From: Jatrophihabitans telluris
GTDB taxonomy: Bacteria; Actinomycetota; Actinomycetes; Mycobacteriales; Jatrophihabitantaceae
Length of the DNA: 64,000 bases
Direction: 5' to 3'
Assembly: GCF_023516435.1 (NCBI RefSeq)
Contig: NZ_CP097332.1
Span: 2,914,001 to 2,978,000 of the forward strand
The notes below the pieces were generated by a model, which was given only the letters and a program-made list of their open reading frames with translations, did no database searches and was not told where the DNA came from. Made by a program: the position numbers and the translations under genes. Of the stretch, positions 1 to 64,000 are shown in pieces; the first letter of the stretch is position 1, and each line of letters starts with the position of its first letter.

Positions 1-1
1 G

Positions 2-520
2 GAGAAACTGTCGGACTGGCTGGACTTCACCGACCGCACGACCTGCATCATCTTCGCCGACGGCGCCGGTGCCGCCGTGATCACCGCCAGCGACGAGATC
101 GGCATCGGCCCGGTGGTGTGGGGCTCGGACGGTGCCAACGCCACCGCCATCTCGACCCGTCCCGAAACGCATGCGCTCATCCAGGACGGCCAGACGGTCT
201 ACCGGTGGGCTACGTCCACCGTCGGCGGGGTCGCCTTGGAGGCCTGCGAACGCGCCGGGGTCAGGCCGGACGAGCTGGCCGCCTTCGTGCCGCATCAAGC
301 CAATCTGCGGATCATCGACATGGTGGCCAAGAAGCTCGGCGCCACCAACGCCGCCATCGCCCGGGACATCGTCACCTCCGGCAACACGTCCTCGGCCTCG
401 ATCCCGATCGCCTGGTCGAAGATGCTGGAACGCGGCGAGATCCCGTCCGGCCGCCCTGTTCTCATCGTCGGGTTCGGGGCCGGGCTCACCTACGCCGGGC
501 AGGTCGTGCTCTCGCCCTGA
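2..520 (+). CDS. fabH: 3-oxoacyl-ACP synthase III (KAS III), C-terminal part
   Basis: The reading frame is open from the window edge, so the 5' end and the catalytic Cys region lie outside. The visible part has the FabH signature: a DGAGAAVI strand near the edge, then FVPHQANLRI with the active-site His and SGNTSSASIP with the active-site Asn, ending in the GFGAGLTYAG strand typical of the family. The enzyme condenses an acyl-CoA starter with malonyl-ACP to begin type II fatty acid synthesis in the cytoplasm. It is followed in the same direction by acpP and fabF, the usual actinobacterial FAS-II order (fabD would be expected upstream). Confidence 0.95.
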   Translation, partial: EKLSDWLDFTDRTTCIIFADGAGAAVITASDEIGIGPVVWGSDGANATAISTRPETHALIQDGQTVYRWATSTVGGVALEACERAGVRPDELAAFVPHQANLRIIDMVAKKLGATNAAIARDIVTSGNTSSASIPIAWSKMLERGEIPSGRPVLIVGFGAGLTYAGQVVLSP

Positions 521-666
521 GTCCGTTCGCTTCCTCGCGGCGCGCCGGTCGAGGAGTCCGCTGGTGAGACGGTGACCCGGCAAGGAAGAATCGCACCACG
601 TCCGATCCGACCCGGATCGGAACGCACATCACGGACCTGCGAGTCCGAGCAGAGAGGTAGACAGCT

Positions 667-912
667 GTGGCATCAAACGAGGAGATCCTGGCCGGCATGG
701 CCGAGATCCTGAACGAGGTGGCCGATGTGGCGCCCGAGGACGTGACGGTGGAGAAGTCGTTCACCGACGACCTGGACGTCGACTCGCTGTCCATGGTCGA
801 GGTGGCCATGGCCGCCGAGGAGAAGTTCGGCGTCAAGATCCCCGACGAGGAACTGCCGAAGCTCAAGACCGTCGGCGACGCCGTGTCCTACATCCAGGCC
901 AACCCGGCCTGA
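667..912 (+). CDS. acpP: Acyl carrier protein
   Basis: An 81-residue acidic protein with the phosphopantetheine attachment motif DLDVDSLSMVE, Ser40 being the modified residue. Length and the four-helix pattern fit AcpP. The start is GTG at 667, with AGAGAGGTAG just upstream as ribosome binding site. It carries growing acyl chains for the flanking condensing enzymes FabH and FabF. About 145 bases separate it from fabH and 59 from fabF, and no hairpin is seen in either gap, so the three are probably co-transcribed. Confidence 0.97.
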   Translation: MASNEEILAGMAEILNEVADVAPEDVTVEKSFTDDLDVDSLSMVEVAMAAEEKFGVKIPDEELPKLKTVGDAVSYIQANPA

Positions 913-971
913 CCGGAACCTGAGGTCCACCGCACGACAGACGATCGACCCCGAGCGAAGAGGAAGCAGAC

Positions 972-2225
972 ATGACCGAGAACCAGACGAACACCAACGA
1001 CCCGGTGGTGGTGACGGGGCTCGGAGTGACCACTCCGCTCGGGGGCGACGTTGCGACTTTCTGGGCGAACCTGCTCGCCGGCAAGTCTGGAATCACCGCG
1101 CTGACCGAGGACTGGGCCGAGCCGCTCGCGGTCCGGATCGGCGGTCGTATGGCGGTCGACCCAGCGACCGTCCTTCCCCGGGTGCAGGCCCGCCGGATGG
1201 ACCGCTCGGAACAGGCGGCCCTCGTCGCCGCCGCACAGGCCTGGGAGGATGCCGGTTTCAAGGGCACCTCTGAGGAGAACGACATCGATCCGTCCCGGGT
1301 GGCCGTCGTCATCGGCACCGGCATCGGTGGCGTGACCAGCCTGATGGAGCAGCACGACATCATTCTGGCCAAGGGACCGTCCCGGGTGTCTCCGCTGATG
1401 ATCCCGATGAACATGCCCAACGGCCCCGCCGCGTACGTCGGTCTGGCCGTCGGCGCCCGCGCGGGTGTCCACACCCCGGTCAGCGCCTGCGCCTCCGGCG
1501 CCGAGGCGGTCGCCTACGGCCTGGACCTGATTCAGCTCGGGCGCGCCGACATCGTGGTGGTCGGCGGCACTGAGGCGTGTATCCACCCGCTGACCATTTC
1601 CGGCTTCGCCCAGATGCGCGCGATGTCCACCCGCAACGACGACCCGGAGCGGGCGTCGCGTCCCTATGACAAGAACCGCGACGGTTTCGTGCTCGGCGAG
1701 GGTGCCGGTGTTCTGGTCCTGGAGCGGCTGTCCTCGGCGAAATCCCGCGGCCGTGAGCCCTACGCGGTGCTCGGCGGCGCGGCGATGACCGCCGATTCCT
1801 ACGACATCGTGCAGCCCGATCCCGACGGCAACGGCCAGGCCCGAGCGGCCCGGATCGCCATCGAGCGCTCGGGTATCGCGAAGTCAGACATCGTCCATGT
1901 GAACGCGCACGCGACGTCCACCCCGCTGGGTGACATGGCCGAGGCCAGGTGGATCGCGAAGTTGCTGGGCGATCAGACGATCGTTTCGGCCACGAAGTCG
2001 ATGACCGGACACCTGCTCGGTGCAGCCGGGGCCATCGAGTCGGTGGCCACTGTCCTGGCGGTCGCCAACGACGTGATTCCCCCGACGATCAACCTCGACG
2101 ATCCGGACGACGATCTGGTCATCGACGTGCCCCGCGAACCGCGGCACACGACCGTCACCGCCGCGATCAACGATTCCTTCGGTTTCGGAGGCCACAACGC
2201 CTCGCTGGTGTTCCACAAGCTCTGA
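972..2225 (+). CDS. fabF: 3-oxoacyl-ACP synthase II (KAS II)
   Basis: A 417-residue thiolase-fold elongating condensing enzyme. The Cys-His-His triad is visible: Cys173 in VSACASGAEA, the first His in VNAHATSTPLGD and the second in SMTGHLLGAAG. The C-terminal glycine-rich strand SFGFGGHN is intact. It elongates acyl-ACP with malonyl-ACP. ATG at 972 is preceded by GAAGAGGAAG. The stop codon (2223-2225) lies inside the first unit of a 32-bp tandem repeat, so the coding region runs directly into the array. The next gene (DUF3145) is convergent. Confidence 0.96.
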   Translation: MTENQTNTNDPVVVTGLGVTTPLGGDVATFWANLLAGKSGITALTEDWAEPLAVRIGGRMAVDPATVLPRVQARRMDRSEQAALVAAAQAWEDAGFKGTSEENDIDPSRVAVVIGTGIGGVTSLMEQHDIILAKGPSRVSPLMIPMNMPNGPAAYVGLAVGARAGVHTPVSACASGAEAVAYGLDLIQLGRADIVVVGGTEACIHPLTISGFAQMRAMSTRNDDPERASRPYDKNRDGFVLGEGAGVLVLERLSSAKSRGREPYAVLGGAAMTADSYDIVQPDPDGNGQARAARIAIERSGIAKSDIVHVNAHATSTPLGDMAEARWIAKLLGDQTIVSATKSMTGHLLGAAGAIESVATVLAVANDVIPPTINLDDPDDDLVIDVPREPRHTTVTAAINDSFGFGGHNASLVFHKL

Positions 2226-2444
2226 CGTTGAGGTTGCCCTCGTTGCTCGTCCTCTGACGTTGAGGTTGCCCTCGTTGCTCGTCCTCTGACGTTGAGGTTG
2301 CCCTCGTTGCTCGTCCTCTGACGTTGAGGTTGCCCTCGTTGTTCGTCCTCTGACGTTGAGGTTGCCCTCGTTGCTCGTCCTCTGACGTTGAGGTTGCCCT
2401 CGTTGTTCGTCCTCTGACGTTGAGGTTGCCCTCGTTGCTTGTCA
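2221..2444 (+). repeat. 32-bp tandem repeat array A, seven copies
   Basis: Seven head-to-tail units begin at 2221, 2253, 2285, 2317, 2349, 2381 and 2413, each exactly 32 bases. The core CGTTGAGGTTGCCCTCGTTG is invariant; the linker differs only by C/T changes (GCTCGTC, GTTCGTC or GCTTGTC). The array fills the whole gap between the convergent fabF and DUF3145 genes and contributes sequence to both stop codons. Because 32 is not a multiple of three, the array cycles through the reading frames and is not a protein repeat. On the strand shown, GAGG-TTGC-CCTC inside each core can form a small hairpin. Confidence 0.97.
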
Positions 2445-2954
2445 GACGACTTTGTGGAAGAGAGTGACCGGGGAATTGTCGCCGGCTGTTCGGTAGGCCT
2501 CGAGTTCGGCGTCCCAGGACGACCCGAGCAGCTCGTGCAGGCCGTGGGCGTACTCCTCCGTGGACCGAGCTCTCGCCAGCAAACCGCGCAGCCTCTCCTC
2601 GCTCACGACGATGTCGCCGTTGGCTGACACTGCGCTGCGATGAAAACCACGCCCTGGGACGTAGGCCAGCCGTTCCCCGTCGGTGCTGTTGGTGCCGTTC
2701 TCCGTGACCTCGAACCGGAGCATCGGCCATGCTCGCAGCGACGCGGCCAGCCGCGCTGCCATGCCGACCGGGCCTACCCAGCTTGCTTCGGCGCGCAACT
2801 GTCCGGGCGCCGCGGGTTGCGCGGTCCACTCAAGCTTGCAGGGACGACCTAGTACGCCGGCCAGCGCCCACTCCACGTGGGGCCCGATGGCCGACGGGCA
2901 GGCGTGGATGAACACCACACCGGTTGTCGATGCAGCCACACCGGCAGCAGACAT
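2442..2954 (-). CDS. DUF3145 family protein
   Basis: A 170-residue protein matching the actinobacterial DUF3145 family in length and features: the opening strand GVVFIHACPSAIGPHVEWAL, a central RFEVTENGT segment and the conserved end segment LGSSWDAELEAYRTAGDNSPVTLFHKVV. Its function is not known; its frequent place next to fabF suggests a link to fatty acid synthesis, but that is association only. ATG at 2954 is chosen over a Met five codons upstream because the family begins close to this point. Both flanks carry 32-bp repeat arrays, A at its 3' end and B upstream. Confidence 0.85.
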   Translation of the reverse strand: MSAAGVAASTTGVVFIHACPSAIGPHVEWALAGVLGRPCKLEWTAQPAAPGQLRAEASWVGPVGMAARLAASLRAWPMLRFEVTENGTNSTDGERLAYVPGRGFHRSAVSANGDIVVSEERLRGLLARARSTEEYAHGLHELLGSSWDAELEAYRTAGDNSPVTLFHKVV

Positions 2955-3124
2955 CGCGCACCTCCGCAACTTCGTCTGGCAACGTCTTCCCCAAGCGGTG
3001 CCCGACGATCACTCGTGCGGTGATACGTACGTGAACATTGTGGCCCATGAGGTACGTCAAAAGCTAGCCGAGCGCTTCACCTGATGATCATTTCTGCGGA
3101 GACTGCCCGAGAAGCGGACAAAAT

Positions 3125-3340
3125 GGGCAACCTCAACGCTCCGCGGCGCGCAACAAGGGCAACCTCAACGGCCAGCGGCGCGCAACAAGGGCAACCTCAA
3201 CGGCCAACGGCGCGCAACAAGGGCAACCTCAACGCCCCGCGGCGCGCAACAAGGGCAACCTCAACGCTCCGCGGCGCGCAACAAGGGCAACCTCAACGCT
3301 CCGCGGCGCGCAACAAGGGCAACCTCAACGCTCCGGGCGG
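3125..3340 (-). repeat. 32-bp tandem repeat array B, about seven copies
   Basis: Units start at 3125, 3157, 3189, 3221, 3253, 3285 and 3317 (last one partial). Read on the minus strand the core is CGTTGAGGTTGCCCTTGTTG, one base different from array A, followed by a GCGCGCC-type linker ending GCGGAG, GCGGGG or GCTGGC. The array starts four bases after the DUF5302 stop codon in that gene's direction of transcription. It occupies most of the 389-base gene-free stretch 2955-3343. The rest (2955-3124) should hold the DUF3145 promoter; it is less GC-rich around 3035-3125 but I could not fix -35/-10 elements. Confidence 0.96.
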
Positions 3341-3343
3341 GGA

Positions 3344-3571
3344 TCAGCCGCCGCTCTTGCGCCGGAACTGGCGCTTGGCTCCCACGGGTCCGTGCGCCTC
3401 GTGAATCTTCGACGAGGCGGGCCCGGTCGATCCGACGCCGTCGGCATGCTGCTGTTGCTTACGGGCCAGCGCCTCGCGGAACGCCGCCTTCGGGTCCGTT
3501 CCCGCCTCGGACGTACCGGAGTCGGTGTCGGTCACGTCGGCTGCATCCGCTGTCTTCTCGTCCTTGGCCAT
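3344..3571 (-). CDS. DUF5302 family small basic protein
   Basis: A 75-residue protein with an acidic, disordered N-terminal half (ATG at 3571, MAKDEKTAD) and a conserved basic C-terminal half containing FREALARKQQQHADG and ending HGPVGAKRQFRRKSGG. This tail is the hallmark of the DUF5302 proteins of actinobacteria. No catalytic residues or membrane segments are visible. Its role is unknown; a basic Arg/Lys-rich tail could bind nucleic acid, which is only a guess. It is divergent from purU and is followed four bases later by repeat array B. Confidence 0.8.
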   Translation of the reverse strand: MAKDEKTADAADVTDTDSGTSEAGTDPKAAFREALARKQQQHADGVGSTGPASSKIHEAHGPVGAKRQFRRKSGG

Positions 3572-3690
3572 GCAGCCACCCTGGCACGTTCCGTCCGGCG
3601 TGGCGAGTCCTTTCGACCGGCAACCTAGGATTCGCAGCGAACGGCTACACCGACTCTGCACCGACCGCACCGAGCACGAGGAGCCGCCGG

Positions 3691-4536
3691 GTGAACCACC
3701 ACGTTCTGACCTTGGCCTGTCACGACCAGGTCGGCATCGTCCACGCCGTGACCGGCTACCTCGCGGCGCACGATTGCAACATCGTCGACTCCCAGCAGTT
3801 CGGGGACCCGGACGCCGCGCGGTTCTTCATGCGAGTTCACTTCACCTCGGAATACCTCGACAACACCGATCTGCGGATCGGGTTCGAGGCCACGGCCCAT
3901 CGGTTCGCGATGGAGTGGCAGATTCACGACACCGCCGTCAAGCCCCGGGCCATGATCCTCGTGTCGAAGTTCGGGCACTGTCTCAACGATCTGCTCTACC
4001 GCGGACAGATCGGAGCGCTACCCGCCGAGATCTGCGCGATCGTGTCGAACCATCGCGACTTCGAGTCACTGGCCAATGCCTACGACGTGCCCTTCCACTA
4101 CCTGCCGGTGAGTCCGGAGACCAAGGCTGAACAGGAGAAAGCGATCCTCGAGCTCGTCGAGGCCGAGCACGTCGACTTCGTGGTGCTGGCGCGGTACATG
4201 CAGGTGTTGTCGGACGAGCTCTGCCGGGCCCTGAGCGGGCGGGTGATCAACATTCACCACTCGTTCCTGCCGAGTTTCAAAGGCGCCCGCCCTTACCTGC
4301 AAGCCTATGACCGCGGCGTGAAGGTCATCGGCGCCACCGCCCATTACGTCACCGCCGATCTGGACGAGGGTCCGATCATCGAGCAGGAGATCGCCCGGGT
4401 CGACCACTCCTACTCCCCCGCCCGACTTGCCGCGGTCGGCCGGGACGTCGAGTCGCTGGCGCTGTCCCGCGCCGTGCACGCTCACGCCGAACACCGGGTC
4501 CTGCTCAACGGCAGCAAGACGGTCGTCTTCCGGTGA
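3691..4536 (+). CDS. purU: Formyltetrahydrofolate deformylase
   Basis: A 281-residue protein with an N-terminal ACT domain (about residues 3-80, beginning VLTLACHDQVGIV) and a C-terminal formyl-transferase fold. The catalytic region INIHHSFLPSFKGARPY provides the Asn and His, and the TADLDEGPIIEQ segment the Asp. It hydrolyses 10-formyl-THF to THF and formate, balancing one-carbon pools and supplying formate for purine synthesis. GTG at 3691 follows the GAGGAGCC ribosome binding site. The dehydrogenase-like gene at 6388 also carries a folate-binding GcvT domain, so a one-carbon theme in this cluster is plausible. Confidence 0.95.
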   Translation: MNHHVLTLACHDQVGIVHAVTGYLAAHDCNIVDSQQFGDPDAARFFMRVHFTSEYLDNTDLRIGFEATAHRFAMEWQIHDTAVKPRAMILVSKFGHCLNDLLYRGQIGALPAEICAIVSNHRDFESLANAYDVPFHYLPVSPETKAEQEKAILELVEAEHVDFVVLARYMQVLSDELCRALSGRVINIHHSFLPSFKGARPYLQAYDRGVKVIGATAHYVTADLDEGPIIEQEIARVDHSYSPARLAAVGRDVESLALSRAVHAHAEHRVLLNGSKTVVFR

Positions 4537-4558
4537 ACCAGCCAAGGGGCCGACGCAG

Positions 4559-6214
4559 ATGAGCCTTGAGCGGCAGGCCAGAAGTGCCCTGACACGCGCA
4601 GGCGCGGAGGTGTTGGCCGCCGCGACCCTGGTTCGAGCGGGCGCCGTCGGCGTGGACCGTCCCTCGCGCATCATCCGTTCACTGCAGGGACTGCTGAACT
4701 ACGGGCCGGCGGGGGCCGCCCTGGTCCTGGCCGCACAACGCCATCCCGACCGGGTGGCGATCGTCGACGAGCGCGGCCCGCTGACCTTCGCCGAGCTGGA
4801 TCGTCACTGCAGCGCGTTGGCGAACGCTCTTATCAGCAAAGGCTTTCGCAGCGGGGACACCATCGGGGTGCTGTGCCGCAATCACCGCGGGATCGTCGAG
4901 GTCCTCGGCGCCACGGCGAAACTGGGCGCCCGGGTGCTGTTACTCAACACCGACTTTTCCGGACCGCAATTGGCCGACGTGTGCGAGCGCGAGTCCGTGG
5001 CGCTGTTGATCGCCGACGAGGAGTTCCGCGCGGTCCTGGCCACGACACAGCCCCGGTTGGGACACGTCCTGGCCTGGGTCGACGAGCCCACGGGCGGGCG
5101 CGCCCTCCCGCCCGGGCGGATCGACTCCGTCGACGGCCTCATCGCCACGTCGTCATCGGCCCCACCTGATCGTCCGCAGCGCAAGCAACAGATCGTGCTG
5201 CTGACCAGCGGGACCACGGGAACGCCGAAGGGTGCGCCTCGCGAGCTGGGCAGCTCGTTGGTGATCCCGGGCGGCCTGCTCTCCCGGATTCCGCTGCGGG
5301 CAGCGCGTACCGTGCTGATCGCCGCGCCGGTGTTCCACGCGTGGGGACTGTTGTCGACGATGATCGCGGCCTCACTCGGTAACACGCTCATCCTGCGGCG
5401 CCGTTTCGACCCGGCCCAAGCCCTGGACGACCTCGCCGAGCACCGCTGCGACACCTTGGTGACCGTGCCGATCCTGCTCTCCCGCATCCTGGCCCAGCGA
5501 TCGGCGCTCGTCGGCGAAGGCGATCTCTCGGCGCTGCGCATCATTGCCGTTTCCGGTTCGGCCCTGTCACCGGAGCTGGCCCGCCGGACCCGCGAGGTGT
5601 TCGGCGACGTGCTCTACAACCTGTATGGGTCCACCGAGGTGGCCTACGCCGCCATCGCCACGCCGGCCGATCTGCGGGCCGCCCCCGGCTGTGTCGGAAA
5701 GGCCCCGATCGGTACCACGATCCGGCTGCTGGACGAGCACGGACGATCCGTCGCCCGGGGACAGACGGGTCGGATCTTCGTGGGGAACCTGATCCAGTTC
5801 GGCGGATACACCGGCGGTGGCACCAAGGAGCAACAGTCCGGGCTGATGGCGACCGGCGATGTCGGGCACTTCGACGAGGACGGGCGCCTGTTCGTCGATG
5901 GCCGCGACGACGACATGATCGTCTCCGGCGGGGAGAACGTGTTCCCCGCCGAGATCGAGGATCTGCTCACCGCTCATCCGGGGCTCGCCGAGGCGGCCGT
6001 GCTCGGCGTGCCCGATCCCGACTTCGGACACCGCCTGCGTGCGTACGTGGTGCGTGCGGACCGGGCATCCTCGAGCCCGGACGCTGAAGCGGTCCAGGAC
6101 TACGTCAGGCAGAACCTCGCTCGGTTCAAGGTGCCACGCGACGTGATCTTCATCGAGGCCATGCCCCGCAACCCGGCGGGCAAGATCGTCAAACGTGAGT
6201 TGCCTGAGCCTTGA
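4559..6214 (+). CDS. Long-chain fatty acyl-CoA synthetase (FadD/ANL superfamily)
   Basis: A 551-residue adenylate-forming enzyme. Visible motifs are the P-loop LLTSGTTGTPKG, the A5-type YGSTEVA, the A8 hinge DGRDDDMIVSGGENVFP and the C-terminal GKIVKREL with the catalytic Lys. The N-terminal part (NYGPAGAALVLAAQRHPDRVAIVDERG...CRNHRGIVEVLGATAKLGA) resembles mycobacterial FadD12-like synthetases. It activates a carboxylic acid, probably a fatty acid, to acyl-AMP and then acyl-CoA. ATG at 4559 is preferred because upstream in-frame codons overlap purU; only 22 bases separate the two genes, suggesting an operon. The exact chain length accepted cannot be read from the sequence. Confidence 0.9.
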   Translation: MSLERQARSALTRAGAEVLAAATLVRAGAVGVDRPSRIIRSLQGLLNYGPAGAALVLAAQRHPDRVAIVDERGPLTFAELDRHCSALANALISKGFRSGDTIGVLCRNHRGIVEVLGATAKLGARVLLLNTDFSGPQLADVCERESVALLIADEEFRAVLATTQPRLGHVLAWVDEPTGGRALPPGRIDSVDGLIATSSSAPPDRPQRKQQIVLLTSGTTGTPKGAPRELGSSLVIPGGLLSRIPLRAARTVLIAAPVFHAWGLLSTMIAASLGNTLILRRRFDPAQALDDLAEHRCDTLVTVPILLSRILAQRSALVGEGDLSALRIIAVSGSALSPELARRTREVFGDVLYNLYGSTEVAYAAIATPADLRAAPGCVGKAPIGTTIRLLDEHGRSVARGQTGRIFVGNLIQFGGYTGGGTKEQQSGLMATGDVGHFDEDGRLFVDGRDDDMIVSGGENVFPAEIEDLLTAHPGLAEAAVLGVPDPDFGHRLRAYVVRADRASSSPDAEAVQDYVRQNLARFKVPRDVIFIEAMPRNPAGKIVKRELPEP

Positions 6215-6267
6215 CGCGTTCGGGTCTAGACCTTTAACGCCGTGGCGTGATCGAATGACGTCGGCGG

Positions 6268-6357
6268 CGCTGCGGCGGCCCTGCTCCGGCCCGGCGGCGG
6301 GCCTGCTCCGGTGCTGCGGCGGGCCTGCTCCGGCCCGGCGGCGCGCCTGCGCCGAGA
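6268..6357. repeat. 22-bp GC-rich tandem repeat, four degenerate copies
   Basis: In the 173-base gap between the acyl-CoA synthetase and the FAD-dehydrogenase, the string CCTGCTCCGG recurs at 6280, 6302 and 6324, with a diverged copy at 6346, i.e. exactly every 22 bases. The rest of each unit is GGCGGCG-rich. The 22-bp period is close to two helical turns. No start codon with a ribosome binding site lies within it. It could be a slippage product in the promoter or leader of the next gene. Confidence 0.8.
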
Positions 6358-6387
6358 AGCACCGGCCGACGAGGAACGGGGGCGCCC

Positions 6388-8907
6388 GTGGCGCTGGCGG
6401 AGCGGGTACGAGTCGTTGTCATCGGCGGCGGGGTGATCGGCACTTCGGTGGCCTACCACCTCACCCGGCTGGGCTGGACGGACCTTGTCCTGCTCGAACA
6501 AGGTCAATTGTCCTGCGGGACCACCTGGCATGCGGCGGGCTTGGTCGGCCAGCTTCGCGCCTCTCAGAGCGGCACCCGGATGGTGCAGTACTCCTGCGAG
6601 CTCTACCAGGGTCTAGAAGCCGAGGTCGGGCTGTCAACCGGCTACAAGAGGTGCGGCGGAGTCACCGTCGCCCGAACCCCGCAACGGATGACGCAGCTGC
6701 TGCGGACCGCGGCCACCGCCGAGGCGTTCGGGCTGGAGTGCGAGGTCATCTCCGCCGTCCGGGCACAGGAGCTGTACCCACTGCTGCGGGCCGATGACCT
6801 GCTGGGCGGTCTCTGGTTGCCCGGTGACGGCACCGCCAACCCCACCGACCTCACTGCCGCGCTGGCCCGCGGTGCCCGCCAGGGCGGCGCGCAGGTGGTG
6901 GAACGGGCGCGCGTGATCGACGTGCTGACCGACGGACGCAGGGTCACTGGGGTGCTCGTCGAACACGGCGGTGACCAGCACCGCATCGAGGCCGACGTCG
7001 TCGTGAACTGCGCCGGGCAGTGGGCCAAGGCGGTCGGTGCGCTGGGTGGCGTCACGGTCCCGCTGCATTCGGCCGAACACTTCTACGTGGTGACCGAGCA
7101 GTTCGACGGGGTCCGCCGTGACCTGCCAGTTCTGCGCGACCCGGACGGGTACACCTATTTCAAGGAGGAAGTCGGCGGACTGGTCGTCGGCGGATTCGAA
7201 CCGCAGGCCAAGCCCTGGGTGGCGCCGGACCGGCTACCGCATCCGTTCGAGTTCCAGCTGCTGGCCGAGGACTGGGACCACTTCTCCGTACTGATGGACT
7301 CGGCCGTGCACCGCATCCCGGCGCTGGGCCAGGTCGGCGTCAAGAAGTTCTACAACGGCCCGGAGAGCTTCACGCCGGACAACCAGTTCATTCTCGGCGA
7401 GGCGCCGGAGCTGGACAACTTCTACGTGGCGGCCGGCTTCAACTCCGTCGGCATCGCCTCCGCGGGCGGTGCCGGACGAGCGCTGGCGGAGTGGATCGTC
7501 GAGGGCGCGCCCACGAGTGACCTCACCTTGGTCGACATCCGCCGGTTCGCATCGTTCAACGGCAACAACAGCTGGCTGCACGACCGGGTCGGCGAGGTGC
7601 TCGGTCTGCACTACGCCGTGCCGTGGCCCAACCGGGAACTGGATTCCGCGCGGCCGTTCCGGCGGTCCCCGGTGCACGCTCAACTGGCCGCGCGAGGCGC
7701 GGTGTTCGGTTCCAAGATGGGCTGGGAACGCCCGAACTTCTTCACCGCGTCCGGCACGGCCGACGGCCGCGAGCGCGACGTGCCCGACGGCCGAGAGCGC
7801 GACGCCACACCGAGCATCGTCTACGGCTGGGGCCGGCAGAACTGGCACGAGACCTGCGTGGCCGAGCAGCGCGCCACCCGCGAACGGGTCGCGATCTATG
7901 ACCAGACCTCCTTCGGCAAGCTGCTCGTGATCGGGGCCCAGGCGTCGTCGGCACTGCAGTGGATCTGCGCCGGCGACGTCGATGTCCCGGTCGGCCGAAC
8001 GGTGTACACCGCGATGCTCAACCCTCGCGGAGGCTTCGAGGCGGACGTGACGCTGACCAGGCTGTCCGATGATGAGTACCTGCTGATCACAGGCGCCGGG
8101 TCCGTCGTTCGGGACGCCGACCACCTCCGGCGACACTGGCCGTCCGGGGCGCGTCCGGCCGTCGTCGACGTCAGCTCGGCTTACGCCGTGTTCGGCGTGA
8201 TGGGGCCGCAGTCCCGGGCGCTCTTACAACGCGTTTCTCGGTCGGATCTGAGCGCGACCGGCTTCCCGTTCGGCTCCAGCAGGGAGATCGATCTCGGCTA
8301 CTGCACGGTGCGCGCCACCCGGATCACCTACGTCGGCGAGCTGGGTTGGGAGCTCTACGTGCCGAGCGAGTTCGCGGTCGGCGTATTCGAGACTCTGACC
8401 GAAGCCGGCACGGAGTTCGGACTGGCGCAGGCTGGGTATTACGCCATGAACGCCCTTCGGCTGGACAAGGGCTACCGAGCCTTCGGCAGCGACCTCACGC
8501 CCGTCGACACCCCGCTCGAGGCCGGACTGTCCTTTGCGACCAAGCTGTCCGGCCCGCTCGATTTCATCGGCCGGTCGGCCCTGGAGAAGCAGAAGGTCAA
8601 CGGCGTGAGCCGCCGGCTGATGTCGTTCACCGTGGGACTGGACGACGATCCGGAGCTCGCGGTCTGGGGCGGGGAGTTGCTGCGCCGCGACGGTGTGGCG
8701 GTCGGCCAGGTGAGCTCGGCCGCCTGGAGCGCTGCCGTGAACGGCGCGCTCGGCCTGGTCTGGGTGAGCCAGCCCGGCGGGGGTGCACTGGACCCGCGAA
8801 CGCTCAGCGAGGGCGAGTTCACCCTCGACGTCGGGGGCGTGCTGCGCCCGGTGACCCTGAGCCGCCGGGCTCCGTTCGACCCCGAAGGCCTGCGAATCCA
8901 CGCCTGA
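6388..8907 (+). CDS. FAD-dependent dimethylglycine/sarcosine dehydrogenase-like protein with GcvT domains
   Basis: An 839-residue two-part enzyme. Residues 8-45 form the Rossmann FAD site (VVVIGGGVIGTSVAYHL). TTWHAAGL holds His48, the position of the covalent FAD link in dimethylglycine and sarcosine dehydrogenases. The C-terminal half is a GCV_T/aminomethyltransferase module with the family motif RLDKGYRAFGSDLTPVDTPLEAGL. Such enzymes demethylate N-methylglycines and pass the carbon to tetrahydrofolate. Between the domains, near residues 457-471, the six-residue string DGRERD occurs twice, a small local duplication. GTG at 6388 is preceded by GAGGAACGG. The substrate (dimethylglycine, sarcosine or another N-methyl amine) is not decidable here. 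Confidence 0.85.
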   Translation: MALAERVRVVVIGGGVIGTSVAYHLTRLGWTDLVLLEQGQLSCGTTWHAAGLVGQLRASQSGTRMVQYSCELYQGLEAEVGLSTGYKRCGGVTVARTPQRMTQLLRTAATAEAFGLECEVISAVRAQELYPLLRADDLLGGLWLPGDGTANPTDLTAALARGARQGGAQVVERARVIDVLTDGRRVTGVLVEHGGDQHRIEADVVVNCAGQWAKAVGALGGVTVPLHSAEHFYVVTEQFDGVRRDLPVLRDPDGYTYFKEEVGGLVVGGFEPQAKPWVAPDRLPHPFEFQLLAEDWDHFSVLMDSAVHRIPALGQVGVKKFYNGPESFTPDNQFILGEAPELDNFYVAAGFNSVGIASAGGAGRALAEWIVEGAPTSDLTLVDIRRFASFNGNNSWLHDRVGEVLGLHYAVPWPNRELDSARPFRRSPVHAQLAARGAVFGSKMGWERPNFFTASGTADGRERDVPDGRERDATPSIVYGWGRQNWHETCVAEQRATRERVAIYDQTSFGKLLVIGAQASSALQWICAGDVDVPVGRTVYTAMLNPRGGFEADVTLTRLSDDEYLLITGAGSVVRDADHLRRHWPSGARPAVVDVSSAYAVFGVMGPQSRALLQRVSRSDLSATGFPFGSSREIDLGYCTVRATRITYVGELGWELYVPSEFAVGVFETLTEAGTEFGLAQAGYYAMNALRLDKGYRAFGSDLTPVDTPLEAGLSFATKLSGPLDFIGRSALEKQKVNGVSRRLMSFTVGLDDDPELAVWGGELLRRDGVAVGQVSSAAWSAAVNGALGLVWVSQPGGGALDPRTLSEGEFTLDVGGVLRPVTLSRRAPFDPEGLRIHA

Positions 8908-8938
8908 AGACCGTTCTCGCTAGCCGCCCGCCTCACAG

Positions 8939-11242
8939 ATGTGTGAAAATCGCCCGGTGGACCTGCGGCCGAGCGTGACCAACGTTCGACGGCCTTTGCT
9001 CGAACGGGTCCTGGACGTCGTACGCGAGCTCGGCAATCCCCGCGACCTGCAAGCCACGCTGGAGCTCATAGCCAGCTCGACCGTGCAGGTCCTGGGTTTC
9101 GACGCGGCCGCCATCAAGGTCAGTGCCGGCACCCAGATGCGGGTCGCGGCCGTCGCCGGTCCACCGGCCATCTGGAAGCTGCTGGGCCAGTCCGCGCCGA
9201 CGTCCCAGTGGCTCAAGACCATTGAACGCGGCCAGGCGTTGGGCAATCTGCGCCACTTCGATCCGAAGACGACCAGGCTCATCCTGACCCAGCTGGGCGT
9301 GCGGTATCCGGACTCGGATGAGCCCGGTTCCGAAGGGCGCCCCGAGCAGGGCTTGCCCGAAGAGATCCTGATGGCTCCGATGTGGAACGCCGCCGGCGAT
9401 CTGATCGGGGCCTTGTGCGTGGACGACACCGGCCCGGACCGGCGGCCGGACGTCGAACAGCAAACGGTCCTGGAGCTGTTCGCCGCGCAGGCAGCCATCG
9501 CGATCGTGCAAGCTCTCAGCCGCGATGAGTCCGAGGCGGGTCGGCTCGACGCCGAGGGCCGCTGGCGACTGACGTTCGAACGCAGCCCGATCGGCGCCGC
9601 GATCATCAACACCGACGGCATCGTGGCCGAACCCAACGACACGCTGGTCCGCCTGCTCGGCTACCCGCGCGCCGAACTCACCCAACGCGACTTCGCCTCG
9701 ATCACCCATCCCGACGACGTCAATGTCGACGTGAGCCTGTTCATCGAGCTTCTGAAAGGCGAACGGGACTCCTACGAGATCGAGAAGCGCTACATCCACG
9801 CCGACGGCCACGTCGTCTCCGCGATCCTGCACGTCGGCGCGATCCGGGACGAGGCGGGCGGGATCCGCAGCATCATCGGGCAACTGAACGACATCAGCGA
9901 CCGCAAGCGCGCCGAAGCCGAGCTGGCCCATCGCAGCAGCCACGACCCGGTGACCGCCCTGCCCAACCGGGCCTCCCTGGAGGAGCACCTCAACGGCATG
10001 TTGTCCCGGCGGCAGCGGGCGGGCGTGCTGTTCCTCGACATCGACCGCTTCAAGACCATCAACGACAGCCTCGGCCACGAAGCCGGGGACGAGTTGCTGA
10101 GCGTGGTCACCAGCAAGCTCAGAGCGGTCACGGGCGCGTCGAACTTCCTGGCCCGGGTCGGCGGCGACGAGTTCGCGGTCGTGGTCCCGGAGCGAACCGA
10201 CAGCGCCGAACTGGTGCATCTGGGCAACGAAGTGCTGGCGAGCCTGGAGCAGCCGCTGACGATCCGCGGGCATCGCCATACCGTGACCGTCTCCATCGGC
10301 GTCGCCGCGACCCGTCCGGCTCACCGGCACGCCGACGAGATCCTTCGGGAGGCCGACCAGGCGATGCTGCGGGCCAAGCGACACGGCCGGGCCCGGGTCG
10401 AGGTGTACGACCCCACCCAGGACCGGCCGGCGACGGTGGAGGACCTGCGGCTGGAGCATTCGCTGCGAACCGCCCTCGTCGATGGCGCGGGTCTCGTCCC
10501 GTACTTCCAGCCGATCATCTCCCTCACCGCCAACACCGTCGTGGGATACGAGGCGCTCATCCGCTGGCAGCATCCCGAGCGAGGACTGCTCGAGCCGGAC
10601 GATTTCCTGCCGCTGGCCGAGAAGACCGGCCTCATCGTTCCGCTGGGATGGTGGATGCTGCAGACCTCATGCTCGGCGGTAACCGATCCGGCGCTGGCGG
10701 GCGGGGACAAGAGCTGGGTGGCGGTGAACGTCTCCGGCAGCCAACTCGGTCGCGGCCGCCTGGTCGGGGCGATCGAACGCGCTCTCGACGCCAGTGGCGT
10801 GTCCGCGGACCGACTTCATCTGGAGATCACCGAAACCGCCTTGATCGAGGCGTCCTCATCGGCCATCCACGAGGTCCGTGAGGTTGCCGAGCTCGGGGTT
10901 CAGGTGGCGCTCGATGATTTCGGTACCGGGTACTCCTCGCTCACCCTGCTGCGCGATCTGCCGGTGAGCGTGGTCAAGATCGATCGCAGCTTCGTCGCGC
11001 CGATCGGGATCGACCGCAGCGCGACGGCCATCGTCCGGCGGTTGATCGCGCTGTGCCAGGAACTGGGCGTCGACACCGTCGCCGAGGGCGTGGAAACCCA
11101 GTCCCAGCTCACCGCCCTGCGCGCGCTCGGCTGTAGTCAGGCGCAGGGCTACCTGATCGGGCCACCGGAGCGTCTGCCCGATCACCGGCTCGGCATTGCC
11201 TCCGCGGTGGAGCCGCTGCGGTTCCGGCGAAGCTCAGCCTGA
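8939..11242 (+). CDS. GAF-PAS-GGDEF-EAL cyclic-di-GMP signalling protein
   Basis: A 767-residue cytoplasmic protein. Domains in order: GAF (about 15-185), PAS/PAC (about 200-325), GGDEF (about 330-490, intact RVGGDEF with the first Gly at 408) and EAL (about 510-755). The EAL part keeps YEALIRW, the ITET Glu, DDFGTGYSSL, VKIDRSF and AEGVET, so phosphodiesterase activity is likely. The GGDEF signature is also intact, so it may be bifunctional. No RxxD inhibitory site is visible at the usual place before GGDEF. There is no membrane segment, so the GAF and PAS domains must sense an internal signal. Repeat array C begins ten bases after its stop codon. Confidence 0.93.
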   Translation: MCENRPVDLRPSVTNVRRPLLERVLDVVRELGNPRDLQATLELIASSTVQVLGFDAAAIKVSAGTQMRVAAVAGPPAIWKLLGQSAPTSQWLKTIERGQALGNLRHFDPKTTRLILTQLGVRYPDSDEPGSEGRPEQGLPEEILMAPMWNAAGDLIGALCVDDTGPDRRPDVEQQTVLELFAAQAAIAIVQALSRDESEAGRLDAEGRWRLTFERSPIGAAIINTDGIVAEPNDTLVRLLGYPRAELTQRDFASITHPDDVNVDVSLFIELLKGERDSYEIEKRYIHADGHVVSAILHVGAIRDEAGGIRSIIGQLNDISDRKRAEAELAHRSSHDPVTALPNRASLEEHLNGMLSRRQRAGVLFLDIDRFKTINDSLGHEAGDELLSVVTSKLRAVTGASNFLARVGGDEFAVVVPERTDSAELVHLGNEVLASLEQPLTIRGHRHTVTVSIGVAATRPAHRHADEILREADQAMLRAKRHGRARVEVYDPTQDRPATVEDLRLEHSLRTALVDGAGLVPYFQPIISLTANTVVGYEALIRWQHPERGLLEPDDFLPLAEKTGLIVPLGWWMLQTSCSAVTDPALAGGDKSWVAVNVSGSQLGRGRLVGAIERALDASGVSADRLHLEITETALIEASSSAIHEVREVAELGVQVALDDFGTGYSSLTLLRDLPVSVVKIDRSFVAPIGIDRSATAIVRRLIALCQELGVDTVAEGVETQSQLTALRALGCSQAQGYLIGPPERLPDHRLGIASAVEPLRFRRSSA

Positions 11243-11251
11243 CCCAAGCCC

Positions 11252-11361
11252 CGTTGAGGTTGCCCTCGTTGCGCGCCCCACCCCGTTGAGGTTGCCCTCG
11301 TTGCGCGCCCGGCCCCGTTGAGGTTGCCCTCGTTGCGCGCCACAAGGGCAACGTCAACGGT
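11252..11361 (+). repeat. 32-bp tandem repeat array C, three copies plus one inverted remnant
   Basis: The core CGTTGAGGTTGCCCTCGTTG begins at 11252, 11284 and 11316, again with an exact 32-base period. The linkers here are GCGCGCC followed by CCACCC or CGGCCC. Directly after the third copy, CAAGGGCAACGTCAACG (about 11343-11359) is an inverted, slightly diverged core. The array lies just downstream of the GGDEF-EAL gene in the same orientation as that gene. Between the array and the symporter start at 11481 about 120 bases remain, which should contain the symporter promoter; I could not assign its elements. Confidence 0.95.
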
Positions 11362-11480
11362 GGGGTGAAAGCTGTTCCGGCAAGATCCATTGTGGAGTAG
11401 GTTGGCAGCGCTGATACCGGTTCGTCCCTAAACCGTCGTGACGCCCGGTTCAATCACTTCATAGTGGAGGTGGGCCGGCG

Positions 11481-13166
11481 ATGCTCAGGCTTGATGTCAA
11501 CGTCTTCGACTACGTCATCCTCGCGATCTACTTCGCCTTGGTCATCGGCATCGGTGTCATGGCGCGGCGTGCGATCGCCACGAGCGAGGACTTTCTCCTC
11601 TCGGGCCGGTCATTGCCGGCGTGGGTGACCGGGCTCGCCTTCATCTCCGCGAACCTGGGCGCGATCGAGATCCTGGGCATGGCGGCCAACGGGGCGCAGT
11701 ACGGCCTGTCCACCCTGCACTTCTACTGGATCGGCGCGGTGCCGGCCATGGTGTTCCTCGGCATCGTGATGATGCCGTTCTACTACGGCTCCCGGGTTCG
11801 CAGCGTGCCCGAGTTCCTGCTGCGTCGGTTCAACCCCGCGACCCACCTGTTCAACGCGGTCTCCTTCGCCGCCGCGGCAGTATTGACGGCCGGGGTCAAC
11901 CTCTACGCGCTTGCGCTGGTCATCAATGCCCTGATCGGCTGGCCGATCTGGGTCTCCATCATCGTCTCGGCCGCCTTCGTGCTCGGCTACATCACCCTCG
12001 GCGGGCTGTCCGGAGCGATCTACAACGAGGTCCTGCAGTTCTTCGTCATCGTCGCCGGACTCGTCCCACTCGTCATCATCGGGCTCAAGAACGTCGGCGG
12101 CTACAGCGGATTGAAGGAGAAGGTCGCGCACACCGCCCTGGGCCCGAACTCGTTCTCCACCTGGTCAGGCACGAACGTCGGGCACTGGACGAATCCGCTC
12201 GGTGACTGGATCGGCATCGTCATGGGTCTGGGCTTCGTGCTCTCCTTCGGCTACTGGACGACCAACTTCGCCGAGGTCCAGCGCGCACTGTCGGCCAAGG
12301 ATCTCTCGGCCGCGCAACGGACGCCGCTGATCGGCTCGTTCCCCAAGATCTTCATCCCGGCGCTGACCATCATTCCCGGCCTGCTCGCTCTCGTCCTGGT
12401 TCCCAAGCTAGGCGGCAAGGGCGCCACCGACCCCACCTACAACGACGCAATTCCCTTGCTGATGAACAAGTTCTTGCCCAACGGCACGCTGGGCATCGCG
12501 CTCGCCGGATTGCTGGCCGCCTTCATGGCCGGCATGGCCGCCAACGTCAGCTCGTTCAACACGGTCTTCACCTACGACATCTGGCAGACCTACTTCGTCA
12601 AAGGCCGCCGTGACGCCTACTACCTCAAGGTCGGCCGGATCATCACCGTCGTCGGCATCCTGATCGGTATCGGAACGGCCTTCATCGCTTCCGGTTACAC
12701 GAACATCATGAACTACATCCAGTTGCTGTTCTCCTACTTCAACGCACCGCTCTTCGCGACGTTCATCATCGCGATGTTCTGGAAGCGGGCCACCCCCTGG
12801 GCCGGGCTGTGCGGACTGGTGGCAGGCACGCTCGGCGCCGGCGTGATGCACTTCGCCGGCTACCACGTCGCGTACTTCTACAAGGACCAGGTCTTCGATC
12901 CGACCCACGGAATGATCAACGCCCAGCTGCTCAATTTCTACGGCGCCATAACGGCATTCGTCGCCGACGCCGTGGTCACCGTCGCGGTCACGCTCGTCAC
13001 CAAGCCCAAGCCGGTCGAGGAGCTGGCCGGTCTGGTCTGGGGCGTGCACGATCCCAACGCCCCGGATCCTGACTCGGTGCCCAAGCCGGCCTGGTGGGCC
13101 TCACCCAAGCTGCTCGGTGGCGTCTCGCTCGGCATCGTCGCCGTTCTGTCCGTGATCTTCGCCTAG
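11481..13166 (+). CDS. Sodium:solute symporter (SSS family)
   Basis: A 561-residue polytopic membrane protein with about 13 hydrophobic segments. The N-terminal pattern DYVILAIYFALVIGIGVMARR...EDFLLSGRSLPAWVTGLAFISANLGAIEILG is that of SSS/SGLT transporters, the GRSLPAW...SANLG stretch being the family signature. It couples uptake of an organic solute to Na+. The substrate is unknown. The gene starts an apparent operon: a small membrane protein follows after 10 bases and a UspA protein overlaps that. ATG at 11481 is preceded by GTGGAGGTGG. Confidence 0.9.
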   Translation: MLRLDVNVFDYVILAIYFALVIGIGVMARRAIATSEDFLLSGRSLPAWVTGLAFISANLGAIEILGMAANGAQYGLSTLHFYWIGAVPAMVFLGIVMMPFYYGSRVRSVPEFLLRRFNPATHLFNAVSFAAAAVLTAGVNLYALALVINALIGWPIWVSIIVSAAFVLGYITLGGLSGAIYNEVLQFFVIVAGLVPLVIIGLKNVGGYSGLKEKVAHTALGPNSFSTWSGTNVGHWTNPLGDWIGIVMGLGFVLSFGYWTTNFAEVQRALSAKDLSAAQRTPLIGSFPKIFIPALTIIPGLLALVLVPKLGGKGATDPTYNDAIPLLMNKFLPNGTLGIALAGLLAAFMAGMAANVSSFNTVFTYDIWQTYFVKGRRDAYYLKVGRIITVVGILIGIGTAFIASGYTNIMNYIQLLFSYFNAPLFATFIIAMFWKRATPWAGLCGLVAGTLGAGVMHFAGYHVAYFYKDQVFDPTHGMINAQLLNFYGAITAFVADAVVTVAVTLVTKPKPVEELAGLVWGVHDPNAPDPDSVPKPAWWASPKLLGGVSLGIVAVLSVIFA

Positions 13167-13176
13167 GAGGCATGAC

Positions 13177-13485
13177 ATGACTGATCAGAGCACTAACGGT
13201 GACACCCCTCAGTCCGCGGCTTCCCGGCTGTTCGACATCCGGTTGCTGATCGGTGGCCTGTTCACCGTCTACGGTGTGATGCTGACCGTGGCGGGCTTGT
13301 TCACCTCCGACGCCCAGCGCAAGAAGGCCAGCGATATCAACATCAATCTCTGGCTCGGGCTCGGCATGCTCCTGCTCGGACTGCTCTTCCTGTTGTGGAT
13401 GCGGCTGAACCCGCTTCGGGTCGAGCCGAAACCGACCGACTCCGACTCCGGCCCCGCTGTCGGTGAGACGGACGTGACCCGGTGA
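13177..13485 (+). CDS. Small two-helix membrane protein, symporter partner
   Basis: A 102-residue protein with two hydrophobic helices (about residues 23-44 and 58-76) flanked by polar ends, the C-terminal end acidic. I do not recognise a named family. Its position 10 bases behind an SSS symporter and overlapping the next gene by four bases suggests it is made together with the transporter, perhaps as an accessory subunit; this is inference from context. ATG at 13177 has a close AGGAGG. Confidence 0.75.
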   Translation: MTDQSTNGDTPQSAASRLFDIRLLIGGLFTVYGVMLTVAGLFTSDAQRKKASDININLWLGLGMLLLGLLFLLWMRLNPLRVEPKPTDSDSGPAVGETDVTR

Positions 13486-13916
13486 CCGCCGCGCGCCGTC
13501 CGGTCATCGTCGTCGGGGTGGATGGCTCGGATTCCAGCCGCAACGCGGTGCGCTGGGCGCTGCAGCAGGCCGAGCTGACCGGCGCCGAACTGCGCGCCGT
13601 GTCGAGCTGGCGCTGGCCCAACTACCTCACCCGTGTACCGCCAGGCATCGATCTGCCGGGCGAGACCGCCCAGACCCTGCACGAGGTCGTCGTGGAAGCC
13701 GGTGCCGACCATTCCGACGTCCCGATCACCGAGCACGTCATCGACGGCCCCGCCGGGCCCGCACTGCTGAGCCAGGCCCAGGGCGCGGTCCTGCTCGTGG
13801 TCGGCGCCCGAGGACGCGCGGCGTTTCCCGGCATGCTGCTGGGATCGGTGGCCGAATATTGCGTACGCAACGGTCCCTGTCCGGTGGTTGTCGTGCGCGA
13901 ACTCGGATCGGACTGA
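13482..13916 (+). CDS. Universal stress protein, UspA family
   Basis: A 144-residue single-domain UspA protein. The first strand IVVGVDGSDSSRNAVRWAL and the ATP-binding signature G-2x-G-9x-G-S (in VVGARGRAAFPGMLLGS) are both present, so it is probably of the nucleotide-binding class. GTG at 13482 overlaps the preceding stop codon (GTGA), implying translational coupling to the small membrane protein and the symporter. UspA domains often sense the energy state next to transporters, so a regulatory role on the symporter is possible but not shown. Confidence 0.9.
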   Translation: MTAARRPVIVVGVDGSDSSRNAVRWALQQAELTGAELRAVSSWRWPNYLTRVPPGIDLPGETAQTLHEVVVEAGADHSDVPITEHVIDGPAGPALLSQAQGAVLLVVGARGRAAFPGMLLGSVAEYCVRNGPCPVVVVRELGSD

Positions 13917-14056
13917 ATGAGTAAACGCTGATAGGTCTGCGATCAGAGTGACAGCTCCGGCCTCGCCCTCAGCTCATTCGCCGGGTACGGTCGGAATCAG
14001 CTCAACCGAGAAGCTTCACGACCCACCTACACGCAAGCCTCTTGGAGGACGCGACC

Positions 14057-14230
14057 ATGGGACTCGACGACAAGATCAAGAACAAGGCTGAAGAAGTTTC
14101 GGGCAAGGCGAAAGAAGGCGTCGGCGCAGCGACCGACGACCAGCAGCTGGAGAACGAGGGCAAGGCCGACCAGGCGAAGTCGAACCTGAAGCAGGCCGGA
14201 GAAAAGGTCAAGGACGCCTTCAAGAGCTGA
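14057..14230 (+). CDS. CsbD family stress protein
   Basis: A 57-residue, strongly charged, Lys/Glu/Ala-rich helical protein (MGLDDKIKNKAEEVSGKAKEG...), a clear CsbD family member. Such proteins are induced by general stress in many bacteria, with no known biochemical activity. ATG at 14057 is chosen over an upstream Met codon because GGAGG lies at the ideal distance (14044-14048). A GGGTAC string about 70 bases upstream resembles the -10 of sigma-B-like promoters, but no matching -35 was found. A strong hairpin terminator follows. Confidence 0.92.
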   Translation: MGLDDKIKNKAEEVSGKAKEGVGAATDDQQLENEGKADQAKSNLKQAGEKVKDAFKS

Positions 14231-14254
14231 TTCAGCTCGAACGGCTGAATTCGA

Positions 14255-14294
14255 GCGGCCGGTGGCCACCCTTACGAGGGTGGCCACCGGCCGC
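14255..14294. terminator. Bidirectional intrinsic terminator
   Basis: A perfect 18-bp stem with the four-base loop TACG lies between the convergent CsbD and HAD-phosphatase genes. No long T-run follows on either side, as is common in GC-rich actinobacteria, so termination in both directions is inferred from position and stem strength. Confidence 0.85.
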
Positions 14295-14307
14295 ATCCAT
14301 GTCCCGG

Positions 14308-15087
14308 TCAGATCATGCCGACGACATCGGCGATCGAGTCGAGCACATGCGCCGGTCGGAACGGGAACCGATCCACGTCCTCCCGCTTGGTGGAGCCGGT
14401 CAGCACCAGGATCGTCTCCAGGCCGGCCTCGATGCCGGCGACCACGTCGGTGTCCATCCGGTCCCCGATCATCACCGTGGTCTCCGAGTGCGCCTCGATC
14501 CGGTTGAGCGCACTGCGGAACATCATGGGGTTGGGCTTGCCGACGAAGTACGGTTCGGCCCCGGTGGCGCGGGTGATGAGCGCGGCGACGGAACCGGTGG
14601 CCGGCAACGGTCCGTCTACCGACGGACCGGTGGCGTCGGGGTTGGTCGCGATGAAGCGGGCTCCGCGGCCGATGAGCCGGATGGCGGTCGTGATCGCCTC
14701 GAAGGAGTACGTGCGGGTCTCGCCCAGCACCACGAAGTCCGGCTCGGTGTCGGTGAGGGTGTAGCCGGCCTCGTACAGGGCCGTCGTCAGGCCCGCCTCC
14801 CCGATCACGTACGCCGATCCGCCCGGCAGCTGGTCGGACAGGAATACGGCGGTGGCCAGGGCAGAGGTCCAGATGGACTCCTCGGGCACGACGAGTCCGG
14901 ATCTCGCCAGCCGGGCCGACAGGTCCCGAGGCGTGAAGATCGAGTTGTTGGTCAGCACGAGAAACGGCCGCTGCGCCTGCTTGAGGCGCTCGAGGAATTC
15001 GGCGGCCCCATCGAGGGCATGACCTTCATGCACGAGCACGCCATCCATGTCGGTGAGCCAGCTCTCCGCCTTGCGCCGTTCCGTCAT
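14308..15087 (-). CDS. HAD-IIA family sugar-phosphate phosphatase (NagD-like)
   Basis: A 259-residue HAD hydrolase. All motifs are present: DMDGVL with both nucleophile-loop Asp residues, TNNS as motif II, the GKPNPMMF Lys as motif III and GDRMDTDV as motif IV. The large cap between motifs II and III classes it as HAD-IIA (NagD / p-nitrophenyl phosphatase). Substrate unknown. Its ATG overlaps the stop of the upstream cation transporter by four bases, so the two are translationally coupled. Confidence 0.9.
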   Translation of the reverse strand: MTERRKAESWLTDMDGVLVHEGHALDGAAEFLERLKQAQRPFLVLTNNSIFTPRDLSARLARSGLVVPEESIWTSALATAVFLSDQLPGGSAYVIGEAGLTTALYEAGYTLTDTEPDFVVLGETRTYSFEAITTAIRLIGRGARFIATNPDATGPSVDGPLPATGSVAALITRATGAEPYFVGKPNPMMFRSALNRIEAHSETTVMIGDRMDTDVVAGIEAGLETILVLTGSTKREDVDRFPFRPAHVLDSIADVVGMI

Positions 15088-16247
15088 GGCCGTTCCCTCT
15101 CCTCGCCGGACGCCGGTTCTTCCTCGGCCAGTACCCGACCGTAGCGGTGCAGCACCCGTTCACGCAGCCCGGCGTCGGTGCGCGGCACCGGCTGGATGAA
15201 GATCTCGTCCAGGGCGTCGAACTCGTCCCGCAGCTGCCCGTCGATCCGCACACAGGCGCTCTCGACCTCGGCCACGCTGTAGGTGTCGACGAAATCGACC
15301 CGGGTACACAACAGGATGCGGCCGGTGCCCACCATCATGGTCAGCAGATCCACCACGTCGATGATCTCGGGTTGCTCCTCCAGCCGCTGGGATATCGCCC
15401 TGACCAGGGCGAGGTCGGCCTGCCGTCCGATCAGCAGCTCCTTGCAGGTCTGGGCCAGGGCGAAGGCGACGCCGACGAGCAGCACGCCGATGAGAACGCT
15501 CGCCGCTCCGTCGAAGGCCTCCTTGCCCGTCAGTTGGTGCAGCCCGACGCCGCCCGCGGCGATGACCAGCCCCACCAGCGCGGCCGAATCCTCCAGGACA
15601 ACACTTTTCACCGTCGGGTCTTCTGGATTGCGAATGTAGGCACGCACCGAGCGCCGTCCGCGCCGGGCCGCGCCGCGAGCCTGACCCAGCGCCTGCCGGA
15701 ACGAGATGGCCTCCAGGACGAAGGCGACCGCCAGCACGGGATAGTTGATCCACAGTCGGCCGGTCCCCTCGTGCCCCGAGAGCAACGTGTGCACGCCTTG
15801 AAAGATCGAGAACGCGGCGCCGGAGACCAGGATCGTCACGGCCGCGAGCAACGACCAGAAGTACCGCTCCTTGCCGTAGCCGAAAGGATGAACGCGATCG
15901 GCCGGACGGTCCGAGCGCCGCAGCGCGGTGAGCAGCAGCACCTCGGTGGAGGAATCGCCGACCGAGTGCGCAGCTTCTGACAACAGCGCCCCGGAGCCGC
16001 TGAGCAATCCAGCCACCAGCTTCAGCAGGCCGACGCCGAGGTTGGCCGCCAGCGCCAGCAGCACGGTGGCGTTGCTTTCGCCGCCAGCGCCGTCGGCGGC
16101 ACGGTCGGCGGCACCGCGGGCAGCACCGTCGGCGGCACCGCGGGCAGCACCGTCGGCGGCACGGTCGGCTGCACTGCGGGCAGCACCGGCACCGGCACGG
16201 GAACTGGCACTCGCACCGGCCGGCTGATCCGGCGCTGACTGATTCAC
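15084..16247 (-). CDS. Cation diffusion facilitator (CDF) transporter
   Basis: A 387-residue protein with six predicted membrane helices. SEAAHSVGDSSTE carries the HxxxD metal site of transmembrane helix 2, and VHPFGYGKERYFWSL is the classic CDF loop. CDF proteins export divalent metals such as Zn2+ in exchange for protons. GTG at 16247 is taken as start because GGAAGGA precedes it; the extension to 16325 lacks a ribosome binding site. The N-terminal 50 residues are an Ala/Arg/Asp-rich repeat (AADGAARG type, encoded at about 16085-16195) with little counterpart in the family. The gene leads the HAD phosphatase operon and diverges from the gene at 16343. Confidence 0.9.
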   Translation of the reverse strand: MNQSAPDQPAGASASSRAGAGAARSAADRAADGAARGAADGAARGAADRAADGAGGESNATVLLALAANLGVGLLKLVAGLLSGSGALLSEAAHSVGDSSTEVLLLTALRRSDRPADRVHPFGYGKERYFWSLLAAVTILVSGAAFSIFQGVHTLLSGHEGTGRLWINYPVLAVAFVLEAISFRQALGQARGAARRGRRSVRAYIRNPEDPTVKSVVLEDSAALVGLVIAAGGVGLHQLTGKEAFDGAASVLIGVLLVGVAFALAQTCKELLIGRQADLALVRAISQRLEEQPEIIDVVDLLTMMVGTGRILLCTRVDFVDTYSVAEVESACVRIDGQLRDEFDALDEIFIQPVPRTDAGLRERVLHRYGRVLAEEEPASGEERERP

Positions 16248-16342
16248 CCGGTCATCCTTCCCGTTCCCCCGCCGATGTCCAAGTTCACCGAAGTTTGCTG
16301 ATCTGGTAGCGCAGGCGGAGGCCACACGGCAAGCTGGGGCGC

Positions 16343-17824
16343 ATGGGCGAAGAAGTGGCGCGGACGGAGTTCACCCGGCAGGACCGTCAGCAGTACCGGG
16401 CCAAGGTACGGCGGTGCCTGGACGTGTTGGCCAAGATGCTTGCCGAGTCCAAGTTCGATTTCGAACGTCCGATGACGGGCCTGGAGATCGAGTTCAACCT
16501 GATCGACGCCGAAGCCGACCCGGCCATGAAGAACGCCGAGGTGCTGACCGCGATTGCGAACCCGGACTTCCAGACCGAGCTGGGCCAGTTCAACATCGAG
16601 ATCAACGTCGCACCGCGCCCCTTGGGCGATTCGTCCGCCGCCGACCTGGAGCGCGACCTGCGCGCCAGCCTCAACGACGCCGAACAACGGGCGCGCACCG
16701 TGGGTGCCCACATCGCGATGATCGGCATCCTGCCCACGCTCACGCCCGCTCACCTGACGGTCGAGTCGTTGAGCGCCAATGCCCGCTACGCCCTGCTCAA
16801 CGAACAGATCTTCGCCGCCCGCGGGGAGGATCTGCACATCGCCATCGACGGTCCCGAGCGGTTGTCGGTCTACGCCGACACGATCGCGCCGGAGGCGGCG
16901 TGCACGTCCGTCCAACTACATCTGCAGGTCAGCCCCGCCGAGTACGCCGCCAACTGGAACGCGGCCCAATCCATCGCCGGCGTGCAGTTGGCGATCGGCG
17001 CAAACTCACCCTTCCTGTTCGGCAAGGAACTGTGGCGCGAAACCCGGATCGCGTTGTTCGAGCAGACGACCGATACGCGTCCGGACGAGTTGAAGGCGCA
17101 GGGCGTGCGGCCGCGAGTATGGTTCGGCGAACGCTGGATCACCTCGATCTTCGACCAGTTCGAGGAGAACGTGCGCTACTTCCCGGCGTTGTTGCCGATC
17201 ACCGACGCCGAGGACCCGGTGGCCGTCCTCGAACGCGGTGACGCGCCGACGCTGTCGGAGCTGCGGATTCACAACGGCACCATCTATCGCTGGAACCGGC
17301 CGGTCTACGACGTCTACCGCGACCGTCCGCACCTACGCGTGGAGAACCGGGTCCTTCCCGCCGGGCCGACGGTGGCCGACATCCTGGCCAACGCCGCCTT
17401 CTACTACGGCCTGATCAAGGTCCTGGCCAGCGAGGATCGCCCGGTCTGGTCACGGATGTCCTTCGCCGCGGCCGAGGACAATTTCAACTCCGGAGCCAAG
17501 CAGGGCATCAACGCTCAGATCTACTGGCCTGGGCTGGGCGAGGTTCCCGCCACCGAGTTGGTGCTGCGCCGCCTCTTGCCATTGGCGCACGAAGGATTGG
17601 CGCGCTGGGGCGTGGACTCGACCATCGCCGATCGGCTGCTGGGGATCATCGAGCAGCGGTGCATCACCCACGTCAACGGTGCCGAGTGGCAGGTACGCAC
17701 CTTCCATCAGATCGATGCCGAGCAACGTCCGGCCGACCGCCGCGACGCCCTTCGGGAGATGCTGCGACGCTACGTCGACCACATGCACACGAACGAGCCC
17801 GTGCATACCTGGCCGCTGGCCTGA
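16343..17824 (+). CDS. Glutamate-cysteine ligase family protein
   Basis: A 493-residue protein of the carboxylate-amine ligase/GCS2 type. GLEIEFNLID near residue 45 holds the metal-binding Glu pair typical of glutamate-cysteine ligases; LGQFNIEINVAP, a TSVQLHLQV strand and the HNGTIYRWNRPVYD and LRVENRVLPAGPTV segments follow the family order. Members join glutamate to an amine with ATP. Actinobacteria use related enzymes for gamma-glutamylcysteine or ergothioneine (EgtA), but no other genes of that pathway lie nearby, so the acceptor is unknown. It diverges from the CDF transporter gene with 95 bases between the start codons. Confidence 0.8.
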   Translation: MGEEVARTEFTRQDRQQYRAKVRRCLDVLAKMLAESKFDFERPMTGLEIEFNLIDAEADPAMKNAEVLTAIANPDFQTELGQFNIEINVAPRPLGDSSAADLERDLRASLNDAEQRARTVGAHIAMIGILPTLTPAHLTVESLSANARYALLNEQIFAARGEDLHIAIDGPERLSVYADTIAPEAACTSVQLHLQVSPAEYAANWNAAQSIAGVQLAIGANSPFLFGKELWRETRIALFEQTTDTRPDELKAQGVRPRVWFGERWITSIFDQFEENVRYFPALLPITDAEDPVAVLERGDAPTLSELRIHNGTIYRWNRPVYDVYRDRPHLRVENRVLPAGPTVADILANAAFYYGLIKVLASEDRPVWSRMSFAAAEDNFNSGAKQGINAQIYWPGLGEVPATELVLRRLLPLAHEGLARWGVDSTIADRLLGIIEQRCITHVNGAEWQVRTFHQIDAEQRPADRRDALREMLRRYVDHMHTNEPVHTWPLA

Positions 17825-18034
17825 ACGGGTCCGACACGCCCCTGGTCAGCAATACGAAAACGCGCTGTCCTCGGTAAGTCCGGCCGAGTCGAGCTCGGGC
17901 GTGAGCCGGTTCGATGAGCTTCGCCGCGGCGGGGTATCTTTTGCCGCCAGAAGCGCAGCGCTCAACCACGAGCAGCCGGCTTCCCGGATCGGGTGCCTCG
18001 ACACTGTCAAGGCACTGTGGGTGGAGCCGCCAGG

Positions 18035-19207
18035 ATGGCGTCGGATATCTCGCAAGACCTAGGCCGCGCCGAAGATGTGCTCGGACCCCGCTCCGACTGG
18101 CCGGTATCGTGGCACTGCGCCGTGCAGCTGTGCCTGGAAGCCGCCATGCCCATGAGTCTCGGGCTGGGTGCCGACCTTCACCTGGTCTACAACCAGGCCT
18201 ATTCCGATATCGCAGGCATGCGCCACCCCGAAGCTTTCGGACGCCCTCTGCTCGAGGTGTGGGACGAGGCCGAGGAGATTCTGCGGCCAATGCTCGACCA
18301 GCTCGGCCGCGACGGGACCGCCAGCGCGATGGTCGACTGCCCGCTGTCGCTCACCCGCCGGGGCTTCCTGGAGGAATGCTTCTTCACCTTCAGCCTGTCG
18401 CCGCTGCGCGATCCGGACGGCACCATCACCGGCGTCGTCAATCCGACCATGGAGACGACCAAGGCCGTTCTCGCCCGCCGTCGGCTGGGAACGATCAGCG
18501 CGCTGGCCGTGGCCGGCCGACAGTCCGCCACCGTGTCCGAACATCTGCAGGCGGCGCTGCTCGCCGTCGCCGGCAACCCCCATGACCTACCGTTCGCGTT
18601 GTTCTACGAGTCTGGCCGCGCGAGCAAGCGAAACCCGAGCCTGCTCGGCTCCGTCGGACTCGACGGCGGCCTGCCCGTCCTGGTGTCCGCCCTCGACGAC
18701 CCGGAGTCGGCCCTGCGCGCGATGATCGGCACGGTCGGCGACATCGAGGGCCCGGTCGTGGTGACCGAGCTAGACAAGATTGTGCCTGAGCTGTCGACCG
18801 GTCCCTGGCCCGAACCAGCGACCACGGCGCTCGTGATCGGGTTGACCCCGACGAAGCCGGGCGCACCGGATCTGATCATGCTGGGGACCAGCCCACGCCT
18901 GCAGCTGGACGTGGACTATCGAGCGTTCCTGGTGATGGTGGCCGACCAGCTGCAGCTGGACCTCGGCGTCGTGGTGGCGGCCGAGGCCGAGCGAGAGCGG
19001 GCCACGAACCTGGAGATCGCGCTGGAGACCTCGCGTCATATCGGAGCCGCGATCGGCATCCTGATGGGCGTGAACCGAATCACCGAGGAGCAGGCCTTCC
19101 AGCTGCTGCGAGAAACGAGCCAGCGCAGCCACCGCAAGTTGCGCGACGTGGCCGACTACGTGCTCGAGACCGGCAGCCTGCCCGGGGGCTCGGTCGTGCC
19201 CAAGTAG
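18035..19207 (+). CDS. PAS-ANTAR signalling protein
   Basis: A 390-residue soluble protein. The N-terminal third is PAS-like (LGLGADLHLVYNQAYSDIAGMRHPEAFGRPLLEVW...FSLSPLRDPDGTITGVVNP); the middle resembles a degenerate GAF domain; the last 70 residues form an ANTAR RNA-binding domain (IGAAIGILMGVNRITEEQAFQLLRETSQRSHRKLRDVADYV). ANTAR proteins bind paired hairpins in nascent RNA and prevent termination. ATG at 18035 is preferred to GTG at 17993 because GGAG lies eight bases upstream. The PAS domain implies a small-molecule, redox or light signal. Its RNA target is not identifiable here. Confidence 0.88.
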   Translation: MASDISQDLGRAEDVLGPRSDWPVSWHCAVQLCLEAAMPMSLGLGADLHLVYNQAYSDIAGMRHPEAFGRPLLEVWDEAEEILRPMLDQLGRDGTASAMVDCPLSLTRRGFLEECFFTFSLSPLRDPDGTITGVVNPTMETTKAVLARRRLGTISALAVAGRQSATVSEHLQAALLAVAGNPHDLPFALFYESGRASKRNPSLLGSVGLDGGLPVLVSALDDPESALRAMIGTVGDIEGPVVVTELDKIVPELSTGPWPEPATTALVIGLTPTKPGAPDLIMLGTSPRLQLDVDYRAFLVMVADQLQLDLGVVVAAEAERERATNLEIALETSRHIGAAIGILMGVNRITEEQAFQLLRETSQRSHRKLRDVADYVLETGSLPGGSVVPK

Positions 19208-19282
19208 CGCCGCCGGGAATGAGACGGCCGACCTTCGGTGTTGCGTACAGGAATGTTCCTTCCCTCGAAAGGCATACCGAAC

Positions 19283-19567
19283 ATGGCTACTGCGACCTGG
19301 AACGGCACCGTGATCGCGCACAGCGACGACATCGTGATGATTGAGGGAAACCACTACTTCCCGAAGGCTTCGGTCGACGCCTCGCTGCTGCGTGATTCCG
19401 ACACCCAGTCGGTGTGCCCGTGGAAGGGCACTGCCTCCTACTACTCGCTCGAGGTCGACGGAAAGCTGAATCGGGACGCGGTCTGGTACTACCAGCAGCC
19501 CAAGGATGCCGCCAAGGAGATCACCGAGCGGGTCGCCTTCTGGAAAGGCGTCACCGTCGCTGATTGA
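19283..19567 (+). CDS. DUF427 family protein
   Basis: A 94-residue beta-rich protein with the DUF427 core: TWNGTVIAHSDDIVMIEGNHYFP, the VCPWKGTASYYSL motif and the closing AFWKGVTV. The family is widespread in bacteria and its role is not settled. ATG at 19283 follows GAAAGG; an upstream Met at 19238 has no ribosome binding site. It is convergent with ilvA, only nine bases separating the stop codons. Confidence 0.9.
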   Translation: MATATWNGTVIAHSDDIVMIEGNHYFPKASVDASLLRDSDTQSVCPWKGTASYYSLEVDGKLNRDAVWYYQQPKDAAKEITERVAFWKGVTVAD

Positions 19568-19576
19568 GCCCAGCGC

Positions 19577-20821
19577 TCACAGCAGGTAGCGGAACAAGGG
19601 ACTCGACGTCGGCACCAGCTCGATCTTGGCCGGCGACGTGGCCATCCGCTCCAGCAACGGGCCGAGGTCCTCGGGCCGGGCGATCTCGAGCCCGACCAGT
19701 GCGGGACCGGTTTCGCGGTTGCTGCGTTTGACGTATTCGAACAAGGTGATGTCGTCGTCGGGGCCGAGCACCTCGTCGAGGAATCGACGCAACGCGCCCG
19801 GCTCCTGCGGGAAGTCGACCAGAAAGTAGTGCTTACGACCCTCGTAGACCAGCGCCCGCTCGACGACCTCGGCGTAGCGGCTGACGTCGTTGTTCCCGCC
19901 GGAAACCAGCAGCACCACGCTCTGGCCGGGTTGGATGTCGAGGCGCTCATCGAGGGCTGCCGCAGCCAGCGCCCCAGCCGGTTCGGCGATGATGCCATCG
20001 GACTGGTACAGCTCCAACATCTCGCTGCAGACCCGCCCTTCGGCGACCGAGATCAGCTCCGCTGAGGACGCCGCGATCAGCGGATAGGTGAGGCTGCCGG
20101 CGCGCCGGACGGCGGCGCCGTCCACGAACGTATCGATCTCGGGGAGAGTGACCGGGCCGCCGGCGTCCAATCCGGCTCGAACACAGGCTGCCCCCTCGGG
20201 CTCGACGCCGATCACGCGCACGTCGGGGTGCCGCTGGCCGAGCCAGGCGACAGCGCCGGCGAGCAGGCCGCCACCACCGACCGGAACAACCAGCACGTCC
20301 GGTATGCGCACGAGCTGACCGAACAGCTCGGGAACCACGGTGCCCTGGCCGGAGATGGTGCGCTCGTCGTCGAAGGCCGGCACCAGCGTCGCGCCGGTGT
20401 GCGCCGCGTCGGCTGAGGCGGCCGTGGACGCCTCGTCGTAGGTGTCACCGACGACAACCACCTCGACCATCGCGCCACCGAGCGCCGCGATCCGATCCCG
20501 CTTCTGACGAGGGGTGGTGCGCGGCAGGTAGACGCGGCCGGAGACTTCCAGCCGAGCGCAGGCGTAGGCCAGTCCCTGGCCGTGATTGCCGGCCGAGGCA
20601 CACACCACCCCGCGAGCTCGTTCGGGTGCCTCGAGCTGGGCGATGAGGTTGTAGGCCCCACGGACCTTGTACGAGCGAACGACCTGCAGGTCCTCCCGCT
20701 TGAGCAGGACATCCGCACCGAGGCGTCGCGAGAGCCGCTCGCTGCGTTCCAACGGCGTCCGTGCCACCACGCCGGCCAGCCGGCGACCCGCTTGCTCCAC
20801 CATCGCTGCGTCAACGGTCAC
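19577..20821 (-). CDS. ilvA: Threonine dehydratase (biosynthetic type)
   Basis: A 414-residue PLP fold-type II enzyme. The PLP lysine is in RSYKVRGAYN, the glycine-rich phosphate loop is VPVGGGGLLAG, and a C-terminal regulatory ACT-like domain begins near KHYFLVDFPQEPGALRRFL. It deaminates threonine to 2-oxobutyrate, the first step to isoleucine; the C-terminal domain is where isoleucine feedback would act. GTG at 20821 is preferred because AGGA lies just upstream. It stands alone 87 bases behind the coiled-coil gene pair. Confidence 0.93.
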   Translation of the reverse strand: MTVDAAMVEQAGRRLAGVVARTPLERSERLSRRLGADVLLKREDLQVVRSYKVRGAYNLIAQLEAPERARGVVCASAGNHGQGLAYACARLEVSGRVYLPRTTPRQKRDRIAALGGAMVEVVVVGDTYDEASTAASADAAHTGATLVPAFDDERTISGQGTVVPELFGQLVRIPDVLVVPVGGGGLLAGAVAWLGQRHPDVRVIGVEPEGAACVRAGLDAGGPVTLPEIDTFVDGAAVRRAGSLTYPLIAASSAELISVAEGRVCSEMLELYQSDGIIAEPAGALAAAALDERLDIQPGQSVVLLVSGGNNDVSRYAEVVERALVYEGRKHYFLVDFPQEPGALRRFLDEVLGPDDDITLFEYVKRSNRETGPALVGLEIARPEDLGPLLERMATSPAKIELVPTSSPLFRYLL

Positions 20822-20908
20822 TGCGCAATCCTGCCCTACCGCGGCTGTCCACCGGCCGACGGAGGCACGATCGCGGACCACGGATCACCGACGCGCACGC
20901 AAGCGCCC

Positions 20909-22000
20909 TCAGGAACCGGGCGTCGCGTCGCCGCCCGTCTCCGCGCCGGATGGCTGGCGAGCGGGCTTCGTCGCCTGCGGCCGTGTGACGTCCGCGGACG
21001 AAGGCGGCCGACCTTGCGCGGTTGCCGCGGATACGTGAGTTACGTCGGCTGCTTCTGCTGCTTCTGCTGCTTCTGCTGCTTCGGGTGCTTCTGCTGCTTC
21101 GGGTGCTTCAGCGGCAGGCAGCGCGGCGCCGCTGGTCCCCGAAAGGGTGGCGAGCATTTGGCGCACGTTCGTCAACTGGGCGTTGATGCTGTCGCGTCGT
21201 TGAGATGCGGCGGCCAGCTCCCGCTCGGACTCACTACGGATCCGGTCCGCGCGGCTCTTGGCCTCGTTGACGATCTGCTCCGCCTTCTGTTCGGACTCGG
21301 CCATGAGAGCCGCGGCCTTGCGAGAAGTCTCGGCCGCCGAGCGGTCGGCCTCGGCCCGCAGTTGCCCGATGTGTTCCTCAGTGGCCTTCAGCTGTTGCTC
21401 GCCCAGCGCGGTGCGCTGCTTGAAATCGAGCTCGGCCTTGTTTCGCCGCTGCGCCAGAGTCTGCTCGAAGTCTGCTGCTGCCTGCGCCGCATGCGCGCGT
21501 TGATTCTCGTACACCGCCTCGGCTTCCCCGCGCCGAGCCGTCGCCTGCCGGTCGGCGTCGTCGAGGATCTGGTCGGCGGTGCGCTTGGCTTCCTCGACGA
21601 TGCGAGCGGCCTCACGATCGGCGCTGTTGCGGGTTTCCTTGGCGTAGCCGTCCGCGTCCCCGCGTGCCTTCGAGGTGGACGCGGTGAGTTCGTCCAGCGT
21701 TCGCTTGGCCTCGGCGGCGGCACCGAACCGCACCGCGTCCGCCTCCTCCTGGGCCAGACCCAGGATCTGGCCGATCCGGTCTCCGAAATCGACGAACGTG
21801 GGTTCCTTGGCCTGCGCTTCGGCGGTTGACCGCTTGGCCTGCTCCAACGCGGCCTGCAGCTGCGCCACCTGTTGCGTCGAGGCACTGGCCTGCTGGTGCG
21901 CGCTCTGCAGCGCGGCGTTCAACTCCGCGAGCCGACGGTCCACCTCCGAGGGCTCGTAGCCGCGCATGACGGTCCGGAACTGGGCGCTGTTGTCACTCAT
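20909..22000 (-). CDS. DivIVA/FilP-like coiled-coil protein
   Basis: A 363-residue protein. The N-terminus FRTVMRGYEPSEVDRRLAELN is a DivIVA-type motif; residues about 20-265 are nearly continuous Ala/Glu/Arg/Gln-rich coiled coil; a low-complexity tail contains runs of EAAEAPEAAEA. No catalytic motif. Such proteins form cytoskeletal or polar assemblies in actinobacteria. Its ATG overlaps the stop codon of the longer coiled-coil gene upstream by four bases. The neighbour pair recalls scy and filP in Streptomyces, but the low complexity of coiled coils makes that resemblance weaker than for an enzyme. Confidence 0.75.
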   Translation of the reverse strand: MSDNSAQFRTVMRGYEPSEVDRRLAELNAALQSAHQQASASTQQVAQLQAALEQAKRSTAEAQAKEPTFVDFGDRIGQILGLAQEEADAVRFGAAAEAKRTLDELTASTSKARGDADGYAKETRNSADREAARIVEEAKRTADQILDDADRQATARRGEAEAVYENQRAHAAQAAADFEQTLAQRRNKAELDFKQRTALGEQQLKATEEHIGQLRAEADRSAAETSRKAAALMAESEQKAEQIVNEAKSRADRIRSESERELAAASQRRDSINAQLTNVRQMLATLSGTSGAALPAAEAPEAAEAPEAAEAAEAAEAADVTHVSAATAQGRPPSSADVTRPQATKPARQPSGAETGGDATPGS

Positions 22001-23622
22001 TCTGATCTCATCATCTCGTCGAGTAGCGACCGATGCTCGTCGGTCTCGGATTCGGAATCGGTTTCTGGAACGGGGTGTTCGGGCTCGGTTTCCTCCGGAG
22101 CTGAGTCGACAGGGGAACCGGCTCGGGTCGCCGGTGCGGCAACGGCCCCCTCGGCCTCGAAGGAAACGGAGGCAACGGCGGCCTGCTCGTCAGGACTGCC
22201 GGACGAGGCTCCCTCGGTCACGGCCAGCGCCTCGATCACGCCCGACAGATTGCCGAGCTCGTGCGCGATGGCATCACGACGCCGGCTCAGGCGACCGACC
22301 TCAGCACGAGCCTCGGCCAGCACCTGACGAGCCTCGACTCGGAGTTCGTCGGCCTCGGCACGCGCCATCCGCACCAGTTCGGTGGCTTCCACTCGTGCGC
22401 TACGGCGAAGCTCGTGCATCTCCCGCTGGGACTGCCCGACCTGCTCGGCCACCCGCTCACGAATCGCCTTGGCGTTGTCGGACGATTCGGCCAGTCGGCG
22501 CTCGGCGCGCGCCGTGAGTTCCTCGGCGCGCTCACCCGCCGCAGCGACGATGCGACGCGCTTGCTCGTCGGCCTGCTCGCGGGTCTGGATCGCGTCCGAG
22601 CGAGCGCGGTCCAGCTCTGAGTCAGCTTCGCGACGGAGCAGCTGAACCTCGGCCTCGGCTGCCTCGCGACGCTGCCGCACGTTGCCCTTCGCCGCGGCCA
22701 GCACGGTAGCGGTCCGGCCCCGGAGCCGTCGGGTGGCCGCGGCCGCGTCACGGTGGCCGGCCGCGCGGATGCGGGCGGCGTCCAGTTCCGCGGCGTCGAT
22801 GAGACCGGCGACGACCTGCTGCGTCCACGTCGTTTGATCCGCAGCTTCGGCCAAGAGGGCGCCCGCCTCGGCCCGCGCCTGCTCGATGATCGCGGTCGCT
22901 TCGTCACCGGCCCGCTGCCGCTGGCTGTGGCTGTCCTCCCGCGCCTTGCGTAGCTCGGCCTGCCCGAGGGCCGAAAGCTCAGCGGCTTCGGTCTCGACGC
23001 GGTGCCGTTCGCTCTGCAACAGGCGGGCGTGATCCGCGGCGACCTCGGCCAGCTGGGCGTTGAGTTCGCCCTCGCGTCGGTCGCCTTCGGTCTGCAGGCT
23101 GCTGCGATGCTCGGCCGCCTCTGCTTCCGTCCTGGCGCGCAACTCCGCAGCGGCTCGGTTGGCCGCGGCCATGACCTCGTCGGCCTGGGCGCGCAGCGCC
23201 TGTACGGAGGCCTGGGCGGCAACGGTGAGTTCTTCGGCCTCGGTACGAGCCCGGGCGAGGATTTCATCGCCGGAGCTGCCGGCGCTCGAGGACAGCAGGA
23301 TCGCCTGTTCGACGGCGTCGGCGACGATCGCCTGGGCCTCGTCGTGGGCGCTGTCCAGCCGGGACGCGGCCGCCTCGAGCTTGTTCCGAGCGGCGGCGAG
23401 GGCGTCGTTGAGCTCGTCACGCAGGCGGGGCAACTCACCCCTGATCTGATCGGCTTCGACGTGGGCGCGACGCAGGATCTCAGCCCGCTCGGCGGCTACC
23501 GGATCGGCAAACCCGGGATCAGTCGTCGCCGGCTGGCCCTGATCGCGTCTGATCGTGGCATCGCCCTGCACCAGGCCATGCTCCCAGACAGCACGGGGAG
23601 GGCGCCATACGGGACCGCTCAC
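21997..23622 (-). CDS. Long coiled-coil protein (Scy/cellulose-binding-protein-like)
   Basis: A 541-residue protein that is almost wholly predicted coiled coil from about residue 45 to 450 (for example RAEILRRAHVEADQIRGEL, ARTEAEELTVAAQ, RARSDAIQTREQADEQARRIV), with an acidic disordered tail. The repeated A-x-x-E-A-x-E-L pattern is like the scaffold protein Scy and related actinobacterial proteins. No membrane helix or enzyme motif is visible. The start is uncertain: ATG at 23622 or GTG at 23571. It lies 18 bases after otsA and is coupled to the DivIVA-like gene, so all three are probably one transcript. Confidence 0.75.
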   Translation of the reverse strand: MSGPVWRPPRAVWEHGLVQGDATIRRDQGQPATTDPGFADPVAAERAEILRRAHVEADQIRGELPRLRDELNDALAAARNKLEAAASRLDSAHDEAQAIVADAVEQAILLSSSAGSSGDEILARARTEAEELTVAAQASVQALRAQADEVMAAANRAAAELRARTEAEAAEHRSSLQTEGDRREGELNAQLAEVAADHARLLQSERHRVETEAAELSALGQAELRKAREDSHSQRQRAGDEATAIIEQARAEAGALLAEAADQTTWTQQVVAGLIDAAELDAARIRAAGHRDAAAATRRLRGRTATVLAAAKGNVRQRREAAEAEVQLLRREADSELDRARSDAIQTREQADEQARRIVAAAGERAEELTARAERRLAESSDNAKAIRERVAEQVGQSQREMHELRRSARVEATELVRMARAEADELRVEARQVLAEARAEVGRLSRRRDAIAHELGNLSGVIEALAVTEGASSGSPDEQAAVASVSFEAEGAVAAPATRAGSPVDSAPEETEPEHPVPETDSESETDEHRSLLDEMMRSE

Positions 23623-23640
23623 CCCGCCGCGGCGGGCCGG

Positions 23641-25152
23641 TCAGTGTTGTTCGGACTCAGGCGACGGCCGGGTGTGGCCCGGTCCTGGCTCGCGGCGCCG
23701 GTGCCGGTGGTCGGCCGAATCCTCCAGCGTCCGCAGGAACGTCCGCGCCCAGTGGGCGACATCGTGCTCGAAGACCCGCCGGCGCATCGCGCGCATCCGT
23801 CGCCGCAGCTCGGCCTGGTTGGCCGTGCTCGCCCGCAGGATCGTCTGCTTCAGGCCCTCGATGTCGTGGGGGTTGATCTGAAAGGCACTGGTCAGTTCGT
23901 CGGCGGCACCGGTGAACTCGCTCAGAACCAGGGCGCCGGTTTCGTCCTGGCGGCTGGCGACGTACTCCTTCGCGACCAGATTCATGCCGTCTCGCAGGGA
24001 GGTGACGAGCATGACGTCAGCGGCCAGGTACAGGGCGGCCATCTCTTCCTTGGGGTAGGACTGGTGGAGGTAGTGGATGGGCGGCTGACCGACCGACCCG
24101 TGGTCACCGTTGATTCGCCCGACCGTCACCTCGACCTCGTCGCGGAGCATGCGGTACTGCTCGACGCGTTCGCGACTGGGACTGGCGACCAGCACCAGCA
24201 CCGTGTCCGGCGGGGCCAGTTCACCGTCGTCGAGGATCTCGCCGTAAGCCTTGAGACGATGCAGGATTCCCTTGGTGTAGTCGAGCCGGTCGACTCCGAG
24301 CAGGACCTGCTTCGGATTGCCCAGCGCTTCCCGAATCTCCTTCGACCGCGCCTGGACGTGCGGCTGGGCCGCGACCTCGGCGAACCCGGCCGAGTCGATG
24401 GAGATCGGGAAGGCGGCCGCTCGTACCCTGCGCCCGTCGGCCGCATTGACCTCCGAACCCCGGGTACTCAGTCCGGCCGCCCGTCGGCTGGCGCGCAGGA
24501 AGTTCGTGGCGTCGGCGCGTCGCTGGAAGCCGATCAGGTCGGCGCCGAGCAGGCCCTCGACGACCTGGCGGCGCCACGGCAGTTGGGCGAAGATCTCATA
24601 GCCGGGAAAGGGAATGTGGTTGAAGAAGCCGATGCGCAGGTCGGCCCGGGTCTGACGCAGCATCCCCGGCACCAACTGCAGTTGGTAGTCGTGCACCCAG
24701 ACCGTTGCGTTCTTCGCGGCGTTGGCGGCCGCGGTGTCGGCGAAGCGGCGGTTCACCGCGACGTAGGCCTCCCACCAGGACCGGTGGAACTCCGGCGCGG
24801 CGATCACGTCGTGGTACAGGGGCCACAGGGTGGCGTTGGAGAATCCTTCGTAGTAGTCGCGGACCTCTTCCGGAGCAAGCTCCACCCCGATGAGGTGCAT
24901 GCCCTCAGAATCGAAGGGTTCCGGCGCCGGACCAGGTGAACCGGACCAGCCGATCCACACCCCGTCGGATTGCCGCATGATCGGGGCCAGGGCCGAAACC
25001 AGGCCGCCTGGGCTGGCGCGCCATTCCGTGCCCCCATCGGAGGACTCGACCTGATCGACCGGCAGCCGATTGGCCACCACCACGAAGTCGAAGGGTCCGG
25101 CGCCGTCCGCCGCCCCTGACGGAGGCGTGCCTGCAGATCGGCGATTCGGCAT
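23641..25152 (-). CDS. otsA: Trehalose-6-phosphate synthase
   Basis: A 503-residue GT20 glycosyltransferase. Signature segments are [12 protein letters not shown] and [11 protein letters not shown] at the N-terminus, [15 protein letters not shown], the donor-site [15 protein letters not shown] and [15 protein letters not shown]. It joins UDP- (or ADP-) glucose to glucose 6-phosphate. ATG at 25152 is chosen; 41 more codons are open upstream but are low-complexity and unlike the family. No otsB phosphatase is adjacent. It precedes the two coiled-coil genes on the same strand and lies 67 bases behind a chemoreceptor gene. Confidence 0.95.
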
Positions 25153-25219
25153 CTCGGTATTGGCTCCTGGAGTGGGTGGGACGCCCGACTGCGGACTGTT
25201 TTCCGAGCTTACCCAGTCC

Positions 25220-26956
25220 TCAGAGTTCGGTTCGTGTGAGCGTCGAGATTCGCCCGATCGCGTCCTGGACCGCACTGCCCAACTGTTCGGCCGACGCCCG
25301 CTGCTGGGCGGTCACCTCGCTGACCTCGGCGCTGGCCCGCTCGATGTCCGAGATGCCGCCCCCCATTTCCGCGATCACACCCGACATCGCCTCGGCCTGG
25401 GCCTCGAGTCGGCTGATTGTTTCGGCGATCTGAGTGGTGGAGCGGGCCGTGGTGGTGGCCAGTTCCTTGACCTCGGAGGCGACGACGCGAAAGCCGTCAC
25501 CGGCCGAACCGGCCCGCGCGGCCTCGATGGTGGCGTTGAGGGCAAGCAGGTTGGTCTGGGCGGCCACTGAGGCGATCAGCTCGGAAACGCCACGGACGTG
25601 GCGCAGGCTCTCGGTCAGCTCGCCGACCACTTGTCCTGCGCGATTGGCCTGTGTCACAAAGGATTCGGTGACCGCTTCGGTGTGCTCGACCCGGGAATCG
25701 ATGATGCCGGCGGACGCGCTGACGTGACCGGCCTGGGCCAGCACCTCGTCCAGTTCGGTCAATACCGACTCGGCGGTTTGGACCAGCCGCTGCTGGGCCT
25801 TGCCCCGGACGGCGGCCTCGGCTCGCTGCTGCTGCTCGGCCGAGTCCTGCAATTCCTGCTCGCGTTGCTGATGTTCCCGTTGCAGCGCCAGTTCCCGGTC
25901 CGAGAGTGCGTCCAGCATCGAATCAATTGCTCCGGCCAGCGCTCCGATGTCCCCCCGAGCCTTCGAATCGATCCGCAGCCGGTGGTCCCCGCTGGCCATG
26001 ATCTGTTCGGTGGTCTCGCGCAACGGACGGATCTTGCGGCGCACTGCGCGCCCGGCGAAGGCCACCGCAGCGGCAACCGCCAGCACAGCCGCGACCAGGG
26101 CATAGCCCAGCAGCTGGTGACTGAGATGCCCGGCGGCGCTGTGAATCGGCCGGGCCAGGCCGGCCTGCAGGGTGACGCTCTGTCCCGAGCCGGCGGGGAT
26201 GGTGATGTCCATGGCGGTCCTGCTGCCGCTGGTGAAGCTGACCGCGACCGCCAGGGTCCCGATGCTGCTGTTGAGCGATGACCGCTGCGCGACCTCCCCG
26301 GGCGCCGATGCCGCCACGCTCAGACCCAGCGACAACTGCTGGCTGAGCCTGCTGAGTTTGGCCGGGTTGAGGGCGCTGAGGAAGACCAGACCACCGGCCG
26401 GGTTGCCCGTGCCCGAGCTGGGATAGGCACCGAATCCGCAGTACAGATAAGGGAAAGCCTGTGCCGCCAGAACTCCGCAGGTGCTCTTGCCCGACTTGGC
26501 CTGGGGGTTCCACAGGCCCTTTAGTACCGCGGGGGTGGCCAGTTCGGAGGGCAGCGGCGTGTAGGCGGGACCACCAGCGAGGCCACCGACGCGAACAGTT
26601 CCGTCGAGTCCGAGGCCGAGTACCGCGTCCACACCGTAGGAGGCAGGCAGGGACGAGGGGGCGAAGTCGGCCGCGAAGGTCTGGCGATCACCGTTCTTGA
26701 CGTCGGAGTACGACCCGTCCCAGATCGCATTGGTCGAGCCGTAGTTGGCGAGCAGCTTGATCTCGTAGTCAAGGGCGAGCCGGACCCCCTGCGCGTCCTG
26801 CGCGACCTGCCGGGTCTCCAGATCGTCGAAGGTGGCCGAGGACAACCGGCCGACGCCCCAGACGCTCACGGCGGCCACGATCACCACGGCGAACAGGGAT
26901 GTGACGATTGCCACGATTGGTCGGGATTTTGGCGGTGCGCTCACGTCGGCACTCAT
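25220..26956 (-). CDS. Methyl-accepting chemotaxis protein with CHASE4-like sensor
   Basis: A 578-residue receptor. A membrane helix at about 13-36 is followed by a periplasmic domain of about 240 residues with the CHASE4-like NYGSTNAIWDGSYSDVKNGD start, a second helix near 283-305, a HAMP domain and the cytoplasmic signalling coiled coil. Its tip reads [19 protein letters not shown], the CheA/CheW contact. No che genes lie in this window, so it is an orphan receptor. A sigma-28-like promoter overlaps the annotated ATG; if used, translation may begin at GTG 26944 instead. The start is therefore uncertain by four codons. Confidence 0.9.
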   Translation of the reverse strand: MSADVSAPPKSRPIVAIVTSLFAVVIVAAVSVWGVGRLSSATFDDLETRQVAQDAQGVRLALDYEIKLLANYGSTNAIWDGSYSDVKNGDRQTFAADFAPSSLPASYGVDAVLGLGLDGTVRVGGLAGGPAYTPLPSELATPAVLKGLWNPQAKSGKSTCGVLAAQAFPYLYCGFGAYPSSGTGNPAGGLVFLSALNPAKLSRLSQQLSLGLSVAASAPGEVAQRSSLNSSIGTLAVAVSFTSGSRTAMDITIPAGSGQSVTLQAGLARPIHSAAGHLSHQLLGYALVAAVLAVAAAVAFAGRAVRRKIRPLRETTEQIMASGDHRLRIDSKARGDIGALAGAIDSMLDALSDRELALQREHQQREQELQDSAEQQQRAEAAVRGKAQQRLVQTAESVLTELDEVLAQAGHVSASAGIIDSRVEHTEAVTESFVTQANRAGQVVGELTESLRHVRGVSELIASVAAQTNLLALNATIEAARAGSAGDGFRVVASEVKELATTTARSTTQIAETISRLEAQAEAMSGVIAEMGGGISDIERASAEVSEVTAQQRASAEQLGSAVQDAIGRISTLTRTEL

Positions 26957-26979
26957 CGGCTTCAGGGCGCCCGACTTGA
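26955..26979 (-). promoter_or_regulatory. Sigma-28-like promoter of the CHASE4 chemoreceptor
   Basis: On the minus strand TCAA (26979-26976) is followed by exactly 15 bases and then GCCGATGA (from 26960). The motility-sigma consensus is TAAA-N15-GCCGATAA, so one -35 base and one late -10 base differ. The -10 overlaps the first possible ATG, and a GTG codon lies about eight bases past it, where transcription would start. The rest of the 200-base gap to the divergent gene at 27157 holds an unusual T-run at 27122-27128 and no gene. Confidence 0.5.
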
Positions 26980-27156
26980 ATCACCCGGCGGGCAAAGGCG
27001 TACCGGCCCGGACCGCTCAGGCACGGCGCGTACAGCCCATGTTCGATCCGCGTGTAGCCCGGGCGACACGCGGGTCCCGATGCTCCGAACTCGCCCAAAT
27101 CTCACGTCGCTGCTTCATACTGTTTTTTTAAGTGTTAGTGGGCTAATGCGGGCCGT

Positions 27157-28467
27157 GTGCCCGTCTCGGGGGTCAGGTCCGTGCTGGGCATGTTTGGTCG
27201 CGCCCGCCGTTCGCCGCGTGCGAGCGGTGCCTCTGGCGCGCCCCGGATGGCCCAGGGCGCCCCAGCCGAGTCACCCACCGGGCCCACCGAAGTACCTCCG
27301 GGGCTGCTGGACGTCCCCGCGCTCAGCGCCACCAACGGGGCCCGATCCATCGATCTGCCGCCGGCAGCGCGGGTCAAGGCGCAGCTGGCCAACCGCAGCG
27401 GCGCCGACCGGGCGGTCGTCGTCGCGTCGTTCCTGCTCGCGGCGGTGTTGATCATGGTGGTCTCGGCCCGGGTCATCAGCGGCTTCTCGCCCCAGACGAT
27501 CAGCTCGTTGTTCGGCCAGCACCCGAGGCCGAGCACCAGCGTGCTGGCCGCGCCGGGCCCGGCGGTGTCCAGCGCCCCGACCGGTCACCCCGATCCCGGA
27601 CCGAGTGACAGCGGGACGCCGACCTTCGCCCGCAGCGTGCCCAGTGCCACCAGCACCTCGTCGCGGCCCAGCCGCGCCAGCGACTCACCGTCGGTCAGCA
27701 GCGAGATCAACCCGCCGCCTGCTCCCCCCGGTGACACCAGCTTCCTGACCACGAGTACCGAGCCGACCCCGACCGACACGCCAAGCCCCAGCGACAGCGC
27801 CTCGCCGAGCTCGCAAGCGAGCACCGAGTCCCCTACGACCACACCGACGCCGACCGACACCACGACGACCCCGCCGCCGCCGAATCCGGACACGCTGCCC
27901 GTGAACGCGCCGGGCGCCTCGGTTCACGTGGCGTCGGTGCAGTTCGGGCCCGACCAAGCCACCTACCGGACAGTCAGCGTCAACGGCCTGGTCCCGGACA
28001 CCTCCTACGGGGACGTGACCAGCACTTTCGTGGACTGGGGCGATCTGACGACCGACAGCGCTCCGAACGCCGGCCCCGTCCCCGACGGCGGGTTCTCCAT
28101 CCAGCACACCTACACCGCGGACGGGACGTTCACGATCACGTGGGGTTACGTCTCCGATCGTGCGCACACCTGGACCCACGTCATCACGCTGGACTCCACG
28201 TCGCTGTGCTGCGCACCGGGCAGCGCCCTCGACGACGGGGGCGTCGATGGCAGCACCCAGCACTTCGCGTACAGCAACGTCTCCGACGGAGCGTGGCCGG
28301 AATGGACACTGGACTACGGCGACGGGACGTATCAGCACGGGTCGGGCCCGGACTCACCCTCGGCTGACGTCTCCAGTCACAACTACGACGGAGCCGGCCA
28401 CACCGCGGTGCTGACCCTCCTCGACAGCGACGGCCAGTTGAGCACGTCGCCGCTGACGACCCCGTGA
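27157..28467 (+). CDS. Membrane-anchored PKD-domain surface protein
   Basis: A 436-residue protein. The first 85 residues are hydrophilic, then one membrane helix (AVVVASFLLAAVLIMVVSARVISGF, about 88-112), a 130-residue stalk very rich in Ser, Thr and Pro, and a C-terminal region with two PKD-like units (FVDWGDLTTDS...HTYTADGTFTITW and LDYGDGTYQHGSG...HNYDGAGHTAVL). There is no cleavable signal peptide, so the protein should be type II, anchored with its C-terminus outside. PKD domains bind polysaccharide or proteins. I do not recognise a specific homologue. Start GTG 27157 is tentative. Confidence 0.7.
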   Translation: MPVSGVRSVLGMFGRARRSPRASGASGAPRMAQGAPAESPTGPTEVPPGLLDVPALSATNGARSIDLPPAARVKAQLANRSGADRAVVVASFLLAAVLIMVVSARVISGFSPQTISSLFGQHPRPSTSVLAAPGPAVSSAPTGHPDPGPSDSGTPTFARSVPSATSTSSRPSRASDSPSVSSEINPPPAPPGDTSFLTTSTEPTPTDTPSPSDSASPSSQASTESPTTTPTPTDTTTTPPPPNPDTLPVNAPGASVHVASVQFGPDQATYRTVSVNGLVPDTSYGDVTSTFVDWGDLTTDSAPNAGPVPDGGFSIQHTYTADGTFTITWGYVSDRAHTWTHVITLDSTSLCCAPGSALDDGGVDGSTQHFAYSNVSDGAWPEWTLDYGDGTYQHGSGPDSPSADVSSHNYDGAGHTAVLTLLDSDGQLSTSPLTTP

Positions 28468-28583
28468 CCGCACGATCCGGCCGGGGCCCCACGTCCGGCG
28501 GCCGCCTCCCCTGGCTCACCGACTGACCTTCGCCGGAGGCGAAATCCGGGAACCCCGGGCGGCATCAGATCCGTTGCCCAGAC

Positions 28584-29429
28584 ATGCGCACCCTGTCCAA
28601 CGGCCTCAAGACGGCCGCCTTGCTCGGTTTGCTCTCCGCCATCCTCATCGTCGGCGGCGGGACGATCGCCGGCCGGCAGGGCGTGATCATCGGGCTGATC
28701 CTGGCCCTGGCGATGAACGGCTGGAGTTACTTCTTCTCCGACCGGCTGGCGCTGCGATCGATGGCGGCGCGCCAGGTCGGTGAGGCCGAGGCCCCCGAGC
28801 TCTACGCGAGCGTGCGGGAACTGTCGACCCGCGCCGGCAAACCGATGCCACGGCTGTACATCTCGGCGACCGAACAGCCCAACGCCTTCGCCACCGGACG
28901 AAACCCCAACCACGCGGCCGTGTGTGTGACGGCGGGCATCCTGCGCATGCTCGACCGGCGGGAACTGCGGGCGGTGCTGGGTCACGAGCTGAGTCATGTC
29001 TACAACCGGGACATCCTGATCTCCTCGGTCGCGGGCACCATTGCCTCGGCCATCACTGCCATCGCACAGTTCGCGTTCTTCTTCGGCGGAAACGATCGCG
29101 ACCGCAATCCGGCGGGATCATTGCTGATGCTCGTGCTCGGGCCGCTGGCCGCGAGTCTGGTCCAGCTCGCCGTGAGCCGATCACGGGAGTACCAGGCCGA
29201 CGCCTCCGGTGCGCAGCTGTCCGAGGACCCTCTAGCACTCGCCAACGCGCTGCGCAAACTCGAGCAGGGAACCCGCGCGCTGCCGCTGCCGCCGGCCCCG
29301 AAACTGGTCAACACCAGCCACATGATGATCGCCAACCCGTTCGGCGCGCGCGAGGCTCGCAGCCTGTTCTCGACCCATCCACCCATGCAGGCGAGGATCG
29401 CGCGGCTGGAGCGGATGGCGGGCCGCTGA
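28584..29429 (+). CDS. htpX: Membrane zinc metalloprotease HtpX
   Basis: A 281-residue M48B peptidase. Two N-terminal hydrophobic helices are followed by [21 protein letters not shown], the zinc motif HELSH in [13 protein letters not shown], two further helices and the third ligand in [14 protein letters not shown]. The family degrades damaged membrane proteins with the active site facing the cytoplasm. It ends near a convergent ANTAR gene; 91 bases lie between the stops. Confidence 0.95.
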
Positions 29430-29520
29430 GGGGAATGCCGGGTTGCTAGGTCGCCAGGGCTCCTGGGGAGGACGCTGGGGGTCGTAGCCGCGGCGCGGAT
29501 GGGCTGTTGAGTCCGCGTCC

Positions 29521-30225
29521 TCACTCGCCGGGCAGTGCCCCGGTTTCGACGACATCGGCGGCGACGTCGCGCAGCTTGCGGTGCAGGTTCTGGCTGGCGG
29601 TTCGCAGCATCGTGAAGGCCTCGTCGCGGGACGTACGCCGATAGGCCATCAGGATGCCGACGGCGGCTCCGATCTCCCGGTTGGTATCGAGCGCCGTCTG
29701 CAGGTTGGTGTTCTTGTCCTGCACCTCGTGCAGGGCGACCAGACCGGTGGTGTGTGCGGCGAAGATGGTTCCCATGTCGATGTCGTCTTCGCCGAACGCG
29801 GCCGGCTGCTCGGCGAACAGATTGAGCGCAGCCGATTCCTGGGCCACCAACTGGAACGCCAGCACGCTGCGAATGGGCGTCTGCTCGGTGAGCGCCTGGG
29901 TGAACCGGGGCCACCGGCGCTCGGAGGCGACATCGAAGAGCAAGATGTTGGTGTCGTCCTCGGCCGATTCCAGGCACGGTCCTTCACCGAGTTCGTATTG
30001 CAACGCGTCGGCTCTGGACGCCGTCGGGTCCGAGGACGCCAAGGTGAAACCGGTGTTCCCGCGAAGCATCGTGATGCTGGCGAAGCTGACCGGGGCGATG
30101 TGCTTCACCGCCAGTTCCACCATGCGAGTCAGGGCCGCCGTGTTGTCGCCCGGTCCCCGCAACTCGCGTCCGAGCTCGCCGAATTCTCGCGACAACTCCA
30201 CGATTTCCGCGCTGTCCGTGCTCAT
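29521..30225 (-). CDS. GAF-ANTAR signalling protein
   Basis: A 234-residue protein with an N-terminal GAF domain (about 20-160; VSFASITMLRGNTGFTLASSDP..., YELGEGPCLESAEDD) and a C-terminal ANTAR domain (IGAAVGILMAYRRTSRDEAFTMLRTASQNLHRKLRDVAADVV). This GAF-ANTAR layout is common in actinobacteria. It should act as an RNA-binding antiterminator controlled by the ligand of the GAF domain. It is monocistronic by position. It is the second ANTAR protein in the window, beside the PAS-ANTAR protein at 18035. Confidence 0.9.
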   Translation of the reverse strand: MSTDSAEIVELSREFGELGRELRGPGDNTAALTRMVELAVKHIAPVSFASITMLRGNTGFTLASSDPTASRADALQYELGEGPCLESAEDDTNILLFDVASERRWPRFTQALTEQTPIRSVLAFQLVAQESAALNLFAEQPAAFGEDDIDMGTIFAAHTTGLVALHEVQDKNTNLQTALDTNREIGAAVGILMAYRRTSRDEAFTMLRTASQNLHRKLRDVAADVVETGALPGE

Positions 30226-30399
30226 GTGCTACCCATCCGTCGCGCCTGGCGTCTGCATCACCGAATCGCATTGTGCCTGCCGATGGAGGCGAATGCGATC
30301 GACGGGGGGCGCAGTGGTGGTTTCGTCGCAAATGACCACCGGATTGGTGCGACGCGGAGGATCAGACCGACCAGCTCGGGAGTCTTCCGGCGGCCGAGG

Positions 30400-30437
30400 C
30401 GAGACCCCGCCCCGCCGCAGGGCGACGCGGGGCCTCG
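30400..30437 (-). terminator. Intrinsic terminator of the azoreductase gene
   Basis: CGAG-A-CCCCGC pairs with GCGGGG-C-CTCG across a 16-base loop that can itself pair (CGCC/GGCG). The hairpin lies 14 bases beyond the azoreductase stop codon in its direction of transcription. Confidence 0.7.
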
Positions 30438-30450
30438 ACCAGCCGTTCGA

Positions 30451-31104
30451 TCAGGCGACGGAAACCAGGCCGGCCAGGCTGCGGCCGTGCTCGCGTGCTT
30501 CGGTCTCGGCTTCGACGGCAAGTTCGGCCGCGACGTCCTTGAAGCCGTCCAGCGCCGGGTTGACGCCCACCAACGTGAACTCCTTCGCGACCACCTTGAG
30601 GTCCAGGCCCCAGACATCGCCGAGGATGCGCCGGATCCAGCTCGTGGCGTGGTCCCATTCCTCGCGGGGCGTCCCCGCGCGGTAGTTGCCGCCGTGGACG
30701 GTCACCAGCACGGCGGGCTTGCCCTTGAGGATGGGGTCGGCACCGGCGGCGAGGCGAGGATCGGTGATGACGAGGTCGACCCAGGCCTTGAAGTGCTGGG
30801 AGACGCCGAAGTTGTACAGGGGTACGGCGAAAAGCAGCGCGTCCGCGTCGACGAGTTCGTCGACCAGCTGAGCGGCCAGGGCCCCCGCCTGAGCCTGCTC
30901 GGGCGAACGCTGCTCGGCCGGCGTCCACGAGCCGCTGACCGCGCTCGCCCAGGTCGTCGCAGGGATGGGGTCGACTCCGACGTGCCGAGTCACGACGGGC
31001 GCCTCTGGGTGCGCAGCGCGCCATTCCTGCTCGACGATGTCGGCGACCTCACGGCTGTGGGATCCCTCGACGCGGATGCTGGCGTCCAGACGGAACAAGG
31101 ACAT
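30451..31104 (-). CDS. FMN-dependent NADH-azoreductase / flavodoxin-fold oxidoreductase
   Basis: A 217-residue flavodoxin-like protein. The AzoR/Flavodoxin_2 pattern is visible: LFRLDASIRVEGSHSREVAD at the phosphate-binding loop, ALLFAVPLYNFGVSQHFKAWVDLVI at the FMN loop and VTVHGGNYRAG. It reduces quinones, azo or nitro compounds with NAD(P)H. It is divergent from an HxlR-type regulator, the usual arrangement for electrophile-sensing control. Confidence 0.9.
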   Translation of the reverse strand: MSLFRLDASIRVEGSHSREVADIVEQEWRAAHPEAPVVTRHVGVDPIPATTWASAVSGSWTPAEQRSPEQAQAGALAAQLVDELVDADALLFAVPLYNFGVSQHFKAWVDLVITDPRLAAGADPILKGKPAVLVTVHGGNYRAGTPREEWDHATSWIRRILGDVWGLDLKVVAKEFTLVGVNPALDGFKDVAAELAVEAETEAREHGRSLAGLVSVA

Positions 31105-31132
31105 GTCTACCTCCGGTAGCGTTTTTCAGAAG

Positions 31133-31160
31133 TTGATAGTTTGGAACTACCTACTATTAG
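31133..31160. promoter_or_regulatory. Divergent promoter/operator between azoreductase and HxlR genes
   Basis: The gap is strikingly AT-rich for this genome. A perfect inverted repeat TAGTT-TGG-AACTA spans 31137-31149. It lies inside a possible promoter for the rightward gene, TTGATA (31133-31138) and TATTAG (31155-31160) with 16-base spacing. HxlR proteins often bind such sites between themselves and the gene they control. Confidence 0.55.
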
Positions 31161-31197
31161 AAAACTAGCAGCAATCGGAAGGCAAGCTCCAGCTATC

Positions 31198-31566
31198 ATG
31201 ACCGACGTGACGTCGAACACCCCAACTCAGGCCCCGACGCCGGCGGACGTCCATCTCTGTGATGCGGGTCTGGCCCGCGCTTTCGACTTTCTCGGCAAGC
31301 GCTGGAACGGAGTCATTCTCGGCACCCTGTCCAAGGGCCCGGCCGGCTTCGCAGACCTGCGCCGCGGGGTCGGCGCGATCACCGATTCGGTGCTGTCCGA
31401 TCGACTCAACGAACTGATGCGGGCCGGCCTGGTGCTGCGCTGTGTCACCGATACCCGCCCACCCGGCGTCAGCTACTCGTTGTCGCCGTCCGGCCTGGAC
31501 CTGCTCCCGGTGCTCGACGAGCTGGCCACGTGGGCGAGCAAACACCTGTCCGACAAGGACTGTTGA
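31198..31566 (+). CDS. HxlR family transcriptional regulator
   Basis: A 122-residue winged-helix protein. The core CDAGLARAFDFLGKRWNGVILGTLSKGPAGFADLRRGVGAITDSVLSDRLNELMRAGLVLRCV is typical HxlR. Many HxlR proteins sense aldehydes, quinones or hypochlorite through a Cys near the N-terminus; here a Cys sits just before the first helix (HLCDAG). ATG at 31198 is chosen because upstream in-frame codons overlap the promoter region. It probably represses the divergent azoreductase gene and itself. Confidence 0.9.
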   Translation: MTDVTSNTPTQAPTPADVHLCDAGLARAFDFLGKRWNGVILGTLSKGPAGFADLRRGVGAITDSVLSDRLNELMRAGLVLRCVTDTRPPGVSYSLSPSGLDLLPVLDELATWASKHLSDKDC

Positions 31567-31605
31567 TTCGTTTCGCGACGGTGAGCAGGGTCACCGGCCG
31601 AGCAG

Positions 31606-33054
31606 TCACTGTCCGAGCAGCCACCGACCGGACGGGACGAGCTTGCGGGCCGCCGGCGGTCCCCAGGAGCCCTGCGGGTAGCTGTGCAGGCGCGGGCGGT
31701 GTTCCAGCAGCGGGGTCGCCACCTTCCACACCGCGCTCAGCCCGTCCGGGCGCGTGAACAAGGACCGGTCCCCGAGCAGCACGTCGTGGATGAGCCGCAC
31801 ATAGGGCGGCAGCGGCTGCGCCCCGGCCAACTGCCCCAACGGAAGCGAGGTCGTAGCGCGATCCAGCTCGCGGCCGGGCCCGGGCTTCTTGGCCAGCACG
31901 GACAGGTCGATCTGGCCGTCGCCGGCCAGCGAGAAAGACAGCACGTTCGAATGGCCGGTGACTCCGGCGAACGGGCCGTTCGGCGCGCGCAGGATCAGGC
32001 TCACCCGCTGCTCGCCGGCCGCCAGCCGCTTTCCGGTCCGGAGCAGGAACGGCACCCCGCGCCAGCGTGCGTTGTCGATCCACAGCGTGGCCGCGACATA
32101 GGTGTCCGTTCGGGAACGGCTCGCGATTCCCGGCACGTCGCGATACCCGGCGAACTGTCCGAGGACGACCTCGTCGGGATCCAGCCGCCGGAAGCGACCG
32201 ATGACCTTCTCCCGCGCGGCTTGCAGATCGTCGGCCGACAGGCTGGCCGGCGGCTCCATCGCGACCTCGGCCGCCACTTGGAACAGGTGGGTGACCAGCA
32301 TGTCTAGCACGGCCCCGGTGGCGTCGTAGAAGCCGGCGCGATCGTTGATTCCGAGTCGCTCCGGGACGTCGATCTGCACCTCAGCGATGTGGTCGCGGTT
32401 CCACATCGCCTCGAAGATGCCGTTGGCGAATCGGAGTACGTGCAAGTCCTGGGTTGCCTCCTTGCCCAGGAAATGATCGATCCGATACACCTGATCCTCC
32501 TGCAGCACCGAGTGCACGATCCGGTCCAGAGATCGGAACTGCTCCGGCGACGTGCCGAACGGCTTCTCGAAGACGACCCGTGCGCCGCGGGCCAAATCGT
32601 GTTCGCCGAGGGCCTTGGTGAGTTCGGGGAAGGCAACCGGCGGCACCGCGAGGTAATGGACGAGCTGGGCGCTGTGCCCGACGCTTTTGCGCGCCTCGGC
32701 TATGACGTCGAGCAGGCTGCCCGGATCGTCGCTGTTGAATCCCCCACCGGCGAAACGCAAGCGCGCGGCGAACCGCTTCCACTCCGCAGGCTTGAGGGTG
32801 GGCCCGAACTCGGTGAGCACCTGGTGGACGTGGGCCCGGAAGTCCTCGTGCGCGACGTCGCCCCGGCCGTTGCCGACCAACATCCAGTCCTTGGGAAGCA
32901 GGCCACGGGTGGCCAGGGTGTAGAAGGCGGGTAGCACCATCCGCTTGGCCAGGTCACCGGTCGCCCCGAAGAGCACGAAGACCGTCGGACCCGGCTCTGG
33001 CGCTGCTGTCGATCGCGAGGCCGGGCGGGAGGTTGAACGGGAAGCGGTCGCCAT
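31606..33054 (-). CDS. zwf: Glucose-6-phosphate 1-dehydrogenase
   Basis: A 482-residue enzyme. FVLFGATGDLAKRMVLPAFY is the NADP loop and RIDHFLGKEATQDL the substrate site with the catalytic His region. It catalyses the first step of the oxidative pentose phosphate pathway, making NADPH. ATG at 33054 is taken; a GTG three codons earlier is also possible. The usual partners (opcA, pgl, tal) are absent, so this may be a stand-alone or second copy. It is followed by no gene on the same strand, and 36 bases upstream ends the exonuclease gene. Confidence 0.95.
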   Translation of the reverse strand: MATASRSTSRPASRSTAAPEPGPTVFVLFGATGDLAKRMVLPAFYTLATRGLLPKDWMLVGNGRGDVAHEDFRAHVHQVLTEFGPTLKPAEWKRFAARLRFAGGGFNSDDPGSLLDVIAEARKSVGHSAQLVHYLAVPPVAFPELTKALGEHDLARGARVVFEKPFGTSPEQFRSLDRIVHSVLQEDQVYRIDHFLGKEATQDLHVLRFANGIFEAMWNRDHIAEVQIDVPERLGINDRAGFYDATGAVLDMLVTHLFQVAAEVAMEPPASLSADDLQAAREKVIGRFRRLDPDEVVLGQFAGYRDVPGIASRSRTDTYVAATLWIDNARWRGVPFLLRTGKRLAAGEQRVSLILRAPNGPFAGVTGHSNVLSFSLAGDGQIDLSVLAKKPGPGRELDRATTSLPLGQLAGAQPLPPYVRLIHDVLLGDRSLFTRPDGLSAVWKVATPLLEHRPRLHSYPQGSWGPPAARKLVPSGRWLLGQ

Positions 33055-33090
33055 GATCAACACGCTACGCCCGGACTGTCCGCCGCCGGC

Positions 33091-33912
33091 TCAGTCGAGG
33101 TCGACCACCAGCGGGGCGTGGTCCGACGGTGCCTTCGGTGCGGCTCCCTTGCGAGCGTCACGGTCGACCCACACATCCGCGACCCGCTGCGCCAGCGCCG
33201 GATTCACCAGCGCGAGGTCGATTCGCATGCCGCGTCCCTTGGCGAAGCCCAGCATGCGCATCTCCCAGAAGGTGTAGGGCGGGCGCAGGTCATCATGATC
33301 GGCGGACGCGCGTGGGCTGAGATCGATCAGCGGCTCGTCCCCGGTGTCGGTCATCAGCGCGGTCACCGCCTGCCGTTCGGGCGCCGATACGTGAGTCAGT
33401 CCGTCGAAGGCGGTGATGTCCCAGACGTCGTCGTCGTGCGGGGCGACGTTGAAGTCACCAAGCAGTCCGAATCCCGTGTGCGCGCCGAACCGGGCCCGTT
33501 CGGTGGCGGCCTGCGCGCCCACAGCGGCCAGAAAGTCGAGCTTGTAGCGGTAATGCAGGTGTCCGACCTCCCGTCCGTTGGGGACGTAGAGCGACCACAG
33601 TCGAAGTCCGCCACAGGTGGCCCCGATCGCGCGGGGCTCGACCACGTCCTCGAACAGCGGTTGGGCGTCCAAGCCCCGGGTGACTGACTCAAGGCCGACC
33701 CGGGACAGGATCGCCACCCCGTTCCACCGTCCGTTGCCCAGGTGCGCGGACTCATATCCAAGCTCTGCGAAAGCATCCGCCGGCCAGGACTCGTCGGTGG
33801 CCTTGGTCTCCTGAGCGAGCAGGACGTCCGGTTGCCGGTCGGCGAGCCAGTCCACCATTCGGGGTAGCCGTGCCTTGGCCGAGTTGAGGTTCCACGAAGC
33901 GATGCGCACCAC
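33091..33912 (-). CDS. xthA: Exodeoxyribonuclease III
   Basis: A 273-residue AP endonuclease/exonuclease. Recognisable segments are ASWNLNSAKARLPRMVDWL, the metal-binding Glu in LLAQETKATDE, the LYVPNGR loop, LLGDFNVAPHDDD with catalytic Asp and Asn, and SDHAPLVVDLD with the catalytic Asp-His pair. It repairs abasic sites and 3'-blocked ends. It lies 36 bases upstream of zwf on the same strand and diverges from the chemoreceptor at 33983. Confidence 0.95.
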   Translation of the reverse strand: MVRIASWNLNSAKARLPRMVDWLADRQPDVLLAQETKATDESWPADAFAELGYESAHLGNGRWNGVAILSRVGLESVTRGLDAQPLFEDVVEPRAIGATCGGLRLWSLYVPNGREVGHLHYRYKLDFLAAVGAQAATERARFGAHTGFGLLGDFNVAPHDDDVWDITAFDGLTHVSAPERQAVTALMTDTGDEPLIDLSPRASADHDDLRPPYTFWEMRMLGFAKGRGMRIDLALVNPALAQRVADVWVDRDARKGAAPKAPSDHAPLVVDLD

Positions 33913-33928
33913 GGCAGTCTCCCATCAC

Positions 33929-33955
33929 TAAACCGGCCGCCGCCGTGGCCGATCG
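33929..33955 (+). promoter_or_regulatory. Sigma-28 (FliA/WhiG)-type promoter
   Basis: TAAA at 33929-33932, exactly 15 bases, then GCCGATCG at 33948-33955. This fits the motility/WhiG-class consensus TAAA-N15-GCCGATAA at all positions but the last two. Transcription would start near 33962, 20 bases before the GTG start of the chemoreceptor, leaving room for its AAGGGGGG ribosome binding site. Confidence 0.75.
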
Positions 33956-33982
33956 GACACCCAGTCGCTAAGGGGGGCTTGC

Positions 33983-35575
33983 GTGTCCGCGCTGAAGAAA
34001 TCCGGTCTTGGTTCGTTCCTGGACAACCGCTCGTTGCTGGTCAAGATGCTCGCCGCGGTCGGGGTGGCCCTTTTCGCCGCCGCTGCCATCACCTGGGTGT
34101 CCGTCGCCTCCATGAACTCGATCCGCACCCGGTCGGCCGCCGCGTCCAGCCAGGCCATGGCCGGTGAGCGGGCCCTGGGCGACTTCCGGGAGAGCGTCGC
34201 GAAGGTGACCGGCGACAGCCTCGCCAGTTCGATTCCGGCCTACGCATCCGCCGGGCTGCAGGCCATGCCCGGTGACATCAAGGCCGCCCAGGACGCGGTC
34301 GCCGGCCTCACCGTCGCGTTGCGCGGCACCAGTGGGGAACCCGCCGCCGCCGCGGCCACCACGGCCTGGAAGAACCTCGCGGCCTTCAACAGCTCCGCCA
34401 AGAAGCCGACGAGCGAGAGCGAGGGTCAGGCGATCGTCACCGAGTACAACTCTCTGATGGCCGCTCTCGGCAGGGCCGAGGCCGCCGCCCGGACCGCTGT
34501 CGACCAACTCGTCGCCGACACGAACGGGCACAGCCACGCCCGCCAGAACAGCGCGGTCCGTACCGTCGTGCTGGCCTTCGTCCTCGGCAGCCTCATCTCC
34601 CTCGGCCTGGCGCTGGTCGTCGCCCGGCGGGTCCGGGGCAACCTCATCAGGGTCGGCGCCGTGGCCGAGGGCATGGCCGCGGGTCAACTGACCCGGCGCA
34701 CCGGCTTGGTGAGCACGGACGAGGTCGGCACCATGGCCGCCGCGCTGGATCGGGCGACCGAGCAGTTGCAGCGCGACTTCTCCCAGGTCTCGGTCAACGC
34801 CGGCAACTTGGCCAGCGCCGCAACCGGTCTCGCCCACGCCGCGGCCAGCGCCGCGGGCTCGGTCGAGCAGGCCTCCGGCAAATCGGGGCTCGTGGCCACC
34901 GAGGCGCAGACGGTGTCCAGCGACGTCCAGACCATGGCCAGCGCCGGTGAGCAGATGGCCGCCTCCATCCGTGAGATCGGTCGCAACGCCGCCGACGCCA
35001 CGCAGACCGCCGCGCGGGCCGTCGACATCGTCAACACCACGAACGCCACGATCACCCGGTTGGGCACCTCGTCCTCGCAGATCGGCGACGTCGTGAAGGT
35101 CATCACGACTATCGCCGAGCAGACGAACCTGCTCGCCCTCAACGCGACCATCGAGGCCGCCCGGGCCGGCGATGCCGGTAAGGGCTTTGCCGTGGTCGCC
35201 GGTGAGGTGAAGGACCTGGCCCGCGAGACGGCCAAGGCCACCGAGGACATCACGCGGCGTGTGGACGCCATCCAGGCCGACACGACCGGGGCCGTCATGG
35301 CGATCACCGAGTTCAACTCGATCATCGAGAACATCAACCGGTTCCAGCTGACCATCGCTTCTGCGGTCGAGGAACAGTCCTCCACCACCGATGACATCAA
35401 CCGCACGCTCAACTCGGCCGCGGACAGCTCCAGCCAGATCGCGGCGTCGATCACCGACATCGCCGAAGCGACCCAGCAAACCGCTTCGGTGGTCGGCGAG
35501 GCCAGCGCCGCGGCGGCCGAGGTGTCGCAGCTGTCCAACGAGCTGACGTCCCTGGTAGGCCGCTTCCAGCTCTAA
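33983..35575 (+). CDS. Methyl-accepting chemotaxis protein
   Basis: A 530-residue receptor. A membrane helix near 20-42, a short helical periplasmic domain of about 140 residues (four-helix-bundle type), a second helix near 190-212, HAMP, and a signalling domain with the tip [32 protein letters not shown]. The conserved tip indicates a working CheA/CheW contact. No che genes are nearby. GTG at 33983 is set by the upstream AAGGGGGG. Its ligand cannot be predicted. Confidence 0.93.
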
Positions 35576-35610
35576 CCCGCCCTTCTCCCGTCTCCTCTCC
35601 TCTCCTCTCC

Positions 35611-35673
35611 GGCTTTCGCGGCCCGAATAATCGCAAAACCCCGTCGTGGGTGAGTATTCGGGCCGCGAAAGCC
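35611..35673. terminator. Long inverted repeat between convergent genes
   Basis: A perfect 19-bp inverted repeat, GGCTTTCGCGGCCCGAATA at 35611-35629 and its complement at 35655-35673, with a 25-base loop. It separates the chemoreceptor from the convergent GH65 gene and touches the GH65 stop codon. The preceding 35580-35610 is a pyrimidine tract of repeated TCTCC. Confidence 0.8.
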
Positions 35674-38042
35674 TAGGAGGGGGAGGTGGGGGTGGGGGTG
35701 GGGGCGCGGCCGGCGGGCTGGGTTGGCCGATCGGTGAGCGGATGGATGGGCGGGACGGCCAGTTCGACCGGGTCCTGCGACGTCACCGTGAACGGCTGCC
35801 CGTGATGGTGCAGGTGCAGGGTCACGTCCACCCCGTCCTCCACTACATAGCGAGCCGCGTCCGGACCGATCGTGACGCGGACCTTGGCCGCCTGCCAGCG
35901 CACCGTGAACGACAGGCCGGTCAGGGCCGGCGGCAACCGGGGCGCGAAGCTCAGCTGACCGGCGTGATCCCGCATTCCCCCGTAGCCGCAGACCAAACCT
36001 AGCCACGACCCGGCCAGCGACGCGACGTGGACCCCGTCGCGGGTGTTGTGCTCCAGATCGTGCAGATCCATCAGTGCTGCCTCGCGGAGATACTCGTGGG
36101 CGAGCTCCAACTGACCGACCTCGGCGGCGATGACCGCTTGCGTGCAGGCCGACAAGGACGAATCCCGGACGGTGATCTGTTCGTAATACGCGAACGCCCT
36201 GGCCTTGTCCTCGGCCGTGAACGAGTCACCGCACCAGTGCATGGCCAGGATCAGGTCGGCCTGCTTGACGACCTGCTTGCGGTAGATGTCGAAGTACGGT
36301 GCGTGCAGCAGCAGCGGATAACCACCGTCGCGATCCGTGGCCTCGAAATCCCAGCGCTCGTGGGCGTTGTAGCCGCGGTCCTGTTCCGGCAGACCCGTCC
36401 GGGCGTCGACCGGGATCGCCACCACCTCGGCCGCCTGCCGCCAGGACGCGATCTCCTCGGCACTCACCGTCAATGCGGCCGCCTCATCGGGCCACCGCTG
36501 CGCGAGGTCGGCGGCGTAGCGCAGATTCCGAGCGGCCGTGAGGTTGGTATAGGTGTTGTCATCGGCGATGGCGCTGTATTCGTCGGGGCCGGTGACGCCA
36601 TCGATGTGGAACGCGCCGTCGGCGCCGATGTGCCCGAGCGCACGCCATAGTCGTGCGGTCTCCACCAGCAACGGCAGCGCACACTCGCGAGCGAAGGCGT
36701 CATCGCCGGTCCAGCGCACCAGCCGGTCGGCCGCCAGCGCGATATCGGCGTTGATGTGGAAGGCGGCGGTGCCGGCCGGCCAGTACGCGCTGCACTCCTG
36801 GCCCCGGATGGTCCGCCAGGGAAAGGCCGCGCCTTGCAGGTTGAGGGTGCGGGCCCGCTCCAGGGCCAGGTCCATTGTGGAATGGCGCCACCGCAGCGCG
36901 TCCATAGCCGCGCGGGGAGCCGTCGCGGCGAGCACCGGCAGCACGTAGGTCTCGGTGTCCCAGAACGCGTGGCCGTCGTACCCAGGCCCGGTCAACCCCT
37001 TTGCCGGGATCGCGCGCTGTTCGGCGCGGGCCCCGGCCTGCAGGACGTGGAACAGCCCGAAGCGCACCGCCTGCTGAATGGACTCATCGCCCTCGACCTG
37101 GACGTCGGCGCCGTCCCAGAATTCCTGCAGGTACTCGCTCTGCTCGACGAGCAGTTCGTCCCAGCCGGTGTGCACGGCGGCCGAGAGTGCGGCATCGACC
37201 TGATCGCGCAACGCCGCCACCGAGCGCTGCGACGACCAGCCGTAGGAGACGAACTTGGTCAGGGTCAGGCGCTGCCCGGGTTGCAGGCGCGTCCCGACGG
37301 TCGTGCGGGCGAAGGCCTTCTCGACATAGGTGTGCAGGTCGGGATCTGTGTCAGCCGCCACCACATGGTCCATGGCCGCGGCCATCCGCAGGGCCGAGGT
37401 CCGGGTGTGGTGGATGAGCGAGGAGCGACTGCCCGACGCGCTGTGCTGCTCGGCGACCAGAGGGCTCGTCAGGGCGGCTGCGACCCGAGGGTCGCCGGAC
37501 TGCCGTGGCACCTCCTCGTTGGCCACGAGTTCGGACTGGACGACGACCCGAGCCGCGTCGCCGATCGCCTCGACCTCGTACCGGACGGCCATGATCGCTC
37601 GTTGGGTGAAGGACACCAGCCGGGTCGACCGGACCCGGATCACCTGCCCGGCCGGCGAGGTCCACTCCACTACGCGGTGCAGCAATCCCTTGCGCAGGTC
37701 GAGGATTCGCTCGTGGTGCTCGATCGTGCCGTAGCGCAGGTCGAAGGGCTCGTCGTCGACGAGCAGCCGGATGAGCTTGCCGTTGGTCACGTTGACCACG
37801 GTCTGACCGGATTCCGGATAGCCGTACCCGGCCTCGGCGTAGGGAAGCGGACGGGTCTCGTAGAAGGAGTTCAGATAGCTGCCGGGCAGTCCGTTCGGAT
37901 CGCCCTCGTCCAGGTTGCCCCGAACGCCGATGTGCCCGTTGGACAGGGCGAAAATGGATTCGCTCTGGGCCAGTGTCGCCAGCTCGAAGCCGAGTTCGCG
38001 GATCACCCAGGGCTCGACCGGGTATCGCTCGTCGGTGATCAC
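35673..38042 (-). CDS. Glycoside hydrolase family 65 disaccharide phosphorylase
   Basis: A 789-residue GH65 protein of the usual length. The N-terminal beta-sandwich (ESIFALSNGHIGVRGNLDEGDPNGLPGSYLNSFYETRPL) is followed by the (alpha/alpha)6 domain with GYDGHAFWDTETYVLPVL and the catalytic Glu in DGVTGPDEYSA; AGSWLGLVCGYGGMRD lies near the phosphate site. Members phosphorolyse trehalose, maltose, kojibiose or nigerose to beta-glucose 1-phosphate. Which disaccharide is used cannot be told. It lies three bases after a beta-phosphoglucomutase gene, which handles exactly that product; the same pair occurs in mycobacteria. The C-terminus is an odd Pro/Thr tail. Confidence 0.92.
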   Translation of the reverse strand: MITDERYPVEPWVIRELGFELATLAQSESIFALSNGHIGVRGNLDEGDPNGLPGSYLNSFYETRPLPYAEAGYGYPESGQTVVNVTNGKLIRLLVDDEPFDLRYGTIEHHERILDLRKGLLHRVVEWTSPAGQVIRVRSTRLVSFTQRAIMAVRYEVEAIGDAARVVVQSELVANEEVPRQSGDPRVAAALTSPLVAEQHSASGSRSSLIHHTRTSALRMAAAMDHVVAADTDPDLHTYVEKAFARTTVGTRLQPGQRLTLTKFVSYGWSSQRSVAALRDQVDAALSAAVHTGWDELLVEQSEYLQEFWDGADVQVEGDESIQQAVRFGLFHVLQAGARAEQRAIPAKGLTGPGYDGHAFWDTETYVLPVLAATAPRAAMDALRWRHSTMDLALERARTLNLQGAAFPWRTIRGQECSAYWPAGTAAFHINADIALAADRLVRWTGDDAFARECALPLLVETARLWRALGHIGADGAFHIDGVTGPDEYSAIADDNTYTNLTAARNLRYAADLAQRWPDEAAALTVSAEEIASWRQAAEVVAIPVDARTGLPEQDRGYNAHERWDFEATDRDGGYPLLLHAPYFDIYRKQVVKQADLILAMHWCGDSFTAEDKARAFAYYEQITVRDSSLSACTQAVIAAEVGQLELAHEYLREAALMDLHDLEHNTRDGVHVASLAGSWLGLVCGYGGMRDHAGQLSFAPRLPPALTGLSFTVRWQAAKVRVTIGPDAARYVVEDGVDVTLHLHHHGQPFTVTSQDPVELAVPPIHPLTDRPTQPAGRAPTPTPTSPS

Positions 38043-38045
38043 CGG

Positions 38046-38780
38046 CTACCTCTCCAACAGTTCGGCCAGATCCTTCACGACGGTGTCCGCGCCGTGTTCG
38101 GTCAGTTCCGCGGCCTGGCCCACGCGGTCGACGCCCACCACGTAACCGAAGCCACCGGCCCGGCCGGCCTCGACCCCGGCGAGAGCGTCCTCGAAGACCG
38201 CGGCCTGGTTCGGAACAACGCCGGCGAGCGCGGCGCCCGCCAGATAGGAATCGGGTTTGGGCTTACCGGGTATGTGTTTTTCCGCCAGCGTGACGCCGTC
38301 TATACGACCCTGGACGAGGCGGTCCAGGCCGGTCACGTGCAGCACCAGCCCGGTGTTGGCGCTCGAGGAGACCACTATTCGCTTGAGCCCGGCCTGCTCG
38401 GCGGCCTGCAGGTAGCGCCGAGAGCCCTCGAACACCTTCACCCCGTCGCGCTGGATCCGTCCGGTGAGCTCCTCGTTCTTGCGATTGCCCAGCCCGTGCA
38501 CCGTCTCGGCGTCCGGGGAGTCGTCGGGATCACCCTCCTCGAGGGTGATCCCCCGTGAGGCGAGGAAGTCCCGCACACCGTCTTCGCGCGGTTTGCCGTC
38601 GACATACTCGTCGTAGTCGGCGTGACTGTCGAAAGGTGTGAAGTGCTGTGGGTCGCGGCGTTCGAGGAACTCGTCGAACGTGTGCTTCCAGGCCGCCGCG
38701 TGGACCGAGGCGGTGTCGGTCAGCACTCCGTCCAGGTCGAACAGCAGGGCGGTCACGCTGTCGGGCAGGCCCAGGGTCAT
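38046..38780 (-). CDS. Beta-phosphoglucomutase-like HAD hydrolase
   Basis: A 244-residue HAD subfamily I protein. [21 protein letters not shown] gives the nucleophile Asp and the acid/base Asp, VVSSSAN is motif [11 protein letters not shown] the Lys of motif III, and [16 protein letters not shown] the acidic motif IV. The Asp-x-Asp start together with the cap sequence and the GH65 neighbour points to conversion of beta-glucose 1-phosphate to glucose 6-phosphate rather than simple phosphatase action. ATG at 38780 is preceded by AAGGGACG; an in-frame extension to 39152 overlaps the divergent gene and is rejected. Confidence 0.9.
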
Positions 38781-38947
38781 CGTCGTCCCTTCGGTTCGGC
38801 TGCTTCGGAGGGCAGATCCACCCGAGCGCCGGCTCCACGCTAGCTCGACCGAAACTGTCGGTGGCCGTCGATACCCTGCTGACAGACCAATCGACCGGTC
38901 GCGCTGATCGAGTTCGCGGCGGCGCACGTTGCAGGAGGGGGCCGACG

Positions 38948-39466
38948 ATGCTGACCGCACCGACGCGTCTGGTGCTGTTCGTCTCCTCCTATGCCCCGCT
39001 TCTGGCGCTGTTCGCACTGCTCGACTCCTTCGGCTCCGGCTGGCCCAGTGTGGCGTGCGCGGCGGTGGCCGTCCTCGGCGTCCTCGCGCTGCTAGTGGTG
39101 TGGTTCCTCGCGGCCCGCTCGACCGGTGAATGGGTGCGGCTGGCCTCGGCACGTTCCCGTGACACCGAGGTGATGGCCTTCTTCGTCAGCTACGTCGTCC
39201 CGTTCGCGGCGGCCGGGGCCGGTGACCGGCGTCAACGGCTGGCTCTGCTCGCCTTCGCGGTCATCATCGCCGCGCTGTACGTGCGCTCCGCGGTGTTCTA
39301 CGTCAATCCGCTACTTCTCTTGGCGGGCTACCACGTGTTCGACGCGGTCACCGACACCGAGGTGCCGATCACGGTCATCTGTCGCCGCCGACACCTGCGC
39401 CAGACCGAGGTGCTCTGGGCGGTATCGCTCGAACCCGGTGTCTACCGAGAAAGGAACAGGCCGTGA
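38948..39466 (+). CDS. KwaA-like membrane protein (Kiwa defence system)
   Basis: A 172-residue protein with four hydrophobic segments (about 7-27, 33-55, 75-90 and 97-128) and a short basic cytoplasmic end. Features shared with the KwaA family, as I know it, are the start [18 protein letters not shown], the FFVSYVVPF segment and the [16 protein letters not shown] motif at the end of helix 4. KwaA is the membrane component of the two-gene anti-phage system Kiwa. ATG at 38948 follows a strong AGGAGGG. The stop overlaps the start of the DUF4868 gene by four bases. It is somewhat shorter than the usual 200 residues. Identification is by pattern and partner, not by alignment. Confidence 0.72.
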
Positions 39467-40449
39467 TCAACCCGACGCCTGGCGCCGCCCGCGCTGCCCT
39501 GGCCACGCTGGCGGGACTGGGGCCACTGGGCGATTTGGGACTGCGGATGAGCGTGCTCGTCCCAGGTCGCGAGGCCGAACTGGTTCCGCACTCGGTGGCG
39601 CTCGCCCCCGAGGCCGCGGCCGCGCTCGCCGACATCGCCGAGGCCAGCCGAGCGCAACTGCTCGACTCGGCGCTGATCGAGTACAGCCCCGCGATGGCGA
39701 TTCCCGCCGGCTACGCGTGCTTCGTGGGCCGGTCGGCGGCCAGCGCTCTCGACACCACCCAGACGGCAGTCGACTCCGGGGACGCTGACCCGTTCGATCC
39801 GGGTCAGGCCGCCGCGTCGCGGGTGCGGATGCTCGCCCTACGCCTGGACACCGCGGGCGGGTCGAGCGCCACGTTCTACCGGGTGGCCGAAAGCCTGCTG
39901 CAATTCGAGCGAAACAAGGTCTTCGGGCTGATCCGGCAAGGCGGGCGGTACGAGCGGCTCAGCGCGGCCGACGTGCTGCTCATGCGAGCCACCTTCGACG
40001 TGGTCGTGGTCGATGACATCGCCTTCTTCTCCAAAAAGGCCACCTTCGAGCGCGCCTTCGGCTTCGACGACGAACTCAAGCGCGCCAGCGCGGAGACCTT
40101 CGACCGGGTCACGGTGAACCTGCGCATCGAGCGCTTCGACGACCTGCGCGCGGCCTGCACCCGCAACCCGACCATGATGGCGAAGATGGCCTCCATCAAG
40201 CGGAGCATGGACAGCGATCCCGACTATGCGGCGGCCATGTCGATGCCACGCCTGCTGGCGTTCGTGCGAGCCAACCCGGCGATCGGAATCGAGGTCGTCG
40301 GCCGCGGCGAGCAGGCCCGCCTCGTGTTCGACCCCTCCCCGGCCAACCGCTTCAAGCTGGTCAACCTGCTCGACGACGACTACCTGCGTTCGGTGCTGAC
40401 CAAGCGCGAGTACGAGGCGAGCGCGAAGGTGCGCGCGCTGCCGTCGTGA
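39463..40449 (+). CDS. KwaB-like DUF4868 protein (Kiwa defence system)
   Basis: A 328-residue soluble protein. The C-terminal motif DDDYLRSVLTKREYEASAK (residues 304-322), preceded by FKLVNL, is the conserved end of the DUF4868 family to which KwaB belongs; the middle part LLMRATFDVVVVDDIAFFSKKATFERAFGF also fits. GTG at 39463 overlaps the kwaA-like stop (GTGA), so the two proteins are translationally coupled. KwaB is the cytoplasmic, DNA-associated effector partner in characterised Kiwa systems. Codon use and GC content match the surrounding genes, so no recent transfer is evident, and no other defence genes or mobile elements flank it. Confidence 0.75.
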   Translation: MINPTPGAARAALATLAGLGPLGDLGLRMSVLVPGREAELVPHSVALAPEAAAALADIAEASRAQLLDSALIEYSPAMAIPAGYACFVGRSAASALDTTQTAVDSGDADPFDPGQAAASRVRMLALRLDTAGGSSATFYRVAESLLQFERNKVFGLIRQGGRYERLSAADVLLMRATFDVVVVDDIAFFSKKATFERAFGFDDELKRASAETFDRVTVNLRIERFDDLRAACTRNPTMMAKMASIKRSMDSDPDYAAAMSMPRLLAFVRANPAIGIEVVGRGEQARLVFDPSPANRFKLVNLLDDDYLRSVLTKREYEASAKVRALPS

Positions 40450-40501
40450 CGATCTGGCTCCGACGAACCGTTCGCGGCCACCACGCTCGGCGCTATTGTT
40501 G

Positions 40502-40515
40502 ACCGATCGTTCGGT
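40502..40515. promoter_or_regulatory. PaaR-type operator
   Basis: ACCGATCGTTCGGT is a palindrome with the pattern ACCG-NN-CG-NN-CGGT known for PaaR, the TetR-type repressor of phenylacetate genes in corynebacteria. It lies 22 bases before the paaI start codon, where a repressor would block transcription. The regulator gene itself follows paaI, so autoregulation is likely. No second copy was found before paaK. Confidence 0.65.
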
Positions 40516-40536
40516 ATCAGCCATCCGAGGAGTGCC

Positions 40537-40992
40537 GTGCCGCACCACGTCGACCGGATCGATCCGGTACTGGCCATGATGGCTGCCGACCACGCTTCCC
40601 AGGCACTCGGTATCGAGTTGCTGGAGCATGGCAACGGATGGGCCCGTACCTGCATGACAGTGCGTTCGGACATGGTCAACGGTCACGACATCGCCCACGG
40701 CGGCCTGATCTTCACCCTCGCCGACACGGCTTTCGCCTGCGCGTGCAACGGATTCGGCCCCGTGACCGTGGCCGCCGGGTGCGAAATCACCTTCGTGGCA
40801 CCGGCGCACCTAGGTGATCTGCTGAGCGCCCGGGCCTCGCTGCGAACCCGCTTCGGACGCAGCGGAATCTACGACGTCACGGTCTGGCGCGGCACCGACG
40901 AGGATGACGTCATCGCCGAGTTCCGGGGCCACAGTGCCGAGGTTCGGCGCGCCTCGACCGGCGCGGGCACAGCAGCCGGGACGCGTCCGTGA
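40537..40992 (+). CDS. paaI: Hydroxyphenylacetyl-CoA thioesterase PaaI
   Basis: A 151-residue hotdog-fold thioesterase. The active-site segment MVNGHDIAHGGLIFTLADTAFACACN contains the Asn and Asp of the PaaI group. It hydrolyses blocked ring-hydroxylated phenylacetyl-CoA esters, freeing CoA during phenylacetate breakdown. GTG at 40537 follows GAGGAG. The stop overlaps the TetR gene start. The main paa catabolic genes are not in the window, but a paaK-type ligase is 18 kb downstream. Confidence 0.9.
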   Translation: MPHHVDRIDPVLAMMAADHASQALGIELLEHGNGWARTCMTVRSDMVNGHDIAHGGLIFTLADTAFACACNGFGPVTVAAGCEITFVAPAHLGDLLSARASLRTRFGRSGIYDVTVWRGTDEDDVIAEFRGHSAEVRRASTGAGTAAGTRP

Positions 40993-41636
40993 GCATCGAA
41001 CCCACTATCCCGACCGCCGTCGCAGCTTCGGCGCTCGCCTCGGCCGGCGGCGCACCCCGACGGCGGGGCCGACCCGGTCACGACCTCACCTCCGTCCTGA
41101 ACGCGTCGGTCGCGGTGTTCATCGAACGTGGCTTCGACGGCACGAGCATGGAAGATCTCTCGCAACGGCTCGGGATCAGCAAGTCGGCGATCTACCACCA
41201 CGTCGAGAGCAAGGACGCCCTGCTCGGCTTGGCGCTCGACCACGCGCTGACCGCACTGGAGTCAGCCGCCGCGCAAACGCGCGGGCTGCAGGGCAGCGCC
41301 GTAGTTCGGCTCGAGACCCTGCTGCGGCGGAGCGTGGAAGTGCTGGTGGACCGGCTCCCCTACGTGACGCTGCTGCTGCGAGTCCGAGGAAACTCCGAGG
41401 TCGAACGCGACGCCCTGGCCCGCCGCCGGCGGATCGACCGGTTCGGGGCCGATCTGGTTACCCAGGCCATCGCCGAGGGTGATCTGCGCCCGGACCTGGA
41501 CCCCGCAGTGACGGCTCGCCTGCTCTTCGGCCTGGTGAACTCACTCACCGAATGGCTCAAGCCCGACGGACGCCACGATCCAACGCCGCTCGGCGAGGCG
41601 ATAGTGACCATGGCCTTCGCCGGCATCCGGGCCTGA
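40989..41636 (+). CDS. paaR: TetR family regulator, PaaR-like
   Basis: A 215-residue TetR protein. The helix-turn-helix is in ASVAVFIERGFDGTSMEDLSQRLGISKSAIYHHVESKDALL; the ligand domain follows. Three facts point to PaaR: translational coupling to paaI (GTGA overlap), the operator of PaaR type before paaI, and an Arg-rich N-terminal extension seen in actinobacterial PaaR. Phenylacetyl-CoA would be the inducer. The next genes encode a 2-oxoacid dehydrogenase complex after a 180-base gap that holds no gene. Confidence 0.78.
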   Translation: MSIEPTIPTAVAASALASAGGAPRRRGRPGHDLTSVLNASVAVFIERGFDGTSMEDLSQRLGISKSAIYHHVESKDALLGLALDHALTALESAAAQTRGLQGSAVVRLETLLRRSVEVLVDRLPYVTLLLRVRGNSEVERDALARRRRIDRFGADLVTQAIAEGDLRPDLDPAVTARLLFGLVNSLTEWLKPDGRHDPTPLGEAIVTMAFAGIRA

Positions 41637-41816
41637 GCTTGAGCGGCCCGTTCCAGCTGTCCAGATGTCCGGGCATGAAAGCCCTTGCGACTGGACGACC
41701 GCCTGACGAATGGTCCCGTGACCGGCCAATCGTCCTGCGACTGACGCGCACCATGGACGGTAAGTGCGGAACGGCGGCACAATCATGCCTACTCGTCCAG
41801 ACAGAGGGAGCTCTGC

Positions 41817-42941
41817 ATGACTATTGCGCCCCCGCCGGCGACGACATCGTTCGCTCCTTTTCTGCCGACCGAGCAGCCCCTCCAGCTGTTACGCCCGGAT
41901 GGCACGGTCAATCCCGACTCCTCGCTGACGATGCCCGCCGACAGCGTGCTGGTCGATCTGCACCGGCGCATCGTCCTTGCTCGCCGCTTCGACGCGCAGG
42001 CCACCGCCCTCACCAAGCAGGGCCGTCTGGCCGTCTATCCGTCCGCCCACGGCCAGGAGGCCAGCGAGATCGGCGCCGTCGCGGCGCTGCGAGAGCAGGA
42101 CTGGCTCTTTCCGACCTATCGCGACTCGATGGCCATCGTGGCCCGCGGCGTGGACCCGGTCGAAGTCCTGACCCTGCTACGTGGCGACTGGCACTGCGGT
42201 TACGACCCGTACCGCCATCGCGTCGCGCCCCAATGCACTCCCCTGGCGACTAATTCCCTGCACGCGGTGGGCTTCGCCCATGCCGCCACACTCAAGGGCG
42301 ACGACGAGGTCGCCCTGGTCATGCTCGGCGACGGCGCAACCAGCGAAGGCGATACGCACGAAGCGCTGAACTTCGCGGCGGTCTGGAAGGCGCCCACGGT
42401 GTTCTTCGTCCAGAACAACGGCTACGCGATCAGTGTGCCGCTGGCCAAGCAGAGCGCGGCGCCATCTCTGGCCACCAAAGGCATCGGGTACGGCATGCCG
42501 TCGGTCCTCCTCGACGGCAACGACGCGGCTGCCGTGTACTCGGTTGTGTCCGCGGCGGTCGCGGCTGCCGCCCAGGGCCACGGTCCCACCCTCATCGAGG
42601 CGCTGACCTACCGCATCGAAGCGCATACCAACGCCGACGACGCCAACCGATACCGCGACCGGGCCGAGGTCGAGGCATGGCGCGCTCGCGACCCGCTCAC
42701 GCGACTGCAGCGTTACCTGTCCGATCGAGAACTGCTTGATGAAAAAAGCCTTTCCGCGCTCGACGACGAGGCCGAGGCGCAGTCGGCCGAGCTGCGGCGG
42801 CGCATGAACATCGACACCGACCTCGACCCCGAGTCCCTGTTCGAGCACGTCCTCGCGATAACCCCGCCCCACCTAGCCGCCCAGCGCGACGAACTCAGAG
42901 CCGAGCTGCTGGCCGAGTCCACCGGGCAGGAGCCCTCATGA
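41817..42941 (+). CDS. bkdA: Branched-chain 2-oxoacid dehydrogenase E1 alpha subunit
   Basis: A 374-residue thiamine-diphosphate protein. VYPSAHGQEASEIGA near the substrate site and the ThDP/Mg motif MLGDGATSEGDTHEALNFAAVWKAPTVFFVQNNGYAIS are clear, and YRIEAHTNADDANRYR covers the loop phosphorylated in eukaryotic enzymes. With the E1 beta and E2 genes behind it, it decarboxylates branched-chain or pyruvate-like oxoacids. The order and short alpha subunit fit the branched-chain complex, which makes primers for branched fatty acids or degrades Val/Leu/Ile. It overlaps the beta gene by four bases. Confidence 0.9.
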   Translation: MTIAPPPATTSFAPFLPTEQPLQLLRPDGTVNPDSSLTMPADSVLVDLHRRIVLARRFDAQATALTKQGRLAVYPSAHGQEASEIGAVAALREQDWLFPTYRDSMAIVARGVDPVEVLTLLRGDWHCGYDPYRHRVAPQCTPLATNSLHAVGFAHAATLKGDDEVALVMLGDGATSEGDTHEALNFAAVWKAPTVFFVQNNGYAISVPLAKQSAAPSLATKGIGYGMPSVLLDGNDAAAVYSVVSAAVAAAAQGHGPTLIEALTYRIEAHTNADDANRYRDRAEVEAWRARDPLTRLQRYLSDRELLDEKSLSALDDEAEAQSAELRRRMNIDTDLDPESLFEHVLAITPPHLAAQRDELRAELLAESTGQEPS

Positions 42942-44035
42942 CCGCGATCGCCGACCGCACCGCTCGCGAAGCCGGCGCCGAGCCCTCCGGTGGACCGTCG
43001 GCGACCAGCCAGACGATCACGCTCGCGGGTGCGCTGAACCACGCGCTGGCCGATGCTCTGGCCGAGGACGAGACCGTCCTGGTCTTCGGTGAGGACGTCG
43101 GCACGCTGGGCGGCGTCTTCCGAGTCACCGACGGGCTCGCTGCCCGCTTCGGCGAGGCACGGGTCTTCGACACACCGCTGGCCGAGGCGGGAATCGTGGG
43201 CACCGCGATCGGGATGGCCATGAACGGCCTGCGCCCGGTCGTGGAGATGCAGTTCGACGCGTTTGCATATCCGGCGTTCGAGCAGATCACCAGTCACCTG
43301 GCCAAACTGCGCAACCGCACCCAGGGTCGGATCCAGCTGCCGATCGTCGTCAGGATCCCGTACGGCGGCGGGATCGGAGGCGTCGAGCATCACTGCGATT
43401 CCTCCGAGGCGTACTACACCCACACCCCCGGTCTGCGGGTGGTCACACCGTCGAGCCCCGGCGACGCCTACCGGCTGCTGCGTCAGGCGATCGCCTGCCC
43501 GGACCCGGTTATCTTCCTGGAGCCGAAACGCCGTTACTGGTCGAAGGAAACGCTGGCGCTGTCCACGGACGGGCCCGCGCTGGACCAGGCGGCGATCCTG
43601 CGGAGCGGGTCCGACGTGACCCTGATCTGCTACGGCGGGACCGTGGCCACCGCACTGGATGCCGCCGACGCCGCCGCCGAGGAGGGTCGCAGCATCGAGG
43701 TCGTCGACCTCCGTTCGTTGTCGCCGTTCGACGACGCCACGGTTGTCGCCTCGGTGCGTCGGACGGGTCGGGCGATCGTGGTCCACGAGGCCAGCCGGTT
43801 CTCCGGCTACGGTGCCGAGGTGGCCGCTCGTCTGACCGAGCAGTGTTTCCACTATCTGCACGCACCGATTCTGCGAGTCACCGGCTACGACATTCCCTAC
43901 CCGCCGCCCAAGCTGGAGGAGCACTTCCTGCCGAGTGTGGACCGGATTCTGGACACCATCGACCGCCTTCAATGGGCCGAATCCGCCCCGCTGACCGAAT
44001 CGGGCTCGGGCCTCGACTCGTGGGCCGGCCGCTGA
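42938..44035 (+). CDS. bkdB: Branched-chain 2-oxoacid dehydrogenase E1 beta subunit
   Basis: A 365-residue transketolase-like subunit. VLVFGEDVGTLGGVFRVTDGL and DTPLAEAGIVGTAIGMAMNGLRPVVEMQFDAF form the ThDP-binding half; the C-terminal half begins near GSDVTLICYGGTVATALDA. It pairs with the alpha subunit in an alpha2beta2 enzyme. ATG at 42938 overlaps the alpha stop codon, and its own stop shares one base with the E2 start. Confidence 0.9.
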   Translation: MTAIADRTAREAGAEPSGGPSATSQTITLAGALNHALADALAEDETVLVFGEDVGTLGGVFRVTDGLAARFGEARVFDTPLAEAGIVGTAIGMAMNGLRPVVEMQFDAFAYPAFEQITSHLAKLRNRTQGRIQLPIVVRIPYGGGIGGVEHHCDSSEAYYTHTPGLRVVTPSSPGDAYRLLRQAIACPDPVIFLEPKRRYWSKETLALSTDGPALDQAAILRSGSDVTLICYGGTVATALDAADAAAEEGRSIEVVDLRSLSPFDDATVVASVRRTGRAIVVHEASRFSGYGAEVAARLTEQCFHYLHAPILRVTGYDIPYPPPKLEEHFLPSVDRILDTIDRLQWAESAPLTESGSGLDSWAGR

Positions 44036-45354
44036 TGGCCGAGTTCCGACTCCCCGATCTGGGGGAAGGTCTCACCGAGGCCGAAATCGTCCGGTGGCTG
44101 GTGAGCGTGGGCGACACCGTGGTCGTCGATCAACCGGTCGTCGAGCTGGAAACGGCGAAGGCGGTGGTGGAGGTGCCCGTCCCGTACGCCGGAACCGTCA
44201 CCACCCTCAACGGTGAGGTCGGCGAGGTCATACCGGTCGGCAGCATCCTGTTGGCGGTGACGGAGCCGGCCACGTCCGGGAGCGGCAACGTGCTTATCGG
44301 CTACGGCACATCAGAAGCGGGACCGCGGCGCCGTCGCCGGCCGGTCGCCGCAACGGTCCCGGCCCCGCCCAGCGTCCCGGCCCCGCCCAGCGTCCCGGCC
44401 CCGCCCAGCGTCCCGGCCCCGCCCAGCGTCCCGGCCCCGCCGAGCTCGCCTGAGCAGGTGGTCACCGTGGTGTCACCGTTGGTTCGCCGGCTCGCGCGCG
44501 AATCGGGTCTTGACCTCGGGCGGTTGTCCGGGACCGGTCCGGAGGGCCTGATCACCCGCCGCGATGTGGATCTCGCCATCCGGTCCCGGCCCCCGGCCCA
44601 CCACGAGCCGGGACACAGCGCCGCGGAGTCGCTCGTACCGGCCCGCGCCGTCGACGATTCGGCCGCGGGGGTGGCGCGCATTCCGATCCGGGGCGTTCGC
44701 AAGGCCGTCGCCGACAAGCTCAGCCGCTCCCGACGGGAGATCCCCGAGGCCACGGTGTGGGTCGACGTGGACGCCACCGCGTTGCTGGACCTGCGTGCCG
44801 AGCTGAACAGCGACGAGCACGCACCCAAGATCAGCGTGCTTGCGCTGCTGGCGCGTCTGACCATCCTGGGCCTGCGCCGCTATCCCGAACTGAACGCGCG
44901 AGTCGAGGGCGACGAGATCGTCATGGGGCCGGCGGTGCAGCTCGGCTTCGCCGCGCAGACAGATCGAGGCCTGCTGGTGCCGGTGGTGGCCGATGCGCAC
45001 ACGCACTCGTTGGAGGAACTGTGTGCGGCCTTCAACGAGCTGACCCACCGCGCTCGCGACGGTCGGCTCACCACCCACGAACTCACCGGGGGCACCTTCA
45101 CCATCAACAACTACGGGGTTTTCGGGGTGGACGGTTCGGCCGCGATCATCAATCACCCTGAGGTGGCGATCCTCGGCATCGGTCGGATCATCGATCGTCC
45201 GTGGGTGGTCAATGCGGCCGTGGTGCCACGCAAGGTGACCCAGTTGACCCTGGCCTTCGACCACCGCGTGTGCGACGGTGGAACCGCGGGCGGGTTCCTC
45301 AGGTTCGTGGCCGACTGCGTCGAGTCGCCGGTGCGCGCCCTGCGCCACCTCTGA
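44035..45354 (+). CDS. bkdC: Branched-chain 2-oxoacid dehydrogenase E2, lipoyl acyltransferase
   Basis: A 439-residue protein with a lipoyl domain (residues 2-77, lipoyl Lys42 in ELETAKAVVEV), a flexible linker, a peripheral subunit-binding domain (VSPLVRRLARESGLDLGRLSGTGPEGLITRRDV) and the catalytic core ending with FDHRVCDGG, where the catalytic His and Asp lie. The linker has the six-residue unit APPSVP repeated four times (DNA about 44361-44440 in 18-bp steps). It transfers the acyl group to CoA. No E3 gene follows; a shared lipoamide dehydrogenase elsewhere is expected. Confidence 0.93.
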   Translation: MAEFRLPDLGEGLTEAEIVRWLVSVGDTVVVDQPVVELETAKAVVEVPVPYAGTVTTLNGEVGEVIPVGSILLAVTEPATSGSGNVLIGYGTSEAGPRRRRRPVAATVPAPPSVPAPPSVPAPPSVPAPPSVPAPPSSPEQVVTVVSPLVRRLARESGLDLGRLSGTGPEGLITRRDVDLAIRSRPPAHHEPGHSAAESLVPARAVDDSAAGVARIPIRGVRKAVADKLSRSRREIPEATVWVDVDATALLDLRAELNSDEHAPKISVLALLARLTILGLRRYPELNARVEGDEIVMGPAVQLGFAAQTDRGLLVPVVADAHTHSLEELCAAFNELTHRARDGRLTTHELTGGTFTINNYGVFGVDGSAAIINHPEVAILGIGRIIDRPWVVNAAVVPRKVTQLTLAFDHRVCDGGTAGGFLRFVADCVESPVRALRHL

Positions 45355-45362
45355 TTCGATCG

Positions 45363-46343
45363 TCAGCTCGCCTTCTTCGCCGGCGCCTTTTTCGCGACAG
45401 CCTTCTTCGCGACAGCCTTCTTCGCGACAGCCTGCTTCGCGACAGCCTGCTTCGCAACAGCCTGCTTCCCGACAGCCTTCTTCGCGACAGCCTTCTTCGC
45501 CGGCACCTTCCTCCCGACAGCCTTGGGTGAATTGGTGGCCTTGGTTGACTTCGCAGACCTGCGGGAATTGGCGGCGTCCACGCTGCGCTGCAGGGCCGAC
45601 AGCAGGTCGATGACGTTGGTTGCCTCGGGCGCCTCGTCGGCGACCTCGTACTGTTCGTCCTTTCCCTTGGCCCTGATCAGTTCGTTCACGCGATCGGTGT
45701 AGGAGTCCCGGTAGGCGGCCGGATCCCACGCGTCGGTCATCGACGAGATCAGCTGCTCGGCCATCTTCAGTTCCTGGGCGCCGAACTTCACCGCGCCGGG
45801 GACGGTGTCCAGTTCCCGCTTCGGGTCACGGACTTCGTCGGCGAAGAACATCGTTTCCAGCACCAACAGATCACCGTCGGACCGGACGGTAGTCAGGTAT
45901 TGCTTGCCCCGCATGACGAATGTGCCGATCGCGGCGCGGTTGCTCTTGGCCATTGCGTCGCGCAGCAGGGCATAGGTCTTGGCGGTCTCCTTGTCGTGGG
46001 GGGCGAGGTAATAGGTCTTGTCGAAGTAGATGGGATCGATCTCGTCGAGGTCGACGAAGGTCTGGATGTCCAGGGACCGCGAGCGTCCGGGCGCTACCGA
46101 GTCCAGTTCGTCCTGCTCGAGCATCACGTAATGGCCGCCGCCGGTATCGGCTCCCTTGACGATCTTGTCGAAGTCCACCTCGCGGCCGGTGCGTTCGTTC
46201 ACTCGCTTGTAGCGGATGCGGTCCGACGTGCCCCGTTGGAACTGATGGAAGGACACCTCGTGCGGTGCCGTGGCGCTGTACAGGCCGACGGGTACCGACA
46301 CCAGTCCGAAACTGAGGACCCCGGTCCAGATCGCTCGTGCCAT
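45363..46343 (-). CDS. ku: DNA end-binding protein Ku
   Basis: A 326-residue bacterial Ku. The core starts MARAIWTGVLSFGLVSVPVGLYSAT and contains YKRVNERTGREVDFDKIVKG, DPIYFDKTYYLAPHD and MAEQLISSM. Ku binds broken DNA ends and recruits ligase for non-homologous end joining. The last 60 residues are a Lys/Ala repeat (KKAVAK type), a histone-H1-like tail encoded by 15-bp repeats at about 45370-45520; such tails tune DNA sliding. ATG at 46343 is chosen by family start. It diverges from udgX. No ligD is in the window, but an ATP-dependent ligase lies 2 kb away. Confidence 0.95.
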   Translation of the reverse strand: MARAIWTGVLSFGLVSVPVGLYSATAPHEVSFHQFQRGTSDRIRYKRVNERTGREVDFDKIVKGADTGGGHYVMLEQDELDSVAPGRSRSLDIQTFVDLDEIDPIYFDKTYYLAPHDKETAKTYALLRDAMAKSNRAAIGTFVMRGKQYLTTVRSDGDLLVLETMFFADEVRDPKRELDTVPGAVKFGAQELKMAEQLISSMTDAWDPAAYRDSYTDRVNELIRAKGKDEQYEVADEAPEATNVIDLLSALQRSVDAANSRRSAKSTKATNSPKAVGRKVPAKKAVAKKAVGKQAVAKQAVAKQAVAKKAVAKKAVAKKAPAKKAS

Positions 46344-46395
46344 GCCCGGTCCCTTCAACACCCGCAGTCGCGGGAGCGGGTTGTCCGCTGCCAGG

Positions 46396-46411
46396 TGCAT
46401 CCTAGGATGCA
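46396..46411. promoter_or_regulatory. Perfect 16-bp palindrome between ku and udgX
   Basis: TGCATCCTAGGATGCA is fully self-complementary and sits in the 67-base gap between the divergent ku and udgX start codons, its last base being the A of the udgX ATG. A dimeric repressor here would control udgX directly and could affect ku. I do not recognise it as a known box (it is not a LexA-type site). Confidence 0.6.
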
Positions 46412-47088
46412 TGGTCACCGCGAGCTCGCCGCAGCGCCCCGGAGCGACAGAGTTCATGCCGGCGGTCGACGGCCTCACCCCCGGCAAGGCGCTGATCGAA
46501 CTCCGGCAGGCCTCGACCGGCTGCCGAGGCTGCGAGTTGTACGCCGACGCCCAGCAGACCGTGTTCGGTCAAGGACCGGCGAGAGCCCGGATGGTGCTGG
46601 TCGGCGAGCAGCCCGGGGACATCGAGGATCGCCAGGGCCATCCGTTCGTCGGGCCCGCCGGCAAGCTCTTGCGCGAGGTTCTCGCCGAGGCCGGCATCGA
46701 TGACCGTCGCGTCTGGTTCACCAACGTGGTCAAACACTTCCGCTGGCGGTCGGCCGAGGGCAGCAGTCGCCGGCTCCATCAGACCCCGACGCGGACGCAG
46801 GCGATGGCGTGCCGGCCCTGGTTGCTGGCGGAGTTGACCGTTCTGCGGCCACGGGTCGTGGTAGCGCTCGGATCGGTCGCGGCCACCTCGATCCTCGGAC
46901 CCGCATTCGCGCTGACCAAGCACCGCGGTCAGACCCTGGACTGGCCCGAGGACGTCCCCGCGGGCCCTACGTCAGCCTTCTTCGCAACGATTCATCCCTC
47001 GGCAGTGCTGCGGGCCCCCGACGGCCGGCGACGGATCACGCGCCAGGGGCTGGTCGACGATCTGGCCCGCGCCTGGGCCGAAATCTGA
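46411..47088 (+). CDS. udgX: Uracil-DNA glycosylase UdgX
   Basis: A 225-residue family 4-like UDG. GEQPGDIEDRQGHPFVGPAGKLL is the uracil-binding region and IHPSAVLR the C-terminal motif. RRLHQTPTR includes His123 in the R-loop, which in mycobacterial UdgX forms a covalent bond with the abasic site after uracil removal. Cys38, Cys41 and Cys134 correspond to Fe-S ligands. The start ATG 46411 falls in a palindrome with AGGA three bases before it, tighter than normal spacing. The neighbouring ku suggests a shared DNA-damage role. Confidence 0.9.
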   Translation: MVTASSPQRPGATEFMPAVDGLTPGKALIELRQASTGCRGCELYADAQQTVFGQGPARARMVLVGEQPGDIEDRQGHPFVGPAGKLLREVLAEAGIDDRRVWFTNVVKHFRWRSAEGSSRRLHQTPTRTQAMACRPWLLAELTVLRPRVVVALGSVAATSILGPAFALTKHRGQTLDWPEDVPAGPTSAFFATIHPSAVLRAPDGRRRITRQGLVDDLARAWAEI

Positions 47089-47235
47089 GGCTCGTCGAGG
47101 AAGTTGCCGACAATCATGGGAAATTCTGGGTAAACCCTGGTGGTTGTTGCTGGCGAGCCACACCGGCGACCTCTACTCTCGACGCTTCCGGATGGCTGCA
47201 CCGAAACCACGAACGGCCGCACGGGTTGACACGAT

Positions 47236-47715
47236 ATGGCAGACAACGAGGCATTGATGACTGTAGACAAGAACGCGACCACGCTCTCGGAGGTGCTGGC
47301 CCGCCGGCTGGCGTCCATGCGGTCGGAGCTGGCGACGCTACGCAGCGAGCTGGAACCACCGTCGACCTCGGGTGACCCGGTGGACCGCTCCACCAACGTC
47401 GACGCCGCGATCCGGATCGAGGATCTGCTGGCCAGGATCGCGGAGCTGGAACTGCAGCAGCAGCGTCCGAACACGGCCGAAGTGGTCCGGGTGACGCTCT
47501 CCTTCGACGCCGACGGCGGTACCGAGACCTTCCTGCTCAGCCCGTACGCGATCAGCGATCCCGACCTCGATGTCATCACCACGTCCTCGCCCCTCGGCCG
47601 CGCCCTGCAGGCGGCAAATCCGGGCGAACTGATCGCCTATCGATCAGACAGTGGCCATGAGATCAAGGTGCGGCTCATCGCTGTGGACGGGATCGAGACC
47701 GCAGAAGCCAGCTGA
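47236..47715 (+). CDS. GreA/GreB-family transcription factor
   Basis: A 159-residue protein. An N-terminal helical hairpin (about 15-78) is followed by a Gre-type FKBP-like C-terminal domain (VVRVTLSFDADGGTETFLLSPYAISDPDLDVITTSSPLGRALQAANPGELI). The hairpin tip SGDPVD has Asp47 and Asp50 at the spacing of the GreA tip acids (GDLxEN), so transcript cleavage or polymerase modulation is possible. It is more diverged than canonical GreA and resembles a second Gre-like factor of mycobacteria. Start could also be ATG 47257; neither has a good ribosome binding site. Confidence 0.78.
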   Translation: MADNEALMTVDKNATTLSEVLARRLASMRSELATLRSELEPPSTSGDPVDRSTNVDAAIRIEDLLARIAELELQQQRPNTAEVVRVTLSFDADGGTETFLLSPYAISDPDLDVITTSSPLGRALQAANPGELIAYRSDSGHEIKVRLIAVDGIETAEAS

Positions 47716-47833
47716 GAACAGTCGACGGGCACGGCGTATTCGGGTTTTACGGACGGGCAACTATTCTGCTGTCACCGCCGCGAAGAGCCAGCCCCGTTCC
47801 CCCGCTGCGAGCACATCAAGGAGGCTGCGCGTT

Positions 47834-48085
47834 ATGACAACGTCATTGCCCAGACCCACGATCGCCATCCGGTCGCCGCAGACCTTGAGGGTGCTCACGC
47901 CGTCAGAGGACGTCCGCCAGGCCTCAGCGATGATCATGGCCACATTGAAGACGGAGTTCGGGCCCTACTTGAGCGATCAAACGATTGCCACAGTCCTTAC
48001 CCGGCAACTCACGATCGGGCGGCCGGTCGCCGAGATCCGGGAAGCCGCCCGGCAAGAACTGGCCGAGATTCTGGCGGCCTTCTGA
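47834..48085 (+). CDS. Small conserved-looking protein of unknown function
   Basis: An 83-residue soluble protein, MTTSLPRPTIAIRSPQTLRVLTPSEDVRQASAMIMATL..., rich in helix-forming residues with no Cys and no membrane segment. I do not recognise a family. Coding evidence: a perfect AAGGAGG (47818-47824) nine bases before the ATG, strong third-position GC, and a terminator 18 bases after the stop. It lies between the Gre-like gene and the convergent DNA ligase gene. Confidence 0.7.
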   Translation: MTTSLPRPTIAIRSPQTLRVLTPSEDVRQASAMIMATLKTEFGPYLSDQTIATVLTRQLTIGRPVAEIREAARQELAEILAAF

Positions 48086-48103
48086 GTTCGGCAGACATTC
48101 GCT

Positions 48104-48132
48104 ACGGCCCGGTTCCTGAGGAACCGGGCCGT
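48104..48132. terminator. Intrinsic terminator between convergent genes
   Basis: ACGGCCCGGTTCC pairs perfectly with its complement around the loop TGA, a 13-bp stem. It separates the 83-residue protein gene from the convergent ligase and lies within 20 bases of both stop codons, so it can serve both. Confidence 0.88.
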
Positions 48133-48139
48133 TGTCGTC

Positions 48140-49675
48140 TCAGGTGCCTTGCGCGGGCAGGAAGGCACGCACCGCGGCGACGGTGTCGGCCTCCTCAGCG
48201 CTCTTGTCGTCGCGGTAACGAAGAACGCGGGCGAAACGCAAAGCAACGCCGCCCGGATAGCGCGTGGACCGTTGAATGCCGTCGAAGGCGATCTCGACCA
48301 CCTGCTCGGGGCGCACCGGCACGACCCACTGATCCATCGGTCCGGTAGCCAGCTGAGTGAAACGCTGTGTCTGCCAGGCCAGCATCTCGTCAGTCATGCC
48401 CTTGAACGTCTTTCCCAACATGACGAAACGGCCCGAGTCCGGTTCGCGAGCGCCGAGGTGAATGTTGGACAGCCAGCCCTTGCGTCGCCCGGAACCCCAC
48501 TCGACAGCAAGCACGACAAGGTCGAGCGTATGGACGGGTTTGATCTTCAGCCAGCCCGCACCCCGTCGGCCCGCCTCGTACGGCGCGGTCAGCGACTTCG
48601 CCATCACGCCTTCGTGACCGCGGGCCAGCGCGTCGGCGAGGAAGCGACCCGCTGCCGCCGCATCCGAGGTCACCAGGCGCGGAACCCGATATTGATCCGG
48701 CACGATCGAGGCCAACGCCTCGTAGCGCACCTGACCCGGCTCGTCGAGCAGGTCGCGGCCGTCCAGATGCAGCAGGTCGAACAGGAAGGCCGTGAGCGGC
48801 ACGTCCGCCTGACCTGCCGCGGCTCGTCGGGTGCCGAAGCGAGAGGCCGTCACCTGAAACGGATTCGGGCGACCGTCCTCGCGCAGGCTGATGACCTCGC
48901 CGTCGGCGACCAGATCGTGCACCGGCAGTGCCCGGATGGCCTCGACGACCTCGGGCATCCGGGCGGTCACGTCGTCCAGGCTGCGGGTGAACAATCCGAC
49001 CTCGGCACCGTGCCGATGAATCTGCACCCGGGCCCCGTCCAGCTTCCACTCGAACGCCGCGTCGCCGCCGAGTTTGTCCAGCGCGGCAAGGGGATCGGCG
49101 ACACTGCTCGCGAGCATCGGGCCGACCGGCCGCCCCACCCGCAGGCCGATCTCCCGCAGCGACTCAGCGCCCTCGACCCGAACCCGCCGCGCCACTTCGG
49201 CAAGGTTTCCGCTGAGCATCGCGGCACGACGCAGGTCGGTCAGTGGGACCGAGGATGCCTTGGCCACCGCGTCGGTCATCACCCCGATGAGCGCGCCCTG
49301 GCGAAGATCGCCGCTGAGCAACCTTCGCAGGAACGCCTGCTCGACCGCCGTTGCCGCGCCGAACAGGTCCTCGAGCAGGGCCCGGCGCCGGGACTGTGAA
49401 CCCGCACCGGCGGTGCCGCCGAGCTCGTCGAAGGCCGACTGCACGCCGAGGACGTCCATGCTGGACAGGACAGCCGGCGTCGGCAGCGCGCGCAAGGCCG
49501 CGTAGCCCACCCCGATCTGGCCCTGAGTGAGTTCCCCCGACAGCCAGGAGACGACGACGCCGATCTCGTCGGGCGAGGCCCGACCGAGCAGCCCCACGAG
49601 CATCGCGACCTTGCTGCTGCGAGCGGCGGTCGCGCCGAGCTGGTCCGAGGTCGCGGCGAGGTCTGCGAGCATCAT
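48140..49675 (-). CDS. ATP-dependent DNA ligase (LigB-type)
   Basis: A 511-residue ligase. The N-terminal DNA-binding domain is followed by the nucleotidyltransferase core with [15 protein letters not shown] (adenylated Lys), [19 protein letters not shown] and [26 protein letters not shown], then an OB-fold ([33 protein letters not shown]). The architecture is that of actinobacterial LigB, not of the multi-domain LigD. Start ATG 49675 or 49672. It lies near ku and udgX but is separated from them by other genes. Confidence 0.93.
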
Positions 49676-49785
49676 GCGACAAGACTGCCAGTTACCTCTG
49701 ACAGAACAAGGCCACCGGGCGGTCGAGGCACTGCGCGCTGGCCGCGGCCAACAGGTCGTCCTAGACACCCCGTGAGTTATCGATC

Positions 49786-49890
49786 TCACCCCCGCCGGCC
49801 TGCGTTCAGGGTCGACAACAGGACCGTGAGCACCGCGAACCCACCGACACCCAGCACGGCCCAGGTCACCGAATCGTCCTGCGGGATCAC
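49786..49890 (-). CDS. Tiny single-helix membrane protein (34 residues)
   Basis: The frame reads [34 protein letters not shown] and stop: a short polar start, one hydrophobic helix and a positively charged end, a plausible membrane micropeptide. Its GTG start overlaps the stop of the 70-codon frame upstream as GTGA, which argues that both are translated. No family is known to me. The evidence is the overlap and the helix only. Confidence 0.4.
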
Positions 49891-50099
49891 AGCCTGCGGA
49901 AGACGAACAACGCACCGACGATGATGTCGATCAGGCCACCAACCAGGGCTTGCACGTCAGCGAGGTCATCGTGTTCCCGCCGCCCCATGATGGTCAGATA
50001 CACGAATCGCCCGTCCTTGGTGGAGGAATCGGAATCGGGGTACCTGCCCTGCGCCTGGAAGATCGGGAAGGAGAGTGCCTGCATCGGATGCCCTGGCAC
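49887..50099 (-). CDS. Small putative membrane protein
   Basis: A frame of up to 70 codons ending in [24 protein letters not shown], a hydrophobic C-terminal helix closed by two Arg. It may start at the first ATG (50099) or later, for example at 49988. No ribosome binding site is convincing. The GTGA junction with the 34-residue frame is its main support. The remaining gap to 50265 shows no gene. Confidence 0.35.
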
Positions 50100-50265
50100 A
50101 TGGGCAGTTCAACCACCAATACGGCCCCATGACGTTTGCACCCGCTCACAGCTGTGGCCTAGGATTGGGGTGCGCAACGAGCTACGGGCGAACCCACCCC
50201 GGACATGGCCCGGCAGAGCGTCCGGCCACCCCGGACGCCAACAGCGCCTCAGCAAAGGTCGTTCC

Positions 50266-50547
50266 ATGATCGGTCTCATCGTCACTCTCATCATCGTCGG
50301 CCTCATCGCCGGCGCGGTCGCCCGCCTGCTGGTCCCCGGCAAGCAGGATCTGTCCATTCCCGCCACCATCGTCATCGGGATCGTCGGCTCCTTCGTCGGC
50401 GGCTTCCTCGGTTACCTGCTCTTCCACAAGGACGGCCAGGACGGCTTCTTCCAGCCGAGCGGCTTGTTCGGATCCATCGTCGGAGCCGTCATCGTCCTAC
50501 TGCTCTGGTTGCGGTTCGCACCCAACCGCAGCCGCGTCCGCGGCTGA
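50266..50547 (+). CDS. GlsB/YeaQ/YmgE family membrane stress protein
   Basis: A 93-residue protein with three hydrophobic helices and the family pattern IAGAVARLLVPGKQ...IVIGIVGSFVGGFLGYLLF...SIVGAVIVLLLWLRF, formerly called transglycosylase-associated. Members respond to stress and acid, with no known enzyme activity. ATG at 50266 follows AAAGG. A strong palindromic hairpin follows its stop. Confidence 0.9.
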   Translation: MIGLIVTLIIVGLIAGAVARLLVPGKQDLSIPATIVIGIVGSFVGGFLGYLLFHKDGQDGFFQPSGLFGSIVGAVIVLLLWLRFAPNRSRVRG

Positions 50548-50565
50548 TTCCGGCCTTACATCTCG

Positions 50566-50609
50566 ACATCTGAGCCGGGAGGGGCAGCTGCCCTTCCCGG
50601 CTCAGATGT
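50566..50609 (+). terminator. Intrinsic terminator after the GlsB-like gene
   Basis: A 44-base near-perfect palindrome: the outer arms ACATCTGAGCCGGGA and complement (15 bp) continue into GGGCAG/CTGCCC with one G-T pair. It starts 18 bases after the stop codon. Confidence 0.85.
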
Positions 50610-50744
50610 CTGTCACAGGCGGCGATCGGGACGTCGGCAGGCTCTGATTGAGAGCGCCTTCTGAGCCCACGCTGAGTCCGGCGGCGCGTCCCCGCCGGAC
50701 AAGCCGACGGCGAGCTACCGTGAATAGGTCTGCCGGCAGCAGGG

Positions 50745-50775
50745 GGAGGTCGGGTCTCCCCCGTTCCCGACCTCC
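50745..50775 (-). terminator. Possible terminator of the nickel transporter gene
   Basis: GGAGGTCGGG (50745-50754) pairs with CCCGACCTCC (50766-50775). A second pairing, GGGGGAG with CTCCCCC, overlaps the first, so the two hairpins exclude each other. It lies about 100 bases beyond the transporter stop. The whole gap 50548-50877 (330 bases) holds this hairpin and the preceding terminator; no gene was seen. Confidence 0.5.
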
Positions 50776-50877
50776 GCCTCGTCACCGAGACCGAACCGCG
50801 GTCGGCCCACCTGCTGCCAGCCGACCCAATCCACACCGGTGCCGCCCGGCTGCGCCGGTTGGACGCTCAGCTTCCGG

Positions 50878-52056
50878 TCAGTCGTCGGCGGGCACCGGGC
50901 GCAGGTTACGCGACCACTTCTCCTCGATGCGGCCGAATCGCCAGATCACCAGCGCGCCGGCCCAGGCCAGGACGAACAGCCCGACGATCCCGTACCCGGC
51001 GTAGTCCAGTGGGATGCCCGCGATGGCAGCGATCACCCCGGTGTCGATGTGGGCCTCGTTGGCCAGTACGCCGACCAGTTCCACGGTGCCGATGATCAAG
51101 GCGACCGCTACCGAAATGGCGGTGATGGTCAGGTTGTAGAACACCTTGCGCACCGGCTTGAGGAAAGCCCAGCCGTAGGCGGCGTTCATGAAGACTCCGT
51201 CGATGGTGTCGAGCAGGCACATGCCCGCCGCGAACAGCACCGGCAGTACGAGGATGGCGTAGAACGGCAGGTTGAACGCCGCGGCCCCGCCGGCGATGAC
51301 CAGCAGCCCGACCTCGGTGGCGGTGTCGAAGCCCAGCCCGAACAGCACGCCGATCGGGTAGATGTGACCCGGCTTGCGCACGGTCTTGAGCAGGCCGCCG
51401 AGCAGCCGGTTCATGAAACCGCGCTTGTTCAGGTGGGCTTCGAGTTCGGCCTCGTCGTACTCGCCGTGCCGCATCCGCCGGAACACCCCGACGATGCCGA
51501 CCAACACGACCAGGTTGAGGATTCCCAGCATCCAGAGGAACAAACCGGAGACCGAGGGCCCGATCAGGCTCGTCCAGACGTGCAGGCGGGAACTGTTGTT
51601 GGCGACCTGCCCGGCCAGGGCCTTGATACCGAAGCTGAGCAGGACACACAGGGCGAACACGATGGTGGAGTGTCCGAGGGAGAACCAGAAACCGACCGAC
51701 AACGGCTTGCGGCCCCGGCCGGTCTGGAGGTCTTCAGCGTCGAGCGCGTCGGCGAGCAGCTTGCGGGTGGTGTTGTCGACCGCGGCGATATGGTCGGCGT
51801 CGAAGGCGTGTCGCATGCCGAGGGTGTAGGCGAACAGGCCGACTCCGACGGTGAACACCGGATGATCCCCGCCGATCTGGAAGTGCTGCGGGGCCACCAG
51901 GCCGAGCAGCACCCCGAAGCCGAGGACGTGCAGCAGCACGATGAACGCACCCATGCCGAACAGCGAGCGCCGGTCGGCCGAGGTCAACGTGCGCCAGAAC
52001 AGAGCGAGCCGGGATCCGGCCGACCGGTCGACCCGATCCAGCACCGTATCGCTCAT
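50878..52056 (-). CDS. High-affinity nickel/cobalt transporter (HoxN/NixA, NiCoT)
   Basis: A 392-residue membrane protein with about eight helices. The NiCoT signature RHAFDADHIAAVDN carries the HX4DH motif of helix II needed for metal transport, and the second signature GLGFDTATEVGLL is intact. It imports Ni2+ or Co2+ at low concentration. ATG at 52056 replaces an upstream extension of low-complexity sequence. A Nur-type box lies 68 bases upstream, so nickel repression is expected, which favours Ni2+ as substrate. Confidence 0.93.
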   Translation of the reverse strand: MSDTVLDRVDRSAGSRLALFWRTLTSADRRSLFGMGAFIVLLHVLGFGVLLGLVAPQHFQIGGDHPVFTVGVGLFAYTLGMRHAFDADHIAAVDNTTRKLLADALDAEDLQTGRGRKPLSVGFWFSLGHSTIVFALCVLLSFGIKALAGQVANNSSRLHVWTSLIGPSVSGLFLWMLGILNLVVLVGIVGVFRRMRHGEYDEAELEAHLNKRGFMNRLLGGLLKTVRKPGHIYPIGVLFGLGFDTATEVGLLVIAGGAAAFNLPFYAILVLPVLFAAGMCLLDTIDGVFMNAAYGWAFLKPVRKVFYNLTITAISVAVALIIGTVELVGVLANEAHIDTGVIAAIAGIPLDYAGYGIVGLFVLAWAGALVIWRFGRIEEKWSRNLRPVPADD

Positions 52057-52120
52057 TCGCCGTCCCCCCGCTTGTGGGTACGTGGCCGTGCCCACTCCGA
52101 CCGTAGAACCGAGGACCAGA

Positions 52121-52420
52121 CTATTGCAAGGACTTTGCAACAAGTCCGGGCAGGTCAGCCGGGAATTCGGAGCGGTCGACGGAACGGATCGGGGCAGGGT
52201 CGGTGGCAGGGTCGGCGGCAGCGTCGGTTGCAGGGTCGGCGGCGGTGGCCCGCTTGGCCGCCTCGCCCATCTCGAAGGCGTCCGAGGCCCAATCTCCCAC
52301 TTCGCGAGCAACGTCACGAACAGCGCCGGTGATGATCACGGCGATGCGGCCGATGTGCTCGGCGGCGGACTCGGTCAGCACCTGGGCGAGGTCCTTGCGC
52401 GCCTCGAAACGAGAAATCAC
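52121..52420 (-). CDS. Small protein behind the desaturase, unknown function
   Basis: A 99-residue protein, VISRFEARKDLAQVLTESAAEHIGRIAVIITGAVRDVAREVGDWASDAFEMGEAAK..., with an amphipathic N-terminal helical half and a low-complexity Ala/Asp/Pro/Thr repeat (ATDPATD type) before the end. GTG at 52420 lies ten bases after the desaturase stop, so it belongs to that operon. I know no function. Its last codons coincide with the Nur-type box of the next gene. Confidence 0.65.
   Translation of the reverse strand: MISRFEARKDLAQVLTESAAEHIGRIAVIITGAVRDVAREVGDWASDAFEMGEAAKRATAADPATDAAADPATDPAPIRSVDRSEFPADLPGLVAKSLQ
52124..52140 (-). promoter_or_regulatory. Nur-type nickel-responsive operator
   Basis: TTGCAA-GGACT-TTGCAA matches the Nur box TTGCAA-N5-TTGCAA described for the nickel uptake regulator of Streptomyces, at all twelve defined positions. 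It lies 68 bases before the start codon of the nickel transporter, a sensible operator place. No nur gene is in the window. Confidence 0.75.
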
Positions 52421-52430
52421 GCCCGCGCTC

Positions 52431-53579
52431 TCAGGCCGCGGCCGGCGCGGACAGGCCCGGCTCGACCACGTTGATCGCCGGGCGCGGACGCGGACCAGCT
52501 GCGCGTCCGAAGCCCGGTAGCGCGAGCTTGACGATCTTGCCGTAGACCGAGCCGAGCTGGCGGGACAGGCGTCCGGCGTTGTACGGCAGGCCGTACTTCT
52601 CGCACAGCGCCTGCACCTCCGGAGCGATCTGGCCATAGCGGCGGGCCGGCAGGTCCGGGAACAGGTGATGCTCGATCTGGAAGGACAGATTGCCCGTCAT
52701 CACATGAAAGAGCTTGGAGCCGGTGATGTTGGCCGATCCGAGCATCTGACGCAGATACCAACGGCCACGGCTCTCGTTCTCCGTTTCCTGTTCGGTGAAG
52801 GTGGCCACGCCCGTCGGGAAATGCCCGCAGAAGATGATCGAGAACGCCCACACGTTGCGGACCAGATTGGCGGTCGCGTTGGCGGCCAGTGTGGGGACGA
52901 ACAACGGTCCGGTCAGGGCCGGGAACAGCAGGTAGTCCTTGAGCACCTGACGTCCGGCCTTTCGATACCACTGCCGGGCCAGGACTCGTACCTCGTCCAG
53001 GGACTTCTCTCCGGTGACGACTCGTTCGGCCTCCAGATCATGCAGCATGACGCCCCACTCGAAGCCGACCATCAGCAGAAACGCGTAGAGGGGATTGCCG
53101 AGGTAGTAGGGGTTCCACCGCTGTGCGGGATCCATTCGCAGGATGCCGTAGCCGATGTCCCGGTCCTTGCCGATGATGTTGGTGAAGGTGTGATGCATGT
53201 AGTTGTGCGAGTGGCGCCACTGCTCGGCTGGACACACGGTGTCCCACTCGAACATGCGCGAGTTCAGCGACGGGTCCCGCATCCAGTCGTACTGGCCGTG
53301 CATGACGTTGTGCCCGATCTCCATGTTGTCGAGAATCTTCGACAGGGACAGCGCTGCGACGCTGGCCAACCAGAACGGGGGCAGGAAGCCGAGATAGCCA
53401 AGACCGCGTCCGGCTACCTCGAATCCGCGTTGCACCTTGAGCACCCGGTAGATGTAGTCACGATCCGGGGAGCCGAGATCGTCCACGATGCGTTTGCGCA
53501 GCGCGTCGAGCTCCTGGCCCAGCTCGTCGATCTGTGCCTCGGTAAGCACGATCGGGTGGGATGCATCGGTGGTAGGCAT
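52431..53579 (-). CDS. Membrane fatty acid (acyl-CoA) desaturase, DesA3-like
   Basis: A 382-residue di-iron membrane desaturase. Three His boxes are visible: GHNVMHGQYDW, WRHSHNYMHHTF and QIEHHLFPDL. Hydrophobic stretches between boxes give about four helices. It inserts a double bond, probably at delta-9 of stearoyl-CoA. ATG at 53579 is preceded by GAGAAGGAGAAA. It follows a matching reductase gene at 67 bases, the same order as the mycobacterial reductase-DesA3 pair, so the electron chain is encoded together. Confidence 0.92.
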   Translation of the reverse strand: MPTTDASHPIVLTEAQIDELGQELDALRKRIVDDLGSPDRDYIYRVLKVQRGFEVAGRGLGYLGFLPPFWLASVAALSLSKILDNMEIGHNVMHGQYDWMRDPSLNSRMFEWDTVCPAEQWRHSHNYMHHTFTNIIGKDRDIGYGILRMDPAQRWNPYYLGNPLYAFLLMVGFEWGVMLHDLEAERVVTGEKSLDEVRVLARQWYRKAGRQVLKDYLLFPALTGPLFVPTLAANATANLVRNVWAFSIIFCGHFPTGVATFTEQETENESRGRWYLRQMLGSANITGSKLFHVMTGNLSFQIEHHLFPDLPARRYGQIAPEVQALCEKYGLPYNAGRLSRQLGSVYGKIVKLALPGFGRAAGPRPRPAINVVEPGLSAPAAA

Positions 53580-53646
53580 GAGGTTTCTCCTTCTCTCCGG
53601 TCCGCTCGGGGCGAAACGGAGTGTGATGAGATTCGCGAATCGAAGG

Positions 53647-54870
53647 TCAGAGTTGGACCGTGACGTCACCGACCGGAACGGAGATGCACAGCTGCACCGT
53701 CGAATCCTCTTCGGTGTCGAGGTCGCCGGTGAGCAGGTTGCGGGTGTAGCCTTGCTTCTTCACGGTCGAACAGGTGAAGCAGATGCCCATCCGGCAGCCG
53801 TAGGCCGGGTCCAGGCCCGCGGCTTCGGCCTGTTCCAGCAGAGTCGTGCCGTCGTTGACCGAATCGATGTTGCTTCTGAGGAAGCGAAGCTGTCCGGCTT
53901 CGGCTTCGGCTTCGGGTGCGGCGGTGGCCTGTCGGGACGGCGGAGTGAACTCCTCGAAGTGCAACCGTTCGGTCAGCCCCGCGTCGGCATAGCAAGCCCG
54001 CACGGATCGCATCAGTCCGGCCGGTCCGCACAGGAAGGTCTGCGCCTCTGCGTGCCATGGCGCGGCCTCGTACAGGTGAGCGGCGCTGAAGTACCCGGCC
54101 AGGTCGCCGGTGTCGTCGTCGGAACCCGGGTAGGCCAGGACGAGCCGCAGCGATGGGCAATGCTCGGCCAGCTCCCGCAGTTCGGCCAGGTGAGCGACCG
54201 TCGCCTCGGTACGCCCATAGTGAAGAAAGACGATCTCGCCCCGATAGCGACCCCGACGAGATTCGTCGACCAGCGTTCGCGCCATCGACAACACGGGTGT
54301 GATTCCGCTGCCACCGCTGATCAACAGGATCCGTTCGGGTCGTGGATCGGGCAGGGTGAAGGCGCCACCGGCCTGGGACAGTCTCACGACGGTTCCGGCA
54401 ATGGCGTGCTCGTTCAGATGGCTGGACACGACACCGTCGGCGTGTGCCTTGACCGTGAGTTCGAAGTCGCCGGTGGAGCGGTGCTGTGAGCTGATCGGTG
54501 AGTAGCAGCGGGTGCGCACGACGCCGTCGATGTCGAGGCTGACCTGGACGAACTGGCCGGCGCGGAACCCCTGCCAGTGGCGGTTCGGTCGAATGGTGAG
54601 GGTGACGGTGTCTTCGGTCGTGCGCCGGACAGCCATGATCCGGCCCCGCAATTCGCGCACTGTGAGGCGAGGATGCAGCAGTTCGAGGTAACGGTCGACG
54701 TGGTGCGGTGCGGCCAGGGCAGACAGCAGCGTGTCAACGGTCCCCAGCGCGCTCCGGACGGCAAGACGGCCGGCGGCGGTGACGGCCCGCGCTGAGCTGC
54801 TGCGGGCGGGCGCCGGGGCATCGTAGGGCGCGGGCCCAAACTCGTGTGGCAGATCGATGAGGGCGGTCAT
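53647..54870 (-). CDS. Ferredoxin-linked NAD(P)H oxidoreductase for the desaturase
   Basis: A 407-residue protein: an FAD domain (RCYSPISSQ), an NAD domain (ERILLISGGSGITPVLSM, FLCGPAGLM) and a C-terminal plant-type [2Fe-2S] ferredoxin domain (CRMGICFTC...C). It passes electrons from NAD(P)H to the desaturase encoded next. ATG at 54870 has GGAGG five bases upstream. Upstream at 54897-54905 lies the small palindrome TTCACTGAA in an AT-rich stretch, possibly part of a TetR-type operator for lipid control. Confidence 0.92.
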   Translation of the reverse strand: MTALIDLPHEFGPAPYDAPAPARSSSARAVTAAGRLAVRSALGTVDTLLSALAAPHHVDRYLELLHPRLTVRELRGRIMAVRRTTEDTVTLTIRPNRHWQGFRAGQFVQVSLDIDGVVRTRCYSPISSQHRSTGDFELTVKAHADGVVSSHLNEHAIAGTVVRLSQAGGAFTLPDPRPERILLISGGSGITPVLSMARTLVDESRRGRYRGEIVFLHYGRTEATVAHLAELRELAEHCPSLRLVLAYPGSDDDTGDLAGYFSAAHLYEAAPWHAEAQTFLCGPAGLMRSVRACYADAGLTERLHFEEFTPPSRQATAAPEAEAEAGQLRFLRSNIDSVNDGTTLLEQAEAAGLDPAYGCRMGICFTCSTVKKQGYTRNLLTGDLDTEEDSTVQLCISVPVGDVTVQL

Positions 54871-54964
54871 GACGACCTCCATTCGGTGTACGACCGTTCA
54901 CTGAATTTGTATCAATAGTGGGCTCGTCCGTCAACGCGAGGTGCCCTGCGCCACACGGATGCCT

Positions 54965-55060
54965 GCAACGAGGGCAACCTCAACGGGCTGGCGGCTGCAA
55001 CGAGGGCAACCTCAACGGGCTGGGATGCGCAACGAGGGCAACCTCAACGGGGGGGAGATG
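54965..55060 (-). repeat. 32-bp tandem repeat array D, three copies
   Basis: GCAACGAGGGCAACCTCAAC begins at 54965, 54997 and 55029, again exactly 32 bases apart; on the minus strand this is the same core as arrays A and C. The linker here is GGGCTGGCGGCT or GGGCTGGGATGC, unlike the other loci. Unlike A-C it lies in the gap between two divergent genes (reductase and ribokinase), upstream of both. Confidence 0.95.
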
Positions 55061-55093
55061 CGTGAAACGTCCTATCCCATCTAGGGTTGCGCC

Positions 55094-55987
55094 ATGCCCG
55101 AAAGGTCCCGCGCCGGCACCGGGCTCGTCGTCGTGGGGTCGGCCAACGTGGACCTCGTAATCGCCGTTCGCGAACTTCCACAGCGCGGAGACACCGTGCT
55201 CGCCACCGGGATGACCCGTGGCGCCGGCGGAAAGGGCGCCAATCAGGCGGTTGCCGCCGCGCGGGACGGGGCCGGAGTCACATTCGTCGGCTCGCTCGGC
55301 CGTGACGCCGACGGCGACTGGCTGCTGGGCCAGTTGGCTGAGGCGGGCATCGATACATCGCTGGTCCGACGGGTGGGCGTGCCGACCGGAACCGCCGTCG
55401 TCACGGTGGCCGAGGACGGCGAGAACGCCATCGTGGTGGTGGGCGGCGCCAATCAGAATCTGATCGACCTGACCGACACCGAAGTGGCCACGATCGCGGG
55501 CGCCCGAGTGCTCCTCGTCCAGCTCGAGATACCGGTCCAGACGGTCACGGCCGCGATTGCCGCGGCGTCCGATCGAGCCACCGTCGTGCTCAACGCCGCA
55601 CCGGCGCTGCCACTGCCCGACGAACTGCTCCGGCTCGTCGACGTGCTCGTCGTCAACGAGACCGAAGCGCGGGCGATGAGCGGGTGGGATCGGAGCGTGC
55701 CGACCACGATCACCACGCTCGGATCACGCGGGGTCACCCTCAGCCGGCCTGACGGCACCCGCGTCGAAGTGCCCGGGATTTCGGTGAACGCGATCGATGC
55801 CACCGCGGCGGGCGATACGTTCTGTGGGGTGCTCGGCGCGGCCCTCGCGCGCGGCCAGCGGATCGAGGACGCCGTCGAGCGGGCCAACGCGGCGGCCTCG
55901 CTGGCAGTGCGGCGCCGCGGCGCGCAGTCCTCGATCCCGCACGCCGCGGAAACCGATGCTCACTTGACCGGCGGAGGTCGCCCCTAG
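55094..55987 (+). CDS. rbsK: Ribokinase (PfkB family)
   Basis: A 297-residue PfkB sugar kinase. VVVGSANVDLVIAVRELPQRGDTV and GGKGANQAVAAAR form the substrate side; DATAAGDTFCGVL is the C-terminal signature with the catalytic Asp. It phosphorylates ribose at O5. TAGGGT seven bases before the ATG looks like a -10 element, so the transcript may be leaderless. No ribose transporter is adjacent. Specificity for ribose is by family pattern only. Confidence 0.88.
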   Translation: MPERSRAGTGLVVVGSANVDLVIAVRELPQRGDTVLATGMTRGAGGKGANQAVAAARDGAGVTFVGSLGRDADGDWLLGQLAEAGIDTSLVRRVGVPTGTAVVTVAEDGENAIVVVGGANQNLIDLTDTEVATIAGARVLLVQLEIPVQTVTAAIAAASDRATVVLNAAPALPLPDELLRLVDVLVVNETEARAMSGWDRSVPTTITTLGSRGVTLSRPDGTRVEVPGISVNAIDATAAGDTFCGVLGAALARGQRIEDAVERANAAASLAVRRRGAQSSIPHAAETDAHLTGGGRP

Positions 55988-56025
55988 GGCGACGTCGGCT
56001 GGGCCGCCACCGTCAACCTGCCCGC

Positions 56026-56547
56026 TCAGGGCGTCACGGACTCCGCACGGCGCGGCAGCTTCCAGCCCGGCCGGACGTAGTGGCAGGTATAGCCGTTGGG
56101 GTACTGCTGCAGGTAGTCCTGGTGCTCGGGCTCGGCTTCCCAGAACGGACCCGCCGGCACGAGTTCGGTGACGACCTTGCCGGGCCACAGGCCGGAGGCA
56201 TCGACGTCGGCGATGGTGTCCTCCGCGATCCGCTTCTGCTCGTCGTCGAGGTAGAAGATGGCCGACCGGTAGCTGGCACCGATGTCGTTGCCCTGCCGGT
56301 TTCTCGTCGAGGGATCGTGAATCTGGAAGAAGAACTCCAGCAGGTCGCGGTAGGACGTCTGGCTCGGATCGAAGATGATCTCCAGCGCCTCGGCGTGATT
56401 GCCGTGGTTGCGGTAGGTCGCGTTCGCAACCTCGCCGCCGGTGTAACCCACGCGGGTGGCCAGCACGCCGGGCTGGCGGCGCACGAGCTCCTGAACGCCC
56501 CAGAAACATCCGCCGGCGAGTACGGCCTTCTCGGTCTGTTGTGTCAT
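56026..56547 (-). CDS. msrA: Peptide methionine sulfoxide reductase A
   Basis: A 173-residue Msr[32 protein letters not shown] contains the catalytic Cys in GCFWG; the [13 protein letters not shown] and [28 protein letters not shown] segments are typical. It repairs methionine-S-sulfoxide. It has only the single catalytic Cys in GCFWG and no obvious C-terminal resolving Cys pair. ATG at 56547 is family-consistent. It is convergent with rbsK. Confidence 0.94.
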
Positions 56548-56692
56548 TTGCGGTTCATCCTCTTCTCGATGGTGCGCACCGGTGGAACCCACGGTAGGGA
56601 TCGTGAAGGGTTCGCACCAGTGACGAAACACCGCCGGCCGTGCGGTGATTCCACAGGTAAAGGGCTCATCGAGAAGGCGCGGCGCGCAGCGC

Positions 56693-57370
56693 TCAGCGTG
56701 CCGGCCGAGCCCAGCGCCGGACATGCTCCGGGACGTCGATGCCCTCGGCCACGTTGGCGGCCGTCTCCGGCGGCGCGGCCCCGGCCGTGAGTGGCAGGAC
56801 ACCGGCCCAGAACGGGAGAGTCAGGTCTTCCTCCTCGTCCATCGGGTCGCCGCTGCGCACCTTGAGCGAGACGTTCTCCAGCTCCAGTGCGAGCACCGTG
56901 GTGGCGGCCAGCTCCCTGCCCGAGGGTCCACGGACGTGATCGGAACGTCCGGGCACCACGGCGTCCACGAGGCAGGTCAGCGCCGAGCGCTTCTCGGCCT
57001 CATCGGTAACCCGGCGGGCCACGCCGTGGACGACCACCGAGCGGGAGTTGATCGAGTGGTTGAACGCCGACCGGGCCAGCACGAGCCCATCCACGAGGGT
57101 GACCGTCACACAGATCGGGATTCCGCCGTCCCCGGCGTCGCCGGCCGCTCTGAGCGCCCGCGCTCCGCTGGAGCCGTGCAGGTAAAGCCGCTCCCCGACC
57201 CGGGCGTGCAACTGGGGCAACACGACGGGCAGGCCGTCCATCACGAACCCGACATGGCACAGCAACGCCTCATCGAGCACCGCGTGGACGGCGGCCCGAT
57301 CGTAGGAGACCCGCTCCCGGTGCCGGGTCGGTGTGGTCTCGGGTCGGACGGGGTAGCTTGCGTCGGTCAT
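56693..57370 (-). CDS. PNPOx-like FMN-binding split-barrel protein
   Basis: A 225-residue pyridoxamine-5'-phosphate-oxidase-like protein of the Nim/flavin-nucleotide-binding type ([44 protein letters not shown]..., [17 protein letters not shown]). It probably binds FMN or F420 and reduces a small molecule; the substrate is unknown. It diverges from a MocR-type regulator, which commonly controls PLP-related genes, so a link to vitamin B6 is possible. Confidence 0.82.
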
Positions 57371-57388
57371 CGCTGCTGGATCCGCTTC

Positions 57389-57412
57389 TTGTATTGGTAC
57401 AATCGTCAAATG
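57389..57412. promoter_or_regulatory. Divergent promoter/operator, probable leaderless MocR start
   Basis: The inverted repeat TTGTA-TTGG-TACAA spans 57389-57402. TACAAT (57398-57403) matches a -10 element and ends seven bases before the A of the MocR ATG (57410), so transcription would start at the start codon. A second TACAAT lies just inside the coding region (57419-57424). The IR would also cover the promoter of the leftward gene. Confidence 0.6.
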
Positions 57413-58744
57413 GCGTCGATACAATACAGGCCGATCGGGCACACCGCCAAAGACATTGCCGCAGACGTGGAGACCGCGGTGCGAGACGGACGACTGTCCC
57501 CCGGCGAACCGCTCCCGCCGGTCCGGTCACTGGCCACCGAGTTGGGCCTGGCCCCGGGGACCGTCGCCGCGGCCTACGGCCAGCTGCGCGAACGCGGGTT
57601 GGTCGAGACCCGAGGCCGTCGGGGCACCTTCGTGCGCCCGCGGCCGCCCATTGCCACACGCTCCCAGCCGCAGCCGGGCCACGCGGGCGCGCTCGACTTG
57701 GCCAGCGGCCAGCCCGACCCGCGCCTGCTGCCGAAGTTGAACCCGGGCCCGTTGCGCCACCGGTCTCCGGCCGCCGCACCCCAGGAGTTCGTGTTGCCCG
57801 AGTTACGTGAGCAGGCTCGCGATCGCCTGGTCCGCGACGGTGTACCGGCCGAGTGGATCAGCGTCACCTCCGGCGGCCTGGACGCGATCGGCCGGGTGCT
57901 GTCGGCCCACCTGCGCGCCGGCGACACCGTCGCCGTGGAGGACCCGGGCTGGCCCAACGCACTGGATCTCATCGCCACGATGGGACTGCGGGTCCTGCCC
58001 CTGGAACTCGACGCGGCGGGCATCCGGCCCGAAGGACTCACTCGCGCCCTGCACGCCGGCGCACGAGCGCTCATCGTGACCAACCGGGCACAGAACCCGA
58101 CGGGTTCGTACCTGACGGCCGAGCGGGCCCGGCAGCTCCGGGCCGTGCTGGGCGACCATCCCGACACCCTTGTCGTCGAGGACGATCACGCGGGCGAGTT
58201 GGCGACGGCCGGGCTGGCCACGCTCGCCGGCGCCACCGAATCCTGGGGGTTCATCCGTTCCGCCTCCAAGCCCTACGGCCCGGACCTGCGGGTCGGCACC
58301 CTGACCGGTGACGAGACGACCGTCGCGCGGGTCGAGGGCCGGATGCGGACCACATCGGGATGGGTCAGCCTGCTGCTCCAGCAGCTGCTGCTGAACCTGT
58401 GGACCTCCGAGCGAACCGGCACCGTCATCCGGCGGGCCAGGCACGCCTATGACGACCGGCGACTGGGCCTGGTTTCCGCGCTCACCGACCGCGGCCTGTC
58501 GGCAACGGGGGCGAGCGGGCTGAACGTCTGGGTTGCGGTGGCGGACGAGACAGCGGTCGTCACCGGGCTGCTGGCCGGTGGCTGGAGCGTTGCGGCCGGG
58601 TCGCGCTTTCGCCAGCGCAGCGCGCCGGGCATCCGCATCACGGTCAGCAATCTCGACCTCGCCCAGCTGGACAGGCTGGCGGACGACGTCGCCGAGGCCT
58701 GCGGATCGGCGACGAATGCGGCCACCGGCGGCTACTCGGTGTGA
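57410..58744 (+). CDS. MocR family regulator (GntR-aminotransferase fusion)
   Basis: A 444-residue fusion. Residues 5-75 are a GntR winged helix (DIAADVETAVRDGRLSPGEPLPPVRSLATELGLAPGTVAAAYGQLRERGLVETRGRRGTFV). Residues about 110-440 are an aminotransferase-I fold with the PLP Lys in IRSASKPYGPDLRVG. MocR proteins sense PLP or amino acids; PdxR is the best-known example. It probably controls the divergent PNPOx-like gene. Whether it is PdxR or another MocR cannot be told. Confidence 0.9.
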   Translation: MASIQYRPIGHTAKDIAADVETAVRDGRLSPGEPLPPVRSLATELGLAPGTVAAAYGQLRERGLVETRGRRGTFVRPRPPIATRSQPQPGHAGALDLASGQPDPRLLPKLNPGPLRHRSPAAAPQEFVLPELREQARDRLVRDGVPAEWISVTSGGLDAIGRVLSAHLRAGDTVAVEDPGWPNALDLIATMGLRVLPLELDAAGIRPEGLTRALHAGARALIVTNRAQNPTGSYLTAERARQLRAVLGDHPDTLVVEDDHAGELATAGLATLAGATESWGFIRSASKPYGPDLRVGTLTGDETTVARVEGRMRTTSGWVSLLLQQLLLNLWTSERTGTVIRRARHAYDDRRLGLVSALTDRGLSATGASGLNVWVAVADETAVVTGLLAGGWSVAAGSRFRQRSAPGIRITVSNLDLAQLDRLADDVAEACGSATNAATGGYSV

Positions 58745-58770
58745 GCGGACCGTCCGGCGCGGGAGAACTC

Positions 58771-58850
58771 GCGGCGTCCTGCGGCGTCCTGCGGCGTCCT
58801 GCGGCGCCCTGCGGCGTCCTGCGGTGTCGTGCGGTGTCCCGCGGTGCCAC
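58771..58850. repeat. 10-bp tandem repeat, eight copies
   Basis: GCGGCGTCCT and variants (GCGGCGCCCT, GCGGTGTCGT, GCGGTGTCCC, GCGGTGCCAC) repeat in exact 10-base steps from 58771 to 58850. The array lies between the MocR and paaK genes, about 100 bases before the paaK start. One helical turn per unit would put all copies on one DNA face. Confidence 0.85.
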
Positions 58851-58953
58851 TGCGAATGTTCGGACCACGACCGGACGCCGCCAACCGGACTGGCGACTCC
58901 GGCCCTCCATCGGCGACAGTAGCGGGGTCCGTCTCCACGCGAAGGGTGCCACG

Positions 58954-60270
58954 ATGATCGACCGCAGTCCCGACCCCAGCAGCCTCGAGCCCATCGAGCG
59001 CGCCTCGATCGAGCAGCTTCGGGAACTGCAGCTGAGTCGGCTGCGGTGGTCCCTGAGCCACGCCTACGACAACGTGCCCCACTACCGCAGGGCCTTCGAT
59101 GCGGCCGGCATCGGATCGGGCGACATCGCCGCGCTGACCGACCTGGCCGAACTGTCGAGATTCCCCTTCACCGCCAAGGCCGATCTGCGCGAGAACTATC
59201 CCTTCGGCATGTTCGCGGTGCCGAGGAGCGAGGTGAGCCGCGTCCATGCCTCGTCCGGAACGACCGGCCGCCCCACCGTCGTCGGCTACACCCACGAGGA
59301 CGTCCGCACCTGGGCGAAGCTGATGGCGCGGTCGCTGCGCGCCGGTGGCGTACGCCCCAGCGACATCGTGCACATCGCCTACGGTTACGGCCTGTTCACC
59401 GGCGGCCTGGGCGCCCACTACGGCGCGGAAGAACTGGGGTGCACCGTCGTCCCCGTCTCCGGCGGCATGACCGAGCGGCAGGTCATGCTGATCCAGGACT
59501 TCGAGCCGGACGTCATCATGGTGACCCCCTCCTACATGCTGGCGCTCGTCGATGAGCTCGAACGTCAAGGCATCGACCCGAGGTCGACCTCTTTGAAGAT
59601 CGGGGTGTTCGGCGCCGAGCCCTGGACCAACGACATGCGCCTGGAGATGGAGCGGCGGCTCGACCTGCACGCGGTCGACATCTACGGGTTGTCCGAGGTC
59701 ATGGGTCCGGGGGTGGCGATGGAGTGCGTGGACACCAAGGACGGACTGCACGTATGGGAGGACCACTTCTACCCCGAGATCATCGATCCGCTCACGGGCG
59801 AGGTCCTGCCGGACGGGCAGGAGGGTGAACTGGTGTTCACCTCCTTGACCAAGCAGGCCATGCCGGTGATCCGCTACCGCACGCGTGATCTCACCAGGTT
59901 GCTGCCCGGGACGGCGCGGCCGATGCGCCGCATCGAGAAGATCACCGGACGCACCGACGACATGATCATCCTGCGCGGGGTGAACCTGTTCCCCACCCAG
60001 ATCGAGGAACTGATCCTCAAGATCCCGGCGTTGTCACCACACTTCCAGTGCGTGCTCTCGCGCTCGGGCCCGCTGGACGAACTCGCGCTGCGGGTGGAAC
60101 GTCGCCACGATGCCTCGGTGGCCGAAGGCGAGCAGGCCGGGACGGAACTGCGCACGATGGTCAAGAACACCATCGGTGTCAGCGTCGCCGTGGAACTTCT
60201 CGAACCCGATTCGGTAGAGCGCTCACTGGGCAAGATGCGCCGCATCGTGGACGAACGTCCCAAGCGATGA
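58954..60270 (+). CDS. paaK: Phenylacetate-CoA ligase
   Basis: A 438-residue adenylate-forming ligase of the PaaK group: HASSGTTGRPTVVGYT is the P-loop, IYGLSEVMGPGVAMEC the A5 motif, and GRTDDMIILRGVNLFPTQIEE the hinge; GKMRRIVDERPKR ends the protein. It activates phenylacetate to phenylacetyl-CoA. ATG at 58954 follows GAAGGGTG. The catabolic operon is elsewhere, but paaI and a PaaR-like gene occur at 40.5 kb. No PaaR-type site was seen upstream. It may use a related aromatic acid. Confidence 0.9.
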   Translation: MIDRSPDPSSLEPIERASIEQLRELQLSRLRWSLSHAYDNVPHYRRAFDAAGIGSGDIAALTDLAELSRFPFTAKADLRENYPFGMFAVPRSEVSRVHASSGTTGRPTVVGYTHEDVRTWAKLMARSLRAGGVRPSDIVHIAYGYGLFTGGLGAHYGAEELGCTVVPVSGGMTERQVMLIQDFEPDVIMVTPSYMLALVDELERQGIDPRSTSLKIGVFGAEPWTNDMRLEMERRLDLHAVDIYGLSEVMGPGVAMECVDTKDGLHVWEDHFYPEIIDPLTGEVLPDGQEGELVFTSLTKQAMPVIRYRTRDLTRLLPGTARPMRRIEKITGRTDDMIILRGVNLFPTQIEELILKIPALSPHFQCVLSRSGPLDELALRVERRHDASVAEGEQAGTELRTMVKNTIGVSVAVELLEPDSVERSLGKMRRIVDERPKR

Positions 60271-60273
60271 CGC

Positions 60274-61053
60274 TCACATCACGGTTTTCATCCGCCCCGG
60301 TGACGCTCGCCGGGGGGCAATAGCGCCAGTCTTTTTCACCGATCTCATCGGCCGTCCACGACCGACGATGGCCGAGGCCGCCTCACCTCGCCCAGCGGCC
60401 ACCGGGGGTGCGTCGCGCCGGATCTCGGCCAGGATGCGTCGTGAGTACGAGATCGAGTTCGGGTACCCGGCCCGGTCCGACCGGATCGGCCGGAAGAATT
60501 CCACGCGGATCCGCGGTCGTACCGGAAAGCGGACGATGGACACCGAACCCGTGACGCGGACTCCCACGACCGCCGCGCCCCGTACCTCGCCGGCGATCCA
60601 GCCCGCACCGCTGTAGGCCCGGATCGTCCGGCCGCGCGAGAGCGTGCCTTCGGGAAACACGCCGACACAGCCGCCGGACCGCAGCGCCGCCAGCACGGAG
60701 GAGAGTTCACGTCGGTCCGCCACCCCGCGAGTGATCGGAAGCTGACCCATCCGCGTCAGGATCCAGGCAAGAACCGGCCTTTCCCACAAGGAGCTCTTCG
60801 CCAACGCGCGCACCGGACGACGTGACTGCGCCGCCACCCCGATGATCAACGGATCCCAGTGGCTGTCGTGGTTGGCGATCAGCAGACACGGTCCGGTCCT
60901 CGGCAGGACGTCCAGACCGACGACGTCCAGACGCCCCCACCACCGCACGACCGGTACGGACACCGCCATAGCTACGCGGTAGACCCAACTCCCGCGAGCA
61001 GCTGGGGGGTCGACGGTGCGTGACGTGCTCGACGGCGCTACTGCGGTTGACAC
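60274..61053 (-). CDS. 1-acyl-sn-glycerol-3-phosphate acyltransferase (PlsC family)
   Basis: A 259-residue membrane-associated acyltransferase. NHDSHWD is the catalytic HX4D motif and FPEGTLSRG the phosphate-binding motif; a hydrophobic stretch near residue 25-35 likely anchors it. It acylates lysophosphatidic acid or a similar lipid. The C-terminal 50 residues are basic and less conserved. It is convergent with paaK, three bases apart. ATG at 61053 is tentative. Confidence 0.87.
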   Translation of the reverse strand: MSTAVAPSSTSRTVDPPAARGSWVYRVAMAVSVPVVRWWGRLDVVGLDVLPRTGPCLLIANHDSHWDPLIIGVAAQSRRPVRALAKSSLWERPVLAWILTRMGQLPITRGVADRRELSSVLAALRSGGCVGVFPEGTLSRGRTIRAYSGAGWIAGEVRGAAVVGVRVTGSVSIVRFPVRPRIRVEFFRPIRSDRAGYPNSISYSRRILAEIRRDAPPVAAGRGEAASAIVGRGRPMRSVKKTGAIAPRRASPGRMKTVM

Positions 61054-61119
61054 GTAGGTGATTCGTCAGGCGGACGGCAACGGATTCCACTCCGGCACCG
61101 TGGAATTGTCCCAACGGAC

Positions 61120-61160
61120 ACCCTCCGCAAGCGTGCTTGTGCGGAGGGTATTCGCCCTCC
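61120..61160. other. Two mutually exclusive hairpins in the plsC/response-regulator gap
   Basis: ACCCTCCGCA (61120-61129) pairs perfectly with TGCGGAGGGT (61140-61149). The strand GGAGGG (61143-61148) can instead pair with CCCTCC (61155-61160). Only one hairpin can form at a time. The element lies about 70 bases upstream of plsC and 180 upstream of the response regulator. The remaining gap (61161-61337) has a third short hairpin GCCAGG/CCTGGC at 61298-61323 just before the regulator gene. Confidence 0.5.
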
Positions 61161-61337
61161 TTGCACCCTTCATGACAACTGTGTAACGCGGGGGCAATCG
61201 AGGCCGCCGAATATCCGGACGTTTACCTTCGAAGCCGTCGGTATCGACCCAGCACGAAGGGGCGCGACGTTAATTGCATGCTTGCCCGAACTTAAGAGCC
61301 AGGTAACAATTGCCCAGCCTGGCATCCGGGGGGGCGT

Positions 61338-62012
61338 ATGGCGCACGTGCTGGTCATAGAAGACGAACCGAGCTTACGGCTGCTCCTTGGACGGCTGCTG
61401 ACCGACGCCGGTTACCGAGTATCGACCGCAGCGACGGCCGCGCTCGGCCTGCAGGCGGCGATGACGGAGATTCCTGACCTGGTCATCCTCGACCTCATCC
61501 TGCCCGATATCCCCGGCGAGGAGGTGCTGAGCGTCCTGCTCGCCTCTCGGCCCGACGCGCGCGTGCTCATCCTGTCCTCGGTCGCCGAGGTCGGGCGCCG
61601 GATCGCCGTGCTCGACACGGGGGCAGCCGATTTCGTCGCCAAGCCTTTCAGCAACGGCGAATTGCTGGCCCGGGTGCGCGCGCGGTTGCGGGACGATGCC
61701 CGTCCCAGTCCCGGCACCCAGCAGCGTTACCTGACCGGTCACGGATTCGAACTCGACCTGCAACGACGCGAGCTCGTCATGGGGGGAAACCGGATCGAGT
61801 TGTCGCAGCGGGAGTTCGTCCTGCTCGCCCACCTGCTGCACAGGCGTGGCCAGGTCTGCACCCGACAGGAATTGCTCGCCGACGTATGGGGAATCGGATT
61901 CGACCCAGGGACCAATGTCGTCGACGTCTACGTGCGGCGCCTGCGCAGCAAGCTCGCCACGAACAGTATCGAAACGGTGCGCAATGTCGGCTATCGATTC
62001 GTCGCCTGCTAA
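61338..62012 (+). CDS. OmpR/PhoB-type response regulator
   Basis: A 224-residue regulator. The receiver domain has the acidic pair in VLVIEDEP, phospho-acceptor Asp52 in LVILDLILPD and the Lys in FVAKPF. The C-terminal winged helix (QREFVLLAHLLHRRGQVCTRQELLADVWGIGFDPGTNVVDVYVRRLRSKL) is of OmpR type. It pairs with the histidine kinase gene overlapping it by 29 bases. Target genes are unknown. Confidence 0.93.
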   Translation: MAHVLVIEDEPSLRLLLGRLLTDAGYRVSTAATAALGLQAAMTEIPDLVILDLILPDIPGEEVLSVLLASRPDARVLILSSVAEVGRRIAVLDTGAADFVAKPFSNGELLARVRARLRDDARPSPGTQQRYLTGHGFELDLQRRELVMGGNRIELSQREFVLLAHLLHRRGQVCTRQELLADVWGIGFDPGTNVVDVYVRRLRSKLATNSIETVRNVGYRFVAC

Positions 62013-63069
62013 ACACCTGCTCGCCGCAGGGTGGGTCGTGTTCTCCAGCCTCATGGCTGCCCTCATGTACCTGCTCCCGGGTGAGGAGACCATTCCGTAC
62101 CACCTCATCTGGGCCAGTTTCGCTCTGCTGTACGGGCTGTATCGCTGGTCGACGGGACTCACCTGGCTGGTCTTCAGCATCATCACCCTCGTCACCGGCA
62201 TCGCGCTGGTCCGGCACGCCCGCAGTGGCGTGATCGGCTGGGAGGAATGCACGGAGATCGTCCTGATGGGCGTGCTCGTCGCGCTGCTCATCTGGCACGT
62301 CAAGCGGTTCCAGGCCGCGCAGGATCGGCTGAACGAGCTGCGCGAGAGCGAACGCACCAAGGCCGAACACCGCGATGTCGCCGCCCGATTCGGTTCGCAC
62401 GAGGTGCGGACCCGGTTGACGATCGCCCGCGGCTTCGCCGAGTTGATCCGCGACAAGACCACCGACGAGACCACCCGAGCCGATGCCGCTGTCGTGGTCA
62501 GCGAACTCGACAAGGCCACCGCCATGACGACCAAGCTGCTGACCCTGGTCCGGGCCGAAGCCCCGTCCGAACGGTTGCCCATCGACGTCGTCACCCTCAT
62601 CGAGACCATCTCGCGCCGGTGGGCGGCCACCGTCGACCGGGACTGGAAGACCGACGTGCACCTCGGGCGAATGCTGGCCGATTCCGAGCGCCTGGAAGCA
62701 GCACTGGACTGCCTGGTCGAGAATGCGGTGAAGTTCACCGAACCTGGCGACTCGATCCTGCTGTCGGTGACGGCCGATGGCGAGGATGTGCTTATCGCCG
62801 TTGAGGATTCGGGCCTCGGCATCCCTCGCGCCGACCTCAATCGGGTCACCGAGATCTTCCAGACCGGCAGCGCGGCCGGCAGTCGCGGCGGCAGCGGCCT
62901 GGGCCTGTCGATCGTGCGCACCATGGTCGAATCACGCGGCGGCCAGCTCGAGTTGTCCAGCACCGAAGGCAACGGCACCCGGGTTGCGATGCGCATCCCA
63001 GGAGCGCACGCCGAACGCCGAACGGCCGTTCCGTTGCCGCTCAACGTGCGCGTTCCCGCCTCCGGCTGA
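61984..63069 (+). CDS. Membrane sensor histidine kinase
   Basis: A 361-residue kinase. The N-terminal 110 residues have three to four hydrophobic helices with almost no external domain, so it probably senses membrane state. The phospho-acceptor is in the H-box GSHEVRTRLTIARG (the Pro of the usual HExRTPL is Arg here). The ATPase domain has VENAVKFTE (N-box), EDSGLGIP (G1) and SRGGSGLGLSIVRTM (G2). ATG at 61984 overlaps the regulator gene; a later GTG at 62038 is possible. Confidence 0.88.
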   Translation: MSAIDSSPAKHLLAAGWVVFSSLMAALMYLLPGEETIPYHLIWASFALLYGLYRWSTGLTWLVFSIITLVTGIALVRHARSGVIGWEECTEIVLMGVLVALLIWHVKRFQAAQDRLNELRESERTKAEHRDVAARFGSHEVRTRLTIARGFAELIRDKTTDETTRADAAVVVSELDKATAMTTKLLTLVRAEAPSERLPIDVVTLIETISRRWAATVDRDWKTDVHLGRMLADSERLEAALDCLVENAVKFTEPGDSILLSVTADGEDVLIAVEDSGLGIPRADLNRVTEIFQTGSAAGSRGGSGLGLSIVRTMVESRGGQLELSSTEGNGTRVAMRIPGAHAERRTAVPLPLNVRVPASG

Positions 63070-63225
63070 TCCTTCCGGCGAGGCAGGCGCGCCGCGAATG
63101 TGCGGTTTCGACCAACAGCAAATCGCCGACAACTGGCCAGTCGTGTCGAAACGCCCATTCGGTTACATCGGCCGTGGGCATTTTCGCCTTGCGTACAAGG
63201 GAATCGTTCACCTGCATTACACGAC

Positions 63226-63252
63226 ATGACAGCGGAGTGACGGCGCTGTCAT
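63226..63252 (+). terminator. Possible terminator after the histidine kinase gene
   Basis: ATGACAGC (63226-63233) and GCTGTCAT (63245-63252) form an 8-bp stem with an 11-base loop, followed by the T-rich CTTCCTTTTG. It lies 157 bases after the kinase stop and 95 before the next start. No gene was seen in 63070-63347. Confidence 0.5.
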
Positions 63253-63347
63253 CTTCCTTTTGCCGCCGCTTCCCACCCCGCACAGTTCGCTCCAGAACTC
63301 TGCGCCCATGTCCAGTGGCGCGGATCGGGGAGAGGAAGGGCCTAGTC

Positions 63348-64000
63348 GTGAAGTCACATCCGACCAGCCTGATGCGATTCGCCAAGGCCGCCCTCGCGGC
63401 CACTCTTGTTGTCGCCGCGGTGCAATCGATGCAGCTGAGCAAGGCCGTCAAGGCGCAGGCCGCCGACGCGCCCGGCAGCATCACCCTCTCGGTGGCCAGC
63501 GCGAAGACCGTCGGCGGGGTGAGCACCGTCGGTGACCCGATCACCTCGTACAAGTGGATCGTCAACCTCGACGACACCGGCAACCCAGGCACGATCAGCA
63601 ACCAGGGCACCGGCCAGTGCCTGCCCTCGACCGCTCAAGGCGGCTCGACCGACCCCAACTACGCCGACACCTGCCAATGGCCCTCGGTCCGGGTCACCTC
63701 AGGGTTCGCACCGATCGTGGCCCAGGGCACCCAGGACGACCTCAACGCCACGAAGGCGCTGGCCGATCTGCCCGTCGGCAAGTACCTGATCTCGGTCACC
63801 TCGGACGGCTACAAGATCGACGGGCAGCACTTCACGGTCACCTCCGGCAGCAGCCAACTGGTCAAGGTCGCCATGAACGCCACTCCCCTGCCGCTGACCA
63901 CCCTGCGCCTGCAGGTCTTCAACGACAACGCTCCGGTCGATGCGACCTACGAGGTGGACGCCGAGCGCGGCCTTCGCGGATTCACCGCCACCCTCACGGA
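63348..64000 (+). CDS. Secreted protein, N-terminal part
   Basis: The frame runs past the window end; 217 codons are visible. The N-terminus KSHPTSLMRFAKAALAATLVVAAVQSMQLSKAVKAQAADAP is a signal peptide with likely cleavage after AQAADA. The mature part is rich in Thr, Val, Asn and Asp with beta-sandwich-like segments (GKYLISVTSDGYKIDGQHFTVTSGSSQLVKVAMN), reminiscent of Ig-like or Cna-B carboxypeptidase-regulatory-like domains. I do not recognise the full protein. GTG at 63348 follows AGAGGAAGG. Confidence 0.75.
   Translation, partial: MKSHPTSLMRFAKAALAATLVVAAVQSMQLSKAVKAQAADAPGSITLSVASAKTVGGVSTVGDPITSYKWIVNLDDTGNPGTISNQGTGQCLPSTAQGGSTDPNYADTCQWPSVRVTSGFAPIVAQGTQDDLNATKALADLPVGKYLISVTSDGYKIDGQHFTVTSGSSQLVKVAMNATPLPLTTLRLQVFNDNAPVDATYEVDAERGLRGFTATLT

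Follow-up and report, generated by a model that had tools for sequence, protein, structure and literature searches.

Does the pair of short motifs in front of a chemoreceptor gene of Jatrophihabitans telluris act as a promoter and, if so, for which sigma factor? The locus was analysed within a stretch of 64,000 nucleotides, hereafter called the window, and in the 4,193,897-base genome to which it belongs (coordinates prefixed G000). The original prediction, made from the letters of the window, had described a textbook sigma-28 type promoter before an orphan receptor and had derived from it a FliA- or WhiG-like sigma factor and a motility or development regulon.

The promoter-like site and the receptor gene

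A pattern search of the window recovered TAAA-CCGGCCGCCGCCGTG-GCCGATCG at 33929-33955 on the plus strand, exactly as it had been described (TAAA-N15-GCCGATCG). The −35 element TAAA of this candidate FliA-type promoter occupies 33929..33932 (+) and the −10 element GCCGATCG lies 15 nt 3′ of it at 33948..33955 (+), a spacing that is enriched before genes for methyl-accepting chemotaxis proteins (MCPs). The general geometry of sigma-28 promoters puts the start of transcription about 7 nt after the −10 element. The predicted start is thus 33962 (+), the position also given in the original prediction. From the last base of the −10 element to the GTG start codon at 33983, 27 nt were measured, within the 20-30 bases that had been foreseen.

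The gene downstream (33983..35575, +) encodes a chemoreceptor of 530 aa, recognized by the PF00015 MCPsignal profile with 117 bits (cut-off 34.6). A Shine-Dalgarno-like sequence, AAGGGGGG, is located at 33970..33977 (+), just 5′ of the GTG, and the first residues of orthologues align with the receptor when this GTG is used as start. Upstream and divergently oriented, the list of open reading frames contains an endonuclease/exonuclease/phosphatase family gene (PF03372; 33091..33912, −), whose product reads like exodeoxyribonuclease III; the promoter site sits in the 70-base gap between this gene and the receptor. Directly 3′ of the receptor gene, positions 35604-35680 form an inverted repeat with 29-nt arms (86%).

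For flagellar sigma-28/FliA promoters, the available part of PMC8325347 gives the consensus hexamers TAAA and GCCGATAA. Compared with TAAA-N15-GCCGATAA, the site matches at 10 of 12 positions with the exact 15-nt spacing, the final two bases of the −10 element being CG where the consensus has AA; it falls within the two-mismatch rule of that paper, as far as the rule is given in the same part.

The exact core TAAA-N15-GCCGAT occurs once in the window. In 100 dinucleotide shuffles its mean count was 0.01 (one shuffle with a match), in line with the earlier view that a chance match is improbable. The fuller pattern with up to two mismatches was found eight times in the window against a shuffle mean of 3.67, and 2/100 shuffles reached eight. 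Two-mismatch matches are thus common, and what sets the site apart is its exact match. Their frequency lends something to the reading that the site is a chance or decayed match and that the receptor is driven by a housekeeping (SigA-type) promoter missed by the methods used, which we consider unlikely given an expectation of 0.01 for the exact match and its correct strand, distance and N15 spacing. No sigma-70-type site was seen in 33700-34100; shuffles predict none either, so that this says little.

In the whole genome, TAAA-N14-16-GCCGAT gave six matches versus one for the reversed control pattern, and in 3/6 the spacing was N15. All three of these, obtained by the genome scan that the original prediction had proposed, lie 5′ of a correctly oriented gene. 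The first is the site of the window receptor (27 nt to the start). The second, TAAA-N15-GCCGATTT (L227:11528-11554, −; G000:1249528-1249554), precedes the ATG at 1249453 of a type IV pilin gene by 74 nt, and the third (L226:2878-2904, +; G000:1391877-1391903) lies 38 or 44 nt before the nearest two ATGs of a DUF1800 gene. For the pilin and DUF1800 genes the longest open reading frame starts 5′ of the site, and these distances use a start picked by the analyst. The pattern TAAA-N14-16-SCCGATAA had 0 matches in the genome. Looser patterns were counted 182 times (THAD-N15-GCCGAW; reversed control 76) and 43 times (TMAD-N15-GYCGATSA; reversed control 1), but these counts were set aside as evidence because many similar matches fall inside called genes.

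The FliA-type sigma factor and the flagellar cluster

The genome was searched with the TIGR02479 FliA_WhiG profile, resulting in five matches. The best, at G000:3654013-3654948, scored 181.5 bits, below the curated cut-off of 189.6. It encodes a protein of 311 aa with sigma factor regions 2, 3 and 4 (PF04542, PF04539, PF04545), for which TIGR02479 is the best NCBIfam match, and it is flanked by flgK and neighbours on one side and by flagellin-fliD on the other. The FliA/WhiG-type sigma gene that had been predicted is therefore present, inside a flagellar cluster. Within this cluster flgK scored above its NCBIfam cut-off, and flagellin, fliD and a motB/motD-type protein below theirs. The flgN-like protein had no NCBIfam family match; translations and gene order were the basis for naming flgN, flgL, fliW, csrA and most of the remaining flagellar genes. 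Genes of the cheA, cheW, cheY and cheX types are also found in the genome.

Homologues of the FliA-type sigma in the eight relatives whose neighbourhood was fetched scored 174-192 bits with TIGR02479. Across relatives, matches to this profile score either 270-288 bits or about 160-192 bits. The higher class, which we assume to be WhiG-like, has no member in the genome of the window. Similarly, the WhiG equivalog NF004935 (cut-off 343) found no equivalog in this genome, the best candidate, the FliA-type sigma itself, reaching 150 bits, so of the two sigma types offered by the original prediction FliA stood and WhiG did not. The other four TIGR02479 matches were read as SigB-like (by NCBIfam) and as SigF-, SigA- and ECF-like (by inspection).

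One of these, the SigF-like protein (near G000:1.562 Mb), matches TIGR02479 with 132 bits, and it or a missed WhiG might use the site in a developmental or stress programme. We regard this as very improbable: at E <= 1e-45 a single protein of the genome matches TIGR02479, the 270-288-bit class is missing here, and sites of the same type occur 5′ of flagellar genes.

Sites at other receptors and at flagellar genes

Seven MCP genes were found in the genome, and under a loose criterion (T[AC]AN-N15-G[ACT]CGAT) 7/7 have a site near the start used. A spacing test was carried out with the pattern T[AC]AN-Ns-G[CT]CGAT fixed, s varied from 9 to 21 and the window receptor (33983) left out. At s=15, 5/6 receptors had a match; at the 12 other spacings, 0/6. 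In control genes of the same genome the N15 pattern was present in 2/101, and on the reverse strand in 5/101. Holding the −10 element to GCCGA[AT] at s=15 left 2/6 receptors and 3/101 control genes, and the loosest pattern gave 6/6 and 11/101. The start of one receptor (G000:2364731) was taken from the site itself; with this receptor dropped the result becomes 4/5, and 4/6 if it is scored as a miss. The start of the receptor 5′ of cheA was picked by eye.

One of these receptors also lies in the window. It combines CHASE4 and MCPsignal domains (PF05228, PF00015; 25220..26956, −) and is preceded by a second FliA-type site, TCAA-GTCGGGCGCCCTGAA-GCCGATGA, at 26953..26979 (−). Here the −10 element overlaps the ATG of the longest open reading frame, for which reason translation probably begins at an in-frame GTG (26944, 8 nt past the −10 element) or at a later codon; the mRNA of this receptor is perhaps leaderless. 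In two further receptors of the genome an in-frame GTG lies 5 nt past the −10 element.

Sites like that of the receptor were also located 5′ of flgB, flagellin, the flgN-like gene and a cheY-like gene in the genome of the window. In relatives, counted with no separate control, sites were found before flgB in 7/7 (68-76 nt; s=15 architecture), before flagellin in 6/7 (76-82 nt) and within 30 nt of the flgN-like gene in 3/8, against 0/8 for flgK, 0/8 for fliA and 1/7 for fliD. The flagellar promoters of the family prefer TCAA or TTAA followed by GTC or CTC (T[CT]AA-GTC). A matrix was built from 16 flagellar promoters of relatives. With its core columns 33929-33955 ranks 15th of 419,594 positions, and when the three bases that follow the −35 element are included it drops to 94th, since it lacks the GTC that the family prefers. 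The 26953-26979 site ranks first by the full matrix, shares first place with the site of the cheY-like gene by the core columns, and is the better match of the two sites in the window. The term textbook fits the general flagellar consensus; against that of the organism's own family the match is less clear. The receptor itself is one of seven in the genome, and its site is not the best in the window. A further scan of 184 kb placed 33929-33955 at the top, but its weights had been chosen manually with the site already in view, and it is descriptive only; the hits at ranks 5, 8 and 9 fall within called genes.

The ranks of 94 or 15, weaker than those of other sites, are the second point in favour of a chance or decayed match, and set against them is an architecture common to orthologues and other receptors. 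In two genomes of the same family, G017 and G022, receptor orthologues (62% identical) carry TCAT/TCAG-N15-GCCGAATG 33 nt 5′ of the ATG (2/2 close orthologues). No gene called in their surroundings reads like the exonuclease, and the site therefore seems to go with the receptor. A MAFFT alignment of the three orthologous upstream regions placed a gap within the spacer and was dropped.

Four family genomes together have 25 MCPs, of which 16 have a loose site. With T[AC]AN-Ns-G[CT]CGAT, s=15 gave 13/25, other spacings at most 2/25 and the reverse strand 3/25. A wider set comprised 98 MCP upstream regions from 80 named loci, three near-duplicates having been removed. In these, T[ACT]A[AGT]-Ns-GCCGA[TA] was found 17 times at s=15, five times at s=16, at most twice at any other spacing and 0 times on the reverse strand; at N15, neighbouring control genes gave 4/192 and their reverse strand 6/192. 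The 13 loci titled Blastococcus, Geodermatophilus, Modestobacter or Geodermatophilaceae contribute one of the 17. Receptors elsewhere seldom have the TAAA form (TAA[AG]-N15-GCCGAT in 1/98 MCP upstreams). Free motif finding by EM on the 98 regions returned equally strong motifs from reverse-strand and control sets and was replaced by the fixed-pattern spacing tests. The palindrome TCGAACGTAAGTTCGA, which we take to be SOS-box-like, was seen 5′ of the orthologous receptors at about L108 1360-1380 and at the matching place in L109.

Taken together, 33929-33955 is very probably a FliA (sigma-28) dependent promoter of the motility regulon, as judged from sequence. RNA polymerase with the FliA-like sigma (G000:3654013-3654948) would recognize TAAA and GCCGAT 15 nt apart and begin transcription near 33962. 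The mRNA would have a short leader and encode the 530-aa chemoreceptor that starts at 33983, and the receptor would be made together with the flagellar and chemotaxis genes. The motility half of the earlier regulon assignment is backed by the sites at receptors, flgB, flagellin, the flgN-like gene and the cheY-like gene and by those in relatives; nothing was found for the development half. On its own a chemoreceptor promoter of this kind is ordinary biology and what a specialist would expect. The analysis indicates that raw sequence can be enough to call a sigma-28 promoter, and it gives an initial outline of what is probably the FliA regulon of one actinobacterial family.

A FliA-type sigma and FlhA, and no MCP, were found in seven genomes of the same genus (G001-G004, G006-G008), all of them multi-contig assemblies. 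Chemotaxis may either have been gained in the genome of the window, with its seven MCPs, or have been lost in these relatives. The idea that the relatives keep FliA for pili only was ruled out by flagellar FlhA in 7/7 tested. In the available part of PMC10746217, 14/69 flagellated species are listed as lacking some feature in a section on chemosensory classes, and a figure legend marks species without a chemosensory system; flagellated actinobacteria of this kind have apparently been described already.

A possible wider regulon and comparison with known systems

The pilin at ATG 1249453 carries an N-methylation motif. Seventeen pilin loci were examined of 28 matches, and 9/17 have an upstream site of N15 spacing, which in seven of the nine lies 118-126 nt before a GFTLIE-type motif. 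Second or third tandem pilin copies had a site in 0/5, and three other pilin loci were also without one. The pilin site is kept in several relatives, some of them flagellated and with no chemoreceptor found. In addition, TCAA-N15-GCCGATGG (L022:3620-3646, +; G000:3693620-3693646) lies 39 nt before a PAS-GGDEF-EAL gene that directly follows flagellar genes.

Tentatively, swimming, sensing and surface attachment may come under a single FliA regulon, comprising flagellin, flgB, flgN, all seven dispersed receptors, the major type IV pilin, the GGDEF-EAL gene and the DUF1800 gene, with up to three receptor mRNAs leaderless (GTG 5-8 nt past the −10 element). Should the sites before the pilin and GGDEF-EAL genes prove genuine, a single sigma would serve both flagella and type IV pili here.

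As a separate observation, a repeat containing GCAACAAGGGCAACGTCAAC is scattered in the genome and forms runs with a 32-nt period at L020:12209-12324, L019:10096-10243, L021:17918-17969 and L160:1231-1314. Those at L020, L019 and L021 are intergenic, one being directly 5′ of flgB.

In E. coli and elsewhere, sigma-28/FliA promoters have a 15-nt spacer, and the present site resembles them in TAAA, spacer length, GCCGAT and position 5′ of chemoreceptor or flagellar genes. It differs in that the −10 element ends in CG, where theirs ends in AA, and the organism's own family prefers TCAA/TTAA with GTC/CTC. The available portions of PMC10733313 and PMC7682106 contain nothing on the promoter consensus.

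According to the part of PMC8325347 available, WhiG has the same consensus as flagellar promoters, and 12 of 20 consensus matches in Rubrobacter were upstream of mapped starts; WhiG control of type IV pili and of c-di-GMP enzyme genes was suggested there. The site described here shares with the WhiG promoters of Rubrobacter radiotolerans the same consensus at two mismatches or fewer, and pilus and c-di-GMP enzyme targets like those suggested for that organism are suspected here. The R. radiotolerans regulon is pilus-centred and under RsiG (PMC8325347, same part), whereas the sigma studied here is encoded in a flagellar cluster.

In Actinoplanes, WhiG-like flagellar sigmas direct both flagellar and type IV pilus genes (PMC8325347, same part). 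A wider regulon in J. telluris would extend this known flagella-pili theme and, if true, a sigma shared by flagella and pili would be a wider feature of the phylum, as comparison with Actinoplanes and Rubrobacter suggests (PMC8325347, in part). Finally, Actinoplanes missouriensis has three FliA-family sigmas tied to sporangia according to the available parts of PMC13293333 and PMC8325347, and in the genome studied here one FliA-type sigma was found.
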